Positions 1 through 64,000 of a stretch of DNA of 64,000 nt are shown here, piece after piece (positions within the stretch are counted from its first letter, which is position 1; every line of letters starts with the position of its first letter). The stretch is from positions 1,674,001 through 1,738,000 of the forward strand of contig NZ_JAYEZN010000001.1 of assembly GCF_037031225.1 (NCBI RefSeq). The letters are read 5' to 3'. The notes under the pieces were generated by a model. It did not search any database. It was not told the DNA's origin and saw only the letters and a list, made by a program, of their open reading frames with translations. The stretch comes from Halorientalis sp. LT38. Its GTDB lineage: Archaea > Halobacteriota > Halobacteria > Halobacteriales > Haloarculaceae. A program made the position numbers and the translations under genes.

Positions 1-1359
1 AGCGCAGGTGACGGCGACACCGGCGGTAACGCCGAGCCCACGGCCGACGCGACGAGCAGCGAGGAGACGGTCAGCGTCGGCGACTCGGTCACGTTCAACG
101 GGTCGGCGTCGAGCGATCCCGACGGCTCGATCACGTCCTACGAGTGGAGCTTCGGCGACGGGGCGAGCGCGACGGGTGCCGTGGTGAGCCACACCTACGA
201 CGAGCCGGGCGCCTACACGGCGCGGCTGACGGTGACCGACGACAGCGGCGCGGAGTCGATCGACTCGGTGACCGTCTTCGTCGAGGGGAACGAAGCCCCG
301 ATAGCGAGCCCGTCCGCGTCCGCGACGACGGTCGAGCCCGACCAGTCGATCACCTTCGACGGATCGGGATCGAGCGATCCCGACGGGACCATCGAGTCCT
401 ACGAGTGGGACTTCGACGACGGCTCGACCGCGACGGGCCAGCAGGTCAGTCACAGCTACGCCGAGGACGGCACCTACGATGCGACGCTGACGGTGACCGA
501 CGACGACGGCGCGACTGCGTCGGGGTCGGTCAGCATCACCGTCCAGGGCGAGGACTCGCTGATCGCCGCGGCGTCGGCGAGTCCGCAGGAGACGATGACC
601 GGTGATCCCGTCACCTTCGACGGGTCGAACTCGGTCGCCGAGAACGGCTCGATCGAATCCTACGAGTGGGACTTCGGCGACGGCTCGACGGCGACCGGCC
701 AGCAGGTCACCCACACCTACGCGTCCGGCGGTGAGTTCACGGCCACGCTGACCGTCACCGACGACAGTGGGCAGACCGCGACGGATACGGTGACGGTCAC
801 CGTCACCGACAACGATCCGCCGACGGCCGACGCCTCGGTCGGGTCGACCGTCGTCGAGGTGGGCGAGTCGGTGGCCTTCCAGGGATCGAATTCGAGCGAC
901 CCCGACGGGACCATCGAGTCCTACGAGTGGGAGTTCGGCGACGGGGCGACCGCCACCGGATCCTACACCTCACACGCCTACAGCTCGCCCGGCGAGTACA
1001 CGGCGACGCTGACGGTGACCGACGACGACGGCGCGACGGACTCCCAGAGCGTGACGATCACCGTCGACGACAACGACGCGCCGACGGCGGTCGCGTCGGT
1101 CAGTCCCACGGAGGCCGAACCCGGTGAATCGTTCTCGTTCGACGCGTCGGACTCGAGCGACCCCGACGGCTCGATCGCGTCCTACGAGTGGGACTTCGGC
1201 GACGGCTCGACGGCCACCGGCCAGCAGGTCAGTCACAGCTACGACTCCGAGGGCGAGTTCACCGCGACGCTGACGGTGACCGACGACGACGGCGCCACCG
1301 CGACCGACACCGTGACGGTCACGACGTCGTGTGACTGGTGGGACCTCCTGTGCGGGTGA
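1..1359 (+). CDS. PKD-repeat surface/secreted protein, 5' end outside window
   Basis: The frame is open from base 1 to the TGA at 1357-1359, so the N-terminus and any signal peptide lie upstream. About five tandem PKD domains of roughly 85-90 residues are visible. Each has the SSDPDGxIxSYEWDFGDG block, an HxY strand and a closing TLTVTDDxG strand. PKD domains are immunoglobulin-like spacers common in haloarchaeal exported proteins, often behind a catalytic or sugar-binding domain, which cannot be judged here. The protein ends unusually in CDWWDLLCG, two cysteines bracketing aromatic residues that could form a terminal disulfide loop. No C-terminal sorting helix is present. Domain assignment is secure; the function of the whole protein is unknown. 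Confidence 0.9.
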   Translation, partial: SAGDGDTGGNAEPTADATSSEETVSVGDSVTFNGSASSDPDGSITSYEWSFGDGASATGAVVSHTYDEPGAYTARLTVTDDSGAESIDSVTVFVEGNEAPIASPSASATTVEPDQSITFDGSGSSDPDGTIESYEWDFDDGSTATGQQVSHSYAEDGTYDATLTVTDDDGATASGSVSITVQGEDSLIAAASASPQETMTGDPVTFDGSNSVAENGSIESYEWDFGDGSTATGQQVTHTYASGGEFTATLTVTDDSGQTATDTVTVTVTDNDPPTADASVGSTVVEVGESVAFQGSNSSDPDGTIESYEWEFGDGATATGSYTSHAYSSPGEYTATLTVTDDDGATDSQSVTITVDDNDAPTAVASVSPTEAEPGESFSFDASDSSDPDGSIASYEWDFGDGSTATGQQVSHSYDSEGEFTATLTVTDDDGATATDTVTVTTSCDWWDLLCG

Positions 1360-1437
1360 CCGCACGGTCGCCGCTCGCCGTTCCGCGTTCGTAACCGTCG
1401 AAAGACAAAAGCAGATGGGGGCAGGATTTTCGCGCGA

Positions 1438-2127
1438 ATGGAATCGTCGTCGGGTGCGGGATCGTCGATTCGTGGGTGGATCGCGGATCCGCGAGGGGAG
1501 TTCGATCGCTGGCAGCGACCGCGGCCGTTACTGGGGGGCGCCCTCCTGGTGCTCGGGTCGCTGCTCATCGGCTGGGTGCCGATCCAGTTCGCCGCGGAGT
1601 TGCTGTTCATCGGCGGCGCCTTCACCGTCATCGGACTGTTCTTCGCGTCGCTTGTGGCCTTCTGCGGGCTCGCGGCCGTGGCGAAACCCGAGTTCGCGTC
1701 GATCTTCGGCGTGTTCGGGATCGCCTTCGCCACCCTGTCGCTGGTCGGGGCGCTGGGCGGCCTCTTCGTCGGCATGATCATCGCGACGGCGGGTGGCGTG
1801 CTCTGTTACGCCTGGGACCCGCCGGCGGAGGCCGACGTCGACGTCAAGACCCTGGCCGAGGCCTCGGAGTTCGTCTGGGGCGGGACGACGGACTTCATCT
1901 GGGGCGGGACCTCGGGATTCATCTGGGGCCGAACCTCCGAGTTCATCTGGGCGTCCGACGACGAGGACGCCTCGGACGAAACGAGCGACCGGACGGACGC
2001 CGAGACGGAGTCCGCCGGCGGTGGGGACCTGATCGAGGCCATTACGGGCCGCGAGGACGCCGACGACCCGGACGAGAGTGACGACGAGATCGAGTCGGGC
2101 GATCTGGACGACCGGTTCGAGCTCTAG
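1438..2127 (+). CDS. DUF6114-type membrane protein with WGGT repeat tail
   Basis: 229-residue membrane protein. Residues about 20-125 match my memory of the DUF6114 pattern: a FDRWQRPRPLLGG entry motif, four hydrophobic segments, and a GALGGLFVGMIIATAGGVLCYAW exit. The family's function is unknown. After the last membrane segment there is an octapeptide repeat of the form [EDG]F[VI]WG[GR]T[TS], with three full copies and a partial fourth at residues 144-171 (1867-1950). It is followed by a very acidic, probably disordered tail to the C-terminus. A second, shorter DUF6114-type gene starts 38 bases downstream on the same strand. ATG 1438 is chosen because it directly precedes the soluble lead-in to the first helix. 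Confidence 0.8.
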   Translation: MESSSGAGSSIRGWIADPRGEFDRWQRPRPLLGGALLVLGSLLIGWVPIQFAAELLFIGGAFTVIGLFFASLVAFCGLAAVAKPEFASIFGVFGIAFATLSLVGALGGLFVGMIIATAGGVLCYAWDPPAEADVDVKTLAEASEFVWGGTTDFIWGGTSGFIWGRTSEFIWASDDEDASDETSDRTDAETESAGGGDLIEAITGREDADDPDESDDEIESGDLDDRFEL

Positions 2128-2165
2128 GGGGAATCGTTTTCACCGTGTCACCGACAGGAAGCGGC

Positions 2166-2606
2166 ATGGACGAGGCGGACACCGAGCCGACCGGTGGCCC
2201 GGGCGAGCGGAGCGCGACCGTCGGCGATCGGCGGGCCGCGTTCACCGACTGGCGACGCCGACGGCCGTTCTGGGGCGGGACCTTGCTCGTGCTCTCCGGG
2301 CTGGCGACGCTGGTCCTGCCGGTCGTCTTCGAGCGGTTTCTCCTCTTCACCATGGGCTCCTTTACCGGGTCGGCGCTGCTGTTCGGCGCGTCGCTCGTGG
2401 TCTGTGGACTGCTCGTCCTCACGGTGCCGTCGCTGTCGTCGGTGCTGGGCGGACTCGGGATCGTGCTGGCGACGGTGTCGCTGTTCGGCGCGCTGGGCGG
2501 GCTGGTGATCGGTTCGGTGCTCGGCGGGCTGGGCGGCGTCCTGGCGTTCGCCTGGACGGGCGATTCAGAGCGCGGCGCTGAGGGGGAAGGGCGAGACGGC
2601 CAGTAG
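2166..2606 (+). CDS. DUF6114-type membrane protein (short paralogue)
   Basis: 146 residues from ATG 2166; an in-frame GTG at 2145 would add seven residues but lies closer to the preceding stop. After an acidic N-terminus comes the same architecture as its upstream neighbour: FTDWRRRRPFWGG, four hydrophobic segments, then GALGGLVIGSVLGGLGGVLAFAW and a short charged tail. It lacks the WGGT repeats. The gene is probably cotranscribed with the gene ending at 2127, since the gap is 38 bases. Two further DUF6114-like genes occur near 19-20.7 kb, so this organism carries several versions. Function unknown; membrane location is inferred from hydrophobicity. Confidence 0.8.
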   Translation: MDEADTEPTGGPGERSATVGDRRAAFTDWRRRRPFWGGTLLVLSGLATLVLPVVFERFLLFTMGSFTGSALLFGASLVVCGLLVLTVPSLSSVLGGLGIVLATVSLFGALGGLVIGSVLGGLGGVLAFAWTGDSERGAEGEGRDGQ

Positions 2607-2608
2607 CG

Positions 2609-3370
2609 TCAGTCGGCCGCCTGTTGGCCGCCGATGGCGTACTCGCGGGTGACGTCGACGAGGATCTTCCGGTACTCGCTCTCGCCGGGGTCGTCGGCGA
2701 GCGACCGGAAGCGCTCCTTGAACCGGTCGAAGCGGATCTCGGGGGCGTCCTCGGCGGCCGCGTGGGCCAGGTCGTAGAGCCGGTGGTCCGTGCCGACGAG
2801 GCCGTGGCGTTCGACGAGCGCCAGGGCGAAGGCGGCGTTGACCGCCGTGATCTCCGGATCCGCGGCGGCCGTCAGTCTGGTGCCGGCGGGGAGGGCCGCC
2901 GGGCGGTCGGCCAGCGCGGCGGCCAGACTCGATTCCAGGAAGGCGACCAGTTTGTCCGCCGGGGCGACCGAGAGGGTGAGGTCGTCGGCGTAGATGTCCT
3001 TCATGTGATTGGCGATCTGGTAGCAGTGGGTGAGCTTCCGGCGCTCGACGCTCCGGCCGGAGAGGGCCAGATAGAGGGCCTCCTCGGTCGACTGGGTGTG
3101 TGAGGGGTGGCCCTGCTCGTTGCGGTGCATGTGGGAGAACTCGTGGAGGGCCAGTTCCCGGGCCATCGCGCTACTGGCGGCCTGCCGGGAGATCGAGAGG
3201 TCGTGGCCGTCGGCGTCGTGGCTCGTGTAGGTCCGCTCGTCGGGGTCCTCCCGGAGGTAGACCGAGACGGGGCGGTCGAGGTCGTACTCGGTCTCGAAGA
3301 GGTCACGCGCGCTCAAAAACGGCTCCGTCGGACCGGCACCCTGCACGCGAACGTCCATGTCTTCGCACAT
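2609..3370 (-). CDS. DUF5781-like haloarchaeal protein with HExxH motif
   Basis: 253 residues from ATG 3370 (an in-frame ATG at 3358, giving MDVRVQG, is an equally good start). Longer upstream extensions have the Pro/Ala/Arg composition of noncoding sequence and were not used. I recognise the sequence as the haloarchaeal family I recall as DUF5781. The notable feature is [17 protein letters not shown] near residue 93: HEFSH fits the HExxH zinc-metallopeptidase consensus, and a possible third ligand is E/H in the following helix. No signal peptide is seen, so a cytosolic location is likely. It is convergent with the DUF6114 gene (stops 2 bases apart) and divergent from EF-2. Peptidase activity is only an inference. 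Confidence 0.75.
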
Positions 3371-3559
3371 TACGAGACCAACCCGTATCACTGTTGCGGG
3401 GGTGTGAGGACTGCGTGCGGCTTTCGGGCCGGTCGGATCCGTCGGGGACGGGGAGTCGAAAACGGGGGCAGCGGGCGCTGCGCGGGCGGTTTGCGGGTTC
3501 GGCCGGGGCCGGGGCAAACCACTTCACTTTTGACCCTGCTTCCGATAGACCTGAGTATA

Positions 3560-5746
3560 ATGGGCCGACGCAAGAAGATCGTACAGGAGTGCGAACGGCT
3601 GATGGACGAGCCGGAGAACATCCGGAACATCGCCATCGCCGCCCACGTCGATCACGGCAAGACGACACTGACGGACAACCTCCTCGCGGGGGCCGGCATG
3701 ATCTCGGACGAGACCGCCGGCGAGCAGCTCGCGATGGACACCGAAGAGGACGAGCAGGAACGCGGGATCACCATCGACGCGGCGAACGTCTCGATGACCC
3801 ACGAGTACGAGGACACCAACCACCTCATCAACCTCATCGACACGCCCGGCCACGTCGACTTCGGGGGCGACGTGACCCGTGCGATGCGCGCCGTCGACGG
3901 CGCGCTCGTCGTTGTGGACGCCGTCGAGGGCGCCATGCCCCAGACGGAGACGGTCCTCCGACAGGCGCTCCGCGAGGGCGTCAAGCCCGCCCTGTTCATC
4001 AACAAGGTCGATCGCCTCATCTCCGAGCTCGAGGAGGGCCCCCAGGAGATGCAGGAGCGACTCACCGCGGTCATCCGCGACGTGAACGACCTCATCCGCG
4101 GGATGACCGAGGAGATGGACGACATCGACGACTGGACCGTCTCCGTCGAGGAGGGGACCGTCGGCTTCGGCTCCGCGCTCTACAAGTGGGGCGTCTCCAT
4201 GCCCTCGATGCAGCGCACGGGGATGGACTTCGGCGACATCATCGACCTCGAGCAGGCCGACGAGCGCCAGGAGCTCCACGAGCGGACCCCCCTGGCCGAC
4301 GTCGTGCTCGACATGGTCTGTGAGCACTTCCCCAACCCCATCGACGCCCAGCCGATGCGCATCCCGCGCGTCTGGCGTGGCGACGCCGACTCGGAACTGG
4401 CCGACACGATGCGGCTGGTCGACGAGGACGGCGAAGTCGTCCTGATGGTCACCGACATCGGCGTCGACCCCCACGCCGGCGAGATCGCCGCCGGCCGCGT
4501 CTTCTCCGGGACGATCGAGAAGGGACAGGAACTCTACGTCTCCGGCACCGCGGGCAAGAACCGCATCCAGAGCGTCGGCATCTACATGGGCGGCGAGCGC
4601 GAGGAAGTCGACCGCGTCCCGGCCGGCAACATCGCGGCGGTCACCGGTCTGAAGGACGCCATCGCCGGCTCCACGGTCTCCTCCGTGGAGATGACACCCT
4701 TCGAGTCCATCGAGCACATCTCGGAGCCGGTCATCACGAAGTCCGTCGAGGCCCAGCGGATGGACGACCTGCCGAAGCTCATCGAGACGCTCCAGCAGGT
4801 CTCGAAGGAGGACCCGACGATCCAGATCGAGATCAACGAGGACACCGGCGAGCACCTCATCTCCGGGCAGGGCGAGCTCCACCTCGAAGTGATCACCCAG
4901 CGCATCGAGCGCAACCAGGGGATCCCCGTCAACACCGGCGAACCGATCGTCGTCTTCCGCGAGGCCCCGCAGGAACCCTCCCGCGAAGTCGAGGGCATCT
5001 CGCCGAACCGCCACAACCGCTTCTACATCAGTATCGAGCCGCTCCCGCAGGACGTCGTCGAGACGATCAAGATGGGCGAGGCGTCGATGGACATGCCGGA
5101 ACTCGAACGGCGTGAGGCGCTGATGGAGGCCGGTCTCGACAAGGACACCGCCCAGGAAGTCGAGACCATGCACGGCACCAACATCCTCATCGACGACACG
5201 AAGGGGATCCAGCACCTCAACGAGACGATGGAACTCGTCGTCGAGGGCCTCGAGGAAGCGCTGGACGACGGCCCCCTCGCGGCCGAACCCGTCGAGGGCG
5301 CCCTCATCCGCCTCCACGACGCCCGCCTCCACGAGGACGCCATCCACCGCGGTCCGGCACAGGTCATCCCCGCCGTCCGCGAGGCCGTCCACAACGCCCT
5401 TGTCGACGCCAAGATCCGCCTGCTGGAGCCGATCCAGGAGGTCCGGATCGACGTGCCCAACGACCACATGGGCGCCGCGTCCGGCGAGATCCAGGGCCGC
5501 CGTGGCCGCGTCGACGACATGTACCAGGAAGGCGACCTGATGGTCGTCGAGGGCGTCGCGCCCGTCGAGGAGATGATCGGCTTCTCCAGCGACATTCGGA
5601 GCGCCACCGAGGGCCGTGCCTCCTGGAACACCGAGAACGCCGGCTTCCAGGTCATGGCCGACAACCTCCAGCCCGACCAGATCACCGAGATCCGCGAGCG
5701 CAAGGGCATGAAGACCGAACTGCCCGAAGCGATCGATTACTTCTAG
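3560..5746 (+). CDS. fusA: Translation elongation factor EF-2
   Basis: 728 residues, the normal length for archaeal EF-2, the GTPase that drives ribosomal translocation. G1 is [12 protein letters not shown] (residues about 26-37), G3 is DTPGH and G4 is NKVD. Domain IV carries the IHRG sequence, with His596 at the position modified to diphthamide in archaeal and eukaryotic EF-2. The C-terminal GRRGRV block is also typical. ATG 3560 follows TATA-like sequence and gives the family N-terminus [15 protein letters not shown]; the frame is open for 450 bases upstream but that stretch looks noncoding. A T-rich terminator and a structured repeat follow the stop directly. Confidence 0.97.
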
Positions 5747-5870
5747 CCACCTTTTTCTTCGTCGGGTCGCGGCGACGCCGCGACCGCTCCTCGAAAAACG
5801 TGGGCGAAAAAGCGGGACCTCGCTACGCTCGGCCCCGTGAACCGCCTCGCTTCGCTCGGCGGATGCTGGC
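5747..5870 (+). repeat. Intergenic structured repeat, copy A (after EF-2)
   Basis: This stretch of about 124 bases starts one base after the EF-2 stop and is repeated at 9740-9867 after tRNA-Ala. Shared blocks are cacctttttcttcgtcg at the left, ctcctcgaaaaacgtgggcg in the middle, and gtgaaccgc plus tcgcttcgctc at the right. Between them the two copies have different sequence but keep pairing: here gtcgcgg/ccgcgac and ccgcc/ggcgg. The T-run probably serves as a transcription terminator. The rest has no coding potential. Confidence 0.75.
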
Positions 5871-5941
5871 CTCTCTACCGCACCGTCCCGCGACCGCAGT
5901 GTTTGATCAACTTTACCCCAGCGCGCCGCCTAGCTGAGGGT

Positions 5942-6169
5942 ATGTCGCTACTCCACCAGATTCTGGACGTCCTCATCGGGGGGTTGATCGCCGGCGTCTC
6001 GCACTTCCTGTTGAGTTTCGTCATCGCCGACCCGAACCTCCCGGTCACCATCGGCGTCATCCTCGCGAGCATGTACTACTTCTCGCGGAATCCGTGGGGG
6101 GCGAACCCGGAGCAGGCCGAACGGACGAACGAGCGGATCGACGAGGTCTACGAGAAGATCCTGCCGTGA
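5942..6169 (+). CDS. Small conserved membrane protein
   Basis: 75 residues from ATG 5942. Two hydrophobic segments (about residues 5-27 and 32-50) are separated by a short polar turn, followed by a charged tail with NPWGANPEQAERTNERIDEVYEKI. The upstream part of the open frame (from 5837) lies in the repeat and is not credible coding sequence. A TATA-like string would be expected near 5915, where gatcaactttac occurs. I do not recognise a named family. The protein is probably an integral membrane protein of unknown role. It sits alone between EF-2 and the homoserine dehydrogenase operon. Confidence 0.7.
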   Translation: MSLLHQILDVLIGGLIAGVSHFLLSFVIADPNLPVTIGVILASMYYFSRNPWGANPEQAERTNERIDEVYEKILP

Positions 6170-6228
6170 GCGTCCCCGCGCGGGCCGCGCCGAAACACCC
6201 GGCAGGGAAGTACGAAAAGGTGGCATTC

Positions 6229-6234
6229 TTATAA
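6229..6234 (+). promoter_or_regulatory. TATA element of the leader ORF-ACT-hom operon
   Basis: The string ttataa lies 24-29 bases upstream of ATG 6258, the usual spacing for a haloarchaeal TATA box. A transcript starting about 25 bases downstream would begin at or next to ATG 6258, so the message would be leaderless with the 25-codon ORF first. This is position-based inference; no start site was measured. Confidence 0.5.
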
Positions 6235-6257
6235 CGGTCGGTACGTGAGATGCAGGC

Positions 6258-6335
6258 ATGACCAGCAACGGGAGCGACGACCGGCGGTGGCGGTATCCGC
6301 CGGATTGCGAGTCGCGGGGGGTGCGAGGCGTATGA
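6258..6335 (+). CDS. Putative 25-residue leader peptide, coupled to ACT gene
   Basis: This short ORF runs from ATG 6258 to TGA 6333-6335. It encodes 25 residues with an RRWRYPPDCESRG core. Its stop overlaps the start of the ACT-domain gene in the arrangement ATGA, so ribosomes finishing it could reinitiate on the next gene. The TATA element at 6229-6234 is spaced so that this ATG would be at the 5' end of the message. It has no run of Thr, Ile or Met codons, so it is not a classic attenuation peptide. Coding status is inferred from position only; the alternative is untranslated leader sequence. Confidence 0.4.
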   Translation: MTSNGSDDRRWRYPPDCESRGVRGV

Positions 6336-6865
6336 ACGACCACAGCGAGGAGGTCCACGCCTACACCGTCCGGCTGGAGCTCGTGGACGAACCGGGCGAG
6401 CTGTTGCGCGCGCTCGACCCGATCGCGAACAACGGGGGCAACCTCCTCTCGATCTTCCACGAGCGCGGGAACCTGACGCCCCGGGGCCACATCCCGGTCG
6501 AGGTCGACCTGGAGGCGACGCCCGAGCGCTTCGACGCGGTCGTCGAGGGGCTCCGGGACGCCGGGGTCAACGTCATCCAGGCCGGCGCGGAGCGCTACAG
6601 CGAGGAACTGACCGTCATCGTCGTCGGCGACCTCGTCCAGACGGACCTCTCCGATACCCTGTCGGCGATCCAGGACGGGACGGACACCTCCATCACCGAC
6701 GTGTCGCTGTCGGCGCCCGAGGGGACCGAGAACGGCGCGAGCGCACGGCTTCGGTTGAAGACCCAGAGCGGCGAGTCCGAGACCGTCCTCGACTCGGTCC
6801 GGTCGGTCGCCGAGCGAAAGGACCTCCGCGTCATCGAACCGCTCACGGGAGGTGGTGAGGCGTGA
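6332..6865 (+). CDS. ACT-domain amino-acid-binding protein
   Basis: 177 residues from ATG 6332. The N-terminal half (about 8-85) is an ACT fold: AYTVRLELVDEPGELLRALDPIANNGGNLLSI is the typical first strand, GEL turn and helix. The second half begins with ELTVIVVGDL and resembles a second ligand-binding or degenerate ACT module. ACT domains bind amino acids as allosteric effectors. The stop overlaps the GTG start of homoserine dehydrogenase by four bases (GTGA), so the two are translationally coupled. In bacteria the ACT regulatory domain is often fused to homoserine dehydrogenase; here it is probably a separate regulatory subunit that senses threonine or a related end product. Confidence 0.85.
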   Translation: MNDHSEEVHAYTVRLELVDEPGELLRALDPIANNGGNLLSIFHERGNLTPRGHIPVEVDLEATPERFDAVVEGLRDAGVNVIQAGAERYSEELTVIVVGDLVQTDLSDTLSAIQDGTDTSITDVSLSAPEGTENGASARLRLKTQSGESETVLDSVRSVAERKDLRVIEPLTGGGEA

Positions 6866-7815
6866 GACTGGCCATCGTCGGCGCCGGCGACGTGGGTCGG
6901 TCTGTCGCCGACCTCGCCGCGGGGTACGGCCACACCGTCACCGCCGTCGCCGACTCGTCGAGTGCGGCCGTCGACGCCGACGGGATCGACGTGGCCGCCG
7001 CCCTGGAACGAAAGCGCGAGGAAGGCACCGTGGGGGATGACTCGCCCGAGGACGCCCTCGACGGGGAGTACGACGCGCTGGTGGAGGCGACGCCGACGAC
7101 CCTCGGCGACGCCCAGCCCGGCTTCGGGCACGTCCGGACGGCCCTGGAGCGGGACCGCCACGTCGTGCTCGCCAACAAGGGTCCCGTCGCCGAACGCTAC
7201 GCCGAGATCCGCGACCTCGAACGCGAGAGCGCCGGCTCGGTTCGCTTCGAGGCGGCCGTCGGCGGCGCGATCCCCGTGCTCTCGACCGTCGAGGACGTGG
7301 GCCCGGACAACATCGTCGCCGCGCGTGGCGTGTTGAACGGGACGGCCAACTTCGTCCTGACGCGGATGGCCGCCGAGGGGCTGGACTACGAGCACGTCCT
7401 CGCGGAGGCCCAGGACATGGGCGTCGCGGAGGCGGACCCCTCCTTCGACGTCGAGGGGACCGACGCGGCGCTGAAGTGCGTCATCCTCGCGAACGTCCTC
7501 GCACAGGGCGAGCGGACCTACGAACTGGCCGACGCCGAGGTCGAGGGAATCACGGACGTCCCGGGGAGCGCGCTGGAGCTCGCCAACGAAGACGGCCGGA
7601 CCGTGCGGCTCATCGGCGAGGTCAGCGGCGAGAAGGTCCGGGTCGGCCCGCGACTCGTGCCCGAGCACGGCGACCTCGCGGTCGGCGGGACGACGAACAT
7701 CGTCCAGCTGGAGACCGATCACGCCGGCCGGCTGAATCTGAGCGGCCGCGGGGCGGGCGGCCCCGAGACGGCGACCGCCGTGCTCTCTGACGTGGGTCGA
7801 CTGCCCGAGCTGTGA
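6862..7815 (+). CDS. hom: Homoserine dehydrogenase
   Basis: 317 residues from GTG 6862. The enzyme reduces aspartate semialdehyde to homoserine with NAD(P)H, the branch point to threonine and methionine. Residues 1-12 carry the Rossmann motif GAGDVGRS, followed by the NAD-domain EATPTT strand. The catalytic half shows HVVLANKGPVA, GGAIPVLST and RGVLNGTANFVLTRM, all characteristic of the family, and AEADPSFDVEGTDAALK. There is no C-terminal ACT domain, which agrees with the separate ACT protein encoded immediately upstream with a four-base overlap. Length and motifs are normal, so the enzyme is expected to be active. Confidence 0.95.
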   Translation: MRLAIVGAGDVGRSVADLAAGYGHTVTAVADSSSAAVDADGIDVAAALERKREEGTVGDDSPEDALDGEYDALVEATPTTLGDAQPGFGHVRTALERDRHVVLANKGPVAERYAEIRDLERESAGSVRFEAAVGGAIPVLSTVEDVGPDNIVAARGVLNGTANFVLTRMAAEGLDYEHVLAEAQDMGVAEADPSFDVEGTDAALKCVILANVLAQGERTYELADAEVEGITDVPGSALELANEDGRTVRLIGEVSGEKVRVGPRLVPEHGDLAVGGTTNIVQLETDHAGRLNLSGRGAGGPETATAVLSDVGRLPEL

Positions 7816-7967
7816 GGGCCCCAATTCGGAACCGGACTGGCGCAAGTCGTGTGACGGTCTGCCAAATCGCAAGACGGCGGCGGGACGGCGACCGCCACCT
7901 ATCGAAATCGTTTTAACTGCCACCACCAAAAGAGTCCGATATAGCGCCTCTGCGCGTGAGATAAAAA

Positions 7968-9236
7968 ATGAGCGAAGAACGTCACCAGAACCTGGCCATC
8001 ATCGGCCACGTTGACCACGGGAAGAGTACGCTGGTCGGACGCCTCCTCTACGAGACGGGGAGCGTACCCGAGCACGTCATCGAACAGCACAAGGAAGAAG
8101 CAGAAGAGAAGGGCAAGGGCGGCTTCGAGTTCGCCTACGTCATGGACAACCTCGCGGAGGAGCGAGAGCGAGGTGTCACCATCGACATCGCCCACCAGGA
8201 GTTCAGTACCGACGAGTACGAGTTCACCATCGTCGACTGTCCCGGCCACCGTGACTTCGTGAAGAACATGATCACGGGCGCGAGCCAGGCCGACAACGCC
8301 GTGCTCGTCGTGGCGGCGGACGACGGCGTCCAGCCGCAGACGCGTGAGCACGTCTTCCTGGCCCGCACCCTGGGCATCGACGAGCTCATCATCGGCGTCA
8401 ACAAGATGGACCTCGTCGACTACGAGGAGAGTCGGTACCGAGAGGCCGTCGAGGAGGTCACCGACCTGCTCAAGCAGGTCCAGTTCAACGTCGACGACGC
8501 GAAGTTCATCCCGATCTCCGCGTTCGAGGGCGACAACGTCGCCGAGGACTCCGAGAACACACCGTGGTACGACGGCCCGAACCTGCTCGAGGCACTCAAC
8601 GACCTGCCCGAGCCCCAGCCGCCGACGGACGCCGACCTCCGGCTTCCGATCCAGGACGTCTACACGATCTCCGGCATCGGGACCGTCCCGGTCGGCCGCG
8701 TCGAGACGGGGATGCTCAACACGGGCGACAACGTGTCGTTCCAGCCCTCCGACGTGAGCGGCGAGGTCAAGACCATCGAGATGCACCACGAAGAGGTGCC
8801 CCAGGCCGGCCCCGGCGACAACGTCGGCTTCAACGTCCGCGGCGTCGGCAAGGACGACATCCGCCGCGGTGACGTCTGTGGCCCCGCCTCAGACCCGCCG
8901 AGCGTCGCCGAGACGTTCACGGCCCAGATCGTGGTCATGCAGCACCCGAGCGTGATCACCGCGGGCTACACCCCGGTCTTCCACGCCCACACCGCACAGG
9001 TCGCCTGTACCATCGAGTCCATCGACAAGAAGATCGACCCCTCGACCGGCGAGACCGCCGAGGAGAACCCGGACTTCATCCAGTCCGGCGACGCCGCGGT
9101 CGTCACGGTGCGACCGCAGAAGCCACTCAGCATCGAGCCGTCCTCGGAGATCGAGGAACTCGGTTCCTTCGCCATCCGCGACATGGGTCAGACCATCGCG
9201 GCCGGCAAGGTCCTGACCGTCGAGGAACCGAACTAA
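7968..9236 (+). CDS. tuf: Translation elongation factor EF-1 alpha
   Basis: 422 residues, the standard archaeal EF-1 alpha (aEF1A), the GTPase that delivers aminoacyl-tRNA to the ribosome. [19 protein letters not shown] is the G1 motif (residues 14-32), DCPGH is G3 and NKMD is G4. Beta-barrel domains 2 and 3 follow with VGRVETGML and the HTAQVACT strand. ATG 7968 lies after ataaaaa, and the 150-base upstream gap holds AT-rich strings (cgttttaactg near 7909, gatatag near 7938) that could be its promoter. The ribosomal protein S10 gene starts three bases after its stop, the usual archaeal gene order. Confidence 0.97.
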
Positions 9237-9239
9237 CGC

Positions 9240-9548
9240 ATGCAGCAGGCACGCGTTAGGCTCGCAGGCACGAGTCCCGAGGACCTGGACGACATCTGCG
9301 ACGACGTCCGCGAGATCGCGGACAAGACCGGCGTGAAGTTGAGCGGCCCGGTGCCGCTGCCGACGAAGACGCTGGAAGTGCCCTCGCGGAAGTCCCCCGA
9401 CGGAGAGGGGACGGCCACGTGGGAACACTGGGAGATGCGCGTCCACAAGCGGCTGATCGACATCGACGCCGACGAACGCGCGCTGCGGCAGCTGATGCGG
9501 ATTCAGGTGCCCAACGACGTGTCCATCGAGATCGTCCTCGAGGACTGA
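9240..9548 (+). CDS. rpsJ: 30S ribosomal protein S10
   Basis: 102 residues, the normal archaeal S10 length. The sequence [20 protein letters not shown] leads into [25 protein letters not shown], the signature loop of S10, and the [29 protein letters not shown]-terminus. S10 sits in the head of the small subunit; in bacteria it doubles as an antitermination factor (NusE). It starts three bases after the EF-1 alpha stop and is almost certainly cotranscribed with it. This tuf-rpsJ pairing is conserved across archaea. The tRNA-Ala gene follows 117 bases downstream with its own TATA-like element. Confidence 0.97.
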
Positions 9549-9630
9549 GCGAGCGCCGGTACGCACCGGCCTCGTGGGGATTCCCCCCGTCTCACGCGCG
9601 AGGCACTCGCGCTTTCGGGGTCCGAACGGA

Positions 9631-9640
9631 AGCTATAACG
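9631..9640 (+). promoter_or_regulatory. TATA-like element of tRNA-Ala
   Basis: The string agctataacg lies 26-35 bases before the first base of tRNA-Ala. It resembles the element before the ACT-hom operon (cttataacgg). The spacing is right for a start a few bases upstream of the mature tRNA 5' end. Confidence 0.5.
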
Positions 9641-9665
9641 GCGTCGATACGCAATCACCGACTGC

Positions 9666-9737
9666 GGGCTCGTAGATCAGCGGTAGATCGCTTCCTTCGC
9701 AAGGAAGAGGCCCTGGGTTCAAATCCCAGCGAGTCCA
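9666..9737 (+). tRNA. tRNA-Ala (anticodon CGC)
   Basis: A 72-base cloverleaf. The acceptor stem gggctcg/cgagtcc has the G3-U70 wobble that identifies alanine tRNA. The D stem is gatc/gatc with loop agcggta. The anticodon stem cttcc/ggaag has loop ttcgcaa, giving anticodon CGC. The variable loop is aggcc, and the T stem ctggg/cccag has loop ttcaaat. The discriminator base is A, and CCA is not encoded. No intron is present. The 3' end borders the structured repeat copy B and then the accessory island. Confidence 0.96.
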
Positions 9738-9739
9738 CT

Positions 9740-9867
9740 CCACCTTTTTCTTCGTCGGGTCGCGCTTCGCGCGACCACTCCTCGAAAAACGTGGGCGAAA
9801 AAAGGCCGAGTCCTCACTCCGTTCGGACTCGGTGAACCGCGCTCGCTTCGCTCGCGCGGATGCTTGC
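9740..9867 (+). repeat. Intergenic structured repeat, copy B (after tRNA-Ala)
   Basis: This is the second copy of the element at 5747-5870, starting two bases after tRNA-Ala. Conserved blocks match copy A almost base for base, including the T-run and the ctcctcgaaaaacgtgggcg block. The variable parts still form hairpins: gtcgcgc/gcgcgac, ccgagtcc/ggactcgg and ccgcgc/gcgcgg. Copy A has different bases at these stems, so pairing rather than sequence is kept. The left T-run probably terminates the tRNA transcript. Confidence 0.75.
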
Positions 9868-9880
9868 TCAATTTAGCAAA

Positions 9881-11218
9881 TCACAGTAGTTTTTTCAATT
9901 CCTGTGCGTCGCTCATGAGTTGCTGTTGAGATTCGTCAGGAGCCCTCTCGTTATCATCGAAATTTTCTGGTGATACCGCCTTTTGCATTGCCCGAAGCCG
10001 CCGCGATAGCTCACCGGAAGTAGCATCGACGAGCTGGTCATCAGGCCACGAGTGAACCTCGATATTCCCGTACCGGTTAGCCTGCTGTTGGACGGTATTG
10101 ATTTGCTCAACAGCGTACTCCACCCAAGCGGTCCGGTCCTCCTCGAATTCCCGAAGCTTTGTTACCACATCATCCCTTCCCACTTCTTCAGCGGCTTCTA
10201 GACACATCTCGAAATTTGCCCCACGCGGGTTGATCGGTTCATGGAAAACAACCGCTGCCCCGAGTGCGGAGAAGTGACCTAGTAGGTTGTCGATCTCGTA
10301 CTTTCCCATCCCGGGGTACGTAGGAGACATGGAGACGAAGACAGAAACGCCAGCCCGTTGGAGTTGATCGAGCGCATTCCATCGCTTCATCGGCGGTGGT
10401 GCGTTCGGTTCCATTGCCGAAACTAGTTCTGCGTCCAGCGAGGGAATCGACGAACCGACTGTCACCAGATTCCCTGCTTGTTTGAATAGATCGAGATCTC
10501 GAACTACTGCCGGACTACGGGTTAGGATTCGGACTGGAATTTCGTGTTCAATCAGTTCGTAAACACACCCCCGAGTTATCTGTGCGGCACGCCGATCCTG
10601 ATAGCAATCCGTTCCGCTCGACAGCATCACGACGCCACGACCGCGATCGGTCTGCTTTCGTTCCTCGGGGTTTCGATCTTCGAGTATCCGGTGGAGGCGT
10701 TCGGGGAGATCGTCGCGGTAGAGAAGGTAGCTTCCCCAATCTCGTTGGGCATCATCTACGTCGGCCTGCTCGTTCAGCATATCCTCCCGGTGTTCGACGG
10801 CGGGCGTGGTCGGAACGTAGCAGAACTTACAGCCGTGACGGCAGCCGGTGGCGACGTTGATTACGTGATCGCAGAGGCTCTTCTTGTGCAGTTGGGATTC
10901 ACTCATTACCGCCTTCGTTGGGTCGGTGTTTACCCGGACGCCGTTTTCTGAATCGCCGGTGGCGTCCATTGCACAATCCCAACAGAGGAGATCGCTGTCT
11001 GGATCGGAAGCAAAGCGACCGTTGATTTCATCACTACATTCAGAACAGAGGAGACCGGCCTGCCAAAGGTCGATACGCTCCCCATGCCTCCGCTCTGCTT
11101 CGCGTAATTCGTCAAGCGACGGACTTTCGTCGAAGGATTCGAGGACATGGCCCCTCTGGTTTTCGAGGGCATAGGTTCGCTCGAACCAGCTATCTCCGGT
11201 GTCCCAGGTGAGTTTCAT
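9881..11218 (-). CDS. SPL-like radical SAM protein with N-terminal zinc ribbon
   Basis: 445 residues from ATG 11218, with a TATA-like string 19-29 bases upstream. The first 100 residues hold two CxxC pairs (C58, C61, C79, C82) suggesting a zinc ribbon. The core carries GCRHGCKFCYVP, with C126, C130 and C133 in the CX3CX2C spacing that binds the radical-SAM 4Fe-4S cluster. Later blocks such as RGRGVVMLSSGTDCYQ, RILTRSPAVVRDLDL, VGSSIPSLD and FVSMSPTYP follow the spore-photoproduct-lyase-like SAM barrel pattern. A paralogue is encoded divergently at 11459. The substrate is unknown. Base composition is lower in GC than the flanking core genes, and the gene borders a tRNA, both signs of acquisition. 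Confidence 0.85.
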   Translation of the reverse strand: MKLTWDTGDSWFERTYALENQRGHVLESFDESPSLDELREAERRHGERIDLWQAGLLCSECSDEINGRFASDPDSDLLCWDCAMDATGDSENGVRVNTDPTKAVMSESQLHKKSLCDHVINVATGCRHGCKFCYVPTTPAVEHREDMLNEQADVDDAQRDWGSYLLYRDDLPERLHRILEDRNPEERKQTDRGRGVVMLSSGTDCYQDRRAAQITRGCVYELIEHEIPVRILTRSPAVVRDLDLFKQAGNLVTVGSSIPSLDAELVSAMEPNAPPPMKRWNALDQLQRAGVSVFVSMSPTYPGMGKYEIDNLLGHFSALGAAVVFHEPINPRGANFEMCLEAAEEVGRDDVVTKLREFEEDRTAWVEYAVEQINTVQQQANRYGNIEVHSWPDDQLVDATSGELSRRLRAMQKAVSPENFDDNERAPDESQQQLMSDAQELKKLL

Positions 11219-11236
11219 GGTGGGCCACTTACCTCG

Positions 11237-11247
11237 ATATTTAAAAT
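11237..11247 (-). promoter_or_regulatory. TATA-like element of the zinc-ribbon radical SAM gene
   Basis: On the minus strand the sequence reads attttaaatat, 19-29 bases before ATG 11218. This fits a leaderless or near-leaderless transcript and supports 11218 as the start over the longer frame beginning at 11341. Confidence 0.5.
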
Positions 11248-11313
11248 CCAACCCCAAAGAAGCGAGCCTACCGGACTGAAAGTAAAACACGGAGAACCAC
11301 TGTGTGTTACTCC

Positions 11314-11331
11314 TTCTGGAAATCCGGAAAC
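11314..11331. promoter_or_regulatory. Operator-like sequence resembling the 14163 palindrome
   Basis: In the 240-base divergent gap between the two radical SAM genes, ttctggaa is followed by a single a and then tccggaaac. The 14163-14183 palindrome reads ttccggaa, gt, tccggaaac at the same place. The right arm is identical, the left arm differs at one base, and the spacer is one base shorter. It may be a second, weaker site for the same regulator. The match could be chance. Confidence 0.3.
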
Positions 11332-11458
11332 GACCCGGCACGACTTATTAAACTCTGCACTGAATCCTTGGTTATGATGGACTCGATGAGACGTTTGCGC
11401 CAAAATCTCGGGACAACAAATTTGTATTTCGAACTAGATAATCGAGGTGAGATGAACA

Positions 11459-12511
11459 ATGACCCATAATCACGACGAGGTGCGAACCAGCGAGGACCCC
11501 ACAAAGGCGATCTTGAGCGAATCGGGTCTAAACAGTAAGCATCTCTGTGATTATGTGGTTAACGTCGCCACCGGCTGTCGTCACGGGTGTAAATTTTGCT
11601 ACGTACCCTCAACGCCGAACATCCGAACGCGGCCAGATATGCTTGAGGAAGAGGTTGACATAAAAAATGGGCAGAAAGAATGGGGGAATTATGTGCTCTA
11701 CCGTGACGGCCTGGGTGAGAGATTAGATAATCATCTAGATAGAAAAAGAAGCTGGAATAAAACTCCCCGTGGCCGTGGTGTAGTTGGCGTTTCATTCTCA
11801 ACAGATTGCTACATGGATGGCAGGGCTGGCAATATTACGCGTAATGTCGTTGACGCGCTAACTAACCATGAAAGGTATACTCGCGTTCTCACAAGAAATC
11901 CTATTCTTGCACTCCAAGACGCTGATGTTTTTGTTGATGGTGGAAATCACGTTACAATCGGATCCTCCATCCCGTGTATGGATGCTGAACAAGTACAAGC
12001 GATTGAGCCACGGGCACCCGCTCCCAAACATAGGTTGCAAGGTTTAAAGAAATTCAATGATCGGGGGGTCCAGACATTCGTTAGTATGAGTCCGACCTAT
12101 CCCACCCAAAATAAGGAAGACATCAGATACCAGCTTCTTAGAGTCTCTGAGTGTGATCCAGCAGTAGTATTTCATGAACCAATTAATCCTCGTGGTGCGA
12201 ACTTTGAGATGACTGTTGAAGCAGCCCGAGAGGCTGGACAAACGGAATTAGCAGAGGAATTAGACAATCTCCGAAACCGGGATCAATGGGTCGAATACGC
12301 TGTTAAACATCTTCGATGGGTCCAAGAAATTGGGAGGAATTTAGACCTACCTATTCACTTGTGGCCCGACAAGGAACTCATCAAATATGTCTCAGAGGAG
12401 GAAGCGACGTGGTTACAATCTTGGCGCGATCGTCAATCACCAGAAGACTTTGCTAAACGAGACACACCAAAAGGACCGGCACCTCCATATCCAGAACAGA
12501 TATCAAGCTAA
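11459..12511 (+). CDS. SPL-like radical SAM protein (short paralogue)
   Basis: 350 residues from ATG 11459, preceded by gaggtga six bases before the start, a clear Shine-Dalgarno-like site. GCRHGCKFCYVP places the cluster cysteines at C40, C44 and C47. The protein aligns along its whole length with the C-terminal 350 residues of the divergent neighbour: DPTKAILSES, GNYVLYRDGL, PRGRGVVG, STDCYMDGRAG, VTIGSSIPCMD, FVSMSPTYP and FHEPINPRGANFEM are shared or nearly so. It lacks the zinc ribbon. It is clearly AT-richer than the core genome. The tcmP-like gene follows after 100 bases on the same strand. The role is unknown; a partner of TcmP is likely from the family name and position. Confidence 0.85.
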   Translation: MTHNHDEVRTSEDPTKAILSESGLNSKHLCDYVVNVATGCRHGCKFCYVPSTPNIRTRPDMLEEEVDIKNGQKEWGNYVLYRDGLGERLDNHLDRKRSWNKTPRGRGVVGVSFSTDCYMDGRAGNITRNVVDALTNHERYTRVLTRNPILALQDADVFVDGGNHVTIGSSIPCMDAEQVQAIEPRAPAPKHRLQGLKKFNDRGVQTFVSMSPTYPTQNKEDIRYQLLRVSECDPAVVFHEPINPRGANFEMTVEAAREAGQTELAEELDNLRNRDQWVEYAVKHLRWVQEIGRNLDLPIHLWPDKELIKYVSEEEATWLQSWRDRQSPEDFAKRDTPKGPAPPYPEQISS

Positions 12512-12533
12512 ATTGATGGAAATTCCCACAGTG

Positions 12534-12563
12534 GCTCCCGAGGACTTATGTTATTACGGGAGC
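12534..12563 (+). other. Hairpin between radical SAM gene and tcmP
   Basis: The 7-base arms gctcccg (12534-12540) and cgggagc (12557-12563) flank a 16-base AT-rich loop. There is no T-run after it, so it is not an obvious terminator. It could be an RNA processing or attenuation structure that lets the two genes be expressed at different levels. Confidence 0.4.
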
Positions 12564-12611
12564 ACTTGGTAGCTACCTCGTCTACAACGGCGCTTCCCTG
12601 AATTCATTCCC

Positions 12612-13811
12612 ATGTACGAAGATAGTGACGAACGTAAATTTGGAAAAAAGGGCCAAAAAGGGAAAAAAGGCCAAACAAAGATGAAACATCGGATACTTCG
12701 TCTCTATCTGAATCCTTGGCTGAAAAAAATCAGCACAGTGAATTCAGATATATTATATGTCGACGGGTTCGCTGGACCTGGTGTTTATCCTGACGGATCT
12801 GATGGATCACCGATTATTGCGATGGAGATGGCGAACAAAATCCTATCAGAATCAGAGAGAGTGAGCAAACGGGTTGAGACTATTCGATGTGTTTTCATAG
12901 AAAAAGATTCTGAGAATTTTGCTAAGTTGGAGGAGTCAGTTGGCAGTCGAGCAAAAGAACTTGATGACCGCATTGATCCGGTTTGCATCAATGGAGAGTT
13001 TGAGGGGTGGGCAAATGATTTCATTAATGAATTTCAGGATACCTCGCCACCTCCGGGGCTTGTGTTCATAGATCCTTTCGGATATAGCAACATTCCATTT
13101 GAGCTAATATCCGACCTATATAGATTGCGCGATTGCAGTCTTGAACTCTTGATCACATTTATGGCTGGAAAGATGGCGCAGTGGATGGTAGATCAAGATC
13201 ATCAGAAGGCGATCTCAGACACATTAGGAATTGATGATTGGCAAACTGAAGTTCCACCAGATATGTCCAAAGACGAGCGTGCAGAACAATTCTCGTCTAT
13301 TTATCAAAGAGAACTACAGGAGCGTGCTGGTGCGGCCTTCACAATGCCGTTTGAGATGGTTGAAGAGACGAAGAAACAGGTTTGCTACTATTTAATCCAT
13401 GTAACGAATCACTGGGAAGGCCTCAAAGTTATGAAAGAAACAATGTTCAATGCTGGCGCAGATGATAAATTTGCATACCTAGGTCCAGACCATTCTGGTT
13501 ACGAAGATGAGCAACTCTCTTTTGCCGAGTTTGCAGAAACGGATAACTTTGAAGAGCGGATAGAAGATTTTGCTCAAGAATTATACTCAAAGTACAAAGG
13601 CACGGACATAATATTCCAGGACTTATTAGAGGATACCTTTGACGAAAATGTGTTCAAGGTAAGTCATTACCGAGAGGCTTTCAAGATACTGAAAGAAAAC
13701 GGAAAGCTAGAGGTAGAACATCGACCAAATGCAGGAGGAAATGAATCTCGTGGATTTGGACGTCCCGATAGACTGGTGTTTGTGAATATGTCTTTGGGGA
13801 ATTTCGTATAG
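12612..13811 (+). CDS. tcmP: Three-Cys-motif partner protein (TcmP-like)
   Basis: 399 residues. The N-terminus is a lysine-rich tract (KFGKKGQKGKKGQTKMKHRI) likely to touch nucleic acid, leading into the family pattern KMKHRILRLYLNPWL. A Rossmann methyltransferase-like core follows: ILYVDGFAGPG (D51 to G57, motif I), CVFIEKD (motif II) and VFIDPFGYSNIPF (D154, motif IV position). The DPFG in place of DPPY or NPPY argues against an ordinary amino-methylating enzyme. The C-terminal 100 residues look like a winged helix. TcmP proteins are named for genomic pairing with proteins carrying a three-cysteine motif; here the upstream radical SAM gene fits. Biochemical function is unknown to me. The gene is AT-rich and its 3' end overlaps the regulator ORF on the other strand. 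Confidence 0.85.
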   Translation: MYEDSDERKFGKKGQKGKKGQTKMKHRILRLYLNPWLKKISTVNSDILYVDGFAGPGVYPDGSDGSPIIAMEMANKILSESERVSKRVETIRCVFIEKDSENFAKLEESVGSRAKELDDRIDPVCINGEFEGWANDFINEFQDTSPPPGLVFIDPFGYSNIPFELISDLYRLRDCSLELLITFMAGKMAQWMVDQDHQKAISDTLGIDDWQTEVPPDMSKDERAEQFSSIYQRELQERAGAAFTMPFEMVEETKKQVCYYLIHVTNHWEGLKVMKETMFNAGADDKFAYLGPDHSGYEDEQLSFAEFAETDNFEERIEDFAQELYSKYKGTDIIFQDLLEDTFDENVFKVSHYREAFKILKENGKLEVEHRPNAGGNESRGFGRPDRLVFVNMSLGNFV

Positions 13812-14147
13812 ATTGTTTGACCTATTATCTGTCTGAATGTCTAAAGCCACAGGTGACAGTTCGCCGTCAGCACACATATGGGATTTCTCTCCAATGTCAT
13901 GGTCATAGAGGTCATGATGCTCTAGCGCCCGCTCAACCTTCTCCGTGATAGCGTACATCTTGAAGCTAACCGAAGGACCGACCCTCGCAACGTAATCTGC
14001 TCTAGCCAACGCTGCCATCCGATTGTAAGGGTAGCGGGGACTGTTCATTGTCAGCTCCACTAAACTGGGTACAGTCTGTCGTTTCCCGTCATACATCGCC
14101 TCTAGAACGTCAAAATACCAATGCGAGTGAGGCGGCCTCGATACCAC
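13707..14147 (-). CDS. Winged-helix regulator of island type, degenerate C-terminus
   Basis: 146 residues from GTG 14147. Residues 1-75 read as a winged helix: PPHSHWYFDVLEAMYDGKR, then VPSLVELTMNSPRYPYNRMAALARADYVARVGPS as the recognition unit and FKMYAITEKVERAL as the wing and last helix. Similar small regulators are common in haloarchaeal viruses and integrative elements. Beyond about residue 110 the sequence loses protein-like character and the frame runs 105 bases antisense into tcmP before a stop, so the natural stop may have been lost. A perfect palindrome lies 16 bases upstream of its start, which suggests autoregulation together with the divergent micro-ORFs. Confidence 0.6.
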   Translation of the reverse strand: MVSRPPHSHWYFDVLEAMYDGKRQTVPSLVELTMNSPRYPYNRMAALARADYVARVGPSVSFKMYAITEKVERALEHHDLYDHDIGEKSHMCADGELSPVALDIQTDNRSNNLYEIPQRHIHKHQSIGTSKSTRFISSCIWSMFYL

Positions 14148-14162
14148 AGGTAACGCACGACC

Positions 14163-14183
14163 GTTTCCGGAAGTTCCGGAAAC
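14163..14183. promoter_or_regulatory. Perfect palindromic operator candidate
   Basis: A 21-base inverted repeat with 10-base arms gtttccggaa and ttccggaaac around a single g. It lies 16 bases upstream of the regulator start (14147, minus) and 43 bases upstream of ATG 14226 (plus), overlapping the likely promoter zone of both. The size and symmetry fit a dimeric winged-helix regulator site. Confidence 0.65.
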
Positions 14184-14225
14184 ACCCCGGTTCGACCCAA
14201 ATACCTCCAAGCCCTCCGAACAGGT

Positions 14226-14270
14226 ATGCCAGAGACACAACCTCAGATCGACGGAGAGGTGAGCGACTGA
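14226..14270 (+). CDS. 14-residue ORF preceding zinc micro-protein
   Basis: ATG 14226 to TGA 14268-14270 encodes 14 residues (MPETQPQIDGEVSD). One base separates its stop from the next ATG at 14272, so the pair could be translationally coupled. The AT-rich string acccaaatacc at 14196-14206 lies about 20-30 bases upstream, fitting a leaderless promoter. It is too short to judge by composition. Confidence 0.35.
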   Translation: MPETQPQIDGEVSD

Positions 14271-14271
14271 G

Positions 14272-14367
14272 ATGCCCGAGTGCTGCCCCGAATGCGGGAA
14301 TCCCGACCTCACACCAGAGGGCGGGTGCCCGTTCTGCCATCGGTGCGGGTGGAGCGAGTGCGGCTAG
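14272..14367 (+). CDS. 31-residue zinc-finger micro-protein
   Basis: ATG 14272 to TAG 14365-14367. The peptide has two CPxCG/CxxC type knuckles (CPECG near the start and CHRCGW near the end) and eight cysteines or histidines in 31 residues, so it very likely folds around zinc. Tiny proteins of this kind, about 30-60 residues with CPxCG motifs, are a known abundant class in haloarchaea and occur in their mobile elements; some affect growth or biofilm formation. It is the last gene of the tRNA-linked island, divergent from the winged-helix regulator across the palindrome at 14163. Confidence 0.7.
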   Translation: MPECCPECGNPDLTPEGGCPFCHRCGWSECG

Positions 14368-14430
14368 CCGATCGACGCCCACACGAGAGAGGCACCGGAC
14401 TTAATTCCGTGCGCGCTCACTATTGACGGC

Positions 14431-15843
14431 ATGGCTACGGACAGTCCCCAGGAAGCGCAATCGGCCGAGGGGGACGCGACGACGGCGGAGGATGCGACGG
14501 AGGCCCCGATCGCGCCCTACCCGCCCAACTGCGGGCCGCCCACGTTGCATATCGTCCACCAGATGCGCGATCCGCTGGCGTTCGCCGAGCGGGCGCTCGC
14601 GACGCGGGACGTCGTGCGACTGCACCAGTTCGGACAGGGCGACATCTACGGCGTGGGCCACCCCGAGCACGCCAAACGAGTGCTGCTCACCGACCGCGAG
14701 AAGTTCCGCAAGTCCGCGGACTTCCGGATCGCCTTCGGCGAGGGGCTGCTAACGGTGGAGGGCGAGGAGTGGGCCCAGCAGCGGGACGTCCTCCAGCCGC
14801 TGTTCACCAGGGACAGCGTGCTGGGCTACGCCGACGGGATGGTCGAGCAGGTCCGCCGCCGGATCGACCGCTGGAACGACGGCGATCGGCTCGAACTCCA
14901 GGCGGAGTTCACCGACCTGGCGCTCGACGTCCTGTTCGCGACGGTGCTGGGCCGGGAACTCGCCCTCGATGGCGACCGGGAGCTACGGGAGAGCGCCGAA
15001 CACCTCCACGGCTGGTTCAAGCCGACCTCCTACTTCCTCCCGGAGTGGGTACCGACGCCGGCCCGACGCCGGTTCCGGGCGGCCAAGGAGCGAATCCGGA
15101 CGGAGGCCGACCGGTTGCTCGACGAGGCGGCCGAGGGGGCGCCGACGGATCCGAGCGAGGCCGAGGACCTGCTCTCGCTGCTCGTGGGGTTGCGCGAGTC
15201 CGGGATGGCGGACTCGGCGATGCTCACGGACGAGCGCCTGCGCGACCAGATGGTGACCTTTCTCTTCGCCGGGCACGACACCTCGACGACGACGCTGACC
15301 TTCGCCTGCTGGGCGCTCGCGAACAACCCCGAACTCCGCGAGCGATTCCACGCGGAGGTCGACGAACTGGACGGGCCGCCGACGCTCGCGGACGTCGACG
15401 ACCTCGAGGTGACCGAACGGCTCGTCACCGAGACGCTGCGGCTCTATCCGCCGGTACACTCGCTGCCCCGCGAGCCGACGACCGACGTGGTCTTCGACGG
15501 CTACCGCATCCCGGCGAACGAACAGCTCCTGGTCGCGATCCGGCACATCCACCGCGACTCGCGCTTCTTCGACGACCCGAAAGAGTTCCGCCCCTCGCGG
15601 TGGGACGGCGACCTCCAGTCCGAGTTGCACGACTTCGCCTACGCGCCCTTCGGCGGCGGCCCGCGGATCTGCATCGGCCGGCAGTTCGCGCTCCTGGAGG
15701 CTCAGCTGGCGCTCGCGACCATCGGCCGGCAGTACGACCTCCACTGGCTCGGCGAGAACGACGCCGACGGCGAGCCGCCCGTCTCCGCGGAGATGACCCT
15801 CCGGATGGAGCCGGGCCAGGAGTTCCTCGTCACGGAGCGCTGA
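14431..15843 (+). CDS. Cytochrome P450
   Basis: 470 residues from ATG 14431, a soluble class P450 of ordinary length with no signal or anchor segment. The heme loop FAYAPFGGGPRICIGRQFA places the thiolate ligand at Cys414. The I-helix oxygen-activation motif is FLFAGHDTSTTTL, the K-helix ExxR is ETLRLYPP, and the PERF-like region is FRPSRWDGD. It resembles the haloarchaeal/bacterial group near CYP197/CYP102-like fatty-acid or terpene hydroxylases, but the substrate cannot be read from sequence. No ferredoxin or reductase gene is adjacent. The convergent ASCH gene ends 27 bases downstream. GC content is back to that of the core genome, so the island ends before it. Confidence 0.95.
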   Translation: MATDSPQEAQSAEGDATTAEDATEAPIAPYPPNCGPPTLHIVHQMRDPLAFAERALATRDVVRLHQFGQGDIYGVGHPEHAKRVLLTDREKFRKSADFRIAFGEGLLTVEGEEWAQQRDVLQPLFTRDSVLGYADGMVEQVRRRIDRWNDGDRLELQAEFTDLALDVLFATVLGRELALDGDRELRESAEHLHGWFKPTSYFLPEWVPTPARRRFRAAKERIRTEADRLLDEAAEGAPTDPSEAEDLLSLLVGLRESGMADSAMLTDERLRDQMVTFLFAGHDTSTTTLTFACWALANNPELRERFHAEVDELDGPPTLADVDDLEVTERLVTETLRLYPPVHSLPREPTTDVVFDGYRIPANEQLLVAIRHIHRDSRFFDDPKEFRPSRWDGDLQSELHDFAYAPFGGGPRICIGRQFALLEAQLALATIGRQYDLHWLGENDADGEPPVSAEMTLRMEPGQEFLVTER

Positions 15844-15869
15844 GTACCGCCGCGACGGTCGCCGGAGCG

Positions 15870-16181
15870 CTATCGCTTCTCGAACCGGTGCAAGACGACC
15901 TCGCTGTCGTCGTCCCACTCGAAGTGGTCGTGGACGCGGTCGAGCATCTCGCGGTACTGTTCCAGGTCGCGGGCGCCTTCGGCCCGGGCGTCCTCGTCGG
16001 TCAGGTCGCCGAGGGTGCGGTCCTCGACGGCGACGACCTCGAACGTGGCGTCGTCGACGACAAGGGTGTCGCCCTCGTCGGCGTACCGGTGGCCGCGGTG
16101 GATCTGGGTGACCTCGCCCGCCTTGGCCTGGTCGCGCATCCGTTCGCTCGGCAGCAGGGTGTCGGGATCGAGTTCGGACAC
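15870..16181 (-). CDS. ASCH-domain protein
   Basis: 103 residues from GTG 16181 (an in-frame ATG at 16208 would add nine residues). The sequence has the ASCH/PUA-like pattern: LLPSERMRDQAKAGEVTQIHRGHRYADEGDTLVVDDATFEVVAVEDRTLGDLTDEDARAEG, with the GD turn and the strand-helix TLGDLTDEDARAEG typical of the fold. ASCH domains bind RNA and some act on nucleosides or as coactivators. The protein is small, acidic and cytosolic. It lies between the P450 (convergent) and the ABC exporter operon (same strand, 41 bases from the permease stop), so cotranscription with the exporter is possible. Confidence 0.75.
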   Translation of the reverse strand: MSELDPDTLLPSERMRDQAKAGEVTQIHRGHRYADEGDTLVVDDATFEVVAVEDRTLGDLTDEDARAEGARDLEQYREMLDRVHDHFEWDDDSEVVLHRFEKR

Positions 16182-16222
16182 GATCGACGATTGGGGCCGG
16201 CGACCCAAAACGGTTCAGCCCC

Positions 16223-17098
16223 TCAGTCGACCAGGCCGTAGCCACGCCGGAACAGCTCGACGTCCAGCGCGAGCACGGCCACCGTCAGCCCGGAGAGGAC
16301 CGCAAGCGAGAGATCCGGCGGGAGTTCGGCGGCCCCGAAGAAGCCGTAGCGGACGCCGTTGACCATGTACACCATCGGGTTGAGCAGCGAGACGGTGTAG
16401 GCGAAGCCCTCCAGCGCGTCCAGCGAGTAGAAGACGCCGCCGAAGAAGACCAGCGGGCGGAGGATGAACTGGTTGAGGACCGTGAGGTAATCGAAGTCCC
16501 GCGCCCAGAGACCGCCGACGACGCCGAAGCCGGCGAACAGGAGGCAGATCACGAGCATGAAGGCCACGAGGTAGAGCGGCCGGGCGATCGGCACGCTCGT
16601 GAACAGCAGGCCGATCAGGCCGATGATGACCCCGACCACCAGCCCCCGGAGCGCCGAGGAGAGGATGTAGGCCCCGACCATCGACCGGTAGGACAGCGGC
16701 GACGTCAGGACTTCGTGGATGTACTCGTTCCACCGGCCGTGGAAGATGGAGAACGAAGCGTTCTCGAAGGCGTTCGAGATGGCCCCCAGGACGATCAGGC
16801 CGGGGAGGATGAAGGCGATGTACTCGATCTCGCGACCGCCGAGGGCAAAGGAGTCGATCCGGCCGCCGAGGATGACGCCGAACACCGAGAAGTAGAGCAC
16901 GTTCGTGATCGCCGGCGGGAGGAACGTGTTCCGCGGCCGGCGGATGAAGCGCAGCACCTCGCGGTGGAACAGCGTCCGAAATCCGGTGGGAAGGAGGCGT
17001 TCGAGAAGCGTGCCGCCGGCGTCGGCGTCGCCCCCGGTCCCGTTGCTCGCGGTCCCGTTGCCCGCGTGCCCGCCGTCGGGTTCGAGGCCGCCGCTCAT
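16223..17098 (-). CDS. ABC-2 type transporter permease
   Basis: 291 residues from ATG 17098. A glycine/asparagine-rich cytoplasmic N-terminus leads to six membrane segments with the ABC-2 permease pattern: LFHREVLRFIRRPRNTFLPPAITNVLYF, then FENASFSIFHGRWNEYIHEVLTSPLSYRSMVGAYI and a C-terminal NPMVYMVNGVRYGFFG. The last block is the family signature. It is the membrane half of an exporter, coded with a four-base ATGA overlap after the ATPase gene. Haloarchaeal systems of this class are usually called drug or polyketide exporters by similarity; the cargo is unknown. It could export a product of the nearby P450, but that is speculation. Confidence 0.92.
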   Translation of the reverse strand: MSGGLEPDGGHAGNGTASNGTGGDADAGGTLLERLLPTGFRTLFHREVLRFIRRPRNTFLPPAITNVLYFSVFGVILGGRIDSFALGGREIEYIAFILPGLIVLGAISNAFENASFSIFHGRWNEYIHEVLTSPLSYRSMVGAYILSSALRGLVVGVIIGLIGLLFTSVPIARPLYLVAFMLVICLLFAGFGVVGGLWARDFDYLTVLNQFILRPLVFFGGVFYSLDALEGFAYTVSLLNPMVYMVNGVRYGFFGAAELPPDLSLAVLSGLTVAVLALDVELFRRGYGLVD

Positions 17099-18027
17099 GC
17101 TTCCACCGCGCTATCCGTCCGGGTCACGTCGACGAACACCTCTTCGAGCGACGCGCGCTCGATGTCGACCTCGGTGACGGCGTACCCGTCGGCCTCCAGC
17201 CGCCGGAGCACCTCCGGGACCACCGCGCTCCCGCGGGCGGCCGTGACGACCAGTTGCCCGTCCTCGATCCGGGCGTCGCGGACGTCCGGCACGCCGAGGT
17301 CGGGGACCGTCGCCGGCGTCGAGCGGAGGCCGATCCGGATGCGGTCGGTCCCCCGGTCCATGAGTTCGCCGGGCGTGGCCTCTTCGACTTTCCGGCCCTG
17401 GTCCATGATCGCCACCCGATCGCAGAGGCGTTCGGCCTCCTCGATGTAGTGGGTCGTCAGTAGGATGGTCGTCCCCGCGTCGTTCATGCGGTTGATGACC
17501 TCCCAGAGGTCACGGCGCAACTGGACGTCGACCCCCGCCGTGGGTTCGTCGAGGATGAGCAGATCGGGATCGGAGACGAGCGCGCGTGCGAGCATGAAGC
17601 GGCGCTTCATCCCGCCGGAGAGCCAGTCGAAGCGCGTGTCGCGCTTGTCGTAGATGCCGACCGTCTTGAGCGCGTCGTCGGCTCTGCGGCCGGCCTCCTC
17701 GGTGGGAATGCCGTGGTAGCCGGCCTTGTGTTCGAGGACTTCCCGGATGGGGAAGAACCGGTCCACGTTGTACTCCTGGGGCGCCAGGCCGATGGCGTCG
17801 CGGGCCAGGCGGTACTCGGCGTCGACGTCGTGGCCGAACACCGCCGCCTCGCCGTCGGTCCGGTTCGCGAGGCCGACGAGGATGTTGATGAACGTCGTCT
17901 TTCCGGCACCGTTCGGGCCGAGGAGGCCGAAGAACTCCCCGGACTCCACCGAGAGGTCGAGGCCGTCTAGCGCCCGGACGTCGTCGTACTCCTTCACGAG
18001 GTTCCGGGCTCGTATAGCCAGGGTCAT
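17095..18027 (-). CDS. ABC transporter ATP-binding protein
   Basis: 310 residues from ATG 18027; the open frame extends to 18201 but that part is not protein-like. Walker A is GPNGAGKTT (about residues 38-46), the signature is LSGGMKRRFMLARAL, Walker B is LLILDEPTAGVD, and the switch histidine is in LLTTHYIEEAE. The C-terminal 80 residues (RIRIGLRSTPATVPDL to VTEVDIERASLEEVFVDVT) form the DUF4162-like domain found in drug-export ATPases. The stop overlaps the permease start by four bases, which indicates translational coupling and one exporter complex. The gene has a 327-base gap upstream with possible promoter elements. Confidence 0.95.
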   Translation of the reverse strand: MTLAIRARNLVKEYDDVRALDGLDLSVESGEFFGLLGPNGAGKTTFINILVGLANRTDGEAAVFGHDVDAEYRLARDAIGLAPQEYNVDRFFPIREVLEHKAGYHGIPTEEAGRRADDALKTVGIYDKRDTRFDWLSGGMKRRFMLARALVSDPDLLILDEPTAGVDVQLRRDLWEVINRMNDAGTTILLTTHYIEEAERLCDRVAIMDQGRKVEEATPGELMDRGTDRIRIGLRSTPATVPDLGVPDVRDARIEDGQLVVTAARGSAVVPEVLRRLEADGYAVTEVDIERASLEEVFVDVTRTDSAVEA

Positions 18028-18354
18028 ACCGACGAGAGCGGTCCTGTGCGTGTAAGCCCCACGTTCTCGGGTCGTCGCGGCGGCGGCGGAGTTCGGGCCG
18101 ACGACCGGCAAGTAAGACGCAGCGAAGCATATCTGTACGGCCGGAACATTGATAAGACTCGGTAGATATTGGATGACCAAGAGACCGAACCGAGTCAGCA
18201 CCGGCCGCGCGGCCGGCCGTCGCGCTGCTGACCGCCAGGGGGGAACGGCACCACGCGGCCAGTGCGCGTAGCGTACCGGTCGGCGCGACGACTCGACGGC
18301 TGACGACGACCAGGGGACGGTCGGGGGGCTCGTGACGGTCCGGACGGTTGAACA
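18028..18354. other. Divergent intergenic region with large inverted repeat
   Basis: No gene is seen in this 327-base gap between the ABC operon (leftward) and the DUF6230-like operon (rightward). It holds an inverted repeat at 18194-18232: arms gtcagca and tgctgac enclose the inner palindrome cggccgcgcggccg. AT-rich strings (gcatatctg, ttgataag, tagatattgg, 18128-18173) may serve as promoter elements for either direction. Confidence 0.6.
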
Positions 18355-19017
18355 ATGTACGACACCAAGCGACTAGCCAGCGGCGTTGGCGTGTTGCTCA
18401 CGTTGTGGGCGTTCGTCGGGCTGTTGCTACTGACGACTGGGGTGGGCGTCTCCGTGCCGCTGAGCAGTACCGGGGGGTTCAACGTCTCCGCGGACTACAT
18501 GACGGCCTCCGAGGCGACGGTCGTCCCGGCACAGACGAAGATCGTCACGCCATCGGTGCTGTTCGAGGTCGAGCGCAGCTACATCCGCGAGTTGAACCTG
18601 CAGAAGAATCTCAACGTCAGCGACGTGCCGGGACTGACGGGACGGTTACAGATACAGATCCGGAGCGAGGAGGCGACCGCCCGGGGCGTCGCGTTCAAGA
18701 CCGACAGGATCACCGCCCAGACGGCGACCTGGCGCGGGTTCGTCCTCGACGAACGGAAGGCCGACAAGGTCTTCGACCAGTTCTACGCCTACGCCGGTCC
18801 GAACCCGAACTCGGCACCGAACACCGACGACCCGCTGGCGATCGAGGGCAGCGACGCCGGCGCGATCAGGCCGAGCGACGGCCGGCCGGCCTTCGAGCTA
18901 CAGGGAGCGACCATTACCACCTCCACGCTGTCGGCCGATCAACTCCAGCTCTCGGATCTGTCCCTGCGGGTGCGATACGACTTCGACAACGACGGTGAGT
19001 TCGAATATGGCGCGTGA
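18355..19017 (+). CDS. DUF6230-like exported envelope protein
   Basis: 220 residues from ATG 18355. One N-terminal hydrophobic segment (about 8-35) acts as a signal anchor, followed by an extracytoplasmic domain with STGGFNVSADYMTASEATVVPAQ. This resembles the start of DUF6230, a family I know mainly from actinobacteria, where it is encoded next to DUF6114 proteins. The rest includes a polar FYAYAGPNPNSAPNTDDPLAIEG loop and beta-rich C-terminus. The next gene overlaps it by 11 bases (ATG 19007) and encodes a DUF6114-like membrane domain, so the actinobacterial pairing is reproduced. Function unknown. Assignment to DUF6230 needs a profile search. Confidence 0.65.
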   Translation: MYDTKRLASGVGVLLTLWAFVGLLLLTTGVGVSVPLSSTGGFNVSADYMTASEATVVPAQTKIVTPSVLFEVERSYIRELNLQKNLNVSDVPGLTGRLQIQIRSEEATARGVAFKTDRITAQTATWRGFVLDERKADKVFDQFYAYAGPNPNSAPNTDDPLAIEGSDAGAIRPSDGRPAFELQGATITTSTLSADQLQLSDLSLRVRYDFDNDGEFEYGA

Positions 19018-20263
19018 GGACACCACCGACGGCCCGAGGACAGACGCGACAGCGAGTGAGCGGCCGGCGGACGGCCCCGGCCACCTCCGGGCCCGGTTCG
19101 ACCGCTGGGCGACCGGGCGCCCGACGCTCGGCGCGGGCCTGCTCGCCATCGGGAGCGCCGTGCTCGCCTGGCGGGCGCTCACCCTGCTGTGGCTGGTCCC
19201 GACCGGCCGCCTGACCGTGTTCGGCTTCGCCGGCGGCGTCGCCCCGCTCGCGAGCGTCGTGCTGGGGCTGTTCGTGCTCGGGCGGCCCGAGAAGGCCCGC
19301 CTCGCGGGTGGCGTCGGCCTCGGACTGGTCGGCTTCACCTTCACGGGCCTCCTGCTCTCGGGGCTGCCCTTCGCGTACCCGAAACTGGCCTTCACGGGCT
19401 TCCTGATGGGCGGCGTCGGCGCGGTGCTCTGTCTCGCCTGGCACGGCGAGCCGACCGTCCGCGTCGAGCGCGGGCCGCTCTTCCGCGTCGGGCGGGCCGG
19501 GCTCGCCTGCGGACTCGTGCTGGTGCTCGCCTTCACCGCCGCGCCGGCGGTCTCGGGCGACACCTTCCCCGCCCAGATGGAGACCCAGGGCGGGTTCGTC
19601 GTCCACCAGGCCGGCCTGGACGCCGGGACCTACAGCTACCAGACCGACTGCGACACCGACCCCGGCTTCGCCATCGGCGGCGAGGACTGTCTCGACATCA
19701 CGGTCGACAGCAAGAACCAGGGGAACATCGACCGGGCGGCCCGCCAGCAACTCGACAGCACGAGCGTCGCCGACGTCGAGATCGACCAGTTCCTCATCTA
19801 CGAGAACTTCTACACGGAGCTTCGGGGCGGCCGGAACCTCTACTTCGAGCTGACGGCCTCGCAGGCGGTCGCGTCGAGCCGGACCGACGGCAACCGGGCC
19901 ATCGACGTCTACGTCTCCGAGTTCCGCTCGGAGGATCTCACGGCCCGCCTCGACCTCATCGAGTTCCCCGGCACGCCCGGGATCCCGGCTGACCACATCC
20001 GGTACTGGACCTGTACGCCCCACAACGACTCGGGCTTCGGGACGATCAACGACATCCGCCTGGGGCTGGACACGAACCCGCGGCTGACTGACGGCCGCGA
20101 CGTGTCGCTCCTGGCCCACCAGCTCGGGAGCTCCGAGACGGTGCTGACGGACTTCAAGCTGAAGATCGGCGCCGAGATCAATGGCGACGACGGCGTCCAC
20201 GAGCCGATCCCGGCCGACGGCGGACCGACGGAGTCCCAGAACGAGCCCGGAAACTGCCTATGA
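19007..20263 (+). CDS. DUF6114-like membrane domain fused to exported domain
   Basis: 418 residues from ATG 19007; GTG 18995 in the same frame would add four. Residues about 20-150 repeat the DUF6114 arrangement (RFDRWATGRPTLGAG, four hydrophobic segments, FLMGGVGAVLCLAWHGEP). A fifth hydrophobic segment (GLACGLVLVLAFTAAPAVSG, near 175) is followed by about 240 extracytoplasmic residues with paired cysteines (DCDTDPGFAIGGEDCLD) and DUF6230-like strands (MHET... style QMETQGGFVVHQAGLDAG, FELTASQAVASS). So one polypeptide may combine both partner families. It overlaps both neighbours (11 and 4 bases), indicating a tight three-gene operon. Function unknown. Confidence 0.75.
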   Translation: MAREDTTDGPRTDATASERPADGPGHLRARFDRWATGRPTLGAGLLAIGSAVLAWRALTLLWLVPTGRLTVFGFAGGVAPLASVVLGLFVLGRPEKARLAGGVGLGLVGFTFTGLLLSGLPFAYPKLAFTGFLMGGVGAVLCLAWHGEPTVRVERGPLFRVGRAGLACGLVLVLAFTAAPAVSGDTFPAQMETQGGFVVHQAGLDAGTYSYQTDCDTDPGFAIGGEDCLDITVDSKNQGNIDRAARQQLDSTSVADVEIDQFLIYENFYTELRGGRNLYFELTASQAVASSRTDGNRAIDVYVSEFRSEDLTARLDLIEFPGTPGIPADHIRYWTCTPHNDSGFGTINDIRLGLDTNPRLTDGRDVSLLAHQLGSSETVLTDFKLKIGAEINGDDGVHEPIPADGGPTESQNEPGNCL

Positions 20264-20733
20264 CGACCGACGGGTCGGACGTCACCGCCGGCACCGACGG
20301 CGTTTTGCCGACGGACGACCCAGAGCCCGAACACGTGGAGACGATCACCTTCGCCGAGTGGCGGCGCGCCCGTCCGTTCGCCGGCGGCCTCCTGCTCGTC
20401 GTCGGCGGCCTGCTGATCGCCTGGCCGTCGCTCGCGGTCGTGTTCAGCACGCAGCCGTTCGACGCCTACCCCACCGCGAGTCTGGGGACGATCGTCGGCG
20501 CGGCCATCGCCTTCGCCGGCGTGGCCGCGCTGGTCCGGCCCGAATACGCCCGCGTACTCGGCGTCGTCGGCCTCGTGCTCGCCTCGGTCTCCTTCGTCGT
20601 CGCCTTCGGCGGCTACCTGATCGGCATGGTGGTCGCGAGCGCCGGGGGCATCCTCGCCTTCGCCTGGACGCCCACCGAGGAGTACGAGCGGCTGATCCTG
20701 GGCGACGCTGACGGGACCGAACGCAAAGAGTGA
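20260..20733 (+). CDS. DUF6114-type membrane protein
   Basis: 157 residues from ATG 20260, overlapping the previous stop by four bases (ATGA). After a polar N-terminus, FAEWRRARPFAGGLLLVVGGLLIAWPS begins the DUF6114 pattern; four hydrophobic segments follow, ending with GGYLIGMVVASAGGILAFAW and a short charged tail. It is the third gene of the operon that starts at 18355 and the fourth DUF6114-type domain in the window. It is convergent with sepF, whose stop lies 18 bases beyond. Membrane location is clear; the role is unknown. Confidence 0.8.
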   Translation: MTTDGSDVTAGTDGVLPTDDPEPEHVETITFAEWRRARPFAGGLLLVVGGLLIAWPSLAVVFSTQPFDAYPTASLGTIVGAAIAFAGVAALVRPEYARVLGVVGLVLASVSFVVAFGGYLIGMVVASAGGILAFAWTPTEEYERLILGDADGTERKE

Positions 20734-20751
20734 AAAGAGTGAGACGCCGGC

Positions 20752-21105
20752 TCAGCGGCCGAGTTTCTCGCGACTGATCTTGACGCCCCGTGGCGTGATG
20801 ATGATCTGGTCTTCGTCCTTCTGGACGATGTCGCCGCCGACGCCGCGGGCGACCTGCTGGAGTTCGTCGCTGATCTGCTCCATCGTGCGGTCCTGCGTGG
20901 TGTGGCGCGTGATGTCCGCGACGACGATGTCACCGGCGTAGACGGCGTCCTTGATGTCGATGACGTCCTGTTTCTCGCTGATCTTCGCGATGTGCATCTG
21001 CGTGTCGGCCTGTGCCTCCGGGGCCTGGACGCCGTCGAGTTCGACGTAGTCGTCGGTACGTCGCGTCGAGCCGGACTCGCCCAGGAGTTTGTTCATGAAG
21101 CCCAT
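20752..21105 (-). CDS. sepF: Archaeal cell division protein SepF
   Basis: 117 residues from ATG 21105, the usual haloarchaeal SepF length; in-frame starts further upstream add noncoding-looking sequence. MGFMNKLLGES is the membrane-targeting amphipathic helix. After a linker, the core begins with MHIAKISEKQDVIDIKDAVYAGDIVVADITRHTTQDRTMEQISDELQQVARGVGGDIVQKDEDQIIITPRGVKISREKL, the beta-alpha-beta fold that dimerises and binds FtsZ. In Haloferax and methanogens SepF is the membrane anchor for FtsZ and essential. A TATA-like element lies 23-32 bases upstream. It is a single-gene unit. Confidence 0.95.
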   Translation of the reverse strand: MGFMNKLLGESGSTRRTDDYVELDGVQAPEAQADTQMHIAKISEKQDVIDIKDAVYAGDIVVADITRHTTQDRTMEQISDELQQVARGVGGDIVQKDEDQIIITPRGVKISREKLGR

Positions 21106-21127
21106 ACCCCCGCGAAGGTCCGCTGAA

Positions 21128-21137
21128 AGTATAGGTT
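21128..21137 (-). promoter_or_regulatory. TATA-like element of sepF
   Basis: On the minus strand the string aaacctatac lies 23-32 bases before ATG 21105, correct for a leaderless or short-leader message. This supports the chosen start. Confidence 0.5.
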
Positions 21138-21223
21138 TTTCGTCAGACATACCTACGCGAGTTTGCATTTCCGGGGGCTGGGGCGTCAGACGCCGGGATT
21201 CGGGCGCCCAAGGCCGACGCACG

Positions 21224-21718
21224 TCAGACGGAAAATTCGTACAGGTCGTCCCCCACGTGGTGGACGCTGTCGACGACCTTGCCCTCCGCGCCGACCATGT
21301 CGTCGCCGTCGGTGCGCGCGCGGCCGATGGCCAGGATCTTCCCGTGGGTCTCCTCGGCGATGACGACCAGGTCGCCCGGCTCGATGCTGGAATCGGCCTC
21401 GACGATGCCCGGCCGCATCACGTCCGCGCCGTCGCTGACGAAGGAGATGGCGCCGCTGTCGACGGTGACGACGTTGCGTTCGGGCGGGTAGTCGTTCGCC
21501 CCCCGGACGGTGAGGAACGGCTCCTGGCCGCCGTCGTCGGTCTCGACGTAGACGACCGCCGGGTCGTCGTCGACCAGCACGAGGTCGTAGCTGGTCCCGT
21601 CGAGTTCGACCTTCTCGTAGGTGTCGGCGTCGAGCGAGACGCCCAGTTGCGCCGAAAGCGTCGACTCCAGGTCGTCGACGGCGTCGGCGCGGAGATGGTG
21701 CCGTGATTTCACCTGCAT
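21224..21718 (-). CDS. Pre-PUA/PUA RNA-binding protein (MCT-1 related)
   Basis: 164 residues from ATG 21718 (MQVKSRHHLR, the family N-terminus). Residues 1-80 are the pre-PUA (DUF1947-like) domain. Residues about 85-160 are a PUA domain with ERNVVTVDSGAISFVSDGADVMRPGIVEAD, GDLVVIAEETHGKILAIGRAR and KVVDSVHHVGDDLYEF. Archaeal proteins of this build are homologous to the eukaryotic MCT-1/DENR-type factors that bind tRNA at the small subunit and affect recycling and reinitiation. It is read leftward behind sepF, 118 bases away, with a separate promoter likely. No cysteines or membrane segments. Confidence 0.88.
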   Translation of the reverse strand: MQVKSRHHLRADAVDDLESTLSAQLGVSLDADTYEKVELDGTSYDLVLVDDDPAVVYVETDDGGQEPFLTVRGANDYPPERNVVTVDSGAISFVSDGADVMRPGIVEADSSIEPGDLVVIAEETHGKILAIGRARTDGDDMVGAEGKVVDSVHHVGDDLYEFSV

Positions 21719-21928
21719 ACCCTGATGCTCGCCGGCTCGCTGCATAAATCGCCCGCTCTCCCCCGTCGGTTATCAGGTGTGATAGCTGGTCACAAAGCCT
21801 TTTATTTGTAATCGAACTATCTGAAACTGGATGACGTGTCCGCTATCGTGGGTTCCGGAGGGGCGGAGAGGCGGCCAGTGGCGCTTCGGGCCGGCCGATA
21901 GACGGCGCGTCGCCGAGGTGAGTCAGAT

Positions 21929-22129
21929 ATGAGCGTCGTCGACAGACCGGCGGAGGCAGAATCGGGCCAGTTCGATCAGCTCCCCGAGTTCGAACTGGAG
22001 TGCATGTACGACGACTGGGACGAGCCGACGGAGGTGACCGTCTTCTCGACCGCCGAGGAGGACAGCCTCTACACGGCCTGGCTCACCGTCGACCGGAACC
22101 ACGCGGTGTCGCTCGCCGAGCTGCGGTGA
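21929..22129 (+). CDS. Small haloarchaeal protein (DUF7511-like)
   Basis: 66 residues from ATG 21929. The body LECMYDDWDEPTEVTVFSTAEEDSLYTAWLTVDRNHAVSLAELR is a compact strand-rich pattern that I associate with a haloarchaeal family of unknown function (DUF7511 from memory). It is acidic and soluble. The 210-base gap upstream contains the AT-rich string ccttttatttgtaatcg (about 21799-21815), too far away for a leaderless start here, so a leader is likely or the true promoter is closer. Coding is supported by composition and the sharp fit of the ORF; function unknown. Confidence 0.6.
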   Translation: MSVVDRPAEAESGQFDQLPEFELECMYDDWDEPTEVTVFSTAEEDSLYTAWLTVDRNHAVSLAELR

Positions 22130-22195
22130 CCGACCGGTTGCGGGTCGGTCCCGCGTGCGACAACAGCTAAGTATTCGCCAGCCGAAGGCCCGTCC

Positions 22196-22489
22196 ATGTG
22201 GGGTTCCCGGCGAAACCGGGACGGCGCGCAGGTCACCTGCATCGCCTGTGGCGACTCTGTCGCCCGGAGTGACGCCAGGGAGTACGACAAACACGGCGAC
22301 CGGTGGAACCGGGAGGACAAGGAATTCGAGTTCCTCTGTAAACGCTGTTATCGCGACCTCTGTCATCAGCCTCGCGCGGGCCTCGAAGCGCTGCTCGTCG
22401 AGAGCCGGGCCGGGCACCGCGACCGCGACGCCTTCGTCGCGGCGCTCTGTGACCGACTGGCCGAGCGCGAGGACTCCCCGGAGTCGTAG
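22196..22489 (+). CDS. Small zinc-ribbon protein
   Basis: 97 residues from ATG 22196. VTCIACGDSVARSDAREYDKHGDRWNREDKEFEFLCKRCYRDLCHQPR shows CxxC (residues about 15-18) and CKRCxxxxC, giving four or five zinc ligands in a treble-clef or ribbon arrangement. The C-terminal third is a charged helix with ALLVESRAGHRDRDAFVAALCDRLAE. A TATA-like ctaagtattcg lies about 25 bases upstream of the start. It precedes the RNB ribonuclease on the same strand by 42 bases, so they may be cotranscribed. The family is haloarchaeal and uncharacterised. Confidence 0.7.
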   Translation: MWGSRRNRDGAQVTCIACGDSVARSDAREYDKHGDRWNREDKEFEFLCKRCYRDLCHQPRAGLEALLVESRAGHRDRDAFVAALCDRLAEREDSPES

Positions 22490-22531
22490 CCCGTCGACAC
22501 GCCTAACTACGGGGTCCACCTACCGGCCTGC

Positions 22532-23839
22532 ATGAGCGACCAGGCAGAGGCCGGGACCGCGGAAGGCCAGGGCCCCGTCGAGATCGACGAGGAACTGTCC
22601 CGCCACCTCGCCAACAAGCGCGACGACCTGTTCGAGAAGTTCGACATCCGCGACGACTTCCCGCCCGAAGTTCGCCAGGAAGCCGCCGAACTGACCGACG
22701 ACGTCCAGAGCGAAGTCGACGACGTGCTCGACGAGCGCCGCGACCTCCGGGAGATGCCGACCTGGACCACCGACCCCGTCGACGCCCAGGACTTCGACGA
22801 CGCCATCTCGATCGAACAGCGCGACGACGAGGTCGTCCTCTGGGTCCACATCGCCGACGTCACCCACTACGTCAACCCCGAGACCGAGATGTGGTCGGAG
22901 GCGCTCAAGCGGGCCAACACCGTCTACCTGCCCGCCTACACCGTCCACATGCTCCCGCCCGTGCTGGCCGAGACCGTCTGCTCGCTGGTCCCCCACGAGG
23001 ACCGCCTCGCCCACACCGTCGAGATGCACCTCGACCCGGAGACGCTCTCCTACGAGACCATCGAGATCTACAAGTCCGTCATCCGCAGCGACGCCCGGCT
23101 GACCTACGCCCAGGCCGAGCGCCTGCTGGACGACCCCGAGAGCGCCGACGACCTGCTCGAGGACCCCGACGTGGATCTGGCCGCCAAGTGTGAACAGGTG
23201 TGGGAACTGGCCGACCGCCTCCACGAACAGCGCAAGGAGGACGGCTCCCTCGTCCTCAACCCCCGCCGGGACCGGGCCCACACCATCATCGAGGAGTGCA
23301 TGCTCAAGGCCAACAAGGCCGTCACCCACACCCTCCAGTGGGACCGGGGCCTCGAAGCGATGTACAGAGTCCACCCCCAGCCCACGCCCGACCAGTGGAA
23401 CGAGGCCCTGCAGGAGATCCAGGATCTGGACGGCGTCTCCGTCTCCGCCAGCTACGAGGACCCCCGCAAGGCCGTCAACGAGACCCTCGAGGAGGCGCCC
23501 GACCGCCAGCTCAACCAGATCCAGCGCGCCGTGATGAAGGTGATGCCGCGCGCGAAGTACATGAGCGACCCCTTCGGCGGCCACCACGCCCTGAACTTCG
23601 AGATCTACGGCCACTTCACCAGCCCGATCCGCCGGCTCTCGGACCTCGTGAACCACTGGATCGTCTACACCGACGAGGTGCCCGCCGACCTCGGGGACCT
23701 CTGTTCGCACGCCTCCGACAAGCAGAAAGACGGCGAGCAGTGCGAACGGGAGTACCGCCAGTTCCTCGAAGAGGTCGGGCTGGACCCGGCCGCGGTCAAC
23801 AACCGCGGGATCGAAGTCGTGGACGACGAAGACGAGTAG
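22532..23839 (+). CDS. rnr: RNB-domain ribonuclease (RNase R/II family)
   Basis: 435 residues, the short haloarchaeal form with little outside the RNB catalytic domain. The magnesium-binding signature DPVDAQDFDDAIS starts at Asp81 and supplies Asp87, Asp89 and Asp90. Later motifs PAYTVHMLPPVLAETVCSLVPHEDRLAH, the KANKAVTH helix and YGHFTSPIRRLSDLVNHW are typical. The cold-shock and S1 domains of bacterial RNase R are missing. Halophilic archaea lack the exosome and use RNase R-like enzymes for 3'-5' RNA decay, so this is probably the main exoribonuclease. It follows the small zinc-ribbon gene and is convergent with the exported protein gene at 23871. Confidence 0.93.
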   Translation: MSDQAEAGTAEGQGPVEIDEELSRHLANKRDDLFEKFDIRDDFPPEVRQEAAELTDDVQSEVDDVLDERRDLREMPTWTTDPVDAQDFDDAISIEQRDDEVVLWVHIADVTHYVNPETEMWSEALKRANTVYLPAYTVHMLPPVLAETVCSLVPHEDRLAHTVEMHLDPETLSYETIEIYKSVIRSDARLTYAQAERLLDDPESADDLLEDPDVDLAAKCEQVWELADRLHEQRKEDGSLVLNPRRDRAHTIIEECMLKANKAVTHTLQWDRGLEAMYRVHPQPTPDQWNEALQEIQDLDGVSVSASYEDPRKAVNETLEEAPDRQLNQIQRAVMKVMPRAKYMSDPFGGHHALNFEIYGHFTSPIRRLSDLVNHWIVYTDEVPADLGDLCSHASDKQKDGEQCEREYRQFLEEVGLDPAAVNNRGIEVVDDEDE

Positions 23840-23870
23840 ATTCGAGTTCCGGTCGGCTGCCGGACCGGAT

Positions 23871-24542
23871 TCAGTCCTCGGCGCGCTCGTCCGCGACGAG
23901 CAGGACCCGTTCTTCCGGCAGGTTCACCTGCGCCCTGTAGGCCACTTCGCCGTCGCCGGTCCTGATCTCGACGTAGACGGTGTCCTCGACGACCTGCTGG
24001 TCGCCGGGACGGATCGTGACCGCGTCCCCGTGGCGCTCGATGGTCACGTCCTCGTCGAAGTCGATCCGAGTCGTTCCATCGCTCCGGTCGGTCGCCTCCA
24101 TGGCATCGTCGGACGCGTTCAGCGAGACGTGACCCATCCCCTCGGCCGGGATCCCGACGATGGGCTCGACGGCGAATTCAGCGCCGTCCAGCTCGGCGAG
24201 GTGCGCCTGGATCGTCTCGTTGGCCCGGGCGATTTCGAGAGCGCGGTCGCGCTGGCGATCGGTCAGTGGGTCGCCGGCGCGGGCCTCGGTCTCGACGCTG
24301 AGCCGACCGTCGCGCTCTGCGATCTCGATCCGTTCGAGCGCCGCCGTGTTCTCGACCAGCGTGGTCGATCGGTCGCCGGTCGAAAGCGTGACCGCCGCCC
24401 CCGACACGCTGAACTCGGCGCCCGCGTCGCCCGTCGCGAGCGGGGCTCCCAGCCCCAGCGCGGTCCCGGCCCAGGCTGTGCCGAGGCCGATCGCGGCCAG
24501 CGCGACCAGTGCGGCCGCCCGCGTCCCGATGCTGTTGTTCAC
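23871..24542 (-). CDS. Exported protein, unknown function
   Basis: 223 residues from GTG 24542. A signal-anchor segment (residues 8-33, RAAALVALAAIGLGTAWAGTALGLG) is followed by an acidic extracytoplasmic domain with alternating strands (GAAVTLSTGDRSTTLVEN, RIDFDEDVTIERHGDAVTIRPGDQQ, DTVYVEIRTGDGEVAYRAQVNL). It has no lipobox or Tat motif. The gene is divergent from the membrane-bound HTH regulator at 24687, and the 144-base gap between them contains repeated gaaacgcg-type motifs that recur before the exported protein at 25426. It is therefore likely to be a target of that regulator. No family recognised. Confidence 0.65.
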   Translation of the reverse strand: MNNSIGTRAAALVALAAIGLGTAWAGTALGLGAPLATGDAGAEFSVSGAAVTLSTGDRSTTLVENTAALERIEIAERDGRLSVETEARAGDPLTDRQRDRALEIARANETIQAHLAELDGAEFAVEPIVGIPAEGMGHVSLNASDDAMEATDRSDGTTRIDFDEDVTIERHGDAVTIRPGDQQVVEDTVYVEIRTGDGEVAYRAQVNLPEERVLLVADERAED

Positions 24543-24578
24543 GGGTGTCGTGTTGGGTGAAAGACCGGATCAGCCTTT

Positions 24579-24605
24579 CGTTGAAACGCGTTCGAAACGC
24601 GTTTC
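24579..24605. promoter_or_regulatory. Motif cluster cgttgaaacgcgtt / gaaacgcgtttc
   Basis: Two adjoining motifs in the divergent gap: cgttgaaacgcgtt at 24579-24592 and the 12-base perfect palindrome gaaacgcgtttc at 24594-24605. The first, read on the other strand (aacgcgtttcaacg), nearly equals aacgcgttttcaacg at 25295-25309. The site lies in the upstream regions of the genes at 23871 and 24687. Confidence 0.5.
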
Positions 24606-24686
24606 ATCGGCGTTTCAGCCCCGTTTCGCGGCCGATTCGTGGAATCGAATCGACGGTACTTTGGGACTGTCGCCGGACGGACGGAT

Positions 24687-25262
24687 ATGGACTCGCGGGC
24701 CCTCCACGCCACGCGGCTGTTCGCGGCCGTCGTCTTCCTCGGCTCGACGGTGGTCCTCGCCGTGCAGCTGATCAACCCGTCGCCGGTCGTGGTGACGGTG
24801 GGCGAGAACGGGACCGAAGTCGCCGAACTCGGGGGCTACTTCCGCTACCCCGAGGTGGCCGTCGTCGCCGTCGCGGCCTGTGCCCTCGGCGCCAGCGGCA
24901 CCTTCCTCCTGCTCGGCGACCGATCGACGGACGCGGCGGCCGACGCGCGACTCGACGACGTCGATACCACCCCTCCGGACCGGACGCCCGTCCCCGACGG
25001 CAGTTCCGACCTCGAACCGAGCGGCGAACTCCTCGAAGCCAGACGGCGGGAGTGGGAGGAGACCGCCGACCGGCTGGCGAACAACGAGCGCGAGATCTAC
25101 GAGACGCTGCTGGACGCCGACGGCGTCCTCCCGCAGAGCGACGTCGTCGACCGGACCGACCTCTCGAAGGCGACCGTCAGCCGCGAACTCGACAGCCTGG
25201 AGACGAAGAACCTGGTCGAGCGCAAGCGCCGCGGGATGGGCAACGTCGTCCTGCTGTGCTGA
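24687..25262 (+). CDS. Membrane-anchored winged-helix regulator (COG2512 type)
   Basis: 191 residues from ATG 24687; the frame opens at 24639 but the first 16 codons are not needed. Two membrane segments (about 8-29 and 51-74) bracket a short exposed loop with an NGT glycosylation-type site. A linker of about 50 residues leads to a C-terminal winged helix: ERILRE-like NEREIYETLLDADGVLPQSDVVDRTDLSKATVSRELDSLETKNLVERKRRGMGNVVLL. This build matches archaeal predicted membrane-associated transcriptional regulators. The protein could read an envelope signal and act on its neighbours, both exported proteins with similar promoter motifs. Confidence 0.85.
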   Translation: MDSRALHATRLFAAVVFLGSTVVLAVQLINPSPVVVTVGENGTEVAELGGYFRYPEVAVVAVAACALGASGTFLLLGDRSTDAAADARLDDVDTTPPDRTPVPDGSSDLEPSGELLEARRREWEETADRLANNEREIYETLLDADGVLPQSDVVDRTDLSKATVSRELDSLETKNLVERKRRGMGNVVLLC

Positions 25263-25281
25263 ACGGGCGCGGAACCCGTTC
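25261..25281 (+). other. Stem-loop at the 3' end of the HTH regulator
   Basis: The arms gaacggg and cccgttc form a 7-base stem with a 7-base loop, starting inside the stop codon of the regulator gene. No T-run follows. It may mark the 3' end or be part of the upstream control region of the gene at 25426. Confidence 0.35.
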
Positions 25282-25294
25282 GAGAGCGTTCCAC

Positions 25295-25309
25295 AACGCG
25301 TTTTCAACG
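25295..25309. promoter_or_regulatory. Motif aacgcgttttcaacg before exported protein gene
   Basis: This 15-base string lies 117-131 bases before ATG 25426. It matches the reverse complement of 24579-24592 except for one extra t. A shared regulator, probably the membrane HTH protein in between, is inferred. Confidence 0.45.
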
Positions 25310-25425
25310 GGTGGCTATGTGGGTTTTCACACAACCCGGTATCGGGTGCCGCGGGGCGCCGACCCGACGAGCGACGGTCGCTCCCGGGAACGGCTGGCCC
25401 CGACGCCCTCCAGACGAGACCACGA

Positions 25426-26457
25426 ATGCGACGAAAGCTATTCGCGCTCGCAGTAACGGCGATGCTGGCCGTCGGAACGGCCGGCGTCGTCGCCGCGAAC
25501 GTTGCGAGCACAGGCCCCGACGAAGCGACCGACGAACACACGAACGCGCCGTCGACCGTCCAGGTCGACGGCTACGAGATCGAGATCGCGGACCGGGACG
25601 ACTGGTTCGCGGGCGAACGAGCGGACGACCGCGCGACGGTCGCCGAGCTCGTGCTGGCCGACGCCGACGCCGGTGATCGGTTCCGCGATCTCTTCGACGA
25701 GCAGGGCCGGATCGAGATGGACGTGTACGGCGACCTGCAACGCGCAGACGACCGCGCCCACGCCCGGATTCACCCGGCCGAGCGCGCCGACCACGGCGAT
25801 CCGCGGCCGGTGCTCGAAGTGACCGTCGACCTCGGTGCCGAGACCGTCGAGGTCGTCGGCGTCTCGACCGATCCAGTCCAGGACGACGACCGACTGACGG
25901 CGAACGAATCCGAGACGTACGACGTGCGCACGAACGCGACCGACCCCGCGGGCGAGACCCTGGAGGTCCGACTCTCGGACCCGGCCGGGAACTACACGTT
26001 CGTGAGCGCCGAGGACAGCGTCCGGATCGACGTCCCCGCGGAAGCAGTGGGCGGGGACGGCGGGGAGTTCCGGATCGATCTGCCCGCGAACCGCACGATC
26101 CCGCGAACCGCCGAAGTCGGTGACGATCTCGAACTCGTCGACGAGCGCGGCGAGCTGACGGCGGCCGAGTTCGAGACGGTCCGCGATCGGGTGGCCGCGG
26201 ACGACGCGGCCAGCGAGGCACTGCGGGACCGCTTCGGCGAGGGCGCCGAGATTTCGCTCACGGTCGCCGGCGTCGGGCCGTCCGGCGAAGTCCAGCTGGA
26301 CGCCACGGCCGAGGGCGACGGGCCGGAGACGGTCGCGGTCGCGTCGCTCCACGAGGCGGGCGTCACGGTCGAGTCCGCCGCCCTCCTCACCGCGTCGGAC
26401 GCCTTCCAGACGGATCGCGACGTGGAGTACGAAGTCGTCGACGAGTCGAGCGACTGA
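25426..26457 (+). CDS. Exported acidic protein, unknown function
   Basis: 343 residues from ATG 25426. A Sec-type signal (RRKLFALAVTAMLAVGTAGVVAANVA) is followed by an exported region in which short beta domains recur: VQVDGYEIEIADRDDWFAGE, YDVRTNATDPAGETLEVRLSDPAGNYTFVSAEDSVRIDVPAEAVG and GAEISLTVAGVGPSGEVQLDATAEG. Two NxT sites could be glycosylated. No lipobox or C-terminal sorting helix is present. The frame is open upstream to 24880, but that part is the shadow of the HTH regulator. Its promoter region carries the motif shared with the divergent pair at 24.6 kb. Family unknown. Confidence 0.65.
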   Translation: MRRKLFALAVTAMLAVGTAGVVAANVASTGPDEATDEHTNAPSTVQVDGYEIEIADRDDWFAGERADDRATVAELVLADADAGDRFRDLFDEQGRIEMDVYGDLQRADDRAHARIHPAERADHGDPRPVLEVTVDLGAETVEVVGVSTDPVQDDDRLTANESETYDVRTNATDPAGETLEVRLSDPAGNYTFVSAEDSVRIDVPAEAVGGDGGEFRIDLPANRTIPRTAEVGDDLELVDERGELTAAEFETVRDRVAADDAASEALRDRFGEGAEISLTVAGVGPSGEVQLDATAEGDGPETVAVASLHEAGVTVESAALLTASDAFQTDRDVEYEVVDESSD

Positions 26458-26507
26458 CCGGCCGGCGAGCGGACCGAGGTTCGGTCCGCCGCGGACGACG
26501 CGTTTTT

Positions 26508-27380
26508 TCAGCCGCCGCCGAGCCACCCCAGCGCGTCCAGCGCCAGCACGAGCGCCGCGAGGACGGCGTGTTCGCCGTCGATCACGAACCCGTAGAACAG
26601 CGGCCCCCGATCGGGCGTCGCCAGCGGCACGTACGCGCCGACGTAGGCGTTGAACGCGAGCAGGACGAGAAACGACCGGGCGAGGACGCCCGAGGCGACG
26701 AGCCCGATCACCGCCACCCCAGCCGTCAGGTTGACGACCTGCGCGACGGTCCGGGTCGTTCCCGGACCGAAGCAAACGGGAAGCGTCCGGATGCCCTCGG
26801 CGCGGTCGCCCCGGAGGTCCTTGACGTCGAAGACCGCCGCGGCGGTCGTGAGCATGACGGTCACGTAGCCCGCGACGGCCAGGAGCGAGGGGCGGAGGTC
26901 GCCGAAGTAGACGCCGACGCCGAGGGGGACGATCCCCCAGGAGACGCCGACGAGCAGGTTCTTCACCAGCAGGAGCCGTTTCAGTCTGCCAAGCGAGTAG
27001 AGGCCGACGACGACCGCGGGCAAGAGGAGAAACTGCGCCTTCGGGAGGTCGCGGGCGACGGCGAACCCGATGACCGCGAGGTAGCAGGAAAGGGCGACCG
27101 CCGCGAGCGGCCGTCCGTACCGGCGAGTGAACGCGGCGCGCTCGGGGACGTTGCGCTCGTCCTCGGCGAGGTCCGTCAGCCGGTTGGAACTGTAGACGAA
27201 CAGCGTCGCCGCGAAGACGATGGCGAGCGGGACGGGGTCGAGCGGATACCCACAGAGCACGCTGGCCGTCACGGCGACGCTCGTCGCCCCCACCGCGACG
27301 AAGAGGTTACTGTGGACGAGGAGGACGACCGCTCGACGCACCGCCGGCGTTCGGATCGTGCGTACGGAATCACTCGTCAT
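26508..27380 (-). CDS. UbiA-family prenyltransferase
   Basis: 290 residues from ATG 27380 (the frame opens at 27428, but the first 16 codons look noncoding). About eight membrane helices. The first aspartate-rich motif appears as SSNRLTDLAEDERN (NxxxD..D), and the second as FDVKDLRGDRAEGIRTLP (DxxDxxGD). Both are prenyl-diphosphate/magnesium binding sites of the UbiA superfamily. The family attaches isoprenoid chains to aromatic rings or glycerol lipids. The divergent neighbour is a small-molecule methyltransferase, so the two may modify one quinone-like or terpenoid product. Haloarchaea contain several UbiA proteins (menaquinone, archaeol lipid, bacterioruberin), and this one cannot be assigned to a pathway from sequence alone. 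Confidence 0.88.
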   Translation of the reverse strand: MTSDSVRTIRTPAVRRAVVLLVHSNLFVAVGATSVAVTASVLCGYPLDPVPLAIVFAATLFVYSSNRLTDLAEDERNVPERAAFTRRYGRPLAAVALSCYLAVIGFAVARDLPKAQFLLLPAVVVGLYSLGRLKRLLLVKNLLVGVSWGIVPLGVGVYFGDLRPSLLAVAGYVTVMLTTAAAVFDVKDLRGDRAEGIRTLPVCFGPGTTRTVAQVVNLTAGVAVIGLVASGVLARSFLVLLAFNAYVGAYVPLATPDRGPLFYGFVIDGEHAVLAALVLALDALGWLGGG

Positions 27381-27488
27381 GCTGGGGCGACCGGACCGCG
27401 GTCGGCGAGTGTCGGCAGTTGGCCCCACGGGGCCGTAGGACCAGGGCCGAACCGGTTCGGACGGCCACCGGGCGATCGAGCGCAGAAT

Positions 27489-27520
27489 AATTTCCTATTT
27501 TCCCGGTCGAAAATTAATTA
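27489..27520. promoter_or_regulatory. AT-rich divergent promoter region with inverted repeat
   Basis: The 167-base gap between the UbiA gene and the methyltransferase is strongly AT-rich only here. It contains the inverted repeat attttc (27497-27502) and gaaaat (27509-27514) around ccggtc. The string attaatta (27513-27520) lies 28-35 bases before ATG 27548 and is a good TATA element. The repeat could be an operator controlling both directions. Confidence 0.45.
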
Positions 27521-27547
27521 CGTCCGGCCGCGAGTGACAGGAACGCC

Positions 27548-28411
27548 ATGGGGACGAGTGCCAGGGGGGTGTCGCGGATCGCGGAGTACTACAGGGAGAG
27601 TCACTTCGACTATCGGTTGTTCTGGGCGCTGGACGAGAGCCACGGGTTACACGCCGGGTACCACGACGGCGAGGGGCGGTCCCACGCCGAGGCGGTCGAG
27701 CACATGAACCGGGTGCTGGCCGACCTGGTCGGCGTCGACGATGACGACCACGTCCTCGACTGCGGCTGCGGCGTCGGCGGGAGCAGCGTCTGGCTCGCCG
27801 AGAACCGGGGGGCGACGGTGACGGGCGTCGACCTCGTCCCGCTCCAGTTGCGCGAGGCCCGCGCACTGGCCGGCGAGCGCGACGTGTCCGACCGCGTCGC
27901 CGTCGCCCGCGGGGACTTCACCGACCTGCCGGTCGCCGACGAGTCGGTGGACGTGGTCTGGGGGATCGAGGCCGTCTGTCACGCCGCGGACGAGGCCGCG
28001 TTCCTCCGGGAGGCCGCCCGCGTGTTGCGGCCGGGCGGGCGGCTGGTCGTCGCCGACGGCTTCCGCACGGCGGCGTCGATGACGTCGGCCGAGCGCGCCG
28101 CGATGGACCGCTGGCTGGACGGCTGGGCGGTGCCGAACCTCGCCAGCCCGGCCAGTTTTCGCGACGCGCTGGCCGACGCCGGCTTCGCCGAGGTCGAACA
28201 CAGGGACGCGACCGAACGGGTGTTACCCTCGTCCCGGCGGCTCTACTGGACGAGCCGGCTGCTCGGGCCGGTCGGTCGGCTCGCCGGGTGGATGGGCGTC
28301 CGCAGCGAGGTCCAGCGGGCGAACCGCCGAGCGGCGCGCTACCAGCACGAGACGCTCACCGACGGGCTGTGGCAGTACGGAATCGTCTCGGCGGAGCGAA
28401 AAGAGATCTAG
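27548..28411 (+). CDS. SAM-dependent small-molecule methyltransferase
   Basis: 287 residues from ATG 27548. The N-terminus RIAEYYRESHFDYRLFWALDESHGLHAGYHD and motif I VLDCGCGVGGSSVWLAE, followed by VTGVDLVPLQLREAR, resemble the tocopherol/quinone C-methyltransferase branch (UbiE-like). Motif VVWGIEAVCHAADEAAFLREAARVLRPGGRLVVAD follows. The C-terminal 90 residues hold a basic amphipathic region (YWTSRLLGPVGRLAGWMGV) that may contact membranes or a lipophilic substrate. It is divergent from the UbiA prenyltransferase. Its stop overlaps the DUF5611-like gene stop by four bases (convergent). The real substrate is unknown. Confidence 0.85.
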   Translation: MGTSARGVSRIAEYYRESHFDYRLFWALDESHGLHAGYHDGEGRSHAEAVEHMNRVLADLVGVDDDDHVLDCGCGVGGSSVWLAENRGATVTGVDLVPLQLREARALAGERDVSDRVAVARGDFTDLPVADESVDVVWGIEAVCHAADEAAFLREAARVLRPGGRLVVADGFRTAASMTSAERAAMDRWLDGWAVPNLASPASFRDALADAGFAEVEHRDATERVLPSSRRLYWTSRLLGPVGRLAGWMGVRSEVQRANRRAARYQHETLTDGLWQYGIVSAERKEI

Positions 28412-28800
28412 ACGCTGTCGGGCTTCTCGGCGTCGTCTTCGACCGAGCGTTTCATCGAGTCGCGGCGGCTCTTGGCGTCGCGCCCGGTGCACTCCTCGAG
28501 GAAGTCGTTCTTGGCGTCGACGGCGTCGGCCGCGGCGTCGGCGTTGCCCTCGGCGATGACGTCCTCGGCGGGGCGCTCCTCGAAGTCGACGGCGAGTTTG
28601 TCCTTCTTGCCCTCGTACTCGACGGTCCCGCCGACGATGCGTTCGAAGACGGGGTTGTCCGGATCGGTGACGACGAACAGGTCGCTGCCCTTGTACTCCT
28701 CGGTGTCGTCGACGTCGCCGAAGAAGTCCTCGATCTTGGCCTTCATATCCGGTACTCGCTCTTCCAGGTGCTCGCCCCGACGCATCTTGTACTCCCGCAT
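28408..28800 (-). CDS. DUF5611-like haloarchaeal protein
   Basis: 130 residues from ATG 28800. MREYKMRRGEHLEERVPDMKAKIEDFFG opens with a basic helix, followed by EYKGSDLFVVTDPDNPVFERIVGGTVEYEGKKDKLAVDFEERPAEDV, a compact alpha-beta domain that I recall as DUF5611, and a charged helical tail. The longer open frame to 29814 overlaps the next gene and is not credible. It is read leftward, 26 bases after the stop of the zinc-ribbon acidic protein gene, so they are probably cotranscribed. Function unknown; soluble and cytosolic. Confidence 0.75.
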   Translation of the reverse strand: MREYKMRRGEHLEERVPDMKAKIEDFFGDVDDTEEYKGSDLFVVTDPDNPVFERIVGGTVEYEGKKDKLAVDFEERPAEDVIAEGNADAAADAVDAKNDFLEECTGRDAKSRRDSMKRSVEDDAEKPDSV

Positions 28801-28826
28801 GGGCAGACGTTTGGACAGGGTCCGGT

Positions 28827-29759
28827 TTACTCTTTTCGCGTCGCGTCTTCCGCGCGGTGTTCGAGCGTCCCCCGGCGACAGGACGGGCAGAAGTCGCCCG
28901 CACGCAGCGAGGACTCCTCGACGAGCGTCGTGAAGTCGCACTCGGTGCAGTGGAACTCCCCGTCCGGGACGGTGACGGTCGCGGCCCCCGCCGGCTCGAC
29001 GTCGGCGTCGATGCGCTGGGTCAAATTCTCCGAAGGCTCCCACTCGTCGTCGCTCTCGTCCTCCTCGGGCCAGTCGACCTCGGGCGCTTTCGCCGACTCC
29101 TCCTCGTAGCCGTACTCGTCGGGCCACTCCTCGGTCCCGGACTCGGCGTCCCCGGTGAGCACTTCGGTCTCCTCGGCCGCGGCGTCCTCGGAGTCCTCGT
29201 CGGCCGACGGCTCGGCCTCCTCGTCCGGTGCCGCCTCGTCCTCGGGCCACTCGCCGGGGTCGCGCTCCGGTTCGTCGTCGTCGAGGATGACGGCGTCGTC
29301 GTCCTCCGCGGACGGGCCGTCGTCGTCGACCGCCGGCTCGCCCGCGGTGGGGATGTCCGGGTCCGGATCGGGGTCGGACGCGGAACTCCCGTCCGGGTCG
29401 GCCGCCCCGCCGGCGGGCGCGTCGTCGGCGTCGTCGCTGGTCTCGAGCAGTTCGGCGTCGTCCTCGGCCGCGGTCATGTCGGGCCCCGGAGAAGGAGCCG
29501 TCTCGGCGTCGACGCCCGCGTCGGCCACTTCCTCGCCCGCGGCGTCGTCGGGTTCCGGCGCAGCGTCGGCGTCGGCGCCGCTCGACGCCGCCAGCGACGT
29601 GACCTCCTTGTTCTCGGAGACGACCCGTCGCTTCCCGCACCTGTCGCAGATCTCGACCTCCTTGATGGTGATGACCACCTCGCTGCCCTCTTCTTCGCGT
29701 TCCTCCTCCACCTGCGTCCCGTCGAACTTGTGCCCGAGCAACGAACACTTGATAGCCAT
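28827..29759 (-). CDS. Acidic protein with terminal zinc ribbons (DUF7093-like)
   Basis: 310 residues from ATG 29759 (MAIKCSLLGHKF). The N-terminal domain has a CxxC pair (EICDRCGKRRVVSENKEVTSL near residue 40) with an upstream cysteine/histidine. About 170 residues of disordered D/E/A/P-rich sequence follow. The C-terminal domain has FHCTECDFTT and FCPSCRRG, two CxxC knuckles that complete a zinc ribbon. The layout (zinc ribbon, acidic linker, zinc ribbon) matches a haloarchaeal family I recall as DUF7093. It may be an adaptor for nucleic acid or protein complexes. It is expressed ahead of the DUF5611-like gene. Confidence 0.75.
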   Translation of the reverse strand: MAIKCSLLGHKFDGTQVEEEREEEGSEVVITIKEVEICDRCGKRRVVSENKEVTSLAASSGADADAAPEPDDAAGEEVADAGVDAETAPSPGPDMTAAEDDAELLETSDDADDAPAGGAADPDGSSASDPDPDPDIPTAGEPAVDDDGPSAEDDDAVILDDDEPERDPGEWPEDEAAPDEEAEPSADEDSEDAAAEETEVLTGDAESGTEEWPDEYGYEEESAKAPEVDWPEEDESDDEWEPSENLTQRIDADVEPAGAATVTVPDGEFHCTECDFTTLVEESSLRAGDFCPSCRRGTLEHRAEDATRKE

Positions 29760-29934
29760 TGACACGATACTGGTCACCGGCCAATCTTAAGCCTACTGCT
29801 TGGGTGTCTGACACCTGTCACTGCCCGTGAATCCAGCGGCCGGGTCGGGGTGCGGTCGCACCCGTGTCGCCGGGGACAGAAACCGACCCGTCGCGTCTCG
29901 AAGCCTTAAGACCCACCCGGCCGAACGGGCATCT

Positions 29935-30228
29935 ATGAGGGCAAAGCGGGAGTACCGCGACCGCGACGAGACCCAGGTCGCGGTGCTCGACGCTCTCGCC
30001 GACCGCCACCACGACGGCATGACCGTCTTCGAGCTCAGGTCGCGAGTCGACGCCGACATCGACGAACTCGAATCGGCCCTGGCGGAGCTCAAGGCCGACG
30101 GCCTGATCGAGGCGACCGAGGAGGAAGACCGCACCGTCATCCTCCCGGAGTCCCACGCCATCGGCCAGTACGACCCCGACGAGGAGGGATCGCTGCTCGA
30201 GCGCCTGCGCGAGTGGCTCGGCCGCTGA
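29935..30228 (+). CDS. Winged-helix protein (DUF6432-like)
   Basis: 97 residues from ATG 29935; gccttaag about 30 bases upstream may be the promoter element. The sequence MRAKREYRDRDETQVAVLDALADRHHDGMTVFELRSRVDADIDELESALAELKADGLIEATEEEDRTVILPE is a winged helix with clear helix 1, recognition helix and wing. It matches a haloarchaeal family that I recall as DUF6432. The C-terminal 25 residues form a charged helix. No ligand domain is attached, so it may be a small DNA-binding protein or part of a complex. It precedes the YgfZ-like gene by 42 bases, which could place both in one transcript. Confidence 0.75.
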   Translation: MRAKREYRDRDETQVAVLDALADRHHDGMTVFELRSRVDADIDELESALAELKADGLIEATEEEDRTVILPESHAIGQYDPDEEGSLLERLREWLGR

Positions 30229-30270
30229 CGAACCGGGGGTTTAACGCCGCCGAACGCCCACGATCCGGTA

Positions 30271-31365
30271 ATGACTGTTCTGGAAGCCGTCCACGAGGCC
30301 CACAGCGCGACCTTCCGCGAGGTGGGCGGTCGCCGCGTCGTCGACCACTACGGCCGCCCCGAACGGACCCACGCCGCCGTCCGCCGGGTCGTCGGCGTCT
30401 GCGAGTTCGGCTACGGCGTCCTCACCGTCACCGGCGACGACCGGATCGACTTCGTCGACAACGCCGTCTCCAACCGCGTCCCGACCGAGGACGGACAGGG
30501 CGTCTACGCCCTGTTGCTCGACCCGCAGGGGAAGATAACGACCGACATGTACGTCTACAACGCCGGCGAGCGCCTGCTCGTCTTCACCCCGCCCCAGCGA
30601 GCCGATCCGATCGCCGAGGACTGGGCCGGGAAGACCTTCATCCAGGACGTCGAGATCGACGTCGCGACCGACGAGTTCGCCACCTTCGGCGTCCACGGCC
30701 CCAAGGCGACCGAGAAGATCGCCAGCGTGCTGACGAAGGCGGCCTCGCCCGACGAACGCCTCTCGTTCGTCCGCGGGTCGATGGGCGACGCCGGCGTCAC
30801 GGTGATCAGGGACGACGGCCTCGCCGGCGAGGAGGGCTACACCGTCGTCTGCACCGCCGACGCCGCCCGCGACGTCTTCGATACCCTCGAGAACCGCGGG
30901 ATGAACGCCGCCCCCTTCGGCTACCGGACCTGGGAGTCACTGACTCTGGAGGCCGGCACCCCGCTTTTCGACACGGAACTCGAGGGCGAGATCCCCAACG
31001 TCCTGGGGATCCGCAACGCGCTCGACTTCGAGAAGGGCTGTTACGTCGGCCAGGAGGTCGTCTCCCGCGTCGAGAACCGCGGCCAGCCCAGCCGTCGCCT
31101 GGTCGGCCTCACAGTCGAAACCGTCCCCGACCCCGGCGCGGCGGTCTTCGACGGCGACAGTTCGGTCGGTGCAGTCACGCGCGGCATCGAGAGCCCGACG
31201 CGCGAGGAACCGCTCGCGCTCGCGCTGGTCGACTACGACGTCGCCGGCGACCTGACGGTCAGGGTCGACGGCGAGGAACGCGCCGCGACGGTCGCCGACC
31301 TCCCCTTCGTCGAGGGGTCCGACCAGTCCGCGCGGCTGCCGGCCTACCCGGCCGACGACGACTGA
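30271..31365 (+). CDS. YgfZ/GcvT-like folate-binding protein
   Basis: 364 residues from ATG 30271. The fold is that of glycine-cleavage T proteins, but the region near residue 257 reads FEKGCYVGQEVVSRVENRG. The motif KGCYxGQE is the hallmark of the YgfZ/Iba57 folate-binding branch, which helps build or repair Fe-S enzymes, not of true aminomethyltransferases. N-terminal motifs RVVGVCEFGYGVLTVTGDDRIDFVDNAVSNRVP and GKITTDMYVYNAGERLLVF agree with this. No other glycine-cleavage genes (gcvH, gcvP) are nearby. I therefore prefer a Fe-S maintenance role over the automatic GcvT label. Cytosolic, no unusual features. Confidence 0.85.
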   Translation: MTVLEAVHEAHSATFREVGGRRVVDHYGRPERTHAAVRRVVGVCEFGYGVLTVTGDDRIDFVDNAVSNRVPTEDGQGVYALLLDPQGKITTDMYVYNAGERLLVFTPPQRADPIAEDWAGKTFIQDVEIDVATDEFATFGVHGPKATEKIASVLTKAASPDERLSFVRGSMGDAGVTVIRDDGLAGEEGYTVVCTADAARDVFDTLENRGMNAAPFGYRTWESLTLEAGTPLFDTELEGEIPNVLGIRNALDFEKGCYVGQEVVSRVENRGQPSRRLVGLTVETVPDPGAAVFDGDSSVGAVTRGIESPTREEPLALALVDYDVAGDLTVRVDGEERAATVADLPFVEGSDQSARLPAYPADDD

Positions 31366-31450
31366 AGAGCCTTCCATCGACGACCGGTCCCGTTTCCGCG
31401 ATGCCGGCCGCTGCCGAACCTTCTTTGCGATTGGGTGCCAATGTCACTCA

Positions 31451-31843
31451 ATGGCTGGTCGCACCGAGGACGGCGCCGTCGTCGACGACTTCCGGGACGT
31501 GATCGACGTGGCCGGCGTCCCGATATACACGCTGGACGCGGACGGGAACCTCACCTACGTCAACGCCGCGCTCTGTGCGGAGTCGGGGTACAACCGCTCG
31601 TCGCTCGTCGGCGAGCACGTCTCCCTCCTGCTCCCCGACTGCGACGTCGACCGCTGTCAGCGAGCCATCCGCGACCTGTTGGAAACCGGGGGTCGGACCC
31701 GGGAGGTGACCGTCGCGGCCGAGACCGCCGACGACGAGTGGCTGACCGCGACGCTCGTCCTCTCGCTGTTGCCACTGGCCAACGGCTTCCGCGGGACGGT
31801 CGGCGTGGTCCGACGGCTCGAACCCGGACGCCCCGCCGACTGA
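31451..31843 (+). CDS. Stand-alone PAS-domain protein
   Basis: 130 residues from ATG 31451. Almost the whole protein is one PAS fold: FRDVIDVAGVPIYTLDADGNLTYVNAALCAESGYNRSSLVGEHVSLLL, then the RAIRDLLETGGRTREVTVAAETADDEWLTATLVLSLLPLANGFRGTVGVVRRL strands. No kinase, HTH or GAF domain is attached. A single PAS unit could sense a small ligand or redox change and relay it by binding another protein, for example the 7TM kinases encoded at 33-37 kb. Its stop abuts the stop of the flavoprotein gene without a gap (31843/31844). Confidence 0.8.
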   Translation: MAGRTEDGAVVDDFRDVIDVAGVPIYTLDADGNLTYVNAALCAESGYNRSSLVGEHVSLLLPDCDVDRCQRAIRDLLETGGRTREVTVAAETADDEWLTATLVLSLLPLANGFRGTVGVVRRLEPGRPAD

Positions 31844-32926
31844 TCACCGGGAGAGCAGCGCGCGCAACTGCTCGCTCGAGAACAGCGTCGTCGGCCGGTC
31901 CATGTGGACGCCGATCTCACCCGAGAGCGCCGCCATCCCCGCGCGCTGGATGGGTTCGGGCACGGCGTAGCCCGCCCGGACGAGTTTGCCCATGCGGATC
32001 TCCGTCCGCAACTCGTCGCGCCAGGCGCGCTCGTAGTCGCCGAGCGTCCCCGGCTCCCGGGGATCGATCGTCCGCGCGGCGTGATCGGCGGCCGTCATGC
32101 CGTAGAGGATACCGCCCCCGGTGAACGGTTTCGTCTGGGCGGCCGCGTCCCCCAGCAGGAAACTCCGGCGACCGGTGACGCGGCTGGGTGGCCCGATGGG
32201 GATGAGCCCGGAGCACCGCCGGTCGGTCTCGACGCCGTAGGCGTCGGTAAACGCCTCGAAGCGCGCGCGGACGTCGTCGCCCGGTGGAACCGCCAGGCCG
32301 TACTCGACGCCGGCCTCGCCGCGGGGGATGCGCCAGGCGAAGAAGCCGGGGACGGTGAGGTGGACGTCGACGAAGTCGTCGTGGTCCGGATCGTCCGTGA
32401 ACCCGAGGACGCCGTGGAGCAGTTCGTCCGGGTCCGGGAGGCCCAGTGCCGACCGCACGCGGGACTGCGGGCCGTCCGCGCCGGCGACCATCCGGGCCTC
32501 GTAGGTGTCGGTCCCGTCCGGACCGCGGGCGGTCACCGCCACCCCGTCGCGGCCCTCGGTCACGTCGACGACCGTGTGTTCCTCCCGGAGGTCCGCGCCG
32601 GCCGCCCGCGCCGCGTCGGCGAGCGTCCGGTCGAGCCCCACCCGGTCGATCACGTTCGAGACGACCTCGTCCTTGTAGAAGGGGTGAGCCTCGCTGTCGG
32701 GGCCGCCCAGGTGAAACCGCGCGCCGTTGACCTCGTTCTGGAGGAGGTCCGCGCGAGCGCCGTCGGGGGTGTACTCCCAGACGTCCGTGCTGACGTGGCC
32801 GGAGCAGGCGAGCGGTTCCCCCACCTGCCCTTGCTCGAAGACGAGGACGTCGGCGCCGTCTTCGGCGGCCCGGCGCGCGAACCGCGATCCGGCCGGGCCG
32901 GCCCCCACCACCACGAAGTCGTGCAT
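31844..32926 (-). CDS. Geranylgeranyl reductase family FAD protein
   Basis: 360 residues from ATG 32926 (MHDFVVVGAGPAGS; an in-frame ATG ten codons upstream at 32956 is the alternative). The FAD dinucleotide motif GAGPAGSRFARRAAE is at residues 8-22. The central GADGPQSRVRSALG and C-terminal FLLGDAAAQTKPFTGGGILYGMTAAD motifs match the geranylgeranyl reductase family. These enzymes saturate the isoprenoid chains of archaeal membrane lipids or act on related terpenoids. The C-terminal helices include a segment that could associate with membranes. The gene is convergent with the PAS protein. Exact substrate not determined; the bacterial-type electron-transfer dehydrogenases are a related alternative. 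Confidence 0.88.
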   Translation of the reverse strand: MHDFVVVGAGPAGSRFARRAAEDGADVLVFEQGQVGEPLACSGHVSTDVWEYTPDGARADLLQNEVNGARFHLGGPDSEAHPFYKDEVVSNVIDRVGLDRTLADAARAAGADLREEHTVVDVTEGRDGVAVTARGPDGTDTYEARMVAGADGPQSRVRSALGLPDPDELLHGVLGFTDDPDHDDFVDVHLTVPGFFAWRIPRGEAGVEYGLAVPPGDDVRARFEAFTDAYGVETDRRCSGLIPIGPPSRVTGRRSFLLGDAAAQTKPFTGGGILYGMTAADHAARTIDPREPGTLGDYERAWRDELRTEIRMGKLVRAGYAVPEPIQRAGMAALSGEIGVHMDRPTTLFSSEQLRALLSR

Positions 32927-33264
32927 ACCAGTTTCGTCCCCGTCGACGCCCATATACCTTCTCGGTCGCGTCCGAGGGTTCAAGACGGATCGCGGGACCA
33001 CCCCGGCGCGTGACCTGACCGCGGCCGTGACGCATCTCGCAGTAGCGCGGTGCAGTGCGTCACGCTCCCCTCGCCGGCACCGCCTGTTCGCCAGTCCGCG
33101 TGAACCCACGTTCTGACGAGGCGGAATCTCCACCCGCAACCGAGGTACGTGACGGCGGCGTCTGACCTGCGTCTGACGCACGGCTGACGTGCGTCGTGTC
33201 CACCCGAAACCGGGGGGTTGGGAACCGGTCACACGTTACGGCGCCCCAGCCAGTTCGGGACCGG
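32927..33264. other. Intergenic region without gene
   Basis: 338 bases between the flavoprotein and the histidine kinase, both read leftward. No ORF here looks like protein. The stretch 33000-33200 has many short tgacg/gtgacg/ctgacg strings at irregular spacing, some inverted (gtgacgcat near 33028 and gcgtcac near 33056). It may hold the flavoprotein promoter (catatacc at 32953-32960 on the plus strand) and the 3' region of the kinase. Confidence 0.5.
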
Positions 33265-35022
33265 TCAGTGGGACGATTCGGCCGCGGGCGGATCGCGCGG
33301 CCACCGCTCGCCGTCCACGCCCTCGAAGACGAATCTGGCCCCCTGGTCGTACTCGTCATCGAGCGAGACCGTCCAGCCGTGGGACTCGGCCATCGTCTCG
33401 ACGATGGAGAGCCCCAGCCCGGTCCCCGCCTCGCTCGTCGTGTAGCCGTACTCGAAGACGTCGGCCGCGTGTTCGTCGGGGATTCCCGGCCCGTCGTCGG
33501 TGACGGCGAAGCCACCGTCGAGCGGTTCGACGGTGACGGTCACGTCCGCAGGGCCGTGATCGAGACCGTTCCGAAAACAGTTCTCGAAGACGGTGAGCAG
33601 TTTGGTCCGGTCGGCCTGGAACGTCCGATCGTCCGCCACCTCGAGGGTCGCCGCGCCGGTGTCGACGTTCTCCCAGGCCGCCCGCGCGGTGTCGGCCAGC
33701 GAGACGGCTTCGGTCGCCTCCACGGTCTTGCCTTCGCGGGCGATGGTGAGGATGTCGTCGATGATTTCCTGCATCCGGTCGGTGCTGTCCTCGACGCTCT
33801 CGACGCTCTCGAGGAGTTGCTCCCGGGTCTCGTCGTCGACCTCGAGATCCGCGAGTCGCGCCTCGAGCAGTTCGAGGTGACCCGTCGCGACGTTGATCGG
33901 GTTGCGCAGGTCGTGGGATATCGTCGAGGCCACCTGATCGAGGCGCTCGTTCTGTGTCTCGAGCTGCCACCGCGACCGCTCGAGTTCGGTGATGTCCCGC
34001 AGGAGGATCGAGTACCAGCCGGTCTGATCGTGGCTCCCCTTCGAGACGGCCGAGACCGTGATCGAGTAGTGCCGGGCCTGCCCGTCGTAGGTCAGCGAGA
34101 GGTGTTCCGTCGGATCGTCCCCCGTCGGCGGGACCGTGACGGCCGCGGCCAGGGCGGGACAGGCGGCCTCGAAGTCGGCGGGGACTCGCTCGCCGAGGGC
34201 GGGCCAGACGTGCGTGGCGGCCGCGTTGAAGTCGACGACGCGCCCGCGGTCGTCGACGACGAGCACGGGATCCCGCAGATTCTCGATGACGGTGTTTCGC
34301 GCCACCGGTTTCACGTCGAGGAGCCCGAAGCGGAACAGTGAGACGGCCGTCAACAGGTAGAACGGGAGCAACCCGAACGACGCGTGGCTGAACTCGAGCG
34401 GCAGCAGCCCCGTGTACTGGCTGATCGCGTCGAGGCCCATGATCGAGACCGCGCCGACGATGAACAGGGCGAGTTGCCCGCCGGACCGCCGCCGGGTCGC
34501 CAGCAGGTGGGTCGCCATCAGGTAGATGCCGTAGGCGGCCGGCAGCTGGATCAGGACGATCATCGCCGCGAACGCCGGCCCGCGCTCGACCGAGAGGTGC
34601 GGGAACGGCTCCGCGACCGGCGTGAACGAGGTGAAGAGGAGCGCGTGGCTCCCGTTCGTCACCGCGAGGACCGGATAGGCCAGCGCGAAGAGCGCGAACA
34701 TCCCGTTCACGGCCCGGTTCCGGTGGAGCCGGTTGCCGGTGTACGTCGAGACGAATACCACGAACGCCCAGACGGTCAGGAGCGCCCCGTACCCGCTGAG
34801 TGCGTAGGCGGCCCGTCGCAGCGGCGTCCCGATGGGCAGGAGAAACAGGAGTATCGACAGGCCGAACAGCATCCCCGTCCCGAGCATCGCGAGGAACCAC
34901 CGTGCCCCGTCGCGGTCCCGCTGGTGGGTGTACACCCAGTAGCCGATCACGGCCTGGATCGCGACCGTCACTACGAGGACTCCGACGTAGAGGCCCCACA
35001 GCCCGACCCAGGTCTGCGCCAT
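33265..35022 (-). CDS. 7TM histidine kinase with PAS domain (first of pair)
   Basis: 585 residues from ATG 35022. Seven hydrophobic segments fill residues about 8-230 (the N-terminal 7TM sensor type of haloarchaeal kinases). A PAS domain follows (DPVLVVDDRGRVVDFNAAATHVWPALG), then a short linker. The HisKA H-box is STISHDLRNPINVATGHLELLE with phospho-acceptor His370. The ATPase domain has an N-box ENCFRNGLDHG, G1 DDGPGIP and G2 GTGLGLSIVETMAESHGW. No receiver domain or response regulator gene is close by. It is a paralogue of the next kinase upstream, with identical length and H-box position. The signal is unknown. Confidence 0.93.
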   Translation of the reverse strand: MAQTWVGLWGLYVGVLVVTVAIQAVIGYWVYTHQRDRDGARWFLAMLGTGMLFGLSILLFLLPIGTPLRRAAYALSGYGALLTVWAFVVFVSTYTGNRLHRNRAVNGMFALFALAYPVLAVTNGSHALLFTSFTPVAEPFPHLSVERGPAFAAMIVLIQLPAAYGIYLMATHLLATRRRSGGQLALFIVGAVSIMGLDAISQYTGLLPLEFSHASFGLLPFYLLTAVSLFRFGLLDVKPVARNTVIENLRDPVLVVDDRGRVVDFNAAATHVWPALGERVPADFEAACPALAAAVTVPPTGDDPTEHLSLTYDGQARHYSITVSAVSKGSHDQTGWYSILLRDITELERSRWQLETQNERLDQVASTISHDLRNPINVATGHLELLEARLADLEVDDETREQLLESVESVEDSTDRMQEIIDDILTIAREGKTVEATEAVSLADTARAAWENVDTGAATLEVADDRTFQADRTKLLTVFENCFRNGLDHGPADVTVTVEPLDGGFAVTDDGPGIPDEHAADVFEYGYTTSEAGTGLGLSIVETMAESHGWTVSLDDEYDQGARFVFEGVDGERWPRDPPAAESSH

Positions 35023-35099
35023 CGTCTATACGTCGGGCGTGAAGCTATTTCAAGGATCGGTCCGGTTATCGAGCGTGAAACCGGCGAGTACGGCCGTGT

Positions 35100-36857
35100 T
35101 CACTGGGTGAGTGTGCCCGTCACGTCGCGAGAGCCGAGCCCCTCGGCGTCCACACCCGCGAAGACGAACCGCGCGCCGTCGTCGTGATCGGCGTCGAGGT
35201 CGACGGTCCAGCCGTGGGACTCGGCCATCGTGCGGACGATCGAGAGCCCCAGCCCGGTGCCGCCGTCGGCGGTCGTGTAGCCGTACTCGAAGACGTGATC
35301 CCGGTGGTCCGCTGGAATCCCCGGGCCGTCGTCGGCGACGGCGAAGCCGCCGTCGGTCGGACGCACCGTCACGGCGACGTCGGCCGGCCCGTGGTCGAGC
35401 GCGTTGCGGAACAGGTTCTCGAAGATGGTCAGCAGTTTGCTCCGGTCGGCCCGAAACGTCCGGTCGCCGGTGACGGTCAGCGTCGCGTCGGCGGTGTCGA
35501 CGGTCTCCCAGGCGTCCGCTGCGACCGCCTCGAGGGACACCGGCTCGGTCTCCTCGACGGTCTTGCCCTCGCGGGCGATGGTGAGGATGTCGTCGATGAT
35601 GTCCTGCATCCGCCCCGAGGCGCCGTCGACGTTCCCCAGGTACTCGCCGACGGTCTCGCGGAGGTCCGCGTCGACGTCCGGGCGTTCGAGCCTGGCGTCG
35701 GCGAGTTCGACGTTGCCATCGATCACGTTGATCGGGTTGCGCAGGTCGTGAGAGATGGTGGCGGCGACCTGGTCGAGGCGGTCGTTCTGTCTCTCGAGTT
35801 GCCAGCGTGACTGTTCGAGTTCGGTGATGTCCCGCAACAGGATCGAGTGCCAGCCGTCCGGGCCGTCGCTGCCCTGCGAGACGGCCGAGACGGTGACCGA
35901 GTAGTGACGATCCTGGCCGTCGTACGTCAGGGAGAGCTGTTCGGTCACATCCGTTGTGGCCGGCGGAACGCTGACGGCCTCGGCCAGCGCCGGACAGGCG
36001 GTCTCCAGCGTGGCAGGCACGTGGACGCCGAGGTCGGGCCAGACGTGCGTCGCGGCCGGGTTGAAGTCGACCACGCGCCCGTGATCGTCGACGACGAGGA
36101 CGGGATCCCGGAGGTTCTCGACGACGGCGTTGCGGGCGACGGGCTGGACCTCCAGGAGGTCGAACCGGAAGAGCGCCAGGAAGGTACACAGGAGGAAGAT
36201 CCCGACGGCGTACCCGCTGTGTGAGAGGCCCGTGGCCGGGAAGACGCCGATCCCGCCGGCCGCCTCGAAGGCCGCGATCGACAGCACGCCGACCAGCAAG
36301 AGCACGAGCTGCCCGCTCGCTCGCCCCGCGGTCGACAGCAGGTGATGCACCAGCGCGTACGTGCCGTAGAGGCTCAACGGGAGCAGGACGATCAGCACGG
36401 CGACGTAGCCGACCCCCGGTCCCCCGAGCATGTACGTGAACGGGTCCGTCCGGATCACGAACCCGTAGTACAGCAGGCCGTGCCACGGCGCGGTCACCGC
36501 GAGCACCGGCACGGCGACGGAGACGGCGCCGAGCGCGGCCGCGAACGGGAGCCGGCGGTGGAAGTTCCGCCCCGTATAGACCGAGCAAAACACCACGAAG
36601 GCCGCGATACACCACGTGGAGGCGACCGCCCGCCCGTAGAGACTCAGCCGCTGGACGACGGGCGACCCCGCGGCCGTCGTCACGAACAAGAGCGCGTTCC
36701 AGGCCCCACCACACAGGAGCGTCGCCACGAACCAGTCGGCACCCGTCTTCGACCACACCGACCGGTACACCCAGGCGGCGAGTACGACGGTGGTGATCGC
36801 CGTGGCCACCGGGACGACGTAGTAGACGAGTTGCACCAGCGAGAGGGAACTGGCCAT
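35100..36857 (-). CDS. 7TM histidine kinase with PAS domain (second of pair)
   Basis: 585 residues from ATG 36857. It has the same order as its neighbour: seven membrane segments, PAS (DPVLVVDDHGRVVDFNPAATHVWPDLG), H-box ATISHDLRNPINVIDGNVELAD with His370, N-box ENLFRNALDHG, G1 DDGPGIP and G2 GTGLGLSIVRTMAESHGW. The C-terminal 350 residues are close to the first kinase, while the 7TM parts have diverged, which suggests tandem duplication followed by change of sensor. The gap between the two is 77 bases. A frame-shifted open frame of similar extent on the same strand is a shadow caused by high GC. Confidence 0.93.
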   Translation of the reverse strand: MASSLSLVQLVYYVVPVATAITTVVLAAWVYRSVWSKTGADWFVATLLCGGAWNALLFVTTAAGSPVVQRLSLYGRAVASTWCIAAFVVFCSVYTGRNFHRRLPFAAALGAVSVAVPVLAVTAPWHGLLYYGFVIRTDPFTYMLGGPGVGYVAVLIVLLPLSLYGTYALVHHLLSTAGRASGQLVLLLVGVLSIAAFEAAGGIGVFPATGLSHSGYAVGIFLLCTFLALFRFDLLEVQPVARNAVVENLRDPVLVVDDHGRVVDFNPAATHVWPDLGVHVPATLETACPALAEAVSVPPATTDVTEQLSLTYDGQDRHYSVTVSAVSQGSDGPDGWHSILLRDITELEQSRWQLERQNDRLDQVAATISHDLRNPINVIDGNVELADARLERPDVDADLRETVGEYLGNVDGASGRMQDIIDDILTIAREGKTVEETEPVSLEAVAADAWETVDTADATLTVTGDRTFRADRSKLLTIFENLFRNALDHGPADVAVTVRPTDGGFAVADDGPGIPADHRDHVFEYGYTTADGGTGLGLSIVRTMAESHGWTVDLDADHDDGARFVFAGVDAEGLGSRDVTGTLTQ

Positions 36858-36941
36858 TCGATACTCCCTCGTTCCCGGCCACTCACTTCAGCGTTCCATC
36901 CCAGTTATCAAACCGGATAGCGGTATCGCGTCAACCGGCGT

Positions 36942-39941
<3,000 letters not shown>

Positions 39942-40208
39942 TGTACGCGGTCAGGGACTGGTTCAGTGAAACGCTGTCGGTCTGGAGATGCGAGCAGTCC
40001 CCCCGAAAACTCGGACCCGTCGAGCGCCCCGCCGCCCCTGCGCACCCGCCCGCACGCTCGCCCGCCCCGAAGACCGCCACGAGAGGGGCACAGGCCGACA
40101 GTATCATCGGTGAGATTCGACAGGCGGTCGATATCACAGGTTTCTCGCGCGCAGTCGGGCTCGAACGGTAGTCTCAATTTATTGGGCCCCAGTTTGTTCT
40201 CAGTGATA

Positions 40209-41159
40209 ATGCCAGCGACAGTGTATGCCGTTGCCGGCGGCAAGGGCGGTGTCGGCAAGACGACGACCGCGGCGAACCTCGCCGCGACGCTGCGGGCGAC
40301 CGGTCGGGAGGTCGTGCTCGTGGACGCGGACCTGGCGATGTCGAACCTGCAGGGGGTGACCGGCATCGATCACGAGCCGACGGTACACGACGTGCTCGGG
40401 GGCGACGCGGCCCTCGAGGACGCGATCGTTCCGGAGTCGGCCTCGGAACTGGACGCCCCCGGACGGCTCGACCTGCTCCCCGGCACCAGCGACCTCGACG
40501 CCTTCGCGACGGCCGACCCGTCCGGGATCACCGAGGTCGTCGACCGCCTCACCGGAGAGTACGACGTCGTCGTCCTCGACACCGCAAGCGGCGTCTCCAG
40601 GGAGAGCGCCGTCCCGATCGAGGCCGCCGACGAGACCGTCGTGATGACGACGCCGGACCGTGCGGCGGTCCTCGACGCGAAGAAGACCGCCGAGTTCGTC
40701 CGCGGACTCGACGGGTCGGTCGCCGGCCTCGTCGTCTCGCGCACCTGCCGCGGCATGACGGACGACGAGATCGTCGACCTCGTCGGCGTCGACCGCCTCG
40801 CCACGGTCCCCGACCTCGACGCCCCCGGCGTCGACCCGCTACCCCCCTACCGCACGCTCGTCGTCCGCCTCCTGCTCGGCCAGGAGGTCGCGACCGACCC
40901 CGCCGCCGTCCTCGACATCGAACCCGGCCAGACCCCACGAATCACCGACACCCTCGAGCCGAACCCCGAACCCGACGGCGCCACCGGCGAAGCGGAAAGT
41001 CCGCCCACCGCTTCCACCGACGGCGGCTCAGCGAGCGAAACGGACGGGAGCGCACCGGAGACGCGATCCGGCGACGGCCAGGAGACGGACAGTTCGGCCG
41101 ACGAGGAGGGCGGCGACGGCGGCCGCCTCGGCCGGTTCGTCGACGCCATCGGCCGCTAA
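40209..41159 (+). CDS. MinD/ParA-like ATPase
   Basis: 316 residues from ATG 40209. The deviant Walker A GGKGGVGKTTTAANLA (residues 10-25) is followed by VVLVDADLAMSNLQ and the Walker B-like VVVLDTASGVSRES, the MinD/ParA pattern. The frame runs far upstream (to 38670) but that part is antisense to uvrA. The string aatttatt at 40176-40183 is a TATA candidate 26 bases before the start. After residue 240 the protein changes to an acidic, disordered tail and ends with RLGRFVDAIGR, an amphipathic helix that could work as a membrane-targeting sequence as in MinD. Haloarchaeal MinD homologues position motility and chemotaxis structures. Confidence 0.9.
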   Translation: MPATVYAVAGGKGGVGKTTTAANLAATLRATGREVVLVDADLAMSNLQGVTGIDHEPTVHDVLGGDAALEDAIVPESASELDAPGRLDLLPGTSDLDAFATADPSGITEVVDRLTGEYDVVVLDTASGVSRESAVPIEAADETVVMTTPDRAAVLDAKKTAEFVRGLDGSVAGLVVSRTCRGMTDDEIVDLVGVDRLATVPDLDAPGVDPLPPYRTLVVRLLLGQEVATDPAAVLDIEPGQTPRITDTLEPNPEPDGATGEAESPPTASTDGGSASETDGSAPETRSGDGQETDSSADEEGGDGGRLGRFVDAIGR

Positions 41160-41216
41160 CGGGCTCGAACGGTAGCAGGGCTCGAACGCCAGAAGGACTC
41201 GAACGCAGCCAGAGGA

Positions 41217-41882
41217 TCAGTCCGACTCGGCCGGCTCGCCGTCGACCACCGCGGCCTGTCCCGCGAGGCTGCCGCAGAATCCGAACACCCCGCCGTAGGC
41301 CAGGAAGTACAGGAGCGTCTGCGCGATGTCGGGGCTGTAGAGGACGCTCTTGTCTTCGAGCGAGACCACGACGGTCCCGGCCAGTGCGATCAGGACGTAA
41401 CCCGTGGCCATCGCCACGGCGGTCGTCACCGCCGCCAGCGCGCTCCGTCGCTCGGGGCCCCACCAGTAGGTGAACAGCCCGCCCGCGGCGGCGATCACGA
41501 CGGCGGGATACGCCCGGTAGAGGAACGGCTGGCTCGCCACCCGGAGGTAGTCCTCGTTGCCCGTGATGATGTTCGGTTCGAGCGCCGTCCCGGTCACCAC
41601 GACGTTGTGGGCGTTGTAGAAGAGGAAGCCGGTCCTGACGGGGAGTTCCGACAGCGGACCGGGCAACGCCAGGGGCGTCGCCAGGAGCAGGGCCAGGAGG
41701 CCGGCGTATCCGACCACGAAGGCGCCGACCCCGGCGACGAACGCCCCGAACCAGGGGAAGGTCGCCAGCACCGCACGCGCCCCGGCCGACATCGTCCCGC
41801 CGGCGCGGGCGTCACCCCCGACTCCAGGGGCCGTCTCACCGACCGTCTCGTCGTCCGCCGCGGGCGTCCCGTCACGTGTCAT
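41217..41882 (-). CDS. Conserved membrane protein, unknown function
   Basis: 221 residues from ATG 41882. After an acidic N-terminus of 35 residues there are about five hydrophobic segments: AVLATFPWFGAFVAGVGAFVVGYAGLLALLLATPLAL, then a loop with FLFYNAHNVVVTGTALEPNII, AYPAVVIAAAGGLFTYWW, AVTTAVAMATGYVLIALAGTVVV and the last helix with YGGVFGFCGSLAGQAAV. I recall similar haloarchaeal proteins but no named function. It lies between the MinD-like ATPase (convergent) and the SDR gene (48 bases upstream, same strand), which may be cotranscribed. Confidence 0.7.
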   Translation of the reverse strand: MTRDGTPAADDETVGETAPGVGGDARAGGTMSAGARAVLATFPWFGAFVAGVGAFVVGYAGLLALLLATPLALPGPLSELPVRTGFLFYNAHNVVVTGTALEPNIITGNEDYLRVASQPFLYRAYPAVVIAAAGGLFTYWWGPERRSALAAVTTAVAMATGYVLIALAGTVVVSLEDKSVLYSPDIAQTLLYFLAYGGVFGFCGSLAGQAAVVDGEPAESD

Positions 41883-41930
41883 AGTGGCCCACGTCTCGGC
41901 AGGCCGAAAAAAGGGTTCCGACGATTTCGG

Positions 41931-42668
41931 TCAGACCCGTTCGGGGAGCCAGCCGCCCGAGACCTCGACGTTCGCGCCGCTGACGTAGTCACTGTCCGGA
42001 TCGAGAAAAAAGAGCGTGGGCTGGATCAGGTCCTCGAAGGCGGCCGGCCGGTCCCGCGGGAGCTCGTCGGGGAACTCGTCGGAGTTCTCGACGACGTAGG
42101 GCGAGACGGCGTTGACGGTGATCCCGTCGTCGGTGGTGTCGGCCGCGAGCATCCGCGTGAACATCAACACGCCCGTCTTGGCGACGAAGTACGGGAAGTT
42201 CTTCGTGGCGACCAGCGCCCGGTCGGCGCTGGCGTAGCCGATATTGACGATCCGTCCGGCTCCCGCCTCGCGCATCGCGGGCAGCGCCCGCTTCGAGCAC
42301 AGGTAGGTCCCGTTCAGGTTCGTCTCCAGAACTGTGTTCCAGGTGTCGAAGTCCATCTCTTCCCAGTGGACGGGGGCGAACGCGCCGACGTTGTTGACCA
42401 GCACGTCGACGTGGCCCAGTTCCGACTCGGCGGCCGAGAAGAGCGCGTCCACCTCGTCGGGATCGGTCACGTCGCCCTGGACCGTCGTCGCGTCGACGCC
42501 CGCCTCGCGGGCGGTCTCGGCGACGGCCGCCGCGGCGTCGTCGCTGGTGCGATAGTGGACCGCCACGTCGGCACCGCAGGTCGCGATGGCCAGCAACAGT
42601 TCCCGGCCGACGCCCTTCGCGCTGCCGGTGACGAGAGCCGTCCGTCCCGAGAGGTCGGGTGCGAGCAT
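41931..42668 (-). CDS. Short-chain dehydrogenase/reductase
   Basis: 245 residues from ATG 42668. The classical SDR pattern is complete: nucleotide motif TGSAKGVGRE (about residues 14-23), acidic DVTD, NNVG, and the catalytic residues in YASADRALVATKNFPYFVAK, where YxxxK is YFVAK and the serine precedes it. ETNLNGTYL and NAVSPYVVENS are also typical. The C-terminus DPDSDYVSGANVEVSGGW resembles the FabG-like branch. The substrate cannot be read; these enzymes use NAD(P)H for keto/hydroxy conversion of many metabolites. Its stop lies 48 bases upstream of the membrane protein gene. Confidence 0.93.
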   Translation of the reverse strand: MLAPDLSGRTALVTGSAKGVGRELLLAIATCGADVAVHYRTSDDAAAAVAETAREAGVDATTVQGDVTDPDEVDALFSAAESELGHVDVLVNNVGAFAPVHWEEMDFDTWNTVLETNLNGTYLCSKRALPAMREAGAGRIVNIGYASADRALVATKNFPYFVAKTGVLMFTRMLAADTTDDGITVNAVSPYVVENSDEFPDELPRDRPAAFEDLIQPTLFFLDPDSDYVSGANVEVSGGWLPERV

Positions 42669-42709
42669 ACCCCGACTTCGGTCGCCGGGCGCTTAATCGA
42701 CCCGACCGG

Positions 42710-45469
42710 TCAGTCCTCGGGACGCGACTCCGCGTCGGGGTCCGACGGACCCGACTCGTCCGGACCGGCCGATGGATCAGCGTCGGCCGCCGAGTCCGCG
42801 TCGGCCGACGGGTCCGGGCCCGGATCGCCGTCCGGCGGCGCGTCGGTTCTCGCGTCGCCCCCGACGTCCGTCGGCGCCGTAGCGCCGCCGGCCCCGGGGA
42901 GCGGTTCGGCCAGCGACGCGCTCTCGGTCGCCGACGCGGTGTCCGGGTTGGGGGTGCCGGTCGCCGGTCCCGGGCCGAGGTCCGGGGCGGGGCCGTCGCC
43001 GCCCGCGGACGCCGGTGCACCGGGGCCGTAGCCGACGAAGCGGTCCCAGAGCACCAGCGCCGACGGCAGGACGAACACCGACGTGAGGAAGGCGTAGACG
43101 ATGCTCAGGGCGGTGAGCGTCCCGAACTGGCCGATGGCTGGGAAGAGTGCGAGCGCGAGCACGCCGATGCCGAAGACGGTGGTGAGCATGCTGCCCAGCA
43201 GCGCGCCGCCGGTCCCCCGGACCGTCCGGTCGAGCGCGGTCACGAGGTCGTGTTCCCGGCGCTCGTCGGCGAAGCGGTGGGTGACGTGGACGGAGTAGTC
43301 GATGCCCAGACCGATGGTGATCGCCAGGATCGTCGCCGTGATGGCGTTGAACGGGATGCCGAGCAACCGCATCGACCCGGCGACCAGCGTGACGGTCACC
43401 AGGATCGGCATGACGTTGGCGATCCCCAGCGACGCCCGGCCCTCGATGACGTGGTAGATCACGAGCAGGAAGGCGGTCGCCCCGAGCAGGGCCACGACCA
43501 GGCTCTCAAGGGCCGACTCGAAGATGACGTCCGAGACCGCCTGGAAGACGACCGTCTGGCCGGTCGCGACGGCGTGGAACCGGTAGTCGTCGGCCATCTC
43601 GCGGGCGTCCGCGGTGATCGCGCGCTGCTCCGCGCCGGACTCGACCGCGTAGACCACGCGGGCGCTCCGGCGGTTCTCGGTCATGTAGTTGAGCGCCTGG
43701 TCGCGCGCCGGCGAGGACAGCAAGGCGTCGTAGACCTCGCCGAGGTTCTGCTCGGGGATGCGGTCGCCGTCCGGGTCGTTCCGGGCGACCAGCGCACCGA
43801 ACTCCTCGTCGCGTGCGGCCTGGTCCTGGATCACCGTCACGATGCTCGTCGAGTCCGCCTGGCGGTCACCGTCGGTGAGGACGGTGTCCGGCGGGTCCCG
43901 TCCGGCGCGGTGGATACTGTCCAGCGCCGTCGGCTTCTCCATCGGCCCCTCGACGTACATCGTCACCGAGTCGGACTGCGTGGAGTCGAACTTCTCCTCG
44001 AGGAAGTTCGTCGTCCCCGTGACGGTGTACTCGTTGGGACGGAACGGCTCGGGCAGTTCCATCACCCAGTCGGGGTTCTCCTCCGGCGGGAGGAAGTCCT
44101 CCTGGGCGAAGGAGGTGTTGACGCCGGTGGCGTAGTACCCCGCGCCGGCCGTCAGGAGGAGGACCGCGATCAGGAAGAGCGCGGGGGCCCGGTCGGCGAC
44201 GACGACGCCGCCGCGGAGGACGCCACTGAGCGCCGAGCCCTCGGAGCCCAGCGGCGTCTGGCTGAAGGTCGGGATCGGCAAGCGGTCGCGCCGGCGGTCG
44301 ATCCACACCTTCGCCGCGGGGAGGAAGATCCCGAAGATGAGGAAGGTGAAGGTGATCCCGATGCCGGCGACCAGCCCGAAGTCACGGATCGGCGGCAGGT
44401 CGCTGATCAGGTTCGCGCCGAAGCCGATCACCGTCGTCCCGGTGACGATGAAGAAGGCGACGATCAACTGGTCGGTCGTGATCCGCATCGACTTCCCGAT
44501 GGAGTAGCCCTGCACCCGCTCCTCGCGGTAGCGGTTGACCGCGTGGATGCCGAAGTCGATCCCGACCGCCAGCAACAGGGGCGGCACGGCGATCAGCATC
44601 TGGCTGAACGGGATCCCGGCGAGGCCCATGAACCCGAACGTCCAGACGACGGCCATCAGCAGGGCGACGACGCCCAGCATGAGGTCGATCAGGTCGCGGT
44701 AGGCGATGATCAGGAAGAAGGTGATGAAGATCACCGCCGCCGGCACGACGATCAACAGCGAGTCGGTGATGACGTTCGCGAACTCGCCGGCGAGGATCCC
44801 CGCGCCGAACACCTGGATGTTCGCGTCGACGGTGTCGACCGTGAATGCGGCCTGCTCCTGGATGGGCGTCAGCGGGCTCGTGCCGCCCTGGCCCGATCCA
44901 GAGGAGAGGCCGGCGGGCACCTCGTGGCTCACCGAGCCGATGGTGGCCGTCGCGGTCGCCGACCCCCGGTTGAAGTCGTTGCTCAGGAGGCCGACGAACC
45001 CGGGCCGGTCGGCGGCCCGCCGGACGGCGCGGTCGATCTCGCGCTCGGTCGCGCCCTCGACGGCGTCGATCTGCGCGTCGAGCGTCGACGCCTGCGGATC
45101 GAGCTGTCTCGCGACGATTTGTGCGGCCCCGCCGGTCGAGCTTACCCGCATCGACTCCCTGCCTTCGATGCGCTCCTGGGCGCGCAACATCCCCAGCAGC
45201 GAGTCCTTCGAGAGGACGTTGCGCTCGCGCTGGATGAGCGACGTGCTGCCCGTGTCGGTCGCGAAGGTGGGCGAGAACTTCTCGTTGACCTGGGTGAACG
45301 CCTCCTCGGCGGGCAGGCCGGTGGTGAACTGCGAGGTCCCGGCCGAGGTCCCGATGTTCCCCAGTCCCAGCCCGAACAGGGCCGTGACGAGCAGGAACAG
45401 GAGGATGATCCGGCCCGGTCGTTCGACGATGGTCTCGTCGATGCGGTCGATGACGCGCTGGTAGTCCAT
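42710..45469 (-). CDS. RND/MMPL-family exporter
   Basis: 919 residues from ATG 45469. It has two repeats, each with one helix, a large extracytoplasmic loop and five helices. MDYQRVIDRIDETIVERPGRIILLFLLVTALFGLG begins the first and RAPALFLIAVLLLTAGAGYYATGV the second. Conserved helix motifs include GIDFGIHAVNRYREE and GLGIDYSVHVTHRFADERRE, the proton-relay segments of the MMPL class. The C-terminal 85 residues are an acidic, disordered tail. These proteins export hydrophobic or lipidic molecules with proton energy. The preceding gene, one base away, encodes an exported beta-rich protein, and a TetR regulator is divergent. The cargo is unknown. Confidence 0.92.
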   Translation of the reverse strand: MDYQRVIDRIDETIVERPGRIILLFLLVTALFGLGLGNIGTSAGTSQFTTGLPAEEAFTQVNEKFSPTFATDTGSTSLIQRERNVLSKDSLLGMLRAQERIEGRESMRVSSTGGAAQIVARQLDPQASTLDAQIDAVEGATEREIDRAVRRAADRPGFVGLLSNDFNRGSATATATIGSVSHEVPAGLSSGSGQGGTSPLTPIQEQAAFTVDTVDANIQVFGAGILAGEFANVITDSLLIVVPAAVIFITFFLIIAYRDLIDLMLGVVALLMAVVWTFGFMGLAGIPFSQMLIAVPPLLLAVGIDFGIHAVNRYREERVQGYSIGKSMRITTDQLIVAFFIVTGTTVIGFGANLISDLPPIRDFGLVAGIGITFTFLIFGIFLPAAKVWIDRRRDRLPIPTFSQTPLGSEGSALSGVLRGGVVVADRAPALFLIAVLLLTAGAGYYATGVNTSFAQEDFLPPEENPDWVMELPEPFRPNEYTVTGTTNFLEEKFDSTQSDSVTMYVEGPMEKPTALDSIHRAGRDPPDTVLTDGDRQADSTSIVTVIQDQAARDEEFGALVARNDPDGDRIPEQNLGEVYDALLSSPARDQALNYMTENRRSARVVYAVESGAEQRAITADAREMADDYRFHAVATGQTVVFQAVSDVIFESALESLVVALLGATAFLLVIYHVIEGRASLGIANVMPILVTVTLVAGSMRLLGIPFNAITATILAITIGLGIDYSVHVTHRFADERREHDLVTALDRTVRGTGGALLGSMLTTVFGIGVLALALFPAIGQFGTLTALSIVYAFLTSVFVLPSALVLWDRFVGYGPGAPASAGGDGPAPDLGPGPATGTPNPDTASATESASLAEPLPGAGGATAPTDVGGDARTDAPPDGDPGPDPSADADSAADADPSAGPDESGPSDPDAESRPED

Positions 45470-45470
45470 G

Positions 45471-47063
45471 TTAGCGGAAGCGCATGTAGCCGCCGACCGC
45501 GACGACGACCACGACGCCGACGCCGACGAGCGTCAGCGGGAAGCCGCCCCCGCCGCTCTCGCGCTCCGAGACGTCGACGGCGAGGCGGTAGCGATCGGAC
45601 AGCAGCGTGTCGCCGTCCGCGTCGTCGTACTCGAAGTCGAGCGACAGCGGGTACTGCTTGGGCAGCGCGCCGCTGGCCCCGACGCTGAAGGTCATCGTCG
45701 CCGTCTCGCCCGGTTCGAGTTCGTCGACGTAGGCCTCTGAGTCGGAGACGCCGATCGGGCTGTCGGCGAACATCTTGGCCGAGATGGCCGACAGCGTCTC
45801 GTTGGCCGTGTTCGTCACCTGGACCTCGAGGTTCGTCGACCCGCCGTTGGTAACGGTGCCGTTCGCCACGGTGACGCGGAAGGCGTCCGAGCCGGGGGCC
45901 ACGTCCTGGCGGACGGGCAGGTCGTCGCTCGTGCGCGAGTCGCCGTCGGAATCCCGGTACTCGGCGGCGAGGACGAACTGCTTGGGGCCGCTCTCGGCGC
46001 TGTCGCTCACGTCGAGGGTGAACGCGAACTCGTCCGAGGCGCCGGGTTCGAGCGTGCCGACGGAGTACTCGCGGTCGGTCGCGTCGAGGTTCCCGTGCTC
46101 GCTGGTGAGGGCCACGACCACGTCGCGGGCGGTCTGCTCGCCGTCGTTGGTGATCGTGCCCCGCAACGTCCCCTCCTCGCCGACGCGCAGCGACGAGGTG
46201 ACGTCGCTGGTCGAAAACGCCGTCTCGGGCTCCGGAACGACGCCGAAGGAGAGGGAGTCTGACTCCGCGGGCACGCCGTCGTCGTCCTCGTAGCTCGCCG
46301 TCGCGCTGAAGGCGTAGCGCTGCTGTTCGGCGTCGGCGCCGGCGGTGACGGTGTACTCGACGGTCTGGCGCTCGCCGGGCGCCCAGTCGCCGACGTACCG
46401 CGTCGCGGACTGGGACTGGCCGAATCCGATGTCGCCGTTCGAGGACTTCGTGGTGACGCTCGTGTCGTGGGCGGTCGCCGTCCCCGTGTTCTCCATGGTC
46501 ACCGCGACGGTCCCGCTGTCGCCGACCTGCACGTCGGACTCGGTGGCGACGATCTCGAAGCGGGCGTCCTCCTCGACGCGGAGGGTCACGTCGAAGGTCT
46601 TGCTCGCGTCGCGTTCGTTGTACACCCGCCGGCCGGAGTCGGTCTGAGTGATCTGCGAGTAGTAGGTGTACTCGACGTCGGCCTCCATCGTGTAGGTGCC
46701 CGGATCGGCGTCGTCGGCGACGGTGATCTCGAAGGGCAGTTCGGTCGACTGCTCGCCGGGCAGTTGCCCGACGGTCCGCCCGTCGGTCTCCACCGTCACG
46801 GGCGCGTCGCCGGACTGCAGGTCGACCTCGAGGCCGCGGGCCTTGGTGACCTGGGACTCGAGTCCCGAGGACGAGCCCTGATCGATCTCGCCGCGGTTGT
46901 TGACCTGCAGCGAGAGCTGGGTGTTCTCGCCCGGCGTGACCCGGTTGTCCGCGAGCGATGCCGACAGCTCGGGATTGCCGGACACGACGAAGCCGCCGAG
47001 GACCGACGCCGGGACCAGACACAGTGCGACGAAGCCGAGAACCGCGAGTTGTGACCCTCTCAT
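45471..47063 (-). CDS. Exported NEW3/CARDB-like partner of RND exporter
   Basis: 530 residues from ATG 47063. A signal peptide (LAVLGFVALCLVPASVLGGFVVSG) is followed by at least four Ig-like repeats of about 110 residues: VTPGENTQLSLQVNNRGEID, VQVGDSGTVAVTMENTGTATAHDTSV, LRVGEEGTLRGTITNDGEQTARDVVV and VTNGGSTNLEVQVTNTANETLSA. These match the COG1361/CARDB type of archaeal envelope proteins. It ends with one membrane helix (FPLTLVGVGVVVVVAVGGYMRF), so it is anchored with the domains outside. The RND exporter starts one base after its stop, so the pair is probably a functional unit. A palindromic site lies four bases before the ATG. Confidence 0.85.
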   Translation of the reverse strand: MRGSQLAVLGFVALCLVPASVLGGFVVSGNPELSASLADNRVTPGENTQLSLQVNNRGEIDQGSSSGLESQVTKARGLEVDLQSGDAPVTVETDGRTVGQLPGEQSTELPFEITVADDADPGTYTMEADVEYTYYSQITQTDSGRRVYNERDASKTFDVTLRVEEDARFEIVATESDVQVGDSGTVAVTMENTGTATAHDTSVTTKSSNGDIGFGQSQSATRYVGDWAPGERQTVEYTVTAGADAEQQRYAFSATASYEDDDGVPAESDSLSFGVVPEPETAFSTSDVTSSLRVGEEGTLRGTITNDGEQTARDVVVALTSEHGNLDATDREYSVGTLEPGASDEFAFTLDVSDSAESGPKQFVLAAEYRDSDGDSRTSDDLPVRQDVAPGSDAFRVTVANGTVTNGGSTNLEVQVTNTANETLSAISAKMFADSPIGVSDSEAYVDELEPGETATMTFSVGASGALPKQYPLSLDFEYDDADGDTLLSDRYRLAVDVSERESGGGGFPLTLVGVGVVVVVAVGGYMRFR

Positions 47064-47067
47064 ATTT

Positions 47068-47083
47068 GATTGAACGTTCAGTC
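47068..47083. promoter_or_regulatory. TetR-type operator, site 1
   Basis: gattgaacgttcagtc, 15 of 16 positions of the form gattgaAyrTtcaNtc, lies four bases before ATG 47063 of the exported protein gene (minus). It would block a leaderless start. Confidence 0.65.
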
Positions 47084-47096
47084 AGCTACGTTGGTC

Positions 47097-47112
47097 GATT
47101 GAACGTTCATTC
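47097..47112. promoter_or_regulatory. TetR-type operator, site 2
   Basis: gattgaacgttcattc lies 29 bases (start to start) from site 1, in the TATA/BRE zone for the leftward promoter. It differs from site 1 by one base. Confidence 0.65.
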
Positions 47113-47184
47113 AGCACAAGTATCTTTCCATTCGTCATCGCTACGGTCGCTTGCGACTGGTGAGCCGAAAGCCTATTGGTCGGT

Positions 47185-47200
47185 GATTGAATATTCAATC
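47185..47200. promoter_or_regulatory. TetR-type operator, site 3
   Basis: gattgaatattcaatc is a perfect 16-base palindrome that lies four bases before ATG 47205 of the TetR gene, mirroring site 1 in distance. It suggests autoregulation. Confidence 0.7.
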
Positions 47201-47204
47201 AACA

Positions 47205-47813
47205 ATGCCGAAGGGGACGGACCTGTTCGAGTCGGATCCCGACGACACGCGTGCCGCCATCATGAAGGCCACCTACGACGCGCTCTCGAGACACGGGTAC
47301 GCGGACCTGACGATCCAGCGTATCGGCGACGAGTTCGACAAGAGCAAGTCCCTGCTGTATCACCACTACGACAGCAAAGACGCGCTGCTGGTCGACTTCC
47401 TGGCGTTCATGCTCGAGCGGATGGAGGGCGAGATCCCGCTCGAGGAGGCCGACGCCGCGGACGACCGACTGGCCCTCGGTTTCGACCACGTGTTCTCGGA
47501 CCTGATAGGCGAGGGCCGCGAGGACTTCAACCGCACCATGACCGAGCTCCGGGCCCATTCCGCCCACGACGAGGCGTTCCGCGAGCAGTTCGCCAGGAAC
47601 GACCGCTACTTCCGCTCCCGCGTCGAGGACATCATCCAGGAGGGGATCGAAGCGGGCGTCTTCCGCGAGGTCGACACCGAACAGGTCGCGGCGACCATCC
47701 TCACGATCATCCAGGGCGCGATGTTCCAGTCGTCGACGTCGACGGAGCCTGACCTCGACGCCGTCCGTGCGGAACTGGACGCGTACGTCGAGGCCCGCCT
47801 GCTCGCCGACTAG
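47205..47813 (+). CDS. TetR-family transcriptional regulator
   Basis: 202 residues from ATG 47205 (MPKGTDLFESDPDDTRAAIM). The N-terminal helix-turn-helix is typical: IMKATYDALSRHGYADLTIQRIGDEFDKSKSLLYHHYDSKDALLVDFL. The C-terminal ligand domain is helical, with FDHVFSDLIGEGREDFNRTMTELRAHSAHDEAFREQF. It is divergent from the exported protein/RND exporter operon. Three copies of a palindrome with core gaayrttc occur in the 141-base gap, two before the operon and one before this gene, so it most likely represses both directions and is released by an exporter substrate. Confidence 0.92.
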   Translation: MPKGTDLFESDPDDTRAAIMKATYDALSRHGYADLTIQRIGDEFDKSKSLLYHHYDSKDALLVDFLAFMLERMEGEIPLEEADAADDRLALGFDHVFSDLIGEGREDFNRTMTELRAHSAHDEAFREQFARNDRYFRSRVEDIIQEGIEAGVFREVDTEQVAATILTIIQGAMFQSSTSTEPDLDAVRAELDAYVEARLLAD

Positions 47814-48217
47814 TCCCGCCGGGACCGTTCCTTCCAGGCCCGCTCCTGGGCCCGCTCGGCCACGTGACGCTGGCCGCCCGCGACCGCCTCCCGGGCCTCG
47901 GCCTCGAATCCCTCGATCCCGTCCAGGAACCCCTCCTGGAACGACTCCAGCACGTCGTAGGACCACCGGTCCTCGTCGATCACGCCGCGGGGGAGGTACG
48001 TGTCCCGCAGCGCGTCGGCCAGATCGTCGTAGCCACACTCGCGGAGCAGCGGTTCGGCCTCGGCGAGGTGGTCCACCGCGTGCCCCGTGTTGTGGTGGAA
48101 CTGGACCAGGTGGCCGTGGGCGCGGTGGAGCCACTCCAGTCCGAGTTCGACCTGGTGCAACGCCGCCCGTTCGTCCTCGCCCAGTTCGGCGGCGCTCCCC
48201 GATCGGTCGGAATCCAT
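47810..48217 (-). CDS. Conserved haloarchaeal helical protein
   Basis: 135 residues from ATG 48217. Mostly helical: ERAALHQVELGLEWLHRAHGHLVQFHHNTGHAVDHLAEAEPLLRECGYDDLADALRDTYLPRGVIDEDRWSYDVLESFQEGFLDGIEGFEAEAREAVAGGQRHVAERAQERAWKER. The HLVQFHHNTGHAVDHLAEAE helix is rich in histidines and acidic residues that could bind a metal or a cofactor, an observation only. I recognise it as a haloarchaeal conserved protein without known function. Its stop overlaps the TetR stop by four bases (convergent). Soluble, no signal. Confidence 0.7.
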   Translation of the reverse strand: MDSDRSGSAAELGEDERAALHQVELGLEWLHRAHGHLVQFHHNTGHAVDHLAEAEPLLRECGYDDLADALRDTYLPRGVIDEDRWSYDVLESFQEGFLDGIEGFEAEAREAVAGGQRHVAERAQERAWKERSRRD

Positions 48218-48296
48218 GTTCCGTGATACCACGCCACTGTGCTTCAAGCTGGCGGGGTACCACAATCCATAGGTGCCGGAAGGTCGACGGTCGGGT

Positions 48297-49709
48297 ATGC
48301 GCCGCCGCCAGTTCCTCGCCGCGTCGGTCGGGACCGCGGCGATCCCGGCCCTCGCCCGCCGCTCCCGCGCGTCGCAAGCGTCGTCGTTCGAGCCCCGCGG
48401 CCGGGTCCCGGTTTCCGGAATCGCCGAGGCCGTCGTCGGCGACGACGGGACCACCGCGTACGCGGCCGTCACCGACGGCTTCGCGTCCGTCGACGTCTCC
48501 GATCCGGCCGACCCGACCGTGCTGGCCGAGCGCCGCAGCCTCCTCCCGAACGTGGAGAACGGCCCGCTCGTCGAGATCTGGGACGTCAAGGTCGACGGCG
48601 ACCTGCTCGCCGTGGTGGGCCCGGCCAACGGCCGGCGGAACGCCCTCGAGGCCGTCGTCTTCTACGACGTGGCCGACCCCGCCGACCCCCAGCGCCTGGG
48701 CGTCCACGAGACCGGCTACCCGATCCACAACTGCGACCTCGCGGACGGGGTCGCGTACCTGACCGAGAACCACGGGGAGCGGATCGGGCTCGCGACGGTC
48801 ACTGCCGGGGCAAACCCCGAGCGACTGGGCGGCTGGTCGCTCACCGACGTCGACGAGCGCTGGGGCGACGTCCAGTTCGCGCTGTCGAACCTCCACGACG
48901 TGTACGTCCAGGACGGCCTGGCCTACCTCGCCCACTGGGACGCCGGCACCTGGGTCGTCGACGTGGCCGATCCGGCCGATCCGTCCCTGGTCGCCCGGGT
49001 CACCGGTCCACCGCTTCCGGACCTCCTGGAGTTCGGTGACGCCGCCGCGCGGCGCCAGGGCCGCCGTCGACCGGGCAACGACCACTACGCCGCCGTCGAC
49101 GAGAGTGGCGACCTCCTGGGGATCGGGATCGAAGCCTGGGGCCAGCCGGGGCCCGGCGGGATCGAACTCTGGGACGTCAGCGACCTCGAGAGTCCGAAAC
49201 CCCTGGCCCGGATCGACCCGCCGCCGATCCCCCAGGGTGAGAACGCGAGCTACACGAACGGCGTCTGGACGACCGCCCACAACTTCGAGTTCGACGACGA
49301 CCGGCTGTACACCTCCTGGTACCAGGGCGGCGTGAAGGTCTTCGACGTGGCCGATCCCGAGAATCCGGAAGAGATCGCCGCCTGGCGCGACACCGACGAG
49401 GCCTGTTTCTGGACCGCGCGCACGGCGGCGGACTGTTTCGTCGCCTCCAGTGTGAGCCATCCCCCCAGTCTGGACGTCACCGACCGCCTCTACACGTTCC
49501 CGATCCCAGACGATTCGGCGGCCCAGCCGAGGACGGAGCCCGGCGACACGTCGACTGATGGGGGCGATACCGCGAGCGATGAGACGGACGCGACTCCCGG
49601 ACGAACGGCCGGGACGACGACCGGCGAGACGGGGACCGGCTTCGGCGTGTTCGCGGGGCTCGCGGGGCTGGGACTGGGTGCGTGGCGAGCCGCGAACCGG
49701 GATCGCTGA
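48297..49709 (+). CDS. Tat-exported LVIVD-repeat beta-propeller protein
   Basis: 470 residues from ATG 48297 (in-frame 48273 adds eight). The twin-arginine signal is MRRRQFLAASVGTAAIPALARR. Repeats of the LVIVD class follow: YAAVTDGFASVDVSDPADPTVLAE, VVFYDVADPADPQRLGVHE, TWVVDVADPADPSLVAR, IELWDVSDLESPKPLAR and GVKVFDVADPENPEEIA, a propeller of six or more blades. A Thr/Asp/Gly-rich stalk leads to a C-terminal helix GFGVFAGLAGLGLGAW with basic end, resembling archaeosortase-sorted (PGF-CTERM-like) tails. The protein is therefore probably displayed at the cell surface. Function unknown. Confidence 0.85.
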   Translation: MRRRQFLAASVGTAAIPALARRSRASQASSFEPRGRVPVSGIAEAVVGDDGTTAYAAVTDGFASVDVSDPADPTVLAERRSLLPNVENGPLVEIWDVKVDGDLLAVVGPANGRRNALEAVVFYDVADPADPQRLGVHETGYPIHNCDLADGVAYLTENHGERIGLATVTAGANPERLGGWSLTDVDERWGDVQFALSNLHDVYVQDGLAYLAHWDAGTWVVDVADPADPSLVARVTGPPLPDLLEFGDAAARRQGRRRPGNDHYAAVDESGDLLGIGIEAWGQPGPGGIELWDVSDLESPKPLARIDPPPIPQGENASYTNGVWTTAHNFEFDDDRLYTSWYQGGVKVFDVADPENPEEIAAWRDTDEACFWTARTAADCFVASSVSHPPSLDVTDRLYTFPIPDDSAAQPRTEPGDTSTDGGDTASDETDATPGRTAGTTTGETGTGFGVFAGLAGLGLGAWRAANRDR

Positions 49710-49712
49710 GAT

Positions 49713-51131
49713 CTAGAGCGCGTTCTCGACCGCGCCGGCGACGCTGCGGGCTTTCTCGGCCAGTTCCGCGGGGACGTCCCCCTCCGCCTCGGCGGCGTCG
49801 AGTTCGTCGTCGTCGACCCGTTCGACGCGGCCGTCGCCGTGTTTGACGACGTCGACGTGGAGGTCGACGTACCGCACGGTGTCGGGGAACACCTCGACGG
49901 GCGTGCAGACGTTGACGTAGGTCCCCTTCCGCCGGTCCTCGACGTCGCGGTAGACCGTCGCGTACCACCAGCGGCCCTCCTTGAACTTCGTGACCGCCAC
50001 GTCGCCGGCCTCGATCGGCTCGCCGAGGGCGTCGAGGGTGCCGCCGGGCGAGAGCTCCCGGGAGACCGTGACCGTCCCGTCGGGGTCGTACTCGGCCACC
50101 TCGCCCCGTCCTAAACTGATGTACCGGCCGTCGGGCTTGCCGTGGCCGATCTCGACGCGGTCGCCCTTCCGGGGGCCGAACTGGCGGGTGACGACCTCGA
50201 ATGGGAAGTCGGCATCGCTGCGTTCGCCGGCCCCCTCGGTGGCGCTCCCGGGGCCACAGACGGCCTCAGCGAAGTCGACCGCGGCGCTCGCGCGGTCGTC
50301 GCCGGCCTTGATCCGGTGGTGGCCGGCCATCGTCGGGACGACCTCGCGACGACGCTCGTCCAGGGCGAACCGTGACTCGCGGCCGAACCAGACCCACCGG
50401 GTCGGCGTCCCGGCCCAGCGTTTCTCCGGCGCGCCCTCACCGGGATCGGGAGCGTCGGCGAGCGCGTCGTCCAGCGCCGCGGCCCGGTCGTTGCGGGCGG
50501 CCAGCGCATCGTCCAGCGCGTCGAAGGGGGCGTCGTCGGCGGCGTAGCCCCAGCGGACCCCCCAGCCGTCGCGGGGGTCGCTGGCGATGAGGTCCACCAC
50601 GTCCGCCGCACCGCCGCCGCGGGTCGAGGCCCCGCCGCGGACGAGTTCGGCCAGGGCGCCGGGAACGCGCAGTTCGGTGTCCAGCACCGCCCGGTCGGAG
50701 AGCCACGGCGCGGCGGGTTCCCGGACCTGCACCCGCAACCGGTCACCCTCTTCGACGCGGTCGTCGACGTTGTCGTACGGGAGATACCCCTCGGCGGGGC
50801 CCAGGTCCACCACCGCGCCGCCGCCGAGCGTCTCGGTCACGCGACCGTCGAACACCGCGTCGCGCGGCGCGGGATCGGTCCAGACCAGCGCGTCCCGGCC
50901 CGCGTCGGCCAGGATCGGTTCGACTGCGTCGACGAGATCGGGGGTCCCGACGAGGCCGACGCCCTGCCGGTCCTCGGTGGTCTCGACGCGCCCGTCCGCG
51001 TGTCGGCTGGGGAAGTCGGCGTCGAAGCGGTCGGCGATGGCGCCGGAGGCCTGGACGACCGACAGGTCCTCGCGGGCGGCGAAGGCGGCGGTCAGGGCGG
51101 TGCTGTAGATCCCGCGGACGCGGACGTTCAT
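49713..51131 (-). CDS. fau-1: FAU-1-like RNA-binding protein / RNase E/G-like
   Basis: 472 residues from ATG 51131. MNVRVRGIYSTALTAAFAAREDLSVVQASGAIADRF starts the RNase E/G-like N-terminal domain. The middle (PAEGYLPYDNVDDRVEEGDRLRVQV) has S1-like strands. The C-terminal third, from PTMAGHHRIKAGD, ends in a DUF402 domain with YVNVCTPVEVFPDTVRYVDLHVDVVKHGDGRVERVDDDEL. This order is that of archaeal FAU-1, an AU-rich RNA-binding protein related to RNase E/G that trims 5S rRNA precursors. Its start overlaps the stop of the upstream gene by four bases (ATGA). The frame upstream of 51131 is rejected since it lies in the neighbour. Confidence 0.88.
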   Translation of the reverse strand: MNVRVRGIYSTALTAAFAAREDLSVVQASGAIADRFDADFPSRHADGRVETTEDRQGVGLVGTPDLVDAVEPILADAGRDALVWTDPAPRDAVFDGRVTETLGGGAVVDLGPAEGYLPYDNVDDRVEEGDRLRVQVREPAAPWLSDRAVLDTELRVPGALAELVRGGASTRGGGAADVVDLIASDPRDGWGVRWGYAADDAPFDALDDALAARNDRAAALDDALADAPDPGEGAPEKRWAGTPTRWVWFGRESRFALDERRREVVPTMAGHHRIKAGDDRASAAVDFAEAVCGPGSATEGAGERSDADFPFEVVTRQFGPRKGDRVEIGHGKPDGRYISLGRGEVAEYDPDGTVTVSRELSPGGTLDALGEPIEAGDVAVTKFKEGRWWYATVYRDVEDRRKGTYVNVCTPVEVFPDTVRYVDLHVDVVKHGDGRVERVDDDELDAAEAEGDVPAELAEKARSVAGAVENAL

Positions 51132-51502
51132 AGCGCGTCGGTGTCGGTGGCGAACCGCACGCGGTCGTGGACGGTCGGCCCGAGGGTCAGTTCCACGGTC
51201 GTCTCGGAGAGGACGCGGCCGTCCTCGACGTAGACGCCCCACTCGGAAAAGCGGAGGTAGCCCCGCAGGTCGTCGGCGTGGGTGTACAGATCCAGGTACT
51301 CGACGTCGTGCTCGGCGACGTCGCCGGTGCTGTGGGCCAGGTCCATGTCGGAGTAGACGACGTCCAGTCCGTCGAAGAAGTCCTCGAGGGCGTCGGCGGC
51401 GTCGGCGGTGGCGTCGACGACGGCCGACGAGACGGCGTCGATCTCGTCGGTCGAGAGGCCGGCCTCGCGGAGCGCGCGCTGTGTGCGCTGATCGAAGTGC
51501 AT
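51128..51502 (-). CDS. Haloarchaeal protein of FAU-1 operon (DUF7532-like)
   Basis: 124 residues from ATG 51502. The sequence MHFDQRTQRALREAGLSTDEIDAVSSAVVDATADAADALEDFFDGLDVVYSDMDLAHSTGDVAEHDVEYLDLYTHADDLRGYLRFSEWGVYVEDGRVLSETTVELTLGPTVHDRVRFA is a single alpha-beta domain. I recall it as a conserved haloarchaeal family (DUF7532 from memory). The ATGA overlap with fau-1 suggests stoichiometric expression, and perhaps a common complex in RNA processing. Twenty-five bases upstream ends the Sec61-beta gene, which may be part of the same transcript. Confidence 0.7.
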   Translation of the reverse strand: MHFDQRTQRALREAGLSTDEIDAVSSAVVDATADAADALEDFFDGLDVVYSDMDLAHSTGDVAEHDVEYLDLYTHADDLRGYLRFSEWGVYVEDGRVLSETTVELTLGPTVHDRVRFATDTDAL

Positions 51503-51527
51503 GGCCGGCCGTTGGCGGGCCGGGGTC

Positions 51528-51686
51528 CTAAAGAATCAGGTTCAGGATCTGCACGAACACGCCGAAGAAGGCGCCGAAGGCGACGACCGTCTTCGGGTCG
51601 ATCCGGATCGCGTTGCTGTCCTCGGCGTCGAAGTAGCGGACCAGGCCCGCACTCGACATCAGCCCCCCACCGTCGTTACTGCTCAT
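51528..51686 (-). CDS. secG: Preprotein translocase subunit Sec61-beta (SecG)
   Basis: A small gene of 52 residues, ATG 51686 to TAG 51528-51530. The N-terminus [24 protein letters not shown] is cytosolic and contains the archaeal signature [10 protein letters not shown]. The single membrane helix [19 protein letters not shown] ends the protein. It is the beta/gamma subunit of the SecYE translocon, not essential in many species. Position next to the DUF7532-like and fau-1 genes is likely operonic. The identification is secure because both signature and helix are present at the usual length. Confidence 0.93.
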
Positions 51687-51839
51687 ACTCCCTCGTGACC
51701 GTCCCCCGAGTGTAAGCGTTTCGCCTCGGCACTCCCCTGAAAGGGAGCCGCAACTATCCGGTCACTTAAACACGTCCAGATGCGGACGAGAACGCTCACA
51801 GTTGGTGACGTGTTATACAGTGCCACGGAGGGGGAAGCG

Positions 51840-52778
51840 ATGACAGACGAGACCACCCACGACGAGGAGCGAATAGCGGGACTGAACCGACGAACCGTAC
51901 TGAAAGCGACCTCGGCCGCGGCGGTCGGGGCGACGGGGATCGCAGCGGCGACGGGGACGGCGACGGCGGAGGAGGCCGAGGAGGAGTTCCTGGGGAACTG
52001 CCTCGGCGATCTCCCGCAGGCGCCCGACGACGCACCGATCGTCGATCTGACGGGCGACGACCCGGCGACCAGCGGCGAGATCCCGTCGGGCGAGGACGAG
52101 GTGCTGTTCTACGTCCACGGCTGGCTGGAGGACGCCTCCGGCGGCGGCGAGAACCAGGGCCAGGCGCTGGCGAACGCCCTGGAGGCCAACGGCTACGACG
52201 CGCCGGTCGTCTCGGTGCTCTGGGAGTCGAACACCCTGAACTGGTGGGGTGGAAAGGACGCCGCCGAGGCCGCCGGCCGGGACCTGGCGGACTTCCTCGA
52301 CGACTACGCGAGCGACAACCCGGACACGACTATCAGGGTCGTCGGCCACTCGCTGGGCGGGCGGGCGTCCTACGCGATGCTCGAAGGCCTCGACGGATCG
52401 ATCGCGTCGGTCTCGGCGATCGGGGCCGCGAACGACCCCGACACCGTCTGCGAGGACGGCGAGTGGGGCGACGGCATCGCCGACTCGGCCGACGCCGTCT
52501 ACAACTTCCACTCGGAAAACGACGACATCGTGTGTTCGGCATACAAACTGCTCGAGATGACCGAAGCCGTCGGCTGTAGCGGATCGGACTGTGGCGGCTG
52601 GTTCTCGGACGGCTCGCCGCCCGAGACCTACGCCGACGTGGACGTCAGCGACGCGGTCGTCAACCACTGCGATTACTTCCGGCCGGACCGCGGCTGCGTC
52701 CCGCAGATCGTCGACCGGTTCGACGACGACGCGGACGCGGCGGACGAGGAGGAAGACGAAGACGACGGCTGGTGGTAA
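51840..52778 (+). CDS. Tat-exported alpha/beta hydrolase (lipase-like)
   Basis: 312 residues from ATG 51840; the frame opens at 51780 but the twin-arginine signal fits the later start. The signal is LNRRTVLKATSAAAVGATGIAAATG, ending near an AEEAEEE cut zone. The mature protein has EVLFYVHGWLEDASGGGENQGQALANALE (oxyanion side) and the nucleophile elbow GHSLGGR. An aspartate in NDPDTVC and a histidine in VVNHCDYF near the C-terminus are candidates for the rest of the triad. Several cysteines (C..GSDCGG, C..DRGC) could form disulfides outside the cell. The acidic tail ends in GWW. Likely a secreted esterase or lipase. Confidence 0.88.
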   Translation: MTDETTHDEERIAGLNRRTVLKATSAAAVGATGIAAATGTATAEEAEEEFLGNCLGDLPQAPDDAPIVDLTGDDPATSGEIPSGEDEVLFYVHGWLEDASGGGENQGQALANALEANGYDAPVVSVLWESNTLNWWGGKDAAEAAGRDLADFLDDYASDNPDTTIRVVGHSLGGRASYAMLEGLDGSIASVSAIGAANDPDTVCEDGEWGDGIADSADAVYNFHSENDDIVCSAYKLLEMTEAVGCSGSDCGGWFSDGSPPETYADVDVSDAVVNHCDYFRPDRGCVPQIVDRFDDDADAADEEEDEDDGWW

Positions 52779-52805
52779 CCCGGGCCGACGGCTATCGGTG
52801 AGCGA

Positions 52806-53501
52806 TTACTGGAGGATCGAGGCGCGGAACTGCTGCATCTCGCGGTCCGAAACCGTGGCGTCGACGAGTTCGCTCTCGATGCGCCGGAGGTGTTTGCCGA
52901 CCGCGCTGGCCGAGCAGTCGAGTTCGGCGGCGATGTCCTCGTAGGTCGCCTCGCGCGGCGACTCGTAGTAGCCTTTCTCGACGGCGACGAGCAACACCTC
53001 GCGCTGGCGCTCGGTGAGGCCGGCGAACTCCCGGTCGGTCGCCGGTTCGTAGTCGCCGATGCGTTCGATGGTGACGTCGATCTCCTCGCGCGTCGCGGCG
53101 ATCTGGGCCTGGAGCTGGTCCTTCGCGCCGATGACGGACACCCGGAGGCTCGACGTCGCGGGGTCGACGAACTCCAGCGGGAAGTCGAGATGGGTCGCGA
53201 AGCTGTCGTGCAGTTCCATCAGGTTCCGGATGAGATCGCTCGGGTGGTAGTGGACCTGGAGCATGCGGTTGTCCTCCGCGTCCGCGACCCCGTAGTCGAT
53301 CACTTTCGAGCCGGCGTCGGCGAGGCTCTCGTCGATCGCCTCCCGGGTCGCGTCGACCTCGTAGAGCATGACCGCCGAGCCGTCCCCCAGCAGGCTCAGG
53401 TCCTGGATCGACCGGAGCTCGACGCCGTGCTCCCGGAACACGACCTCCCCCGGATCGAAGTACCCCCGCTCCGGCGTCAGCGCGTAGGTAACGTACCTCA
53501 C
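52806..53501 (-). CDS. HTH-10 family regulator (Bat-like), first of pair
   Basis: 231 residues from ATG 53501. The C-terminal domain LTERQREVLLVAVEKGYYESPREATYEDIAAELDCSASAVGKHLRRIESELV is the HTH-10 (bacterioopsin-activator-like) helix-turn-helix. The N-terminal 150 residues are an alpha-beta sensor of the same family, with VMLYEVDATREAIDESLADA and LQVHYHPSDLIRNLMELHDS. No PAS or GAF domain is attached. It is a paralogue of the gene at 53576, with 74 bases between. Haloarchaeal regulators of this class control respiration, rhodopsins or metabolic switches; the target of these two is unknown. The 27-base gap to the lipase gene stop is convergent. Confidence 0.9.
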   Translation of the reverse strand: MRYVTYALTPERGYFDPGEVVFREHGVELRSIQDLSLLGDGSAVMLYEVDATREAIDESLADAGSKVIDYGVADAEDNRMLQVHYHPSDLIRNLMELHDSFATHLDFPLEFVDPATSSLRVSVIGAKDQLQAQIAATREEIDVTIERIGDYEPATDREFAGLTERQREVLLVAVEKGYYESPREATYEDIAAELDCSASAVGKHLRRIESELVDATVSDREMQQFRASILQ

Positions 53502-53575
53502 ACGTCCCGTAGCGTGGACGACTTCAATAGTAATTGGCTCCGTTTCGAGACCGAATACGTCCGTCGGCCGAGCCG

Positions 53576-54268
53576 TCAGTCGTCGCCGTCGGCCCCGATC
53601 CCGCCCCCGTCCTCGGGGACGACGCCGGTGACGAGTTCGCTCTCGACGCGCCGGAGGTGCTGGCCGACGGCGCCCGCCGAACAGTCGAGGTCGGCCGCGA
53701 TGTCCTCGTAGGTCACCTGCCGGGGCACGTCGTAGTATCCCTTCCTGACGGCGGTCGCGAGCACCTCGCGCTGGCGTTCGGTGAGCGCACCGAACTGGCG
53801 GCTGCTCGCCGGGTCGTAGCTACTGACCCGTTCGATGGTCACGTCGATGGCCTCGCGCGTGGCCGCGATCTGGTCCTGGAGTTCGGACTCGGGACCCAGC
53901 AGGGAGATCCGGAGACTGGAGACGTCCGTGCGCGTGAACTCGAGCGGATACTCGAGGTGGGTCGCGTAGGAACGATGCAGGTCGAAGAGCGTGGTGATCA
54001 ACTCGCTGGGATGGTAGTGGACCTGGAGCCGACGCGACTCGTCGGTCCCGGCGGTGTCGTAGCCGATCACCCGCTCACCGGCCGTCTCCATGCTCCGGTC
54101 GATCGCCGCCTCGGTGGCAGACACCTCGTAGAGCATGACGAACGAGCCGTCCGTGAGGACGCTGACGTCCTCGATGGTCCGGAGCACGACCCCGTGTTCC
54201 CGGTAGACCTCCTCCCCCCTGTCCAGGTACCCCCTGTGTGGACTGATGACGTAGGACGCGTACCGCAT
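53576..54268 (-). CDS. HTH-10 family regulator (Bat-like), second of pair
   Basis: 230 residues from ATG 54268 (ATG 54274 two codons earlier is equally possible). It matches the previous gene along its length: MRYASYVISPHRGYLDRGEEVYREHG, VMLYEVSATEAAIDRSMETAGERVIGY, LQVHYHPSELITTLFDLHRSYATHLEYPLEF and the HTH LTERQREVLATAVRKGYYDVPRQVTYEDIAADLDCSAGAVGQHLRRVESELV. It ends in an acidic tail. The tandem arrangement indicates duplication. The 167-base gap upstream includes AT-rich strings (gtaaaaataagtgttctg near 54281-54298) suitable for a promoter. Confidence 0.9.
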   Translation of the reverse strand: MRYASYVISPHRGYLDRGEEVYREHGVVLRTIEDVSVLTDGSFVMLYEVSATEAAIDRSMETAGERVIGYDTAGTDESRRLQVHYHPSELITTLFDLHRSYATHLEYPLEFTRTDVSSLRISLLGPESELQDQIAATREAIDVTIERVSSYDPASSRQFGALTERQREVLATAVRKGYYDVPRQVTYEDIAADLDCSAGAVGQHLRRVESELVTGVVPEDGGGIGADGDD

Positions 54269-54441
54269 GAACACAACTTGGGCGATCGGTAAAAATAAGT
54301 GTTCTGTCGCGACAGTGCTCGACGAAATAAACCTCCTGTCAAACGAGGGGAGTCACTGATACGAAACGGCACTCGGCGGGGCCGCGACTCCGGCAGTGGA
54401 AACCCTTATGCGGAACCGACGGCAACCCTGGTGGTAGACCT

Positions 54442-54708
54442 ATGACAGTCACGCTCAAGGACTTCTACGCGGACTGGTGTGGTCCGTGTAAAACCCAGGA
54501 CCCCATCCTGGACGAACTGGAGACGGAGTGGGAGGGAGTCGAGTTCGAGAAGGTCAACGTCGACGAGGAGCAGGACGTGGCCAACGAGTACCAGGTCCGC
54601 TCGTTGCCGACCCTGGTCGTCGAGAACGACGACGGCATCGTCGACCGGTTCGTCGGCGTCACGCAGGCCGACGACATCGAGGCGGCCCTCGAAGAAGCGA
54701 GCGCGTAA
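54442..54708 (+). CDS. trxA: Thioredoxin
   Basis: 88 residues from ATG 54442. The active site is DWCGPCKT with Cys13 and Cys16. VEFEKVNVDEEQDVANEYQVRSLPTLVVENDDGIVDRFVGVTQADDIEAALEEA gives the rest of the fold, including the cis-proline in SLPTL. The protein is about 20 residues shorter than E. coli thioredoxin, lacking the first strand and helix; such short forms are common in haloarchaea. It is a single gene with cytosolic location. The leader aaccctggtggtagacctATG suggests a short 5' UTR. Function as protein disulfide reductase is expected from motif and fold. Confidence 0.94.
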   Translation: MTVTLKDFYADWCGPCKTQDPILDELETEWEGVEFEKVNVDEEQDVANEYQVRSLPTLVVENDDGIVDRFVGVTQADDIEAALEEASA

Positions 54709-54743
54709 GGCAGTCCCCGTTTTCCCGTTTCGATCCCCGTGAG

Positions 54744-55265
54744 CTACAGGACCTGCCGCTGACAGGTGCCACAGAGGTTCTCCTCTTTGACGTCGACCTC
54801 GCGGACGGTCGGCGAGAAGTTCATGACGCAGCGTTTGTTGTCGCAGTGTTCCAGGCCGAGGGTGTGGCCGATCTCGTGGACGACCTCCTTGCGGACCCGA
54901 TCGGAGAAGATGTCGCCCGCGGAGCGGTTGGAGAAGCCGCCGTCTGAGGAGGTCTGGAGCCGGTAGGTCGAGATGACGCTGCCGTTGCCGTCGAGGTAGG
55001 CGAGCCCGAAGACGTAGTTGCGCCGCCGATAGAACAGGTCCTTGGGGGTGATCGCGATGTTCTTCTCCCCCGAGCCGACGTGACTCGCGAGTTCGATGAA
55101 CTCCTCGGCGCGAAACTGATCGCGATTGGCGTCGTAGGAACCGTCGGGGACCGGCTGGGCGTCGTGGACCGTGACCTCGCAGTCGTAGACGGTCCGCAAC
55201 CCGGCGGAGGCTTCCCGCTTGACGGGGGCAGCCACGTCGCCGACCGGCACGATGTCGACGTGCAT
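54744..55265 (-). CDS. amzA: Archaemetzincin metalloprotease
   Basis: 173 residues from ATG 55265 (MHVDIVPVGDV). The zinc site VVHEIGHTLGLEHCDNKRCVM fits HExxHxxGxxxC with His130, Glu131, His134 and His140. The second, structural zinc is bound by Cys141, Cys146, Cys165 and Cys168 (CGTC). The ruler LFYRRRNYVFGLAYLDGNGSVIST is typical. Archaemetzincins are small cytosolic proteases with aminopeptidase-like or unknown substrates. The frame from 55322 adds residues that are not conserved. The start lies only 39 bases from the divergent UPF0146 start, so their promoters must overlap. Confidence 0.95.
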   Translation of the reverse strand: MHVDIVPVGDVAAPVKREASAGLRTVYDCEVTVHDAQPVPDGSYDANRDQFRAEEFIELASHVGSGEKNIAITPKDLFYRRRNYVFGLAYLDGNGSVISTYRLQTSSDGGFSNRSAGDIFSDRVRKEVVHEIGHTLGLEHCDNKRCVMNFSPTVREVDVKEENLCGTCQRQVL

Positions 55266-55304
55266 GCCAACGCATATGACCGGGCCGCCCATAAACATCC
55301 CGCC

Positions 55305-55709
55305 GTGTCCGACGCTCGTCACGCCGCTCTCGTCGACAGGTTAGCGGGCTACGAGGTTCTCGTGGAGGTGGGGGTCGGCGAACGCCCCGCCGTCGCGGCC
55401 GCGCTGGCCGATCGGGGCCGCACCGTGACCGCCACCGACATCTCCGAGCGCTCCGTGCCCGCGAGCGTCGGGTTCGTCCTCGACGACGTGACCGATCCAG
55501 AGTGTGCGGTCTACGCCGACGCCGAGGCCGTCTACGCCCTGAACCTGCCGCCCGAACTCCACCGCCCGCTCGGAGAGGTCGCCCGCTCGGTCGGCGCGGA
55601 CTGTCTGTTCACCACGCTCGGCGGCGATCCCCCGATAATCCCGGTCTCTCGTGAATCCCTGAGCGGCACCGGCGAGACGCTGTTCGTCGCCGAAGCGGGC
55701 CCCGGCTGA
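55305..55709 (+). CDS. UPF0146 family protein
   Basis: 134 residues from GTG 55305 ([38 protein letters not shown]). The frame is open from 55080, but that stretch is antisense to amzA. The pattern [30 protein letters not shown] is a Rossmann fragment like motif I of methyltransferases, with [35 protein letters not shown] after it; this is the archaeal UPF0146 family. It is shorter than a full methyltransferase. Function unknown. The divergent promoter region with amzA is only 39 bases long, and both transcripts are probably leaderless. Confidence 0.85.
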
Positions 55710-55795
55710 GTGCCGTGTGTCGTGGTGACACGTCACGTCGTTCGAGGCTCGACAGGTCAGAAGCGGTTTTCAACTCGGGCCCATTTGGGAGGGGT

Positions 55796-56665
55796 ATGCA
55801 GGTTGACGCGGTCGTGCTCGACGTCGACGGCGTGCTCGTCGACGTCGCGGACTCCTACCGCCGAGCCATCGTCGAGTCTATCGAACACGTCTACGGGGAC
55901 ACGGTCGACCGGGCGGCGATCCAGCAGTTCAAGGACGCGGGCGGGTTCAACAACGACTGGGAGCTGACGTACGCGGCCGCGCTGTACGTGCTGGCCACCC
56001 AGTACGGCCTCGACCGCGACGTCGAGGGGTTCACGGACATGATCGAGGCGACCGGCGGCGGCCTCGACGCCGCGGAGACGGTCGTCGTCAACGCCGTCGG
56101 CCCGGCCGAGCGCGAACGCATCTACGAGGCCTGGGACACCGACCGCCTGCGCGACGTCTTCCAGCAGCTCTACCTCGGGAGCGACCTGTACCGCGAACTC
56201 GAAGGTGGCGAGCCCGACATGGACACCGCGGGCTTCATCAACGACGAACCGAAGCTGGTCGACCCCGAGACGCTCTCGCGGCTCCGGAAGCGCTTCGACG
56301 TGGGCGTCCTGACCGGCCGGCCGGCCGCCGAGGCCGACATCGCCCTGGACCGCGTGGGTCTGGACCTCCCCGACGAGCACCGCTTCACGATGGACGACTG
56401 GGAGGAGGGCAAACCCCACCCGCGGGCGCTGACGACGCTCGCCGAGCGGTTCGGGGCCGACGCCGTCGCCTTCGCCGGCGACACCCTCGACGACGTCCGC
56501 ACTGCCGTCAACGCCGCCGAGGCCGACCCCGACCGGTCCTACTACGGCGTCGGCGTGCTCACCGGTGGACTCACGGGAGAGTCGGGCCGGGAGAAGTACG
56601 ACCGGGCGGGAGCCGACCTGATCCTCGACTCGATCAACAACCTGCCGCGGCACCTGGAAGACTGA
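55796..56665 (+). CDS. HAD-superfamily hydrolase (TIGR01548-like)
   Basis: 289 residues from ATG 55796. The nucleophile loop is [19 protein letters not shown] (Asp9 and Asp11), motif [18 protein letters not shown], motif III lysine in [14 protein letters not shown] and motif [17 protein letters not shown]. The helical cap between has [22 protein letters not shown] and [10 protein letters not shown], which match the TIGR01548 subfamily, as I recall found in haloarchaea and some cyanobacteria and plants near histidine biosynthesis genes. It may therefore act on a phosphorylated metabolite. It starts 87 bases after UPF0146 and reads in the same direction as the F420 reductase gene. Confidence 0.88.
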
Positions 56666-56737
56666 AATTCGCCGGCGGCCGCCGGCAACGTCGGCCGCTC
56701 GCGCAACGCTTTTCGGGGTCTCGCCGTACCTTCGAGT

Positions 56738-57406
56738 ATGCAAATCGCACTGCTGGGCGGCACCGGCGACATCGGCGAGGGGCTGGCGCTGCGCTTCGCC
56801 TACGACACCGACCACGACGTGATCGTCGGCTCCCGCGAGGAGAGCCGCGCCAAGAGCAAGGCCCGCGAGTACGAGACCGAACTCGACAGCCGCGGTCTCG
56901 ACGTGGACGTCCAGGGCCTGGACAACGCGGCCGCCGCCGCGACCGCAGACGTGGTCGTCCTCGCCGTGCCGGCCTACCACCTCTCGGACACGGTGGAAGC
57001 CATCGACGCCGAGATCGACTCGGAGACCGTGCTCGTGACCCCCGCGGTCGGGATGCAGCGCGACGAGGACGGCTTCCACTACAACCGCCCCGGCGCCGGC
57101 AGCGTCACGGAACTGGCCGCCGACGCCGCGCCCGACGACGTGCCCGTCGTCGGCGCGTTCCACAACCTGCCCGCCGCGCGGCTGGCGAACCTCGACGCCG
57201 ACCTGGGCATCGACACCGCCGTCGTCGGCGACGATTCGGACGCCGTCGACACCGTGACCCGGCTGACCGAGGAGGTCGAGGGCCTCCGGGCCGTCGACGC
57301 CGGCCCCCTCGCCAACGCCGCCGAGATCGAGGCGATCACGCCGCTGTTGATCAACGTCGCCAAGAACAACGACGGGATGCACGACCTCGGCGTGCGGTTC
57401 CGGTAG
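56738..57406 (+). CDS. npdG: NADPH-dependent F420 reductase
   Basis: 222 residues from ATG 56738, the typical length of F420H2:NADP oxidoreductase. The N-terminal nucleotide motif is LLGGTGDIGEGLALRFA (about residues 5-21), and the specificity loop VGSREESRAK matches NADP binding. ADVVVLAVPAYHL and the C-terminal GPLANAAEIEAITPLLINVAKNNDGMHDLGVRF form the F420-binding part. The enzyme passes hydride between NADPH and coenzyme F420; haloarchaea make F420 in small amounts. A cctt...gagtATG leader of short length precedes it. It is a single-gene unit next to the HAD hydrolase. Confidence 0.93.
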   Translation: MQIALLGGTGDIGEGLALRFAYDTDHDVIVGSREESRAKSKAREYETELDSRGLDVDVQGLDNAAAAATADVVVLAVPAYHLSDTVEAIDAEIDSETVLVTPAVGMQRDEDGFHYNRPGAGSVTELAADAAPDDVPVVGAFHNLPAARLANLDADLGIDTAVVGDDSDAVDTVTRLTEEVEGLRAVDAGPLANAAEIEAITPLLINVAKNNDGMHDLGVRFR

Positions 57407-57617
57407 CGGGCCTTCGAACCGCTACTTGCGAGTTCACTCCTTCATCGACTGGCAGATAGCAGCAATTCCTGACGACAGTAGCGGCGAGACGCAGCGGTTC
57501 CATGCAGCACGGCGGCTTCTCTTCTTTCGTGCCGGAGAGACCGAGTGACCCCGGGAGTCGAGAGTCCGAGGTGGCGGGCTGTCCACATTTACGCGGCGGG
57601 GGTCGCGGGATGGGCCG

Positions 57618-57935
57618 TCAGGACTCGCGCCACTTGTGGCCGCACTCGACGCAGGTGAACAGCCGGACCTCGTAGGAGCCGCCCGGCTTCGGCAGCATCT
57701 CGTAGTCGGCCCGGTCGCTGTCGCAGTCCTCGGCCGGACAGGGCACCTGCATCGTCTCGGTGGCGTCCTGGGTCGCGTCGGCCACGTCGGGTGCCCCGTC
57801 GTCCCGCTGTCCGTCCTGGGTCGTCATCGCCGCTTCCGCTTGCGAGTCCCGCGGCTCCTCGTTCTCACAGGAGCGACACACCCACGTGTCGTCCTCCGTG
57901 TGCATCATCGAACCACACTCCTCACAGAATCGCAT
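57618..57935 (-). CDS. TFS/Rpb9-like transcription factor lacking acidic hairpin tip
   Basis: 105 residues from ATG 57935, with catatatcc-type TATA about 27 bases upstream on the minus strand. The N-terminal zinc ribbon is MRFCEECGSMMHTEDDTWVCRSCENEE (C4, C7, C20, C23). A linker of about 40 residues leads to the C-terminal ribbon CPAEDC..CVECGHKWRES (C66, C71, C95, C98). Archaeal TFS normally has a conserved Asp-Glu at the hairpin tip that enters the RNA polymerase pore to stimulate RNA cleavage. Here the hairpin reads YEMLPKPGGSYEVRLFTC, with no DE pair, and the first cysteine spacing is CX4C. So it may be an Rpb9-like or inhibitory paralogue. Confidence 0.85.
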   Translation of the reverse strand: MRFCEECGSMMHTEDDTWVCRSCENEEPRDSQAEAAMTTQDGQRDDGAPDVADATQDATETMQVPCPAEDCDSDRADYEMLPKPGGSYEVRLFTCVECGHKWRES

Positions 57936-58247
57936 ATAAAACAGAAGACACGGTCGTCGGATATATGTGTTAACCTCCGATCCGTCGTGGATTTCGGGTA
58001 ACTGCTCGTGCTGACTGTCCTGCGGTATCGAAGCGCCCACAGGATCGGCCGCCGAACCACAGAGCGAGAGCGTCACGGGTTCGATCCCGCGGGCGGCGAG
58101 GTACCGCTCGACGCGGGCGACGCGCTCGCGCTCCTGGTAAATCAACTCGCCCCCCGTCGCTGATCGACCGAACGGTCAGACCGCAGTCACAGGGGTACCC
58201 CAGACGTGCGACAGTTTCACAAGACAGGGTGACAATACGAGGCGACT
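57936..58247. other. Intergenic region with remnant of PHP gene 3' end
   Basis: 312 bases without an intact gene. The first 40 bases are the promoter of the TFS-like gene (atatat at 57961-57966). At about 58061-58140 the minus strand encodes ERVARVERYLAARGIEPVTLSL, an orphan copy of the PHP protein C-terminus. The frame continues past the original stop position, so this is a dead fragment. The rest up to the beta-propeller gene stop has no recognised signal. Confidence 0.7.
58061..58129. repeat. Direct repeat, left copy (PHP 3' end fragment)
   Basis: 69 bases that match 62371-62439 with two mismatches (58114 c versus t, 58118 c versus a). The flanking cgaaccac (58053-58060) also matches 62362-62369, with one inserted base in the right copy. 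The core contains cgggttcgatcccg, a T-arm-like palindrome. Distance between the copies is 4310 bases. Confidence 0.85.
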
Positions 58248-59459
58248 CTATTCGATCCAGTACGCGCGGGCGCCGTTGCCACCGAGTAACAGGACGTCGT
58301 CGATGACCGCGAGGGCGGACCGGTTCACCGGCTTCGTCGACCGGTGGACGCGGGTCCCGTCAGAGCGGTCGTAGGCGGTGAGGCCGGTGTCTCTGTCGGC
58401 GACCCAGACTCGGAGGGCGGAGGTCGTAACGGCGCCGACCGTGGTCCCGATGTTCGTGTCCCACTGCGACTCGCCGGTCTCGCGATCGAGAGCGTGGACG
58501 TCGCCCGAATCCGTCCCGACGACCACGAGCGAGTTGTCTACCGCCGGTGCCGTGGAGGCCGTCCCGACGTCGCCGTTCCGCCACGACACGCCGGTGTCCC
58601 CGATCGGGTACGCGCCGATGCCATTCCGGCGGCTCGCCGCGAAGAACGTCTGGCCGTGAATCTGCCCACAGGACTCGCCGTAGATCTTCATTACGTCCCA
58701 GTCTTCGCGGACCGCCCTCAGCGACCCGGTGTCAGGGTCTAGAACGTATGCGCCCTCAGATCGCATACCGACGTAGACCGAACCGCCGAAGCTCCCGAGA
58801 TACTGGACGTACGATCGCGGGAGCGTCGACCGGTCGGTCCGCCACAGTTCCTCGCCGGTCGCGAGGTCGATCCCAGCGACGAGCGGCTCCTGTTCGGAGC
58901 GGGGACCGTAGTCGGTCGTGGCGACGACGGCGACGTCGTCGACGACCGTCGCGCCGATGGCGAAGTTGTGTTTGCCGTCCGACGGCGCCCCGAAGGTCCA
59001 GACTTTCTCCTCTGAGACCGCGTCGTACGCGTGGAAGTGGCCGCCGATCGTCTCGTAGCCGTCCGGGTCCGGGATGTACCCGAAGACGACGTACCGACCG
59101 TCCGTTCCGAACGCGTCCGCGGCGAGATTGTCCGTCGCGCCGTCGTACGACACGTCGTCCGCCCACTGGAGGCCGCTTCCGTGGGCCGCCTCCGCGGCGG
59201 CGTTGTATCCGTTGAAGTAGAACGTCCCACCGTCGGTCCAGATGTACTCGATTCCCGGTTCGGCCGTCCAGTTCTCGACCAGCGTGGCCTCGCCGGCCCC
59301 GTCCTCGCCACCGTCGCGGTTCTCGTCGTTCACCCCAGTGTCACTCGTCTCTCCGTCGGCCGTCGGCTCCTCGTCCTCGCCCTGGAGGCGGAGGCATCCG
59401 CCAACCCCGACGGACCCGACTCCGATCCCGACCGTTCCCAGCATTTCCCGCCGTCGCAT
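58248..59459 (-). CDS. PQQ-like beta-propeller lipoprotein (leftward)
   Basis: 403 residues from ATG 59459 (in-frame 59486 adds nine). The twin-arginine signal RRREMLGTVGIGVGSVGVGGC ends in a lipobox with the lipid-anchored cysteine, followed by LRLQGEDEE. Repeats of the PQQ/quinoprotein type include AYDAVSEEKVWTFGAPSDG, IDLATGEELWRTDRST, LDPDTGSLRAVRED, LDRETGESQWDTNIGT and YDRSDGTRVHRS, giving a six- or seven-bladed propeller outside the cell. In haloarchaea such lipoproteins serve as adaptors or redox-linked subunits without bound PQQ. It is divergent from a second propeller lipoprotein with the same GGCLRL anchor. Confidence 0.88.
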   Translation of the reverse strand: MRRREMLGTVGIGVGSVGVGGCLRLQGEDEEPTADGETSDTGVNDENRDGGEDGAGEATLVENWTAEPGIEYIWTDGGTFYFNGYNAAAEAAHGSGLQWADDVSYDGATDNLAADAFGTDGRYVVFGYIPDPDGYETIGGHFHAYDAVSEEKVWTFGAPSDGKHNFAIGATVVDDVAVVATTDYGPRSEQEPLVAGIDLATGEELWRTDRSTLPRSYVQYLGSFGGSVYVGMRSEGAYVLDPDTGSLRAVREDWDVMKIYGESCGQIHGQTFFAASRRNGIGAYPIGDTGVSWRNGDVGTASTAPAVDNSLVVVGTDSGDVHALDRETGESQWDTNIGTTVGAVTTSALRVWVADRDTGLTAYDRSDGTRVHRSTKPVNRSALAVIDDVLLLGGNGARAYWIE

Positions 59460-59574
59460 GAGTCCCCGATGAAACCCCGTACGCATAAATATGTACCAAA
59501 GATGAGCAGTGAGGGCCCGCGAAGCCGGCTACCGCAACCGATAAGGCGGGAACATTGGTAATGAGTATCATTAC

Positions 59575-60783
59575 ATGTCGGGCGGAGACGATTACTCGAG
59601 GCGGAGCTGGCTGGCAGGATGTGGGGTGATCGGGCTCTCGACCTTCGGCGGCTGTCTTCGACTGATCGAAAACGACGGGAGCGAGGACGGCGGCGGGGTG
59701 CCGGGCGAAACCGAAAACGGGGGGCCAGCAACCGACGGCGAGAACGGCGGTGGCAACAGTGGGGACGAGATAACCGGAGTCGAACTCGCGCCGAACTGGT
59801 CGAAACGGGTGAGCGCCGTCACGGCGGCCGACGATGACTTCTTCATCCGCAAGGGTTTCACGGACCTCCTGCGTGTGCGACCGGACGGTCGAGAGGTATT
59901 CACGAGCGAGTTCGTGGACGACGGCATGCTTATGGTCGGTTCCGGACGCTCGAACACGCTCGCTGCCGGGGACAGCGGCATCTACGTCGGGGCGGGCGCA
60001 CGAGAGGAGGGCGCGGGGGCGCGAATGTACGCACTCGACCCTGAGACCGGTGAGCAGCAGTGGTCCCACCGGGAGCCCACAGACGGCCTCCACGACGGTT
60101 TGCGCGCCGGGACAAAAACCGACGACCTCGTCCTGTACGCGAGCCAGAGTAGCGGATCGGGCGACGATCAAGAACCGATCATACGGGCGCTGGACCCCGC
60201 GGACGGCGAGGAGCGGTGGCACATTCGACGCGAGGGCGGCTTCGTCAACGGACTCGCCGTGGCCGATGACCGGCTGTTCGTCCAGGAGACCTTCGGCCTG
60301 TACGTGTACCGCCTCTCGACCCAGGAGTTGCTCTCGGAGAAACGAGTCTCGATCGGGTTCAGTCAGATCGTCGCGGACGACGACCTGTTGATCGTCCCGG
60401 GCGACACGGTCAGGGCGCTATCACTCCCGTCGGGCGACGAGCGGTGGTCGGTCGAGACAGGGCGAGCGGTCAGTACGACGCCGGGTGTCGGCGCTGGCGG
60501 TGTTTTCGTCGGCACTGAGTCCGGGTACGTGCTCGGTTTCGACCGGAAGAGCGGCGAGGAACGCTGGGAGAATCGGGTCGATGGCGTCGTCGAACACCCG
60601 CTGATCGTGGCCGACGGACTCGTCTGGGTCGCCACCGAGCGCGGCGACCTCGCGGCGTTCGACGCGGGAACTGGCGAGCAGGCGTACGCGGGGGAGGTCG
60701 CGCCCGACTTCCAGTTCACCGTCCAAAACGGCGTCCTCATCGACGACGAACGCGGTACCGCCTACGAGATACGACGAACGTGA
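59575..60783 (+). CDS. PQQ-like beta-propeller lipoprotein (rightward)
   Basis: 402 residues from ATG 59575. Signal SRRSWLAGCGVIGLSTFGGC has twin arginines and a lipobox; LRLIENDG follows. An acidic Gly/Asn-rich linker leads to propeller blades LDPETGEQQWSHRE, LDPADGEERWHIRREG, YRLSTQELLSEKRV, LSLPSGDERWSVETG, FDRKSGEERWENRVDG and FDAGTGEQAYAGE. It is a paralogue of the divergent gene at 58248, sharing the LxxxTGExxW repeat. The gene overlaps no other; a TATA-like aataagcg string near 59537 could serve it. It is followed by a small membrane-protein operon, perhaps its partners. Confidence 0.88.
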   Translation: MSGGDDYSRRSWLAGCGVIGLSTFGGCLRLIENDGSEDGGGVPGETENGGPATDGENGGGNSGDEITGVELAPNWSKRVSAVTAADDDFFIRKGFTDLLRVRPDGREVFTSEFVDDGMLMVGSGRSNTLAAGDSGIYVGAGAREEGAGARMYALDPETGEQQWSHREPTDGLHDGLRAGTKTDDLVLYASQSSGSGDDQEPIIRALDPADGEERWHIRREGGFVNGLAVADDRLFVQETFGLYVYRLSTQELLSEKRVSIGFSQIVADDDLLIVPGDTVRALSLPSGDERWSVETGRAVSTTPGVGAGGVFVGTESGYVLGFDRKSGEERWENRVDGVVEHPLIVADGLVWVATERGDLAAFDAGTGEQAYAGEVAPDFQFTVQNGVLIDDERGTAYEIRRT

Positions 60784-60901
60784 CCCCGGGTAGCGGCCAC
60801 TCCTGTTCCGTCTCGATTATGAAACGTTCGTGTTTCCGCGGGACGACACGTTCGCTCAGATAGATGCGTGGATTGAAGGGAATCGGCCCGGAGATAGTGG
60901 T

Positions 60902-61702
60902 GTGAGCCGGACACGGTCGACACTCCTCGACAGGCCGCTCGACGTCCTCCTGCGCCCGGAGCGGCTCGTGGAACCACACGAGGACATGTACGATGGGTCC
61001 CTGTCAGTGAAAGCGCAGAGCACCGTCAGGTTACTGGTGTTCTACATGCTCAACGTCGTCCTCTATGCGACGCCGCTGACCATCGCCGGGTTCGGCGTCG
61101 CTGCCGACGCGACGGCGCCGGAGACGATCGCCCCGTGGCTGGGTCTCGTGATGGACCCGGACGGCGCCTGGGCGTTCCTCCTCTCGCTCGGACAGAACAG
61201 CCTGTTCCTGTTCGTCGCGACGGTCCTGACGCTGGTGACGTTCCACGTCGGGGTCCTGTTGACGCGGAGTTCCCAGGGACTGTTACTGACTATCAGGACG
61301 GTCACATACAGTACCGGCCTCTACCTCGCGACGATCTTCACCCTGGTCTGGTACCTCTCTATCGGAGACGCGATCGCCGTGGCCGACGACCTGTTGATCG
61401 CGCTACAGGCCTCGTTCGTCTACTTCTTCATCGACCTCCTGGGTACGGATCTGGCGTTGCCCGGCGGCCGTCCGGAGATGCTCCCGACGACGGGGCTGAC
61501 GGCCGTCGGGACGGCCGTCCTCGTCGCGTTGATCGTCGCCGGTCTCTATTACCTGTACCTGCTGTACCTCGGGGCCCGTATCACCCACCGTGGCTCGCGG
61601 TTCGCCGGCCTCGTGGCCGTCGGGTTCGTCACCGTCTCGCCGGTCCTCTACGTGGTGGGCTCGATTCTCGCCTACGAGTTCTTCGGAGGTGTGTTCCTGT
61701 AA
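60902..61702 (+). CDS. YIP1-like polytopic membrane protein
   Basis: 266 residues from GTG 60902 (VSRTRSTLLDRPLDVLLRPERLVEP); ATG 60830 in the same frame adds 24 residues and cannot be excluded. Five hydrophobic segments: LLVFYMLNVVLYATPLTIAGFG, GWAFLLSLGQNSLFLFVATVLTLVTFHVGVLL, LYLATIFTLVWYLS, AVGTAVLVALIVAGLYYLYLLYLG and AVGFVTVSPVLYVVGSILAYEFF. The arrangement, an N-terminal soluble piece with RPLDVLLRPERL followed by five helices with a YLYLLYLGAR end, resembles YIP1-type haloarchaeal proteins. It lies two bases before the PH-domain gene, so both are one operon. Role unknown. Confidence 0.65.
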   Translation: MSRTRSTLLDRPLDVLLRPERLVEPHEDMYDGSLSVKAQSTVRLLVFYMLNVVLYATPLTIAGFGVAADATAPETIAPWLGLVMDPDGAWAFLLSLGQNSLFLFVATVLTLVTFHVGVLLTRSSQGLLLTIRTVTYSTGLYLATIFTLVWYLSIGDAIAVADDLLIALQASFVYFFIDLLGTDLALPGGRPEMLPTTGLTAVGTAVLVALIVAGLYYLYLLYLGARITHRGSRFAGLVAVGFVTVSPVLYVVGSILAYEFFGGVFL

Positions 61703-61704
61703 CC

Positions 61705-62295
61705 ATGACAAACCGACCGAACGCCGAAACCGATAGCCCGGAGCATCGTCCCGCACCCGGACGCGACCCCGACGACGTCGACGATGTCGACGACCCCGAC
61801 GTCGGACCGGGAGTGTCAACTGGTGACGAAGTGCTCTACCAGACGCATCCGACCGTACGACCGGTACTGTTACTCATGGCGCTGACGCTCGTCGGCGCCG
61901 TCGTCGTCGCTGCCGTGCTCGCGACGAACCCGGACGTGGTCGGCGGCGACGACCTCGCGACGTTGTTGCTGGGGGTCGTCGGTACTGTTACCGTCTTGGT
62001 ACTGTTGAAGCAGCTCATCAAGGTGTTCGTGATTCGGCGGACGACGTACACCATCACAGCGTCGGGGCTCCGCCGTGAGTACGAACTGTTCTACCGACAA
62101 CGGGTGCGGGAGATTCCGGTTCACCAGTTGCGTGGACACGAATACGTCCAGAGCCGAGTCCAGACGCTTCTGGGATACGGGACGATACGGATGTTGACCG
62201 GCGGCACCAATCGGAGCCTCGGTTTCGTCGAGTTCGAACACATCGATGACCCGGCAGGGGTCCGCGAAGCGCTCCAGACCGTTGCCGGAGAGTGA
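61705..62295 (+). CDS. PH-domain (DUF304-like) membrane protein
   Basis: 196 residues from ATG 61705. After an acidic N-terminus (40 residues) comes EVLYQTHPTVRPVLLLMALTLVGAVVVAAVLA, then LATLLLGVVGTVTVLVLLKQLIKVFVIRRTTYTITASGLRREYELFYRQRVREIPVHQLRGHEYVQSRVQTLLGYGTIRMLTGGTNRSLGFVEFEHIDDPAGVREAL. This is the bacterial PH domain (DUF304/YdbT-like), with two membrane helices before it. Such domains bind membranes or partner lipoproteins. The start is two bases after the YIP1-like gene stop. It is the last gene of the block enclosed by the direct repeats. Confidence 0.85.
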   Translation: MTNRPNAETDSPEHRPAPGRDPDDVDDVDDPDVGPGVSTGDEVLYQTHPTVRPVLLLMALTLVGAVVVAAVLATNPDVVGGDDLATLLLGVVGTVTVLVLLKQLIKVFVIRRTTYTITASGLRREYELFYRQRVREIPVHQLRGHEYVQSRVQTLLGYGTIRMLTGGTNRSLGFVEFEHIDDPAGVREALQTVAGE

Positions 62296-62368
62296 TCGTG
62301 ACGCGGATCCGTCCGCATCGTGGCCCTAAGTGAATCTATGTCCCTGGGAGTCTACGCACGACGAACCA

Positions 62369-63142
62369 CTAGAGCGAGAGCGTCACGGGTTCGATCCCGC
62401 GGGCGGCGAGGTACCGCTCGACGTGGGAGACGCGCTCGCCGATCTCTTCCGGTTTGTGGGAATCGGTGCCGACCGTCAGGTCCACGTCGTGCTCCGCGAG
62501 CACGTCCAGAAAGGCCGGCCCGGGGTGGAACTCGCCGTACTCGTCGAGCGCGCGCCCGGCGTTGAGTTCCGGGATCGTCCGCGAATCGGTCAGGGCCTCG
62601 GCCACCCGTCGGTAGTGCTCCTCGGTCGCGAACCCGCGCAGTTCGGGGTTGCGCTCGACCAGGTCGACGTGGGCGGCCACGTCGAACAGTTCCGACTCGA
62701 TCAGGGCGACGAGGTGGTCGAAGTACTTCTCGACCGCTGCCTCGCGGTCGCGTTCTGACTGCTCGGCGAAGTAGGGCTCGACGTGGACGTTGACGCCGTC
62801 GAGGTAGTGGACGCTCCCGATCGAGTACTGGAAGTCGGCGGTCTCGAGGAACTCGCGGATCGCCGCCTCCTCGTCGGGATGGTAGTCCATCTCGACGCCG
62901 TCGTAGATGGCCACGTCGTGCTCCTCGCGGAGGCGCTGGATGGCCGCCCGACGGCGTTCGTAGGTCTGGTCGAGGTTGAAGCCGAGCAGGTGTTTCTGCT
63001 CGCTGATCGCCTCCCGGTCGGAGACGTTGCAGTGGTCGGCGATGCCCACGCCCGACAGGCCCGCCTCGGCGGCGGCCCTGACCATCTGGAACAGGAAGCG
63101 GCCGTCCGAGTACGTCGAGTGGACGTGGTAGTCCCGATCCAT
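62369..63142 (-). CDS. PHP-domain phosphoesterase
   Basis: 257 residues from ATG 63142. MDRDYHVHSTYSDGRFLFQMVRAAAEAGLSGVGIADHCN carries the first metal motif HVHSTYSDG. GVEMDYHPDEEAAIREF, SIGSVHYLDGVNVHVEPY, AAHVDLVERN and ELNAGRAL follow, and VGTDSHKPEEIGERV is the last metal motif. The protein is in the histidinol-phosphatase-like PHP family, a trinuclear-metal phosphoesterase. The frame upstream to 63355 is not credible. The 3' end of the gene (62371-62439) is duplicated at 58061-58129. The C-terminus ERYLAARGIEPVTLSL and stop are intact here. Confidence 0.9.
   Translation of the reverse strand: MDRDYHVHSTYSDGRFLFQMVRAAAEAGLSGVGIADHCNVSDREAISEQKHLLGFNLDQTYERRRAAIQRLREEHDVAIYDGVEMDYHPDEEAAIREFLETADFQYSIGSVHYLDGVNVHVEPYFAEQSERDREAAVEKYFDHLVALIESELFDVAAHVDLVERNPELRGFATEEHYRRVAEALTDSRTIPELNAGRALDEYGEFHPGPAFLDVLAEHDVDLTVGTDSHKPEEIGERVSHVERYLAARGIEPVTLSL
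62371..62439. repeat. Direct repeat, right copy (within PHP gene)
   Basis: This copy lies at the 3' end of the functional PHP gene; base 62371 is in its stop codon. It matches 58061-58129 with two mismatches in 69 bases. The core cgggttcgatcccg (a 14-base near-palindrome like a tRNA T arm) encodes part of RGIEPVT on the minus strand. Confidence 0.85.
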
Positions 63143-63278
63143 CGAACACTGGGACTCGGGCCCCTGCGTCCATAATCCGTGGCGGCGTTTCGGCGTTCGA
63201 TGTGGGCTCGGCGACCGCTCGGGGCCAGCGGGAATCCGAGCCACCACGCATTTTTGACCCCTCCGCGAAGCGGGAGGT

Positions 63279-64000
63279 ATGAACGCACTCGAGCTCTGGC
63301 TCCGGCTGGCGGCCGGGGTGGGCCTGATCCTGGCGAACGGGTTCTTCGTCGCCATCGAGTTCGCCCTGACGCGCGTCCGCCAGTACCCGAAGGCGGAGTT
63401 CGACCAGCCGGGCCTGCGGCGAGCCTGGGAGATGACCAGCGACCTGGAGATCTACCTGACGAGCTGTCAGGTGGGGATCACCGCCTCCTCCATCGCGGTG
63501 GGGATCGTCGCCGAGCCGGCGCTGGCGGCCGTCTTCGAGCCGTACTTCGCGAACTCGACGCTGGCCTCCGTCGGCGCCGGCGGGATCCTCGCCTTCCTCG
63601 TCATCAACCTGCTCCACCTGACCCACGGCGAGCAGACGCCGACGTACCTCGGCGTCGAGCGCACGAAGTTCGTCGCCCGCTGGGGCGCGACGCCGCTGTA
63701 CTGGTTCGCCCGGCTCATCTCGCCCATCATCACGATCGGGGACTCGGTCGCGAAGTGGACGCTCGAACTGTTCGGCGTCGAGATGACCGGCGCCTGGCTG
63801 GAGACGGAAGAGGAGATCGTCGAGTCCCGCGCGGACCTGCGCAACCGGCTCGATTCCCTGCTCGAACGCGGCGACGTCTCCGAGGAACGCCGCGAGGAGA
63901 TCCGCAACGCCCTCACCGTCGGCGAGGAGCCCATCTCGGCGGTCATGACCCCGACCGAGGAGATCCTCTTCCTCTCCACGACCGTCTCGGTCGCGGAGAA
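63279..64000 (+). CDS. CNNM/CBS membrane protein (hemolysin C-like), 3' end outside window
   Basis: Starts at ATG 63279, right after gggaggt, and is open to the last base; at least 240 residues. The CNNM (DUF21) domain is seen: NALELWLRLAAGVGLILANGFFVAIEFALTRVR, EIYLTSCQVGITASSIAVGIVAEPALAAVFEPYF, GGILAFLVINLLHLTHGEQTPTYLGVERTK and YWFARLISPIITIGDSVAKWTLELFG. The E(I/V)VESR helix LRNRLDSLLERGDVSEERREEIRNALTVGEEPISAVMTP then enters the first CBS domain. The family are magnesium/sodium transporters or regulators related to CorC. Normal CNNM proteins have HGE(L/Q)xPK; here the motif reads HGEQTPTYLG. Confidence 0.88.
   Translation, partial: MNALELWLRLAAGVGLILANGFFVAIEFALTRVRQYPKAEFDQPGLRRAWEMTSDLEIYLTSCQVGITASSIAVGIVAEPALAAVFEPYFANSTLASVGAGGILAFLVINLLHLTHGEQTPTYLGVERTKFVARWGATPLYWFARLISPIITIGDSVAKWTLELFGVEMTGAWLETEEEIVESRADLRNRLDSLLERGDVSEERREEIRNALTVGEEPISAVMTPTEEILFLSTTVSVAE

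What the first reader, a model, noticed from the sequence alone, without database searches (positions are those of the whole stretch)
9666..14367. tRNA-Ala-linked island with two CX3CX2C radical SAM paralogues and TcmP
Directly after tRNA-Ala(CGC) the base composition drops toward AT and gene content changes: a zinc-ribbon radical SAM protein (minus), its divergent 350-residue paralogue (plus), a TcmP-like protein with a methyltransferase-type core, a winged-helix regulator (minus) and a 31-residue zinc micro-protein (plus). Seen directly: the CX3CX2C motifs (C126/130/133 and C40/44/47), near-identical core blocks in both paralogues, the lysine-rich N-terminus and DGFAGPG/DPFG motifs of TcmP. 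Known: TcmP proteins are named for pairing with a three-Cys-motif protein and no activity is established that I know of; SPL-type enzymes act on nucleic acid. Inference: the three proteins form one nucleic-acid-modifying or defence module, with the two SAM proteins as alternative or heterodimeric subunits.
Basis: partly seen in the sequence, partly recalled or inferred. Interest (0 to 1): 0.78.

Follow-up and report, generated by a model that had tools for sequence, protein, structure and literature searches.

The report
Clamp-docking methyltransferase–radical enzyme module in haloarchaea
Next to a tRNA gene in a salt-loving archaeon sits a mobile three-gene set, two radical-chemistry enzymes plus a swappable methyltransferase-like protein whose family carries motifs for gripping the DNA replication clamp; it looks like an archaeal, rebuilt version of an untested bacterial anti-phage candidate.

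Summary
An AT-rich accessory insert (9.87-14.3 kb, downstream of tRNA-Ala) carries two radical-SAM paralogues (SAM1-, SAM2+; 50% identical) and TcmP. Across 293 genomes of the order, TcmP (TIGR04474) occurs in 20, and all 20 have a SAM-family gene beside it (P~7e-25). In bacteria TcmP instead pairs with DUF5131 (PADLOC candidate systems PDC-M30/M41); no sampled haloarchaeal TcmP genome has DUF5131. The wHTH and zinc microprotein are common unrelated genes.

Three new points. (1) Near-identical SAM pairs (93-94%) carry TcmPs as different as 21-30%, from three subfamilies: the partner is exchanged as a cassette. (2) TcmP is a class I methyltransferase fold; its invariant Lys/Asp match the catalytic pair of the m6A enzyme RlmJ. 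(3) Haloarchaeal TcmPs carry PCNA-docking (PIP-box) motifs at the C-terminus or in the linker; bacterial ones carry the beta-clamp motif QxxLF at the same positions. The window's own copies are degenerate.

Best reading: a sliding-clamp-tethered DNA-modifying module, probably antiviral, with an SPL-like radical-SAM pair as constant engine and TcmP as swappable targeting methyltransferase. DNA chemistry and defence are inferred, not shown.

The parts
9666..9738 (+). tRNA-Ala(CGC), left landmark of the variable slot
   Evidence: ARAGORN; the stretch ending in this tRNA matched in all 39 relatives searched
9865..14474 (.). accessory, AT-rich insert (approximate outer limits: flank homology to relative G098 ends at 9864 and resumes at 14475)
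   Evidence: blastn against relatives; GC profile
9881..11218 (-). SAM1: SPL-like radical SAM protein with N-terminal Zn ribbon, 445 aa
   Evidence: PF04055 E 3e-13; CX3CX2C at 126-133, CSEC/CWDC at 58/79; start chosen from homologues
11459..12511 (+). SAM2: SPL-like radical SAM paralogue, 350 aa; CX3CX2C at 40-47, near-invariant C117
   Evidence: AF2 pLDDT 89.9, pTM 0.90; Foldseek SPL 4fhf TM 0.51/0.53
12612..13811 (+). TcmP type I (PDC-M30A-like): class I methyltransferase fold plus C-terminal GMT-like wHTH, 399 aa
   Evidence: TIGR04474 174 bits, PF22560, PADLOC PDC-M30A 1.6e-35, AF2 pLDDT 87.6
13509..13532 (+). candidate clamp-docking peptide EQLSFAEF in the TcmP linker, residues 300-307 (degenerate PIP: F instead of L at position 4)
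   Evidence: inside the pLDDT<50 segment 297-309
13785..13808 (+). candidate C-terminal PIP-like tail NMSLGNFV, residues 392-399 (N instead of Q at position 1)
   Evidence: last residues pLDDT<50
13872..14144 (-). small winged-helix protein, common in haloarchaea, probably not part of the module
   Evidence: no Pfam match at cut-off
14272..14367 (+). 31-aa CPxCG zinc microprotein, probably not part of the module

Best explanation
A mobile three-gene DNA-modifying module of probable antiviral function. TcmP, an RlmJ/Dam-like methyltransferase-fold protein, docks on the sliding clamp (PCNA) through PIP-box peptides in its linker or tail and so is placed on replicating DNA; its C-terminal wHTH and basic N-terminus help bind nucleic acid. 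The two SPL-like radical-SAM proteins, SAM1 with a Zn ribbon and SAM2, act together, probably as a heteromer, and carry out 5'-deoxyadenosyl-radical chemistry on a base that TcmP presents or has methylated. The SAM pair is the constant engine; TcmP is the exchangeable targeting part. Shown by sequence: module, swapping, families, folds, motif enrichment. Inferred: PCNA binding, DNA as substrate, order of reactions, antiviral outcome.
For: Co-occurrence: all 20 TIGR04474 genomes among 293 have an adjacent SAM-family gene (hypergeometric 7e-25 against 28 SAM-positive genomes). Swapping: L045 and L046 are 93/94% identical in SAM1/SAM2 but 30% in TcmP; L042/L045 93/93/28; conversely L039/L048 60/78/73. 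Clamp motif, archaea: strict Q..[LIM]..[FYW] in the last 12 residues in 14 of 21 TcmP-family ORFs against 1 of 466 other ORFs in the same loci, 0.16 expected from tail shuffles. All 8 type II/III clusters at 50% identity carry it at the C-terminus, and the 5 type I clusters carry a looser form in the linker. The genome's own FEN1 ends in QTGLDRWT, the same motif; the haloarchaeal consensus QxxLxxFx is from PMC7776575. Clamp motif, bacteria: Q..[LM]F in the linker or last 8 residues in 15 of 37 viral TcmPs, 0.5 expected by shuffling, against 1 of 80 DUF5131 neighbours; clamp consensus from PMC13254535. Methyltransferase: AF2 plus Foldseek class I MTases; nearest PDB profile match RlmJ E 0.002, aligning DxxAGxGRY, GSPLIA and DP; invariant K25 and D154 correspond to RlmJ K18/D164 (PMC3814359). 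Defence neighbours: Cas1, GmrSD/Orf5 with DrmMI/IIG, IIG, PDC-S54/S59/S28, OLD-like ATPase.
Against: No activity is known for any member. The window's own PIP motifs are degenerate. Motif patterns were chosen after seeing the sequences, and only 18 of 40 bacterial clusters carry one. TcmP motif IV is DPFG, DPKG or DN(Q/E), not DPPY, so catalysis may be lost. RlmJ itself acts on RNA. No nuclease or other killing effector is in the module. Bacterial relatives are themselves on phages and plasmids, which also fits self-protection. No complex was modelled.
Confidence: 0.5

Rival explanations
1. Self-modification by mobile elements: the module marks the element's own DNA as it is replicated, shielding it from host restriction (anti-restriction), rather than defending the cell.
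For: Relatives sit on phages, prophages, plasmids and ICEs; clamp docking would couple modification to replication of the element's own DNA; no nuclease is in the module; restriction enzymes are frequent neighbours.
Against: Here it stands on the chromosome without integrase or replication genes; in haloarchaea it neighbours defence genes; near-identical SAM pairs with different TcmPs look like specificity switching against changing enemies.
Confidence: 0.25
2. DNA repair: an SPL-like radical-SAM repair enzyme pair brought to lesions at the fork by a PCNA-docked DNA-binding partner.
For: SPL is the closest nucleic-acid-acting relative by fold and sequence; PIP boxes are typical of repair proteins; haloarchaea suffer strong UV (general knowledge).
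Against: Sporadic (28 of 293 genomes), AT-rich, in variable slots and defence neighbourhoods, with an exchangeable partner; the SPL Pfam model is not met (14.3 bits against 27).
Confidence: 0.12
3. RNA-directed: TcmP is an rRNA/tRNA-type methyltransferase and the module modifies RNA, for example shutting off translation on infection; the Q..L..F tails are then coincidental or bind another partner.
For: Nearest solved relative RlmJ methylates 23S rRNA; several Foldseek hits are RNA methyltransferases.
Against: Clamp-type motifs track the domain of life: PIP form in archaea, QxxLF in bacteria, at matching positions.
Confidence: 0.1

Closest known systems
PADLOC candidates PDC-M30 and PDC-M41 (TcmP + DUF5131/Gp37-Gp68) of bacteria, phages and plasmids
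   Same: TcmP subunit of matching subtype (type I hits M30A, types II/III hit M41A best); two-component logic with a three-Cys protein beside it; clamp motif in linker or tail.
   Different: DUF5131 is absent; its place is taken by one or usually two SPL-like radical-SAM proteins that hit no PADLOC model; clamp motif is PIP-type.
Spore photoproduct lyase and the PA0069/Rv2578c radical-SAM families (COG1533-like)
   Same: CX3CX2C, partial TIM barrel, local similarity at the cluster motif.
   Different: TM-score only about 0.5; family models far below cut-off; two paralogues; Zn ribbon on SAM1; a near-invariant extra Cys at TDC(Y).
RlmJ (23S rRNA m6A2030 methyltransferase)
   Same: DxxAGxGRY, GSPLIA, acidic residue, DP motif; catalytic Lys and Asp conserved.
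   Different: DPFG instead of DPPY; lacks the RlmJ insertion in the profile alignment; added wHTH and clamp motifs; partner genes.
PCNA clients with PIP boxes (FEN1, RFC-B, Hef, RNase H2)
   Same: QxxLxxF tail; this genome's FEN1 ends QTGLDRWT.
   Different: Accessory, mobile, with radical-SAM partners; no replication role known.

Membership tests
TcmP (TIGR04474) | profile score above the curated cut-off | tested here: met
   174.3 bits against 53
TcmP (TIGR04474) | neighbour with a three-Cys motif | tested here: met
   SAM2 with CX3CX2C adjacent; 20 of 20 genomes
PDC-M30 (PADLOC candidate) | A component (TcmP-like) | tested here: met
   PDC-M30A 1.6e-35
PDC-M30 (PADLOC candidate) | B component (DUF5131) | tested here: not met
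   SAM1/SAM2 hit no PADLOC model; no PF07505 match in the genome
Radical SAM superfamily | CX3CX2C and PF04055 match | tested here: met
   PF04055 50.6 and 40.5 bits against 29.5; cysteines invariant in 28 sequences
Radical SAM superfamily | 4Fe-4S cluster and SAM cleavage | not testable with these tools
   needs purified protein
Spore photoproduct lyase | SPL family profile | tested here: not met
   PF20903 14.3 bits against 27 for SAM2, none for SAM1
Spore photoproduct lyase | SPL-like fold | tested here: inconclusive
   Foldseek TM 0.51/0.53, rmsd 3.4; RiPP maturases score similarly
Spore photoproduct lyase | H-donor cysteine (Cys140/141) | tested here: inconclusive
   a near-invariant Cys (TDC) exists but its equivalence was not established; the PDB alignment there covers only the cluster motif and a weak C-terminal stretch
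RlmJ-type adenine-N6 methyltransferase | catalytic Lys (motif X) and Asp (motif IV) | tested here: met
   K25 and D154 invariant in 46 sequences; RlmJ K18/D164. The Asp is aligned; the Lys equivalence is by position in helix 1 and lies outside that alignment
RlmJ-type adenine-N6 methyltransferase | DPP(Y/F) motif IV | tested here: not met
   DPFG (type I), DN(Q/E) (type II), DPKG/DPEG (type III)
PCNA-interacting (PIP-box) proteins | QxxLxxF(x) motif in an exposed tail or linker | tested here: inconclusive
   met at family level; window protein has degenerate forms QLSFAEF and NMSLGNFV, in low-confidence segments
PCNA-interacting (PIP-box) proteins | binding to PCNA | not testable with these tools
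   no complex prediction or assay available
Anti-phage defence system | recurrent location near defence genes | tested here: met
   Cas1, GmrSD, IIG/DrmMI, several PDC candidates beside related loci; neighbours were hand-picked, no background rate measured
Anti-phage defence system | protection against viruses | not testable with these tools
   needs plaque assays
tRNA-integrated element | tRNA-derived direct repeat and integrase | tested here: not met
   no such repeat and no integrase ORF seen in the insert

The most novel reading that the evidence does not exclude
TcmP systems across bacteria and archaea are one class of sliding-clamp-tethered nucleic-acid-modification immune (or counter-immune) systems. 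Their methyltransferase-fold subunit carries the docking peptide of whichever clamp the host has (beta-clamp QxxLF or PCNA PIP box) and is swapped like a specificity cassette on a constant Fe-S enzyme. In haloarchaea that enzyme is a new pair of SPL-like radical-SAM paralogues that make an unknown DNA base modification at the replication fork.
Probability: 0.33. Interest if true: 0.88.

Novelty: new variant of a known kind. Interest (0 to 1): 0.7.

Why it matters
TcmP and DUF5131 are widespread on phages and plasmids and sit in candidate-defence lists without a proposed mechanism; the paper searches here found no functional study. The clamp-docking motif, which changes form with the host's clamp, and the RlmJ-type catalytic residues give a testable handle: which DNA or RNA is modified, and when. 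The haloarchaeal pair would add radical-SAM chemistry on nucleic acid, rare outside SPL and RNA-modifying enzymes, to the repertoire of mobile genome-conflict systems, with a natural experiment in partner swapping already present in one genus.

Tried and rejected
wHTH and zinc microprotein as system parts: rejected, common unrelated families. Ordinary core genes: rejected, 28 of 293 genomes, absent from the sampled same-genus genomes. Haloarchaeal TcmP pairing with DUF5131: no overlap in 293 genomes, though zero overlap of 9 and 20 genomes is also expected by chance (p 0.52); what counts is that every TcmP is paired with a SAM. Halovirus origin: viral contigs gave one clear SAM2 homologue (L098) and none for the two TcmP queries, one type I and one type II. 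SPL H-donor Cys equivalence: not resolved. Degenerate search with the bacterial TcmP alignment failed for lack of conserved stretches. Complex modelling of SAM1-SAM2-TcmP: not run, since the prediction tool takes single chains.
Full report
What is in the window. Downstream of tRNA-Ala(CGC) (9666-9738) the GC content drops from about 0.65-0.70 to 0.43-0.56 and recovers near 14.3 kb. The low-GC stretch holds SAM1 (minus, 9881-11218), SAM2 (plus, 11459-12511) and TcmP (plus, 12612-13811), then a small wHTH (minus) and a 31-aa zinc microprotein. Homology with relative G098 ends at 9864, just outside the SAM1 stop codon, and resumes at 14475 at the P450 gene. In G098 the same slot holds a different 40% GC island; in G250 and G295 it is about 1.2 kb long; in G212 it holds provirus-like genes. 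The slot is therefore variable in the genus, although I found no integrase or tRNA-derived direct repeat.

Co-occurrence. A search of 293 genomes of the order with SAM2 found the family in 28, some with fragments only. TcmP by protein search was in 7 and by TIGR04474 in 20; all 20 have a SAM-family gene next to it (hypergeometric 7e-25). Iterative HMM search of the neighbourhoods resolved three TcmP subfamilies: type I (about 382-399 aa, DGFAGxG/DPFG, GMT-like wHTH), type II (about 340-350 aa, DALAGSG/IDNQ) and type III (about 290-310 aa, DTHSGTG/DPKG). Gene order varies: divergent SAMs with TcmP downstream, tandem SAMs with TcmP upstream, and in L060 TcmP between the two SAM genes. Some type III loci have SAM2 alone (L049-L051). 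Lone SAM homologues without TcmP exist (L052, L057, L061). A scan of genomes of 84,980 species found the family almost only in haloarchaea, with two remote Verrucomicrobiales hits and one archaeon (L097) that has a single SAM beside a TcmP relative.

Constant engine, exchangeable partner. In genomes of group g3 (which includes Haloarcula sebkhae), SAM1 and SAM2 are 87-96% identical while their TcmPs range from 98% down to 21% identity and belong to different subfamilies. Conversely, TcmPs 73% identical ride with SAM1s only 60% identical. SAM1 and SAM2 form separate clades, so the pair is old and kept.

What the proteins are. SAM2 folds with pLDDT 89.9 and pTM 0.90. Its best structural matches are radical-SAM barrels; spore photoproduct lyase gives the lowest rmsd among the top hits (TM 0.51/0.53, rmsd 3.4) and is the only sequence-profile match below E 0.01. 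The SPL Pfam model is not met, so I call the proteins SPL-like, not SPL. TcmP folds with pLDDT 87.6 and matches many class I methyltransferases. Its profile's nearest solved sequence is RlmJ, the 23S rRNA m6A2030 methyltransferase (E 0.002), aligning DxxAGxGRY, GSPLIA and the DP of motif IV. The only residues invariant across 46 archaeal and viral TcmPs, apart from the start Met, are K25, G55 and D154, with D51 nearly so. RlmJ K18 and D164 are catalytic (PMC3814359). D154 is aligned with D164; equating K25 with K18 rests on its place in the first helix and lies outside the HMM alignment. Motif IV deviates from DPPY, so loss of catalysis in some types is possible.

Clamp-docking motifs. Eight of the 13 haloarchaeal TcmP clusters (50% identity), those of types II and III, end in QxxLxxF-type peptides (QSGLGDFF, QTSLADF, QSSLGDF and so on). 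The strict pattern is in 14 of 21 family ORFs against 1 of 466 other ORFs from the same loci, with 0.16 expected after shuffling the tails. Haloferax PIP boxes are described as QxxLxxFx (PMC7776575), and this genome's own FEN1 ends QTGLDRWT. Type I proteins carry related peptides in the linker before the wHTH (QMDLTSF, QSGLEQF, QTNLF, QARLF, and QLSFAEF in the window). In the window model this peptide (300-307) falls in the low-confidence segment 297-309. Bacterial viral TcmPs carry the beta-clamp form QxxLF at the same two places, linker or extreme C-terminus: 15 of 37 against 0.5 expected, and 1 of 80 in neighbouring DUF5131; the clamp consensus is in PMC13254535. Caveats: I chose the patterns after seeing the sequences; the linker pattern used for type I is loose; only 18 of 40 bacterial clusters match; and the window protein has degenerate forms (F for L, N for Q).

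Bacterial counterpart. On plasmids and phages TcmP neighbours DUF5131 (Rhodococcus, Mycolicibacterium, Paraburkholderia, pCAR1, Pseudochrobactrum, Acidovorax, R. phaseoli; and Gordonia phage Easley gp38, which matches the same PADLOC B models). PADLOC files these pairs as candidates PDC-M30 and PDC-M41, whose B models both match the same DUF5131 proteins. DUF5131 is in 9 of 293 haloarchaeal genomes, none with TcmP; that zero is itself expected by chance. In S. meliloti a TcmP gene (SMa2243) is listed in the same table as the Hna defence gene SMa2245 (PMC12445080). No functional study of TcmP turned up in the held papers.

Defence context. Related loci have, within a few kb, Cas1, GmrSD/Orf5 with a DrmMI/IIG-like protein, another IIG enzyme, an OLD-like ATPase and the PADLOC candidates PDC-S54, S59 and S28. 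I picked these neighbours by eye and measured no background rate, so this is supportive only.

Mechanism. I favour a clamp-tethered nucleic-acid-modification module: TcmP brings the complex to replicating DNA and presents or methylates a base; the SAM1/SAM2 pair carries out radical chemistry on it. Shown: composition, co-occurrence, swapping, families, folds, motif enrichment. Inferred: PCNA binding, heteromer, DNA as substrate, antiviral outcome. Self-protection of mobile elements is the strongest rival, followed by repair and RNA modification. Complex prediction, peptide binding, base analysis and plaque assays would decide.

Noticed in passing
L241 (G098) 3525-4304: A 259-aa DNA polymerase III beta (sliding-clamp)-like ORF (PF00712 E 1.8e-5) in an AT-rich island occupying the same tRNA-Ala/P450 slot in a congeneric genome; odd for an archaeon.
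   Followed up: partly
G020, G083, G172, G198, G238:C10, G091:C4: Scattered 150-200 aa fragments of the SAM family, mostly its C-terminal half, up to four in one genome; likely remnants of decayed copies.
   Followed up: no
L057 7760-8920: Lone high-GC SAM homologue without TcmP, next to what look like ribosomal-protein genes (by eye); other lone copies in L052 and L061.
   Followed up: no
L097 5743-7831: Uncultured archaeon ASS_A1 (outside the haloarchaeal set) has a single SAM homologue convergent with a TcmP relative ending EQQTLKFDTE; possibly an older one-SAM form.
   Followed up: partly
L118, L121, L127: Bacterial loci with two TcmP genes beside one DUF5131, suggesting combined M30/M41 systems.
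   Followed up: no
window 14272-14367: 31-aa CPxCG zinc microprotein MPECCPECGNPDLTPEGGCPFCHRCGWSECG with a 67% identical homologue about 1 kb from the TcmP of G283 (L055 6885-6965).
   Followed up: partly
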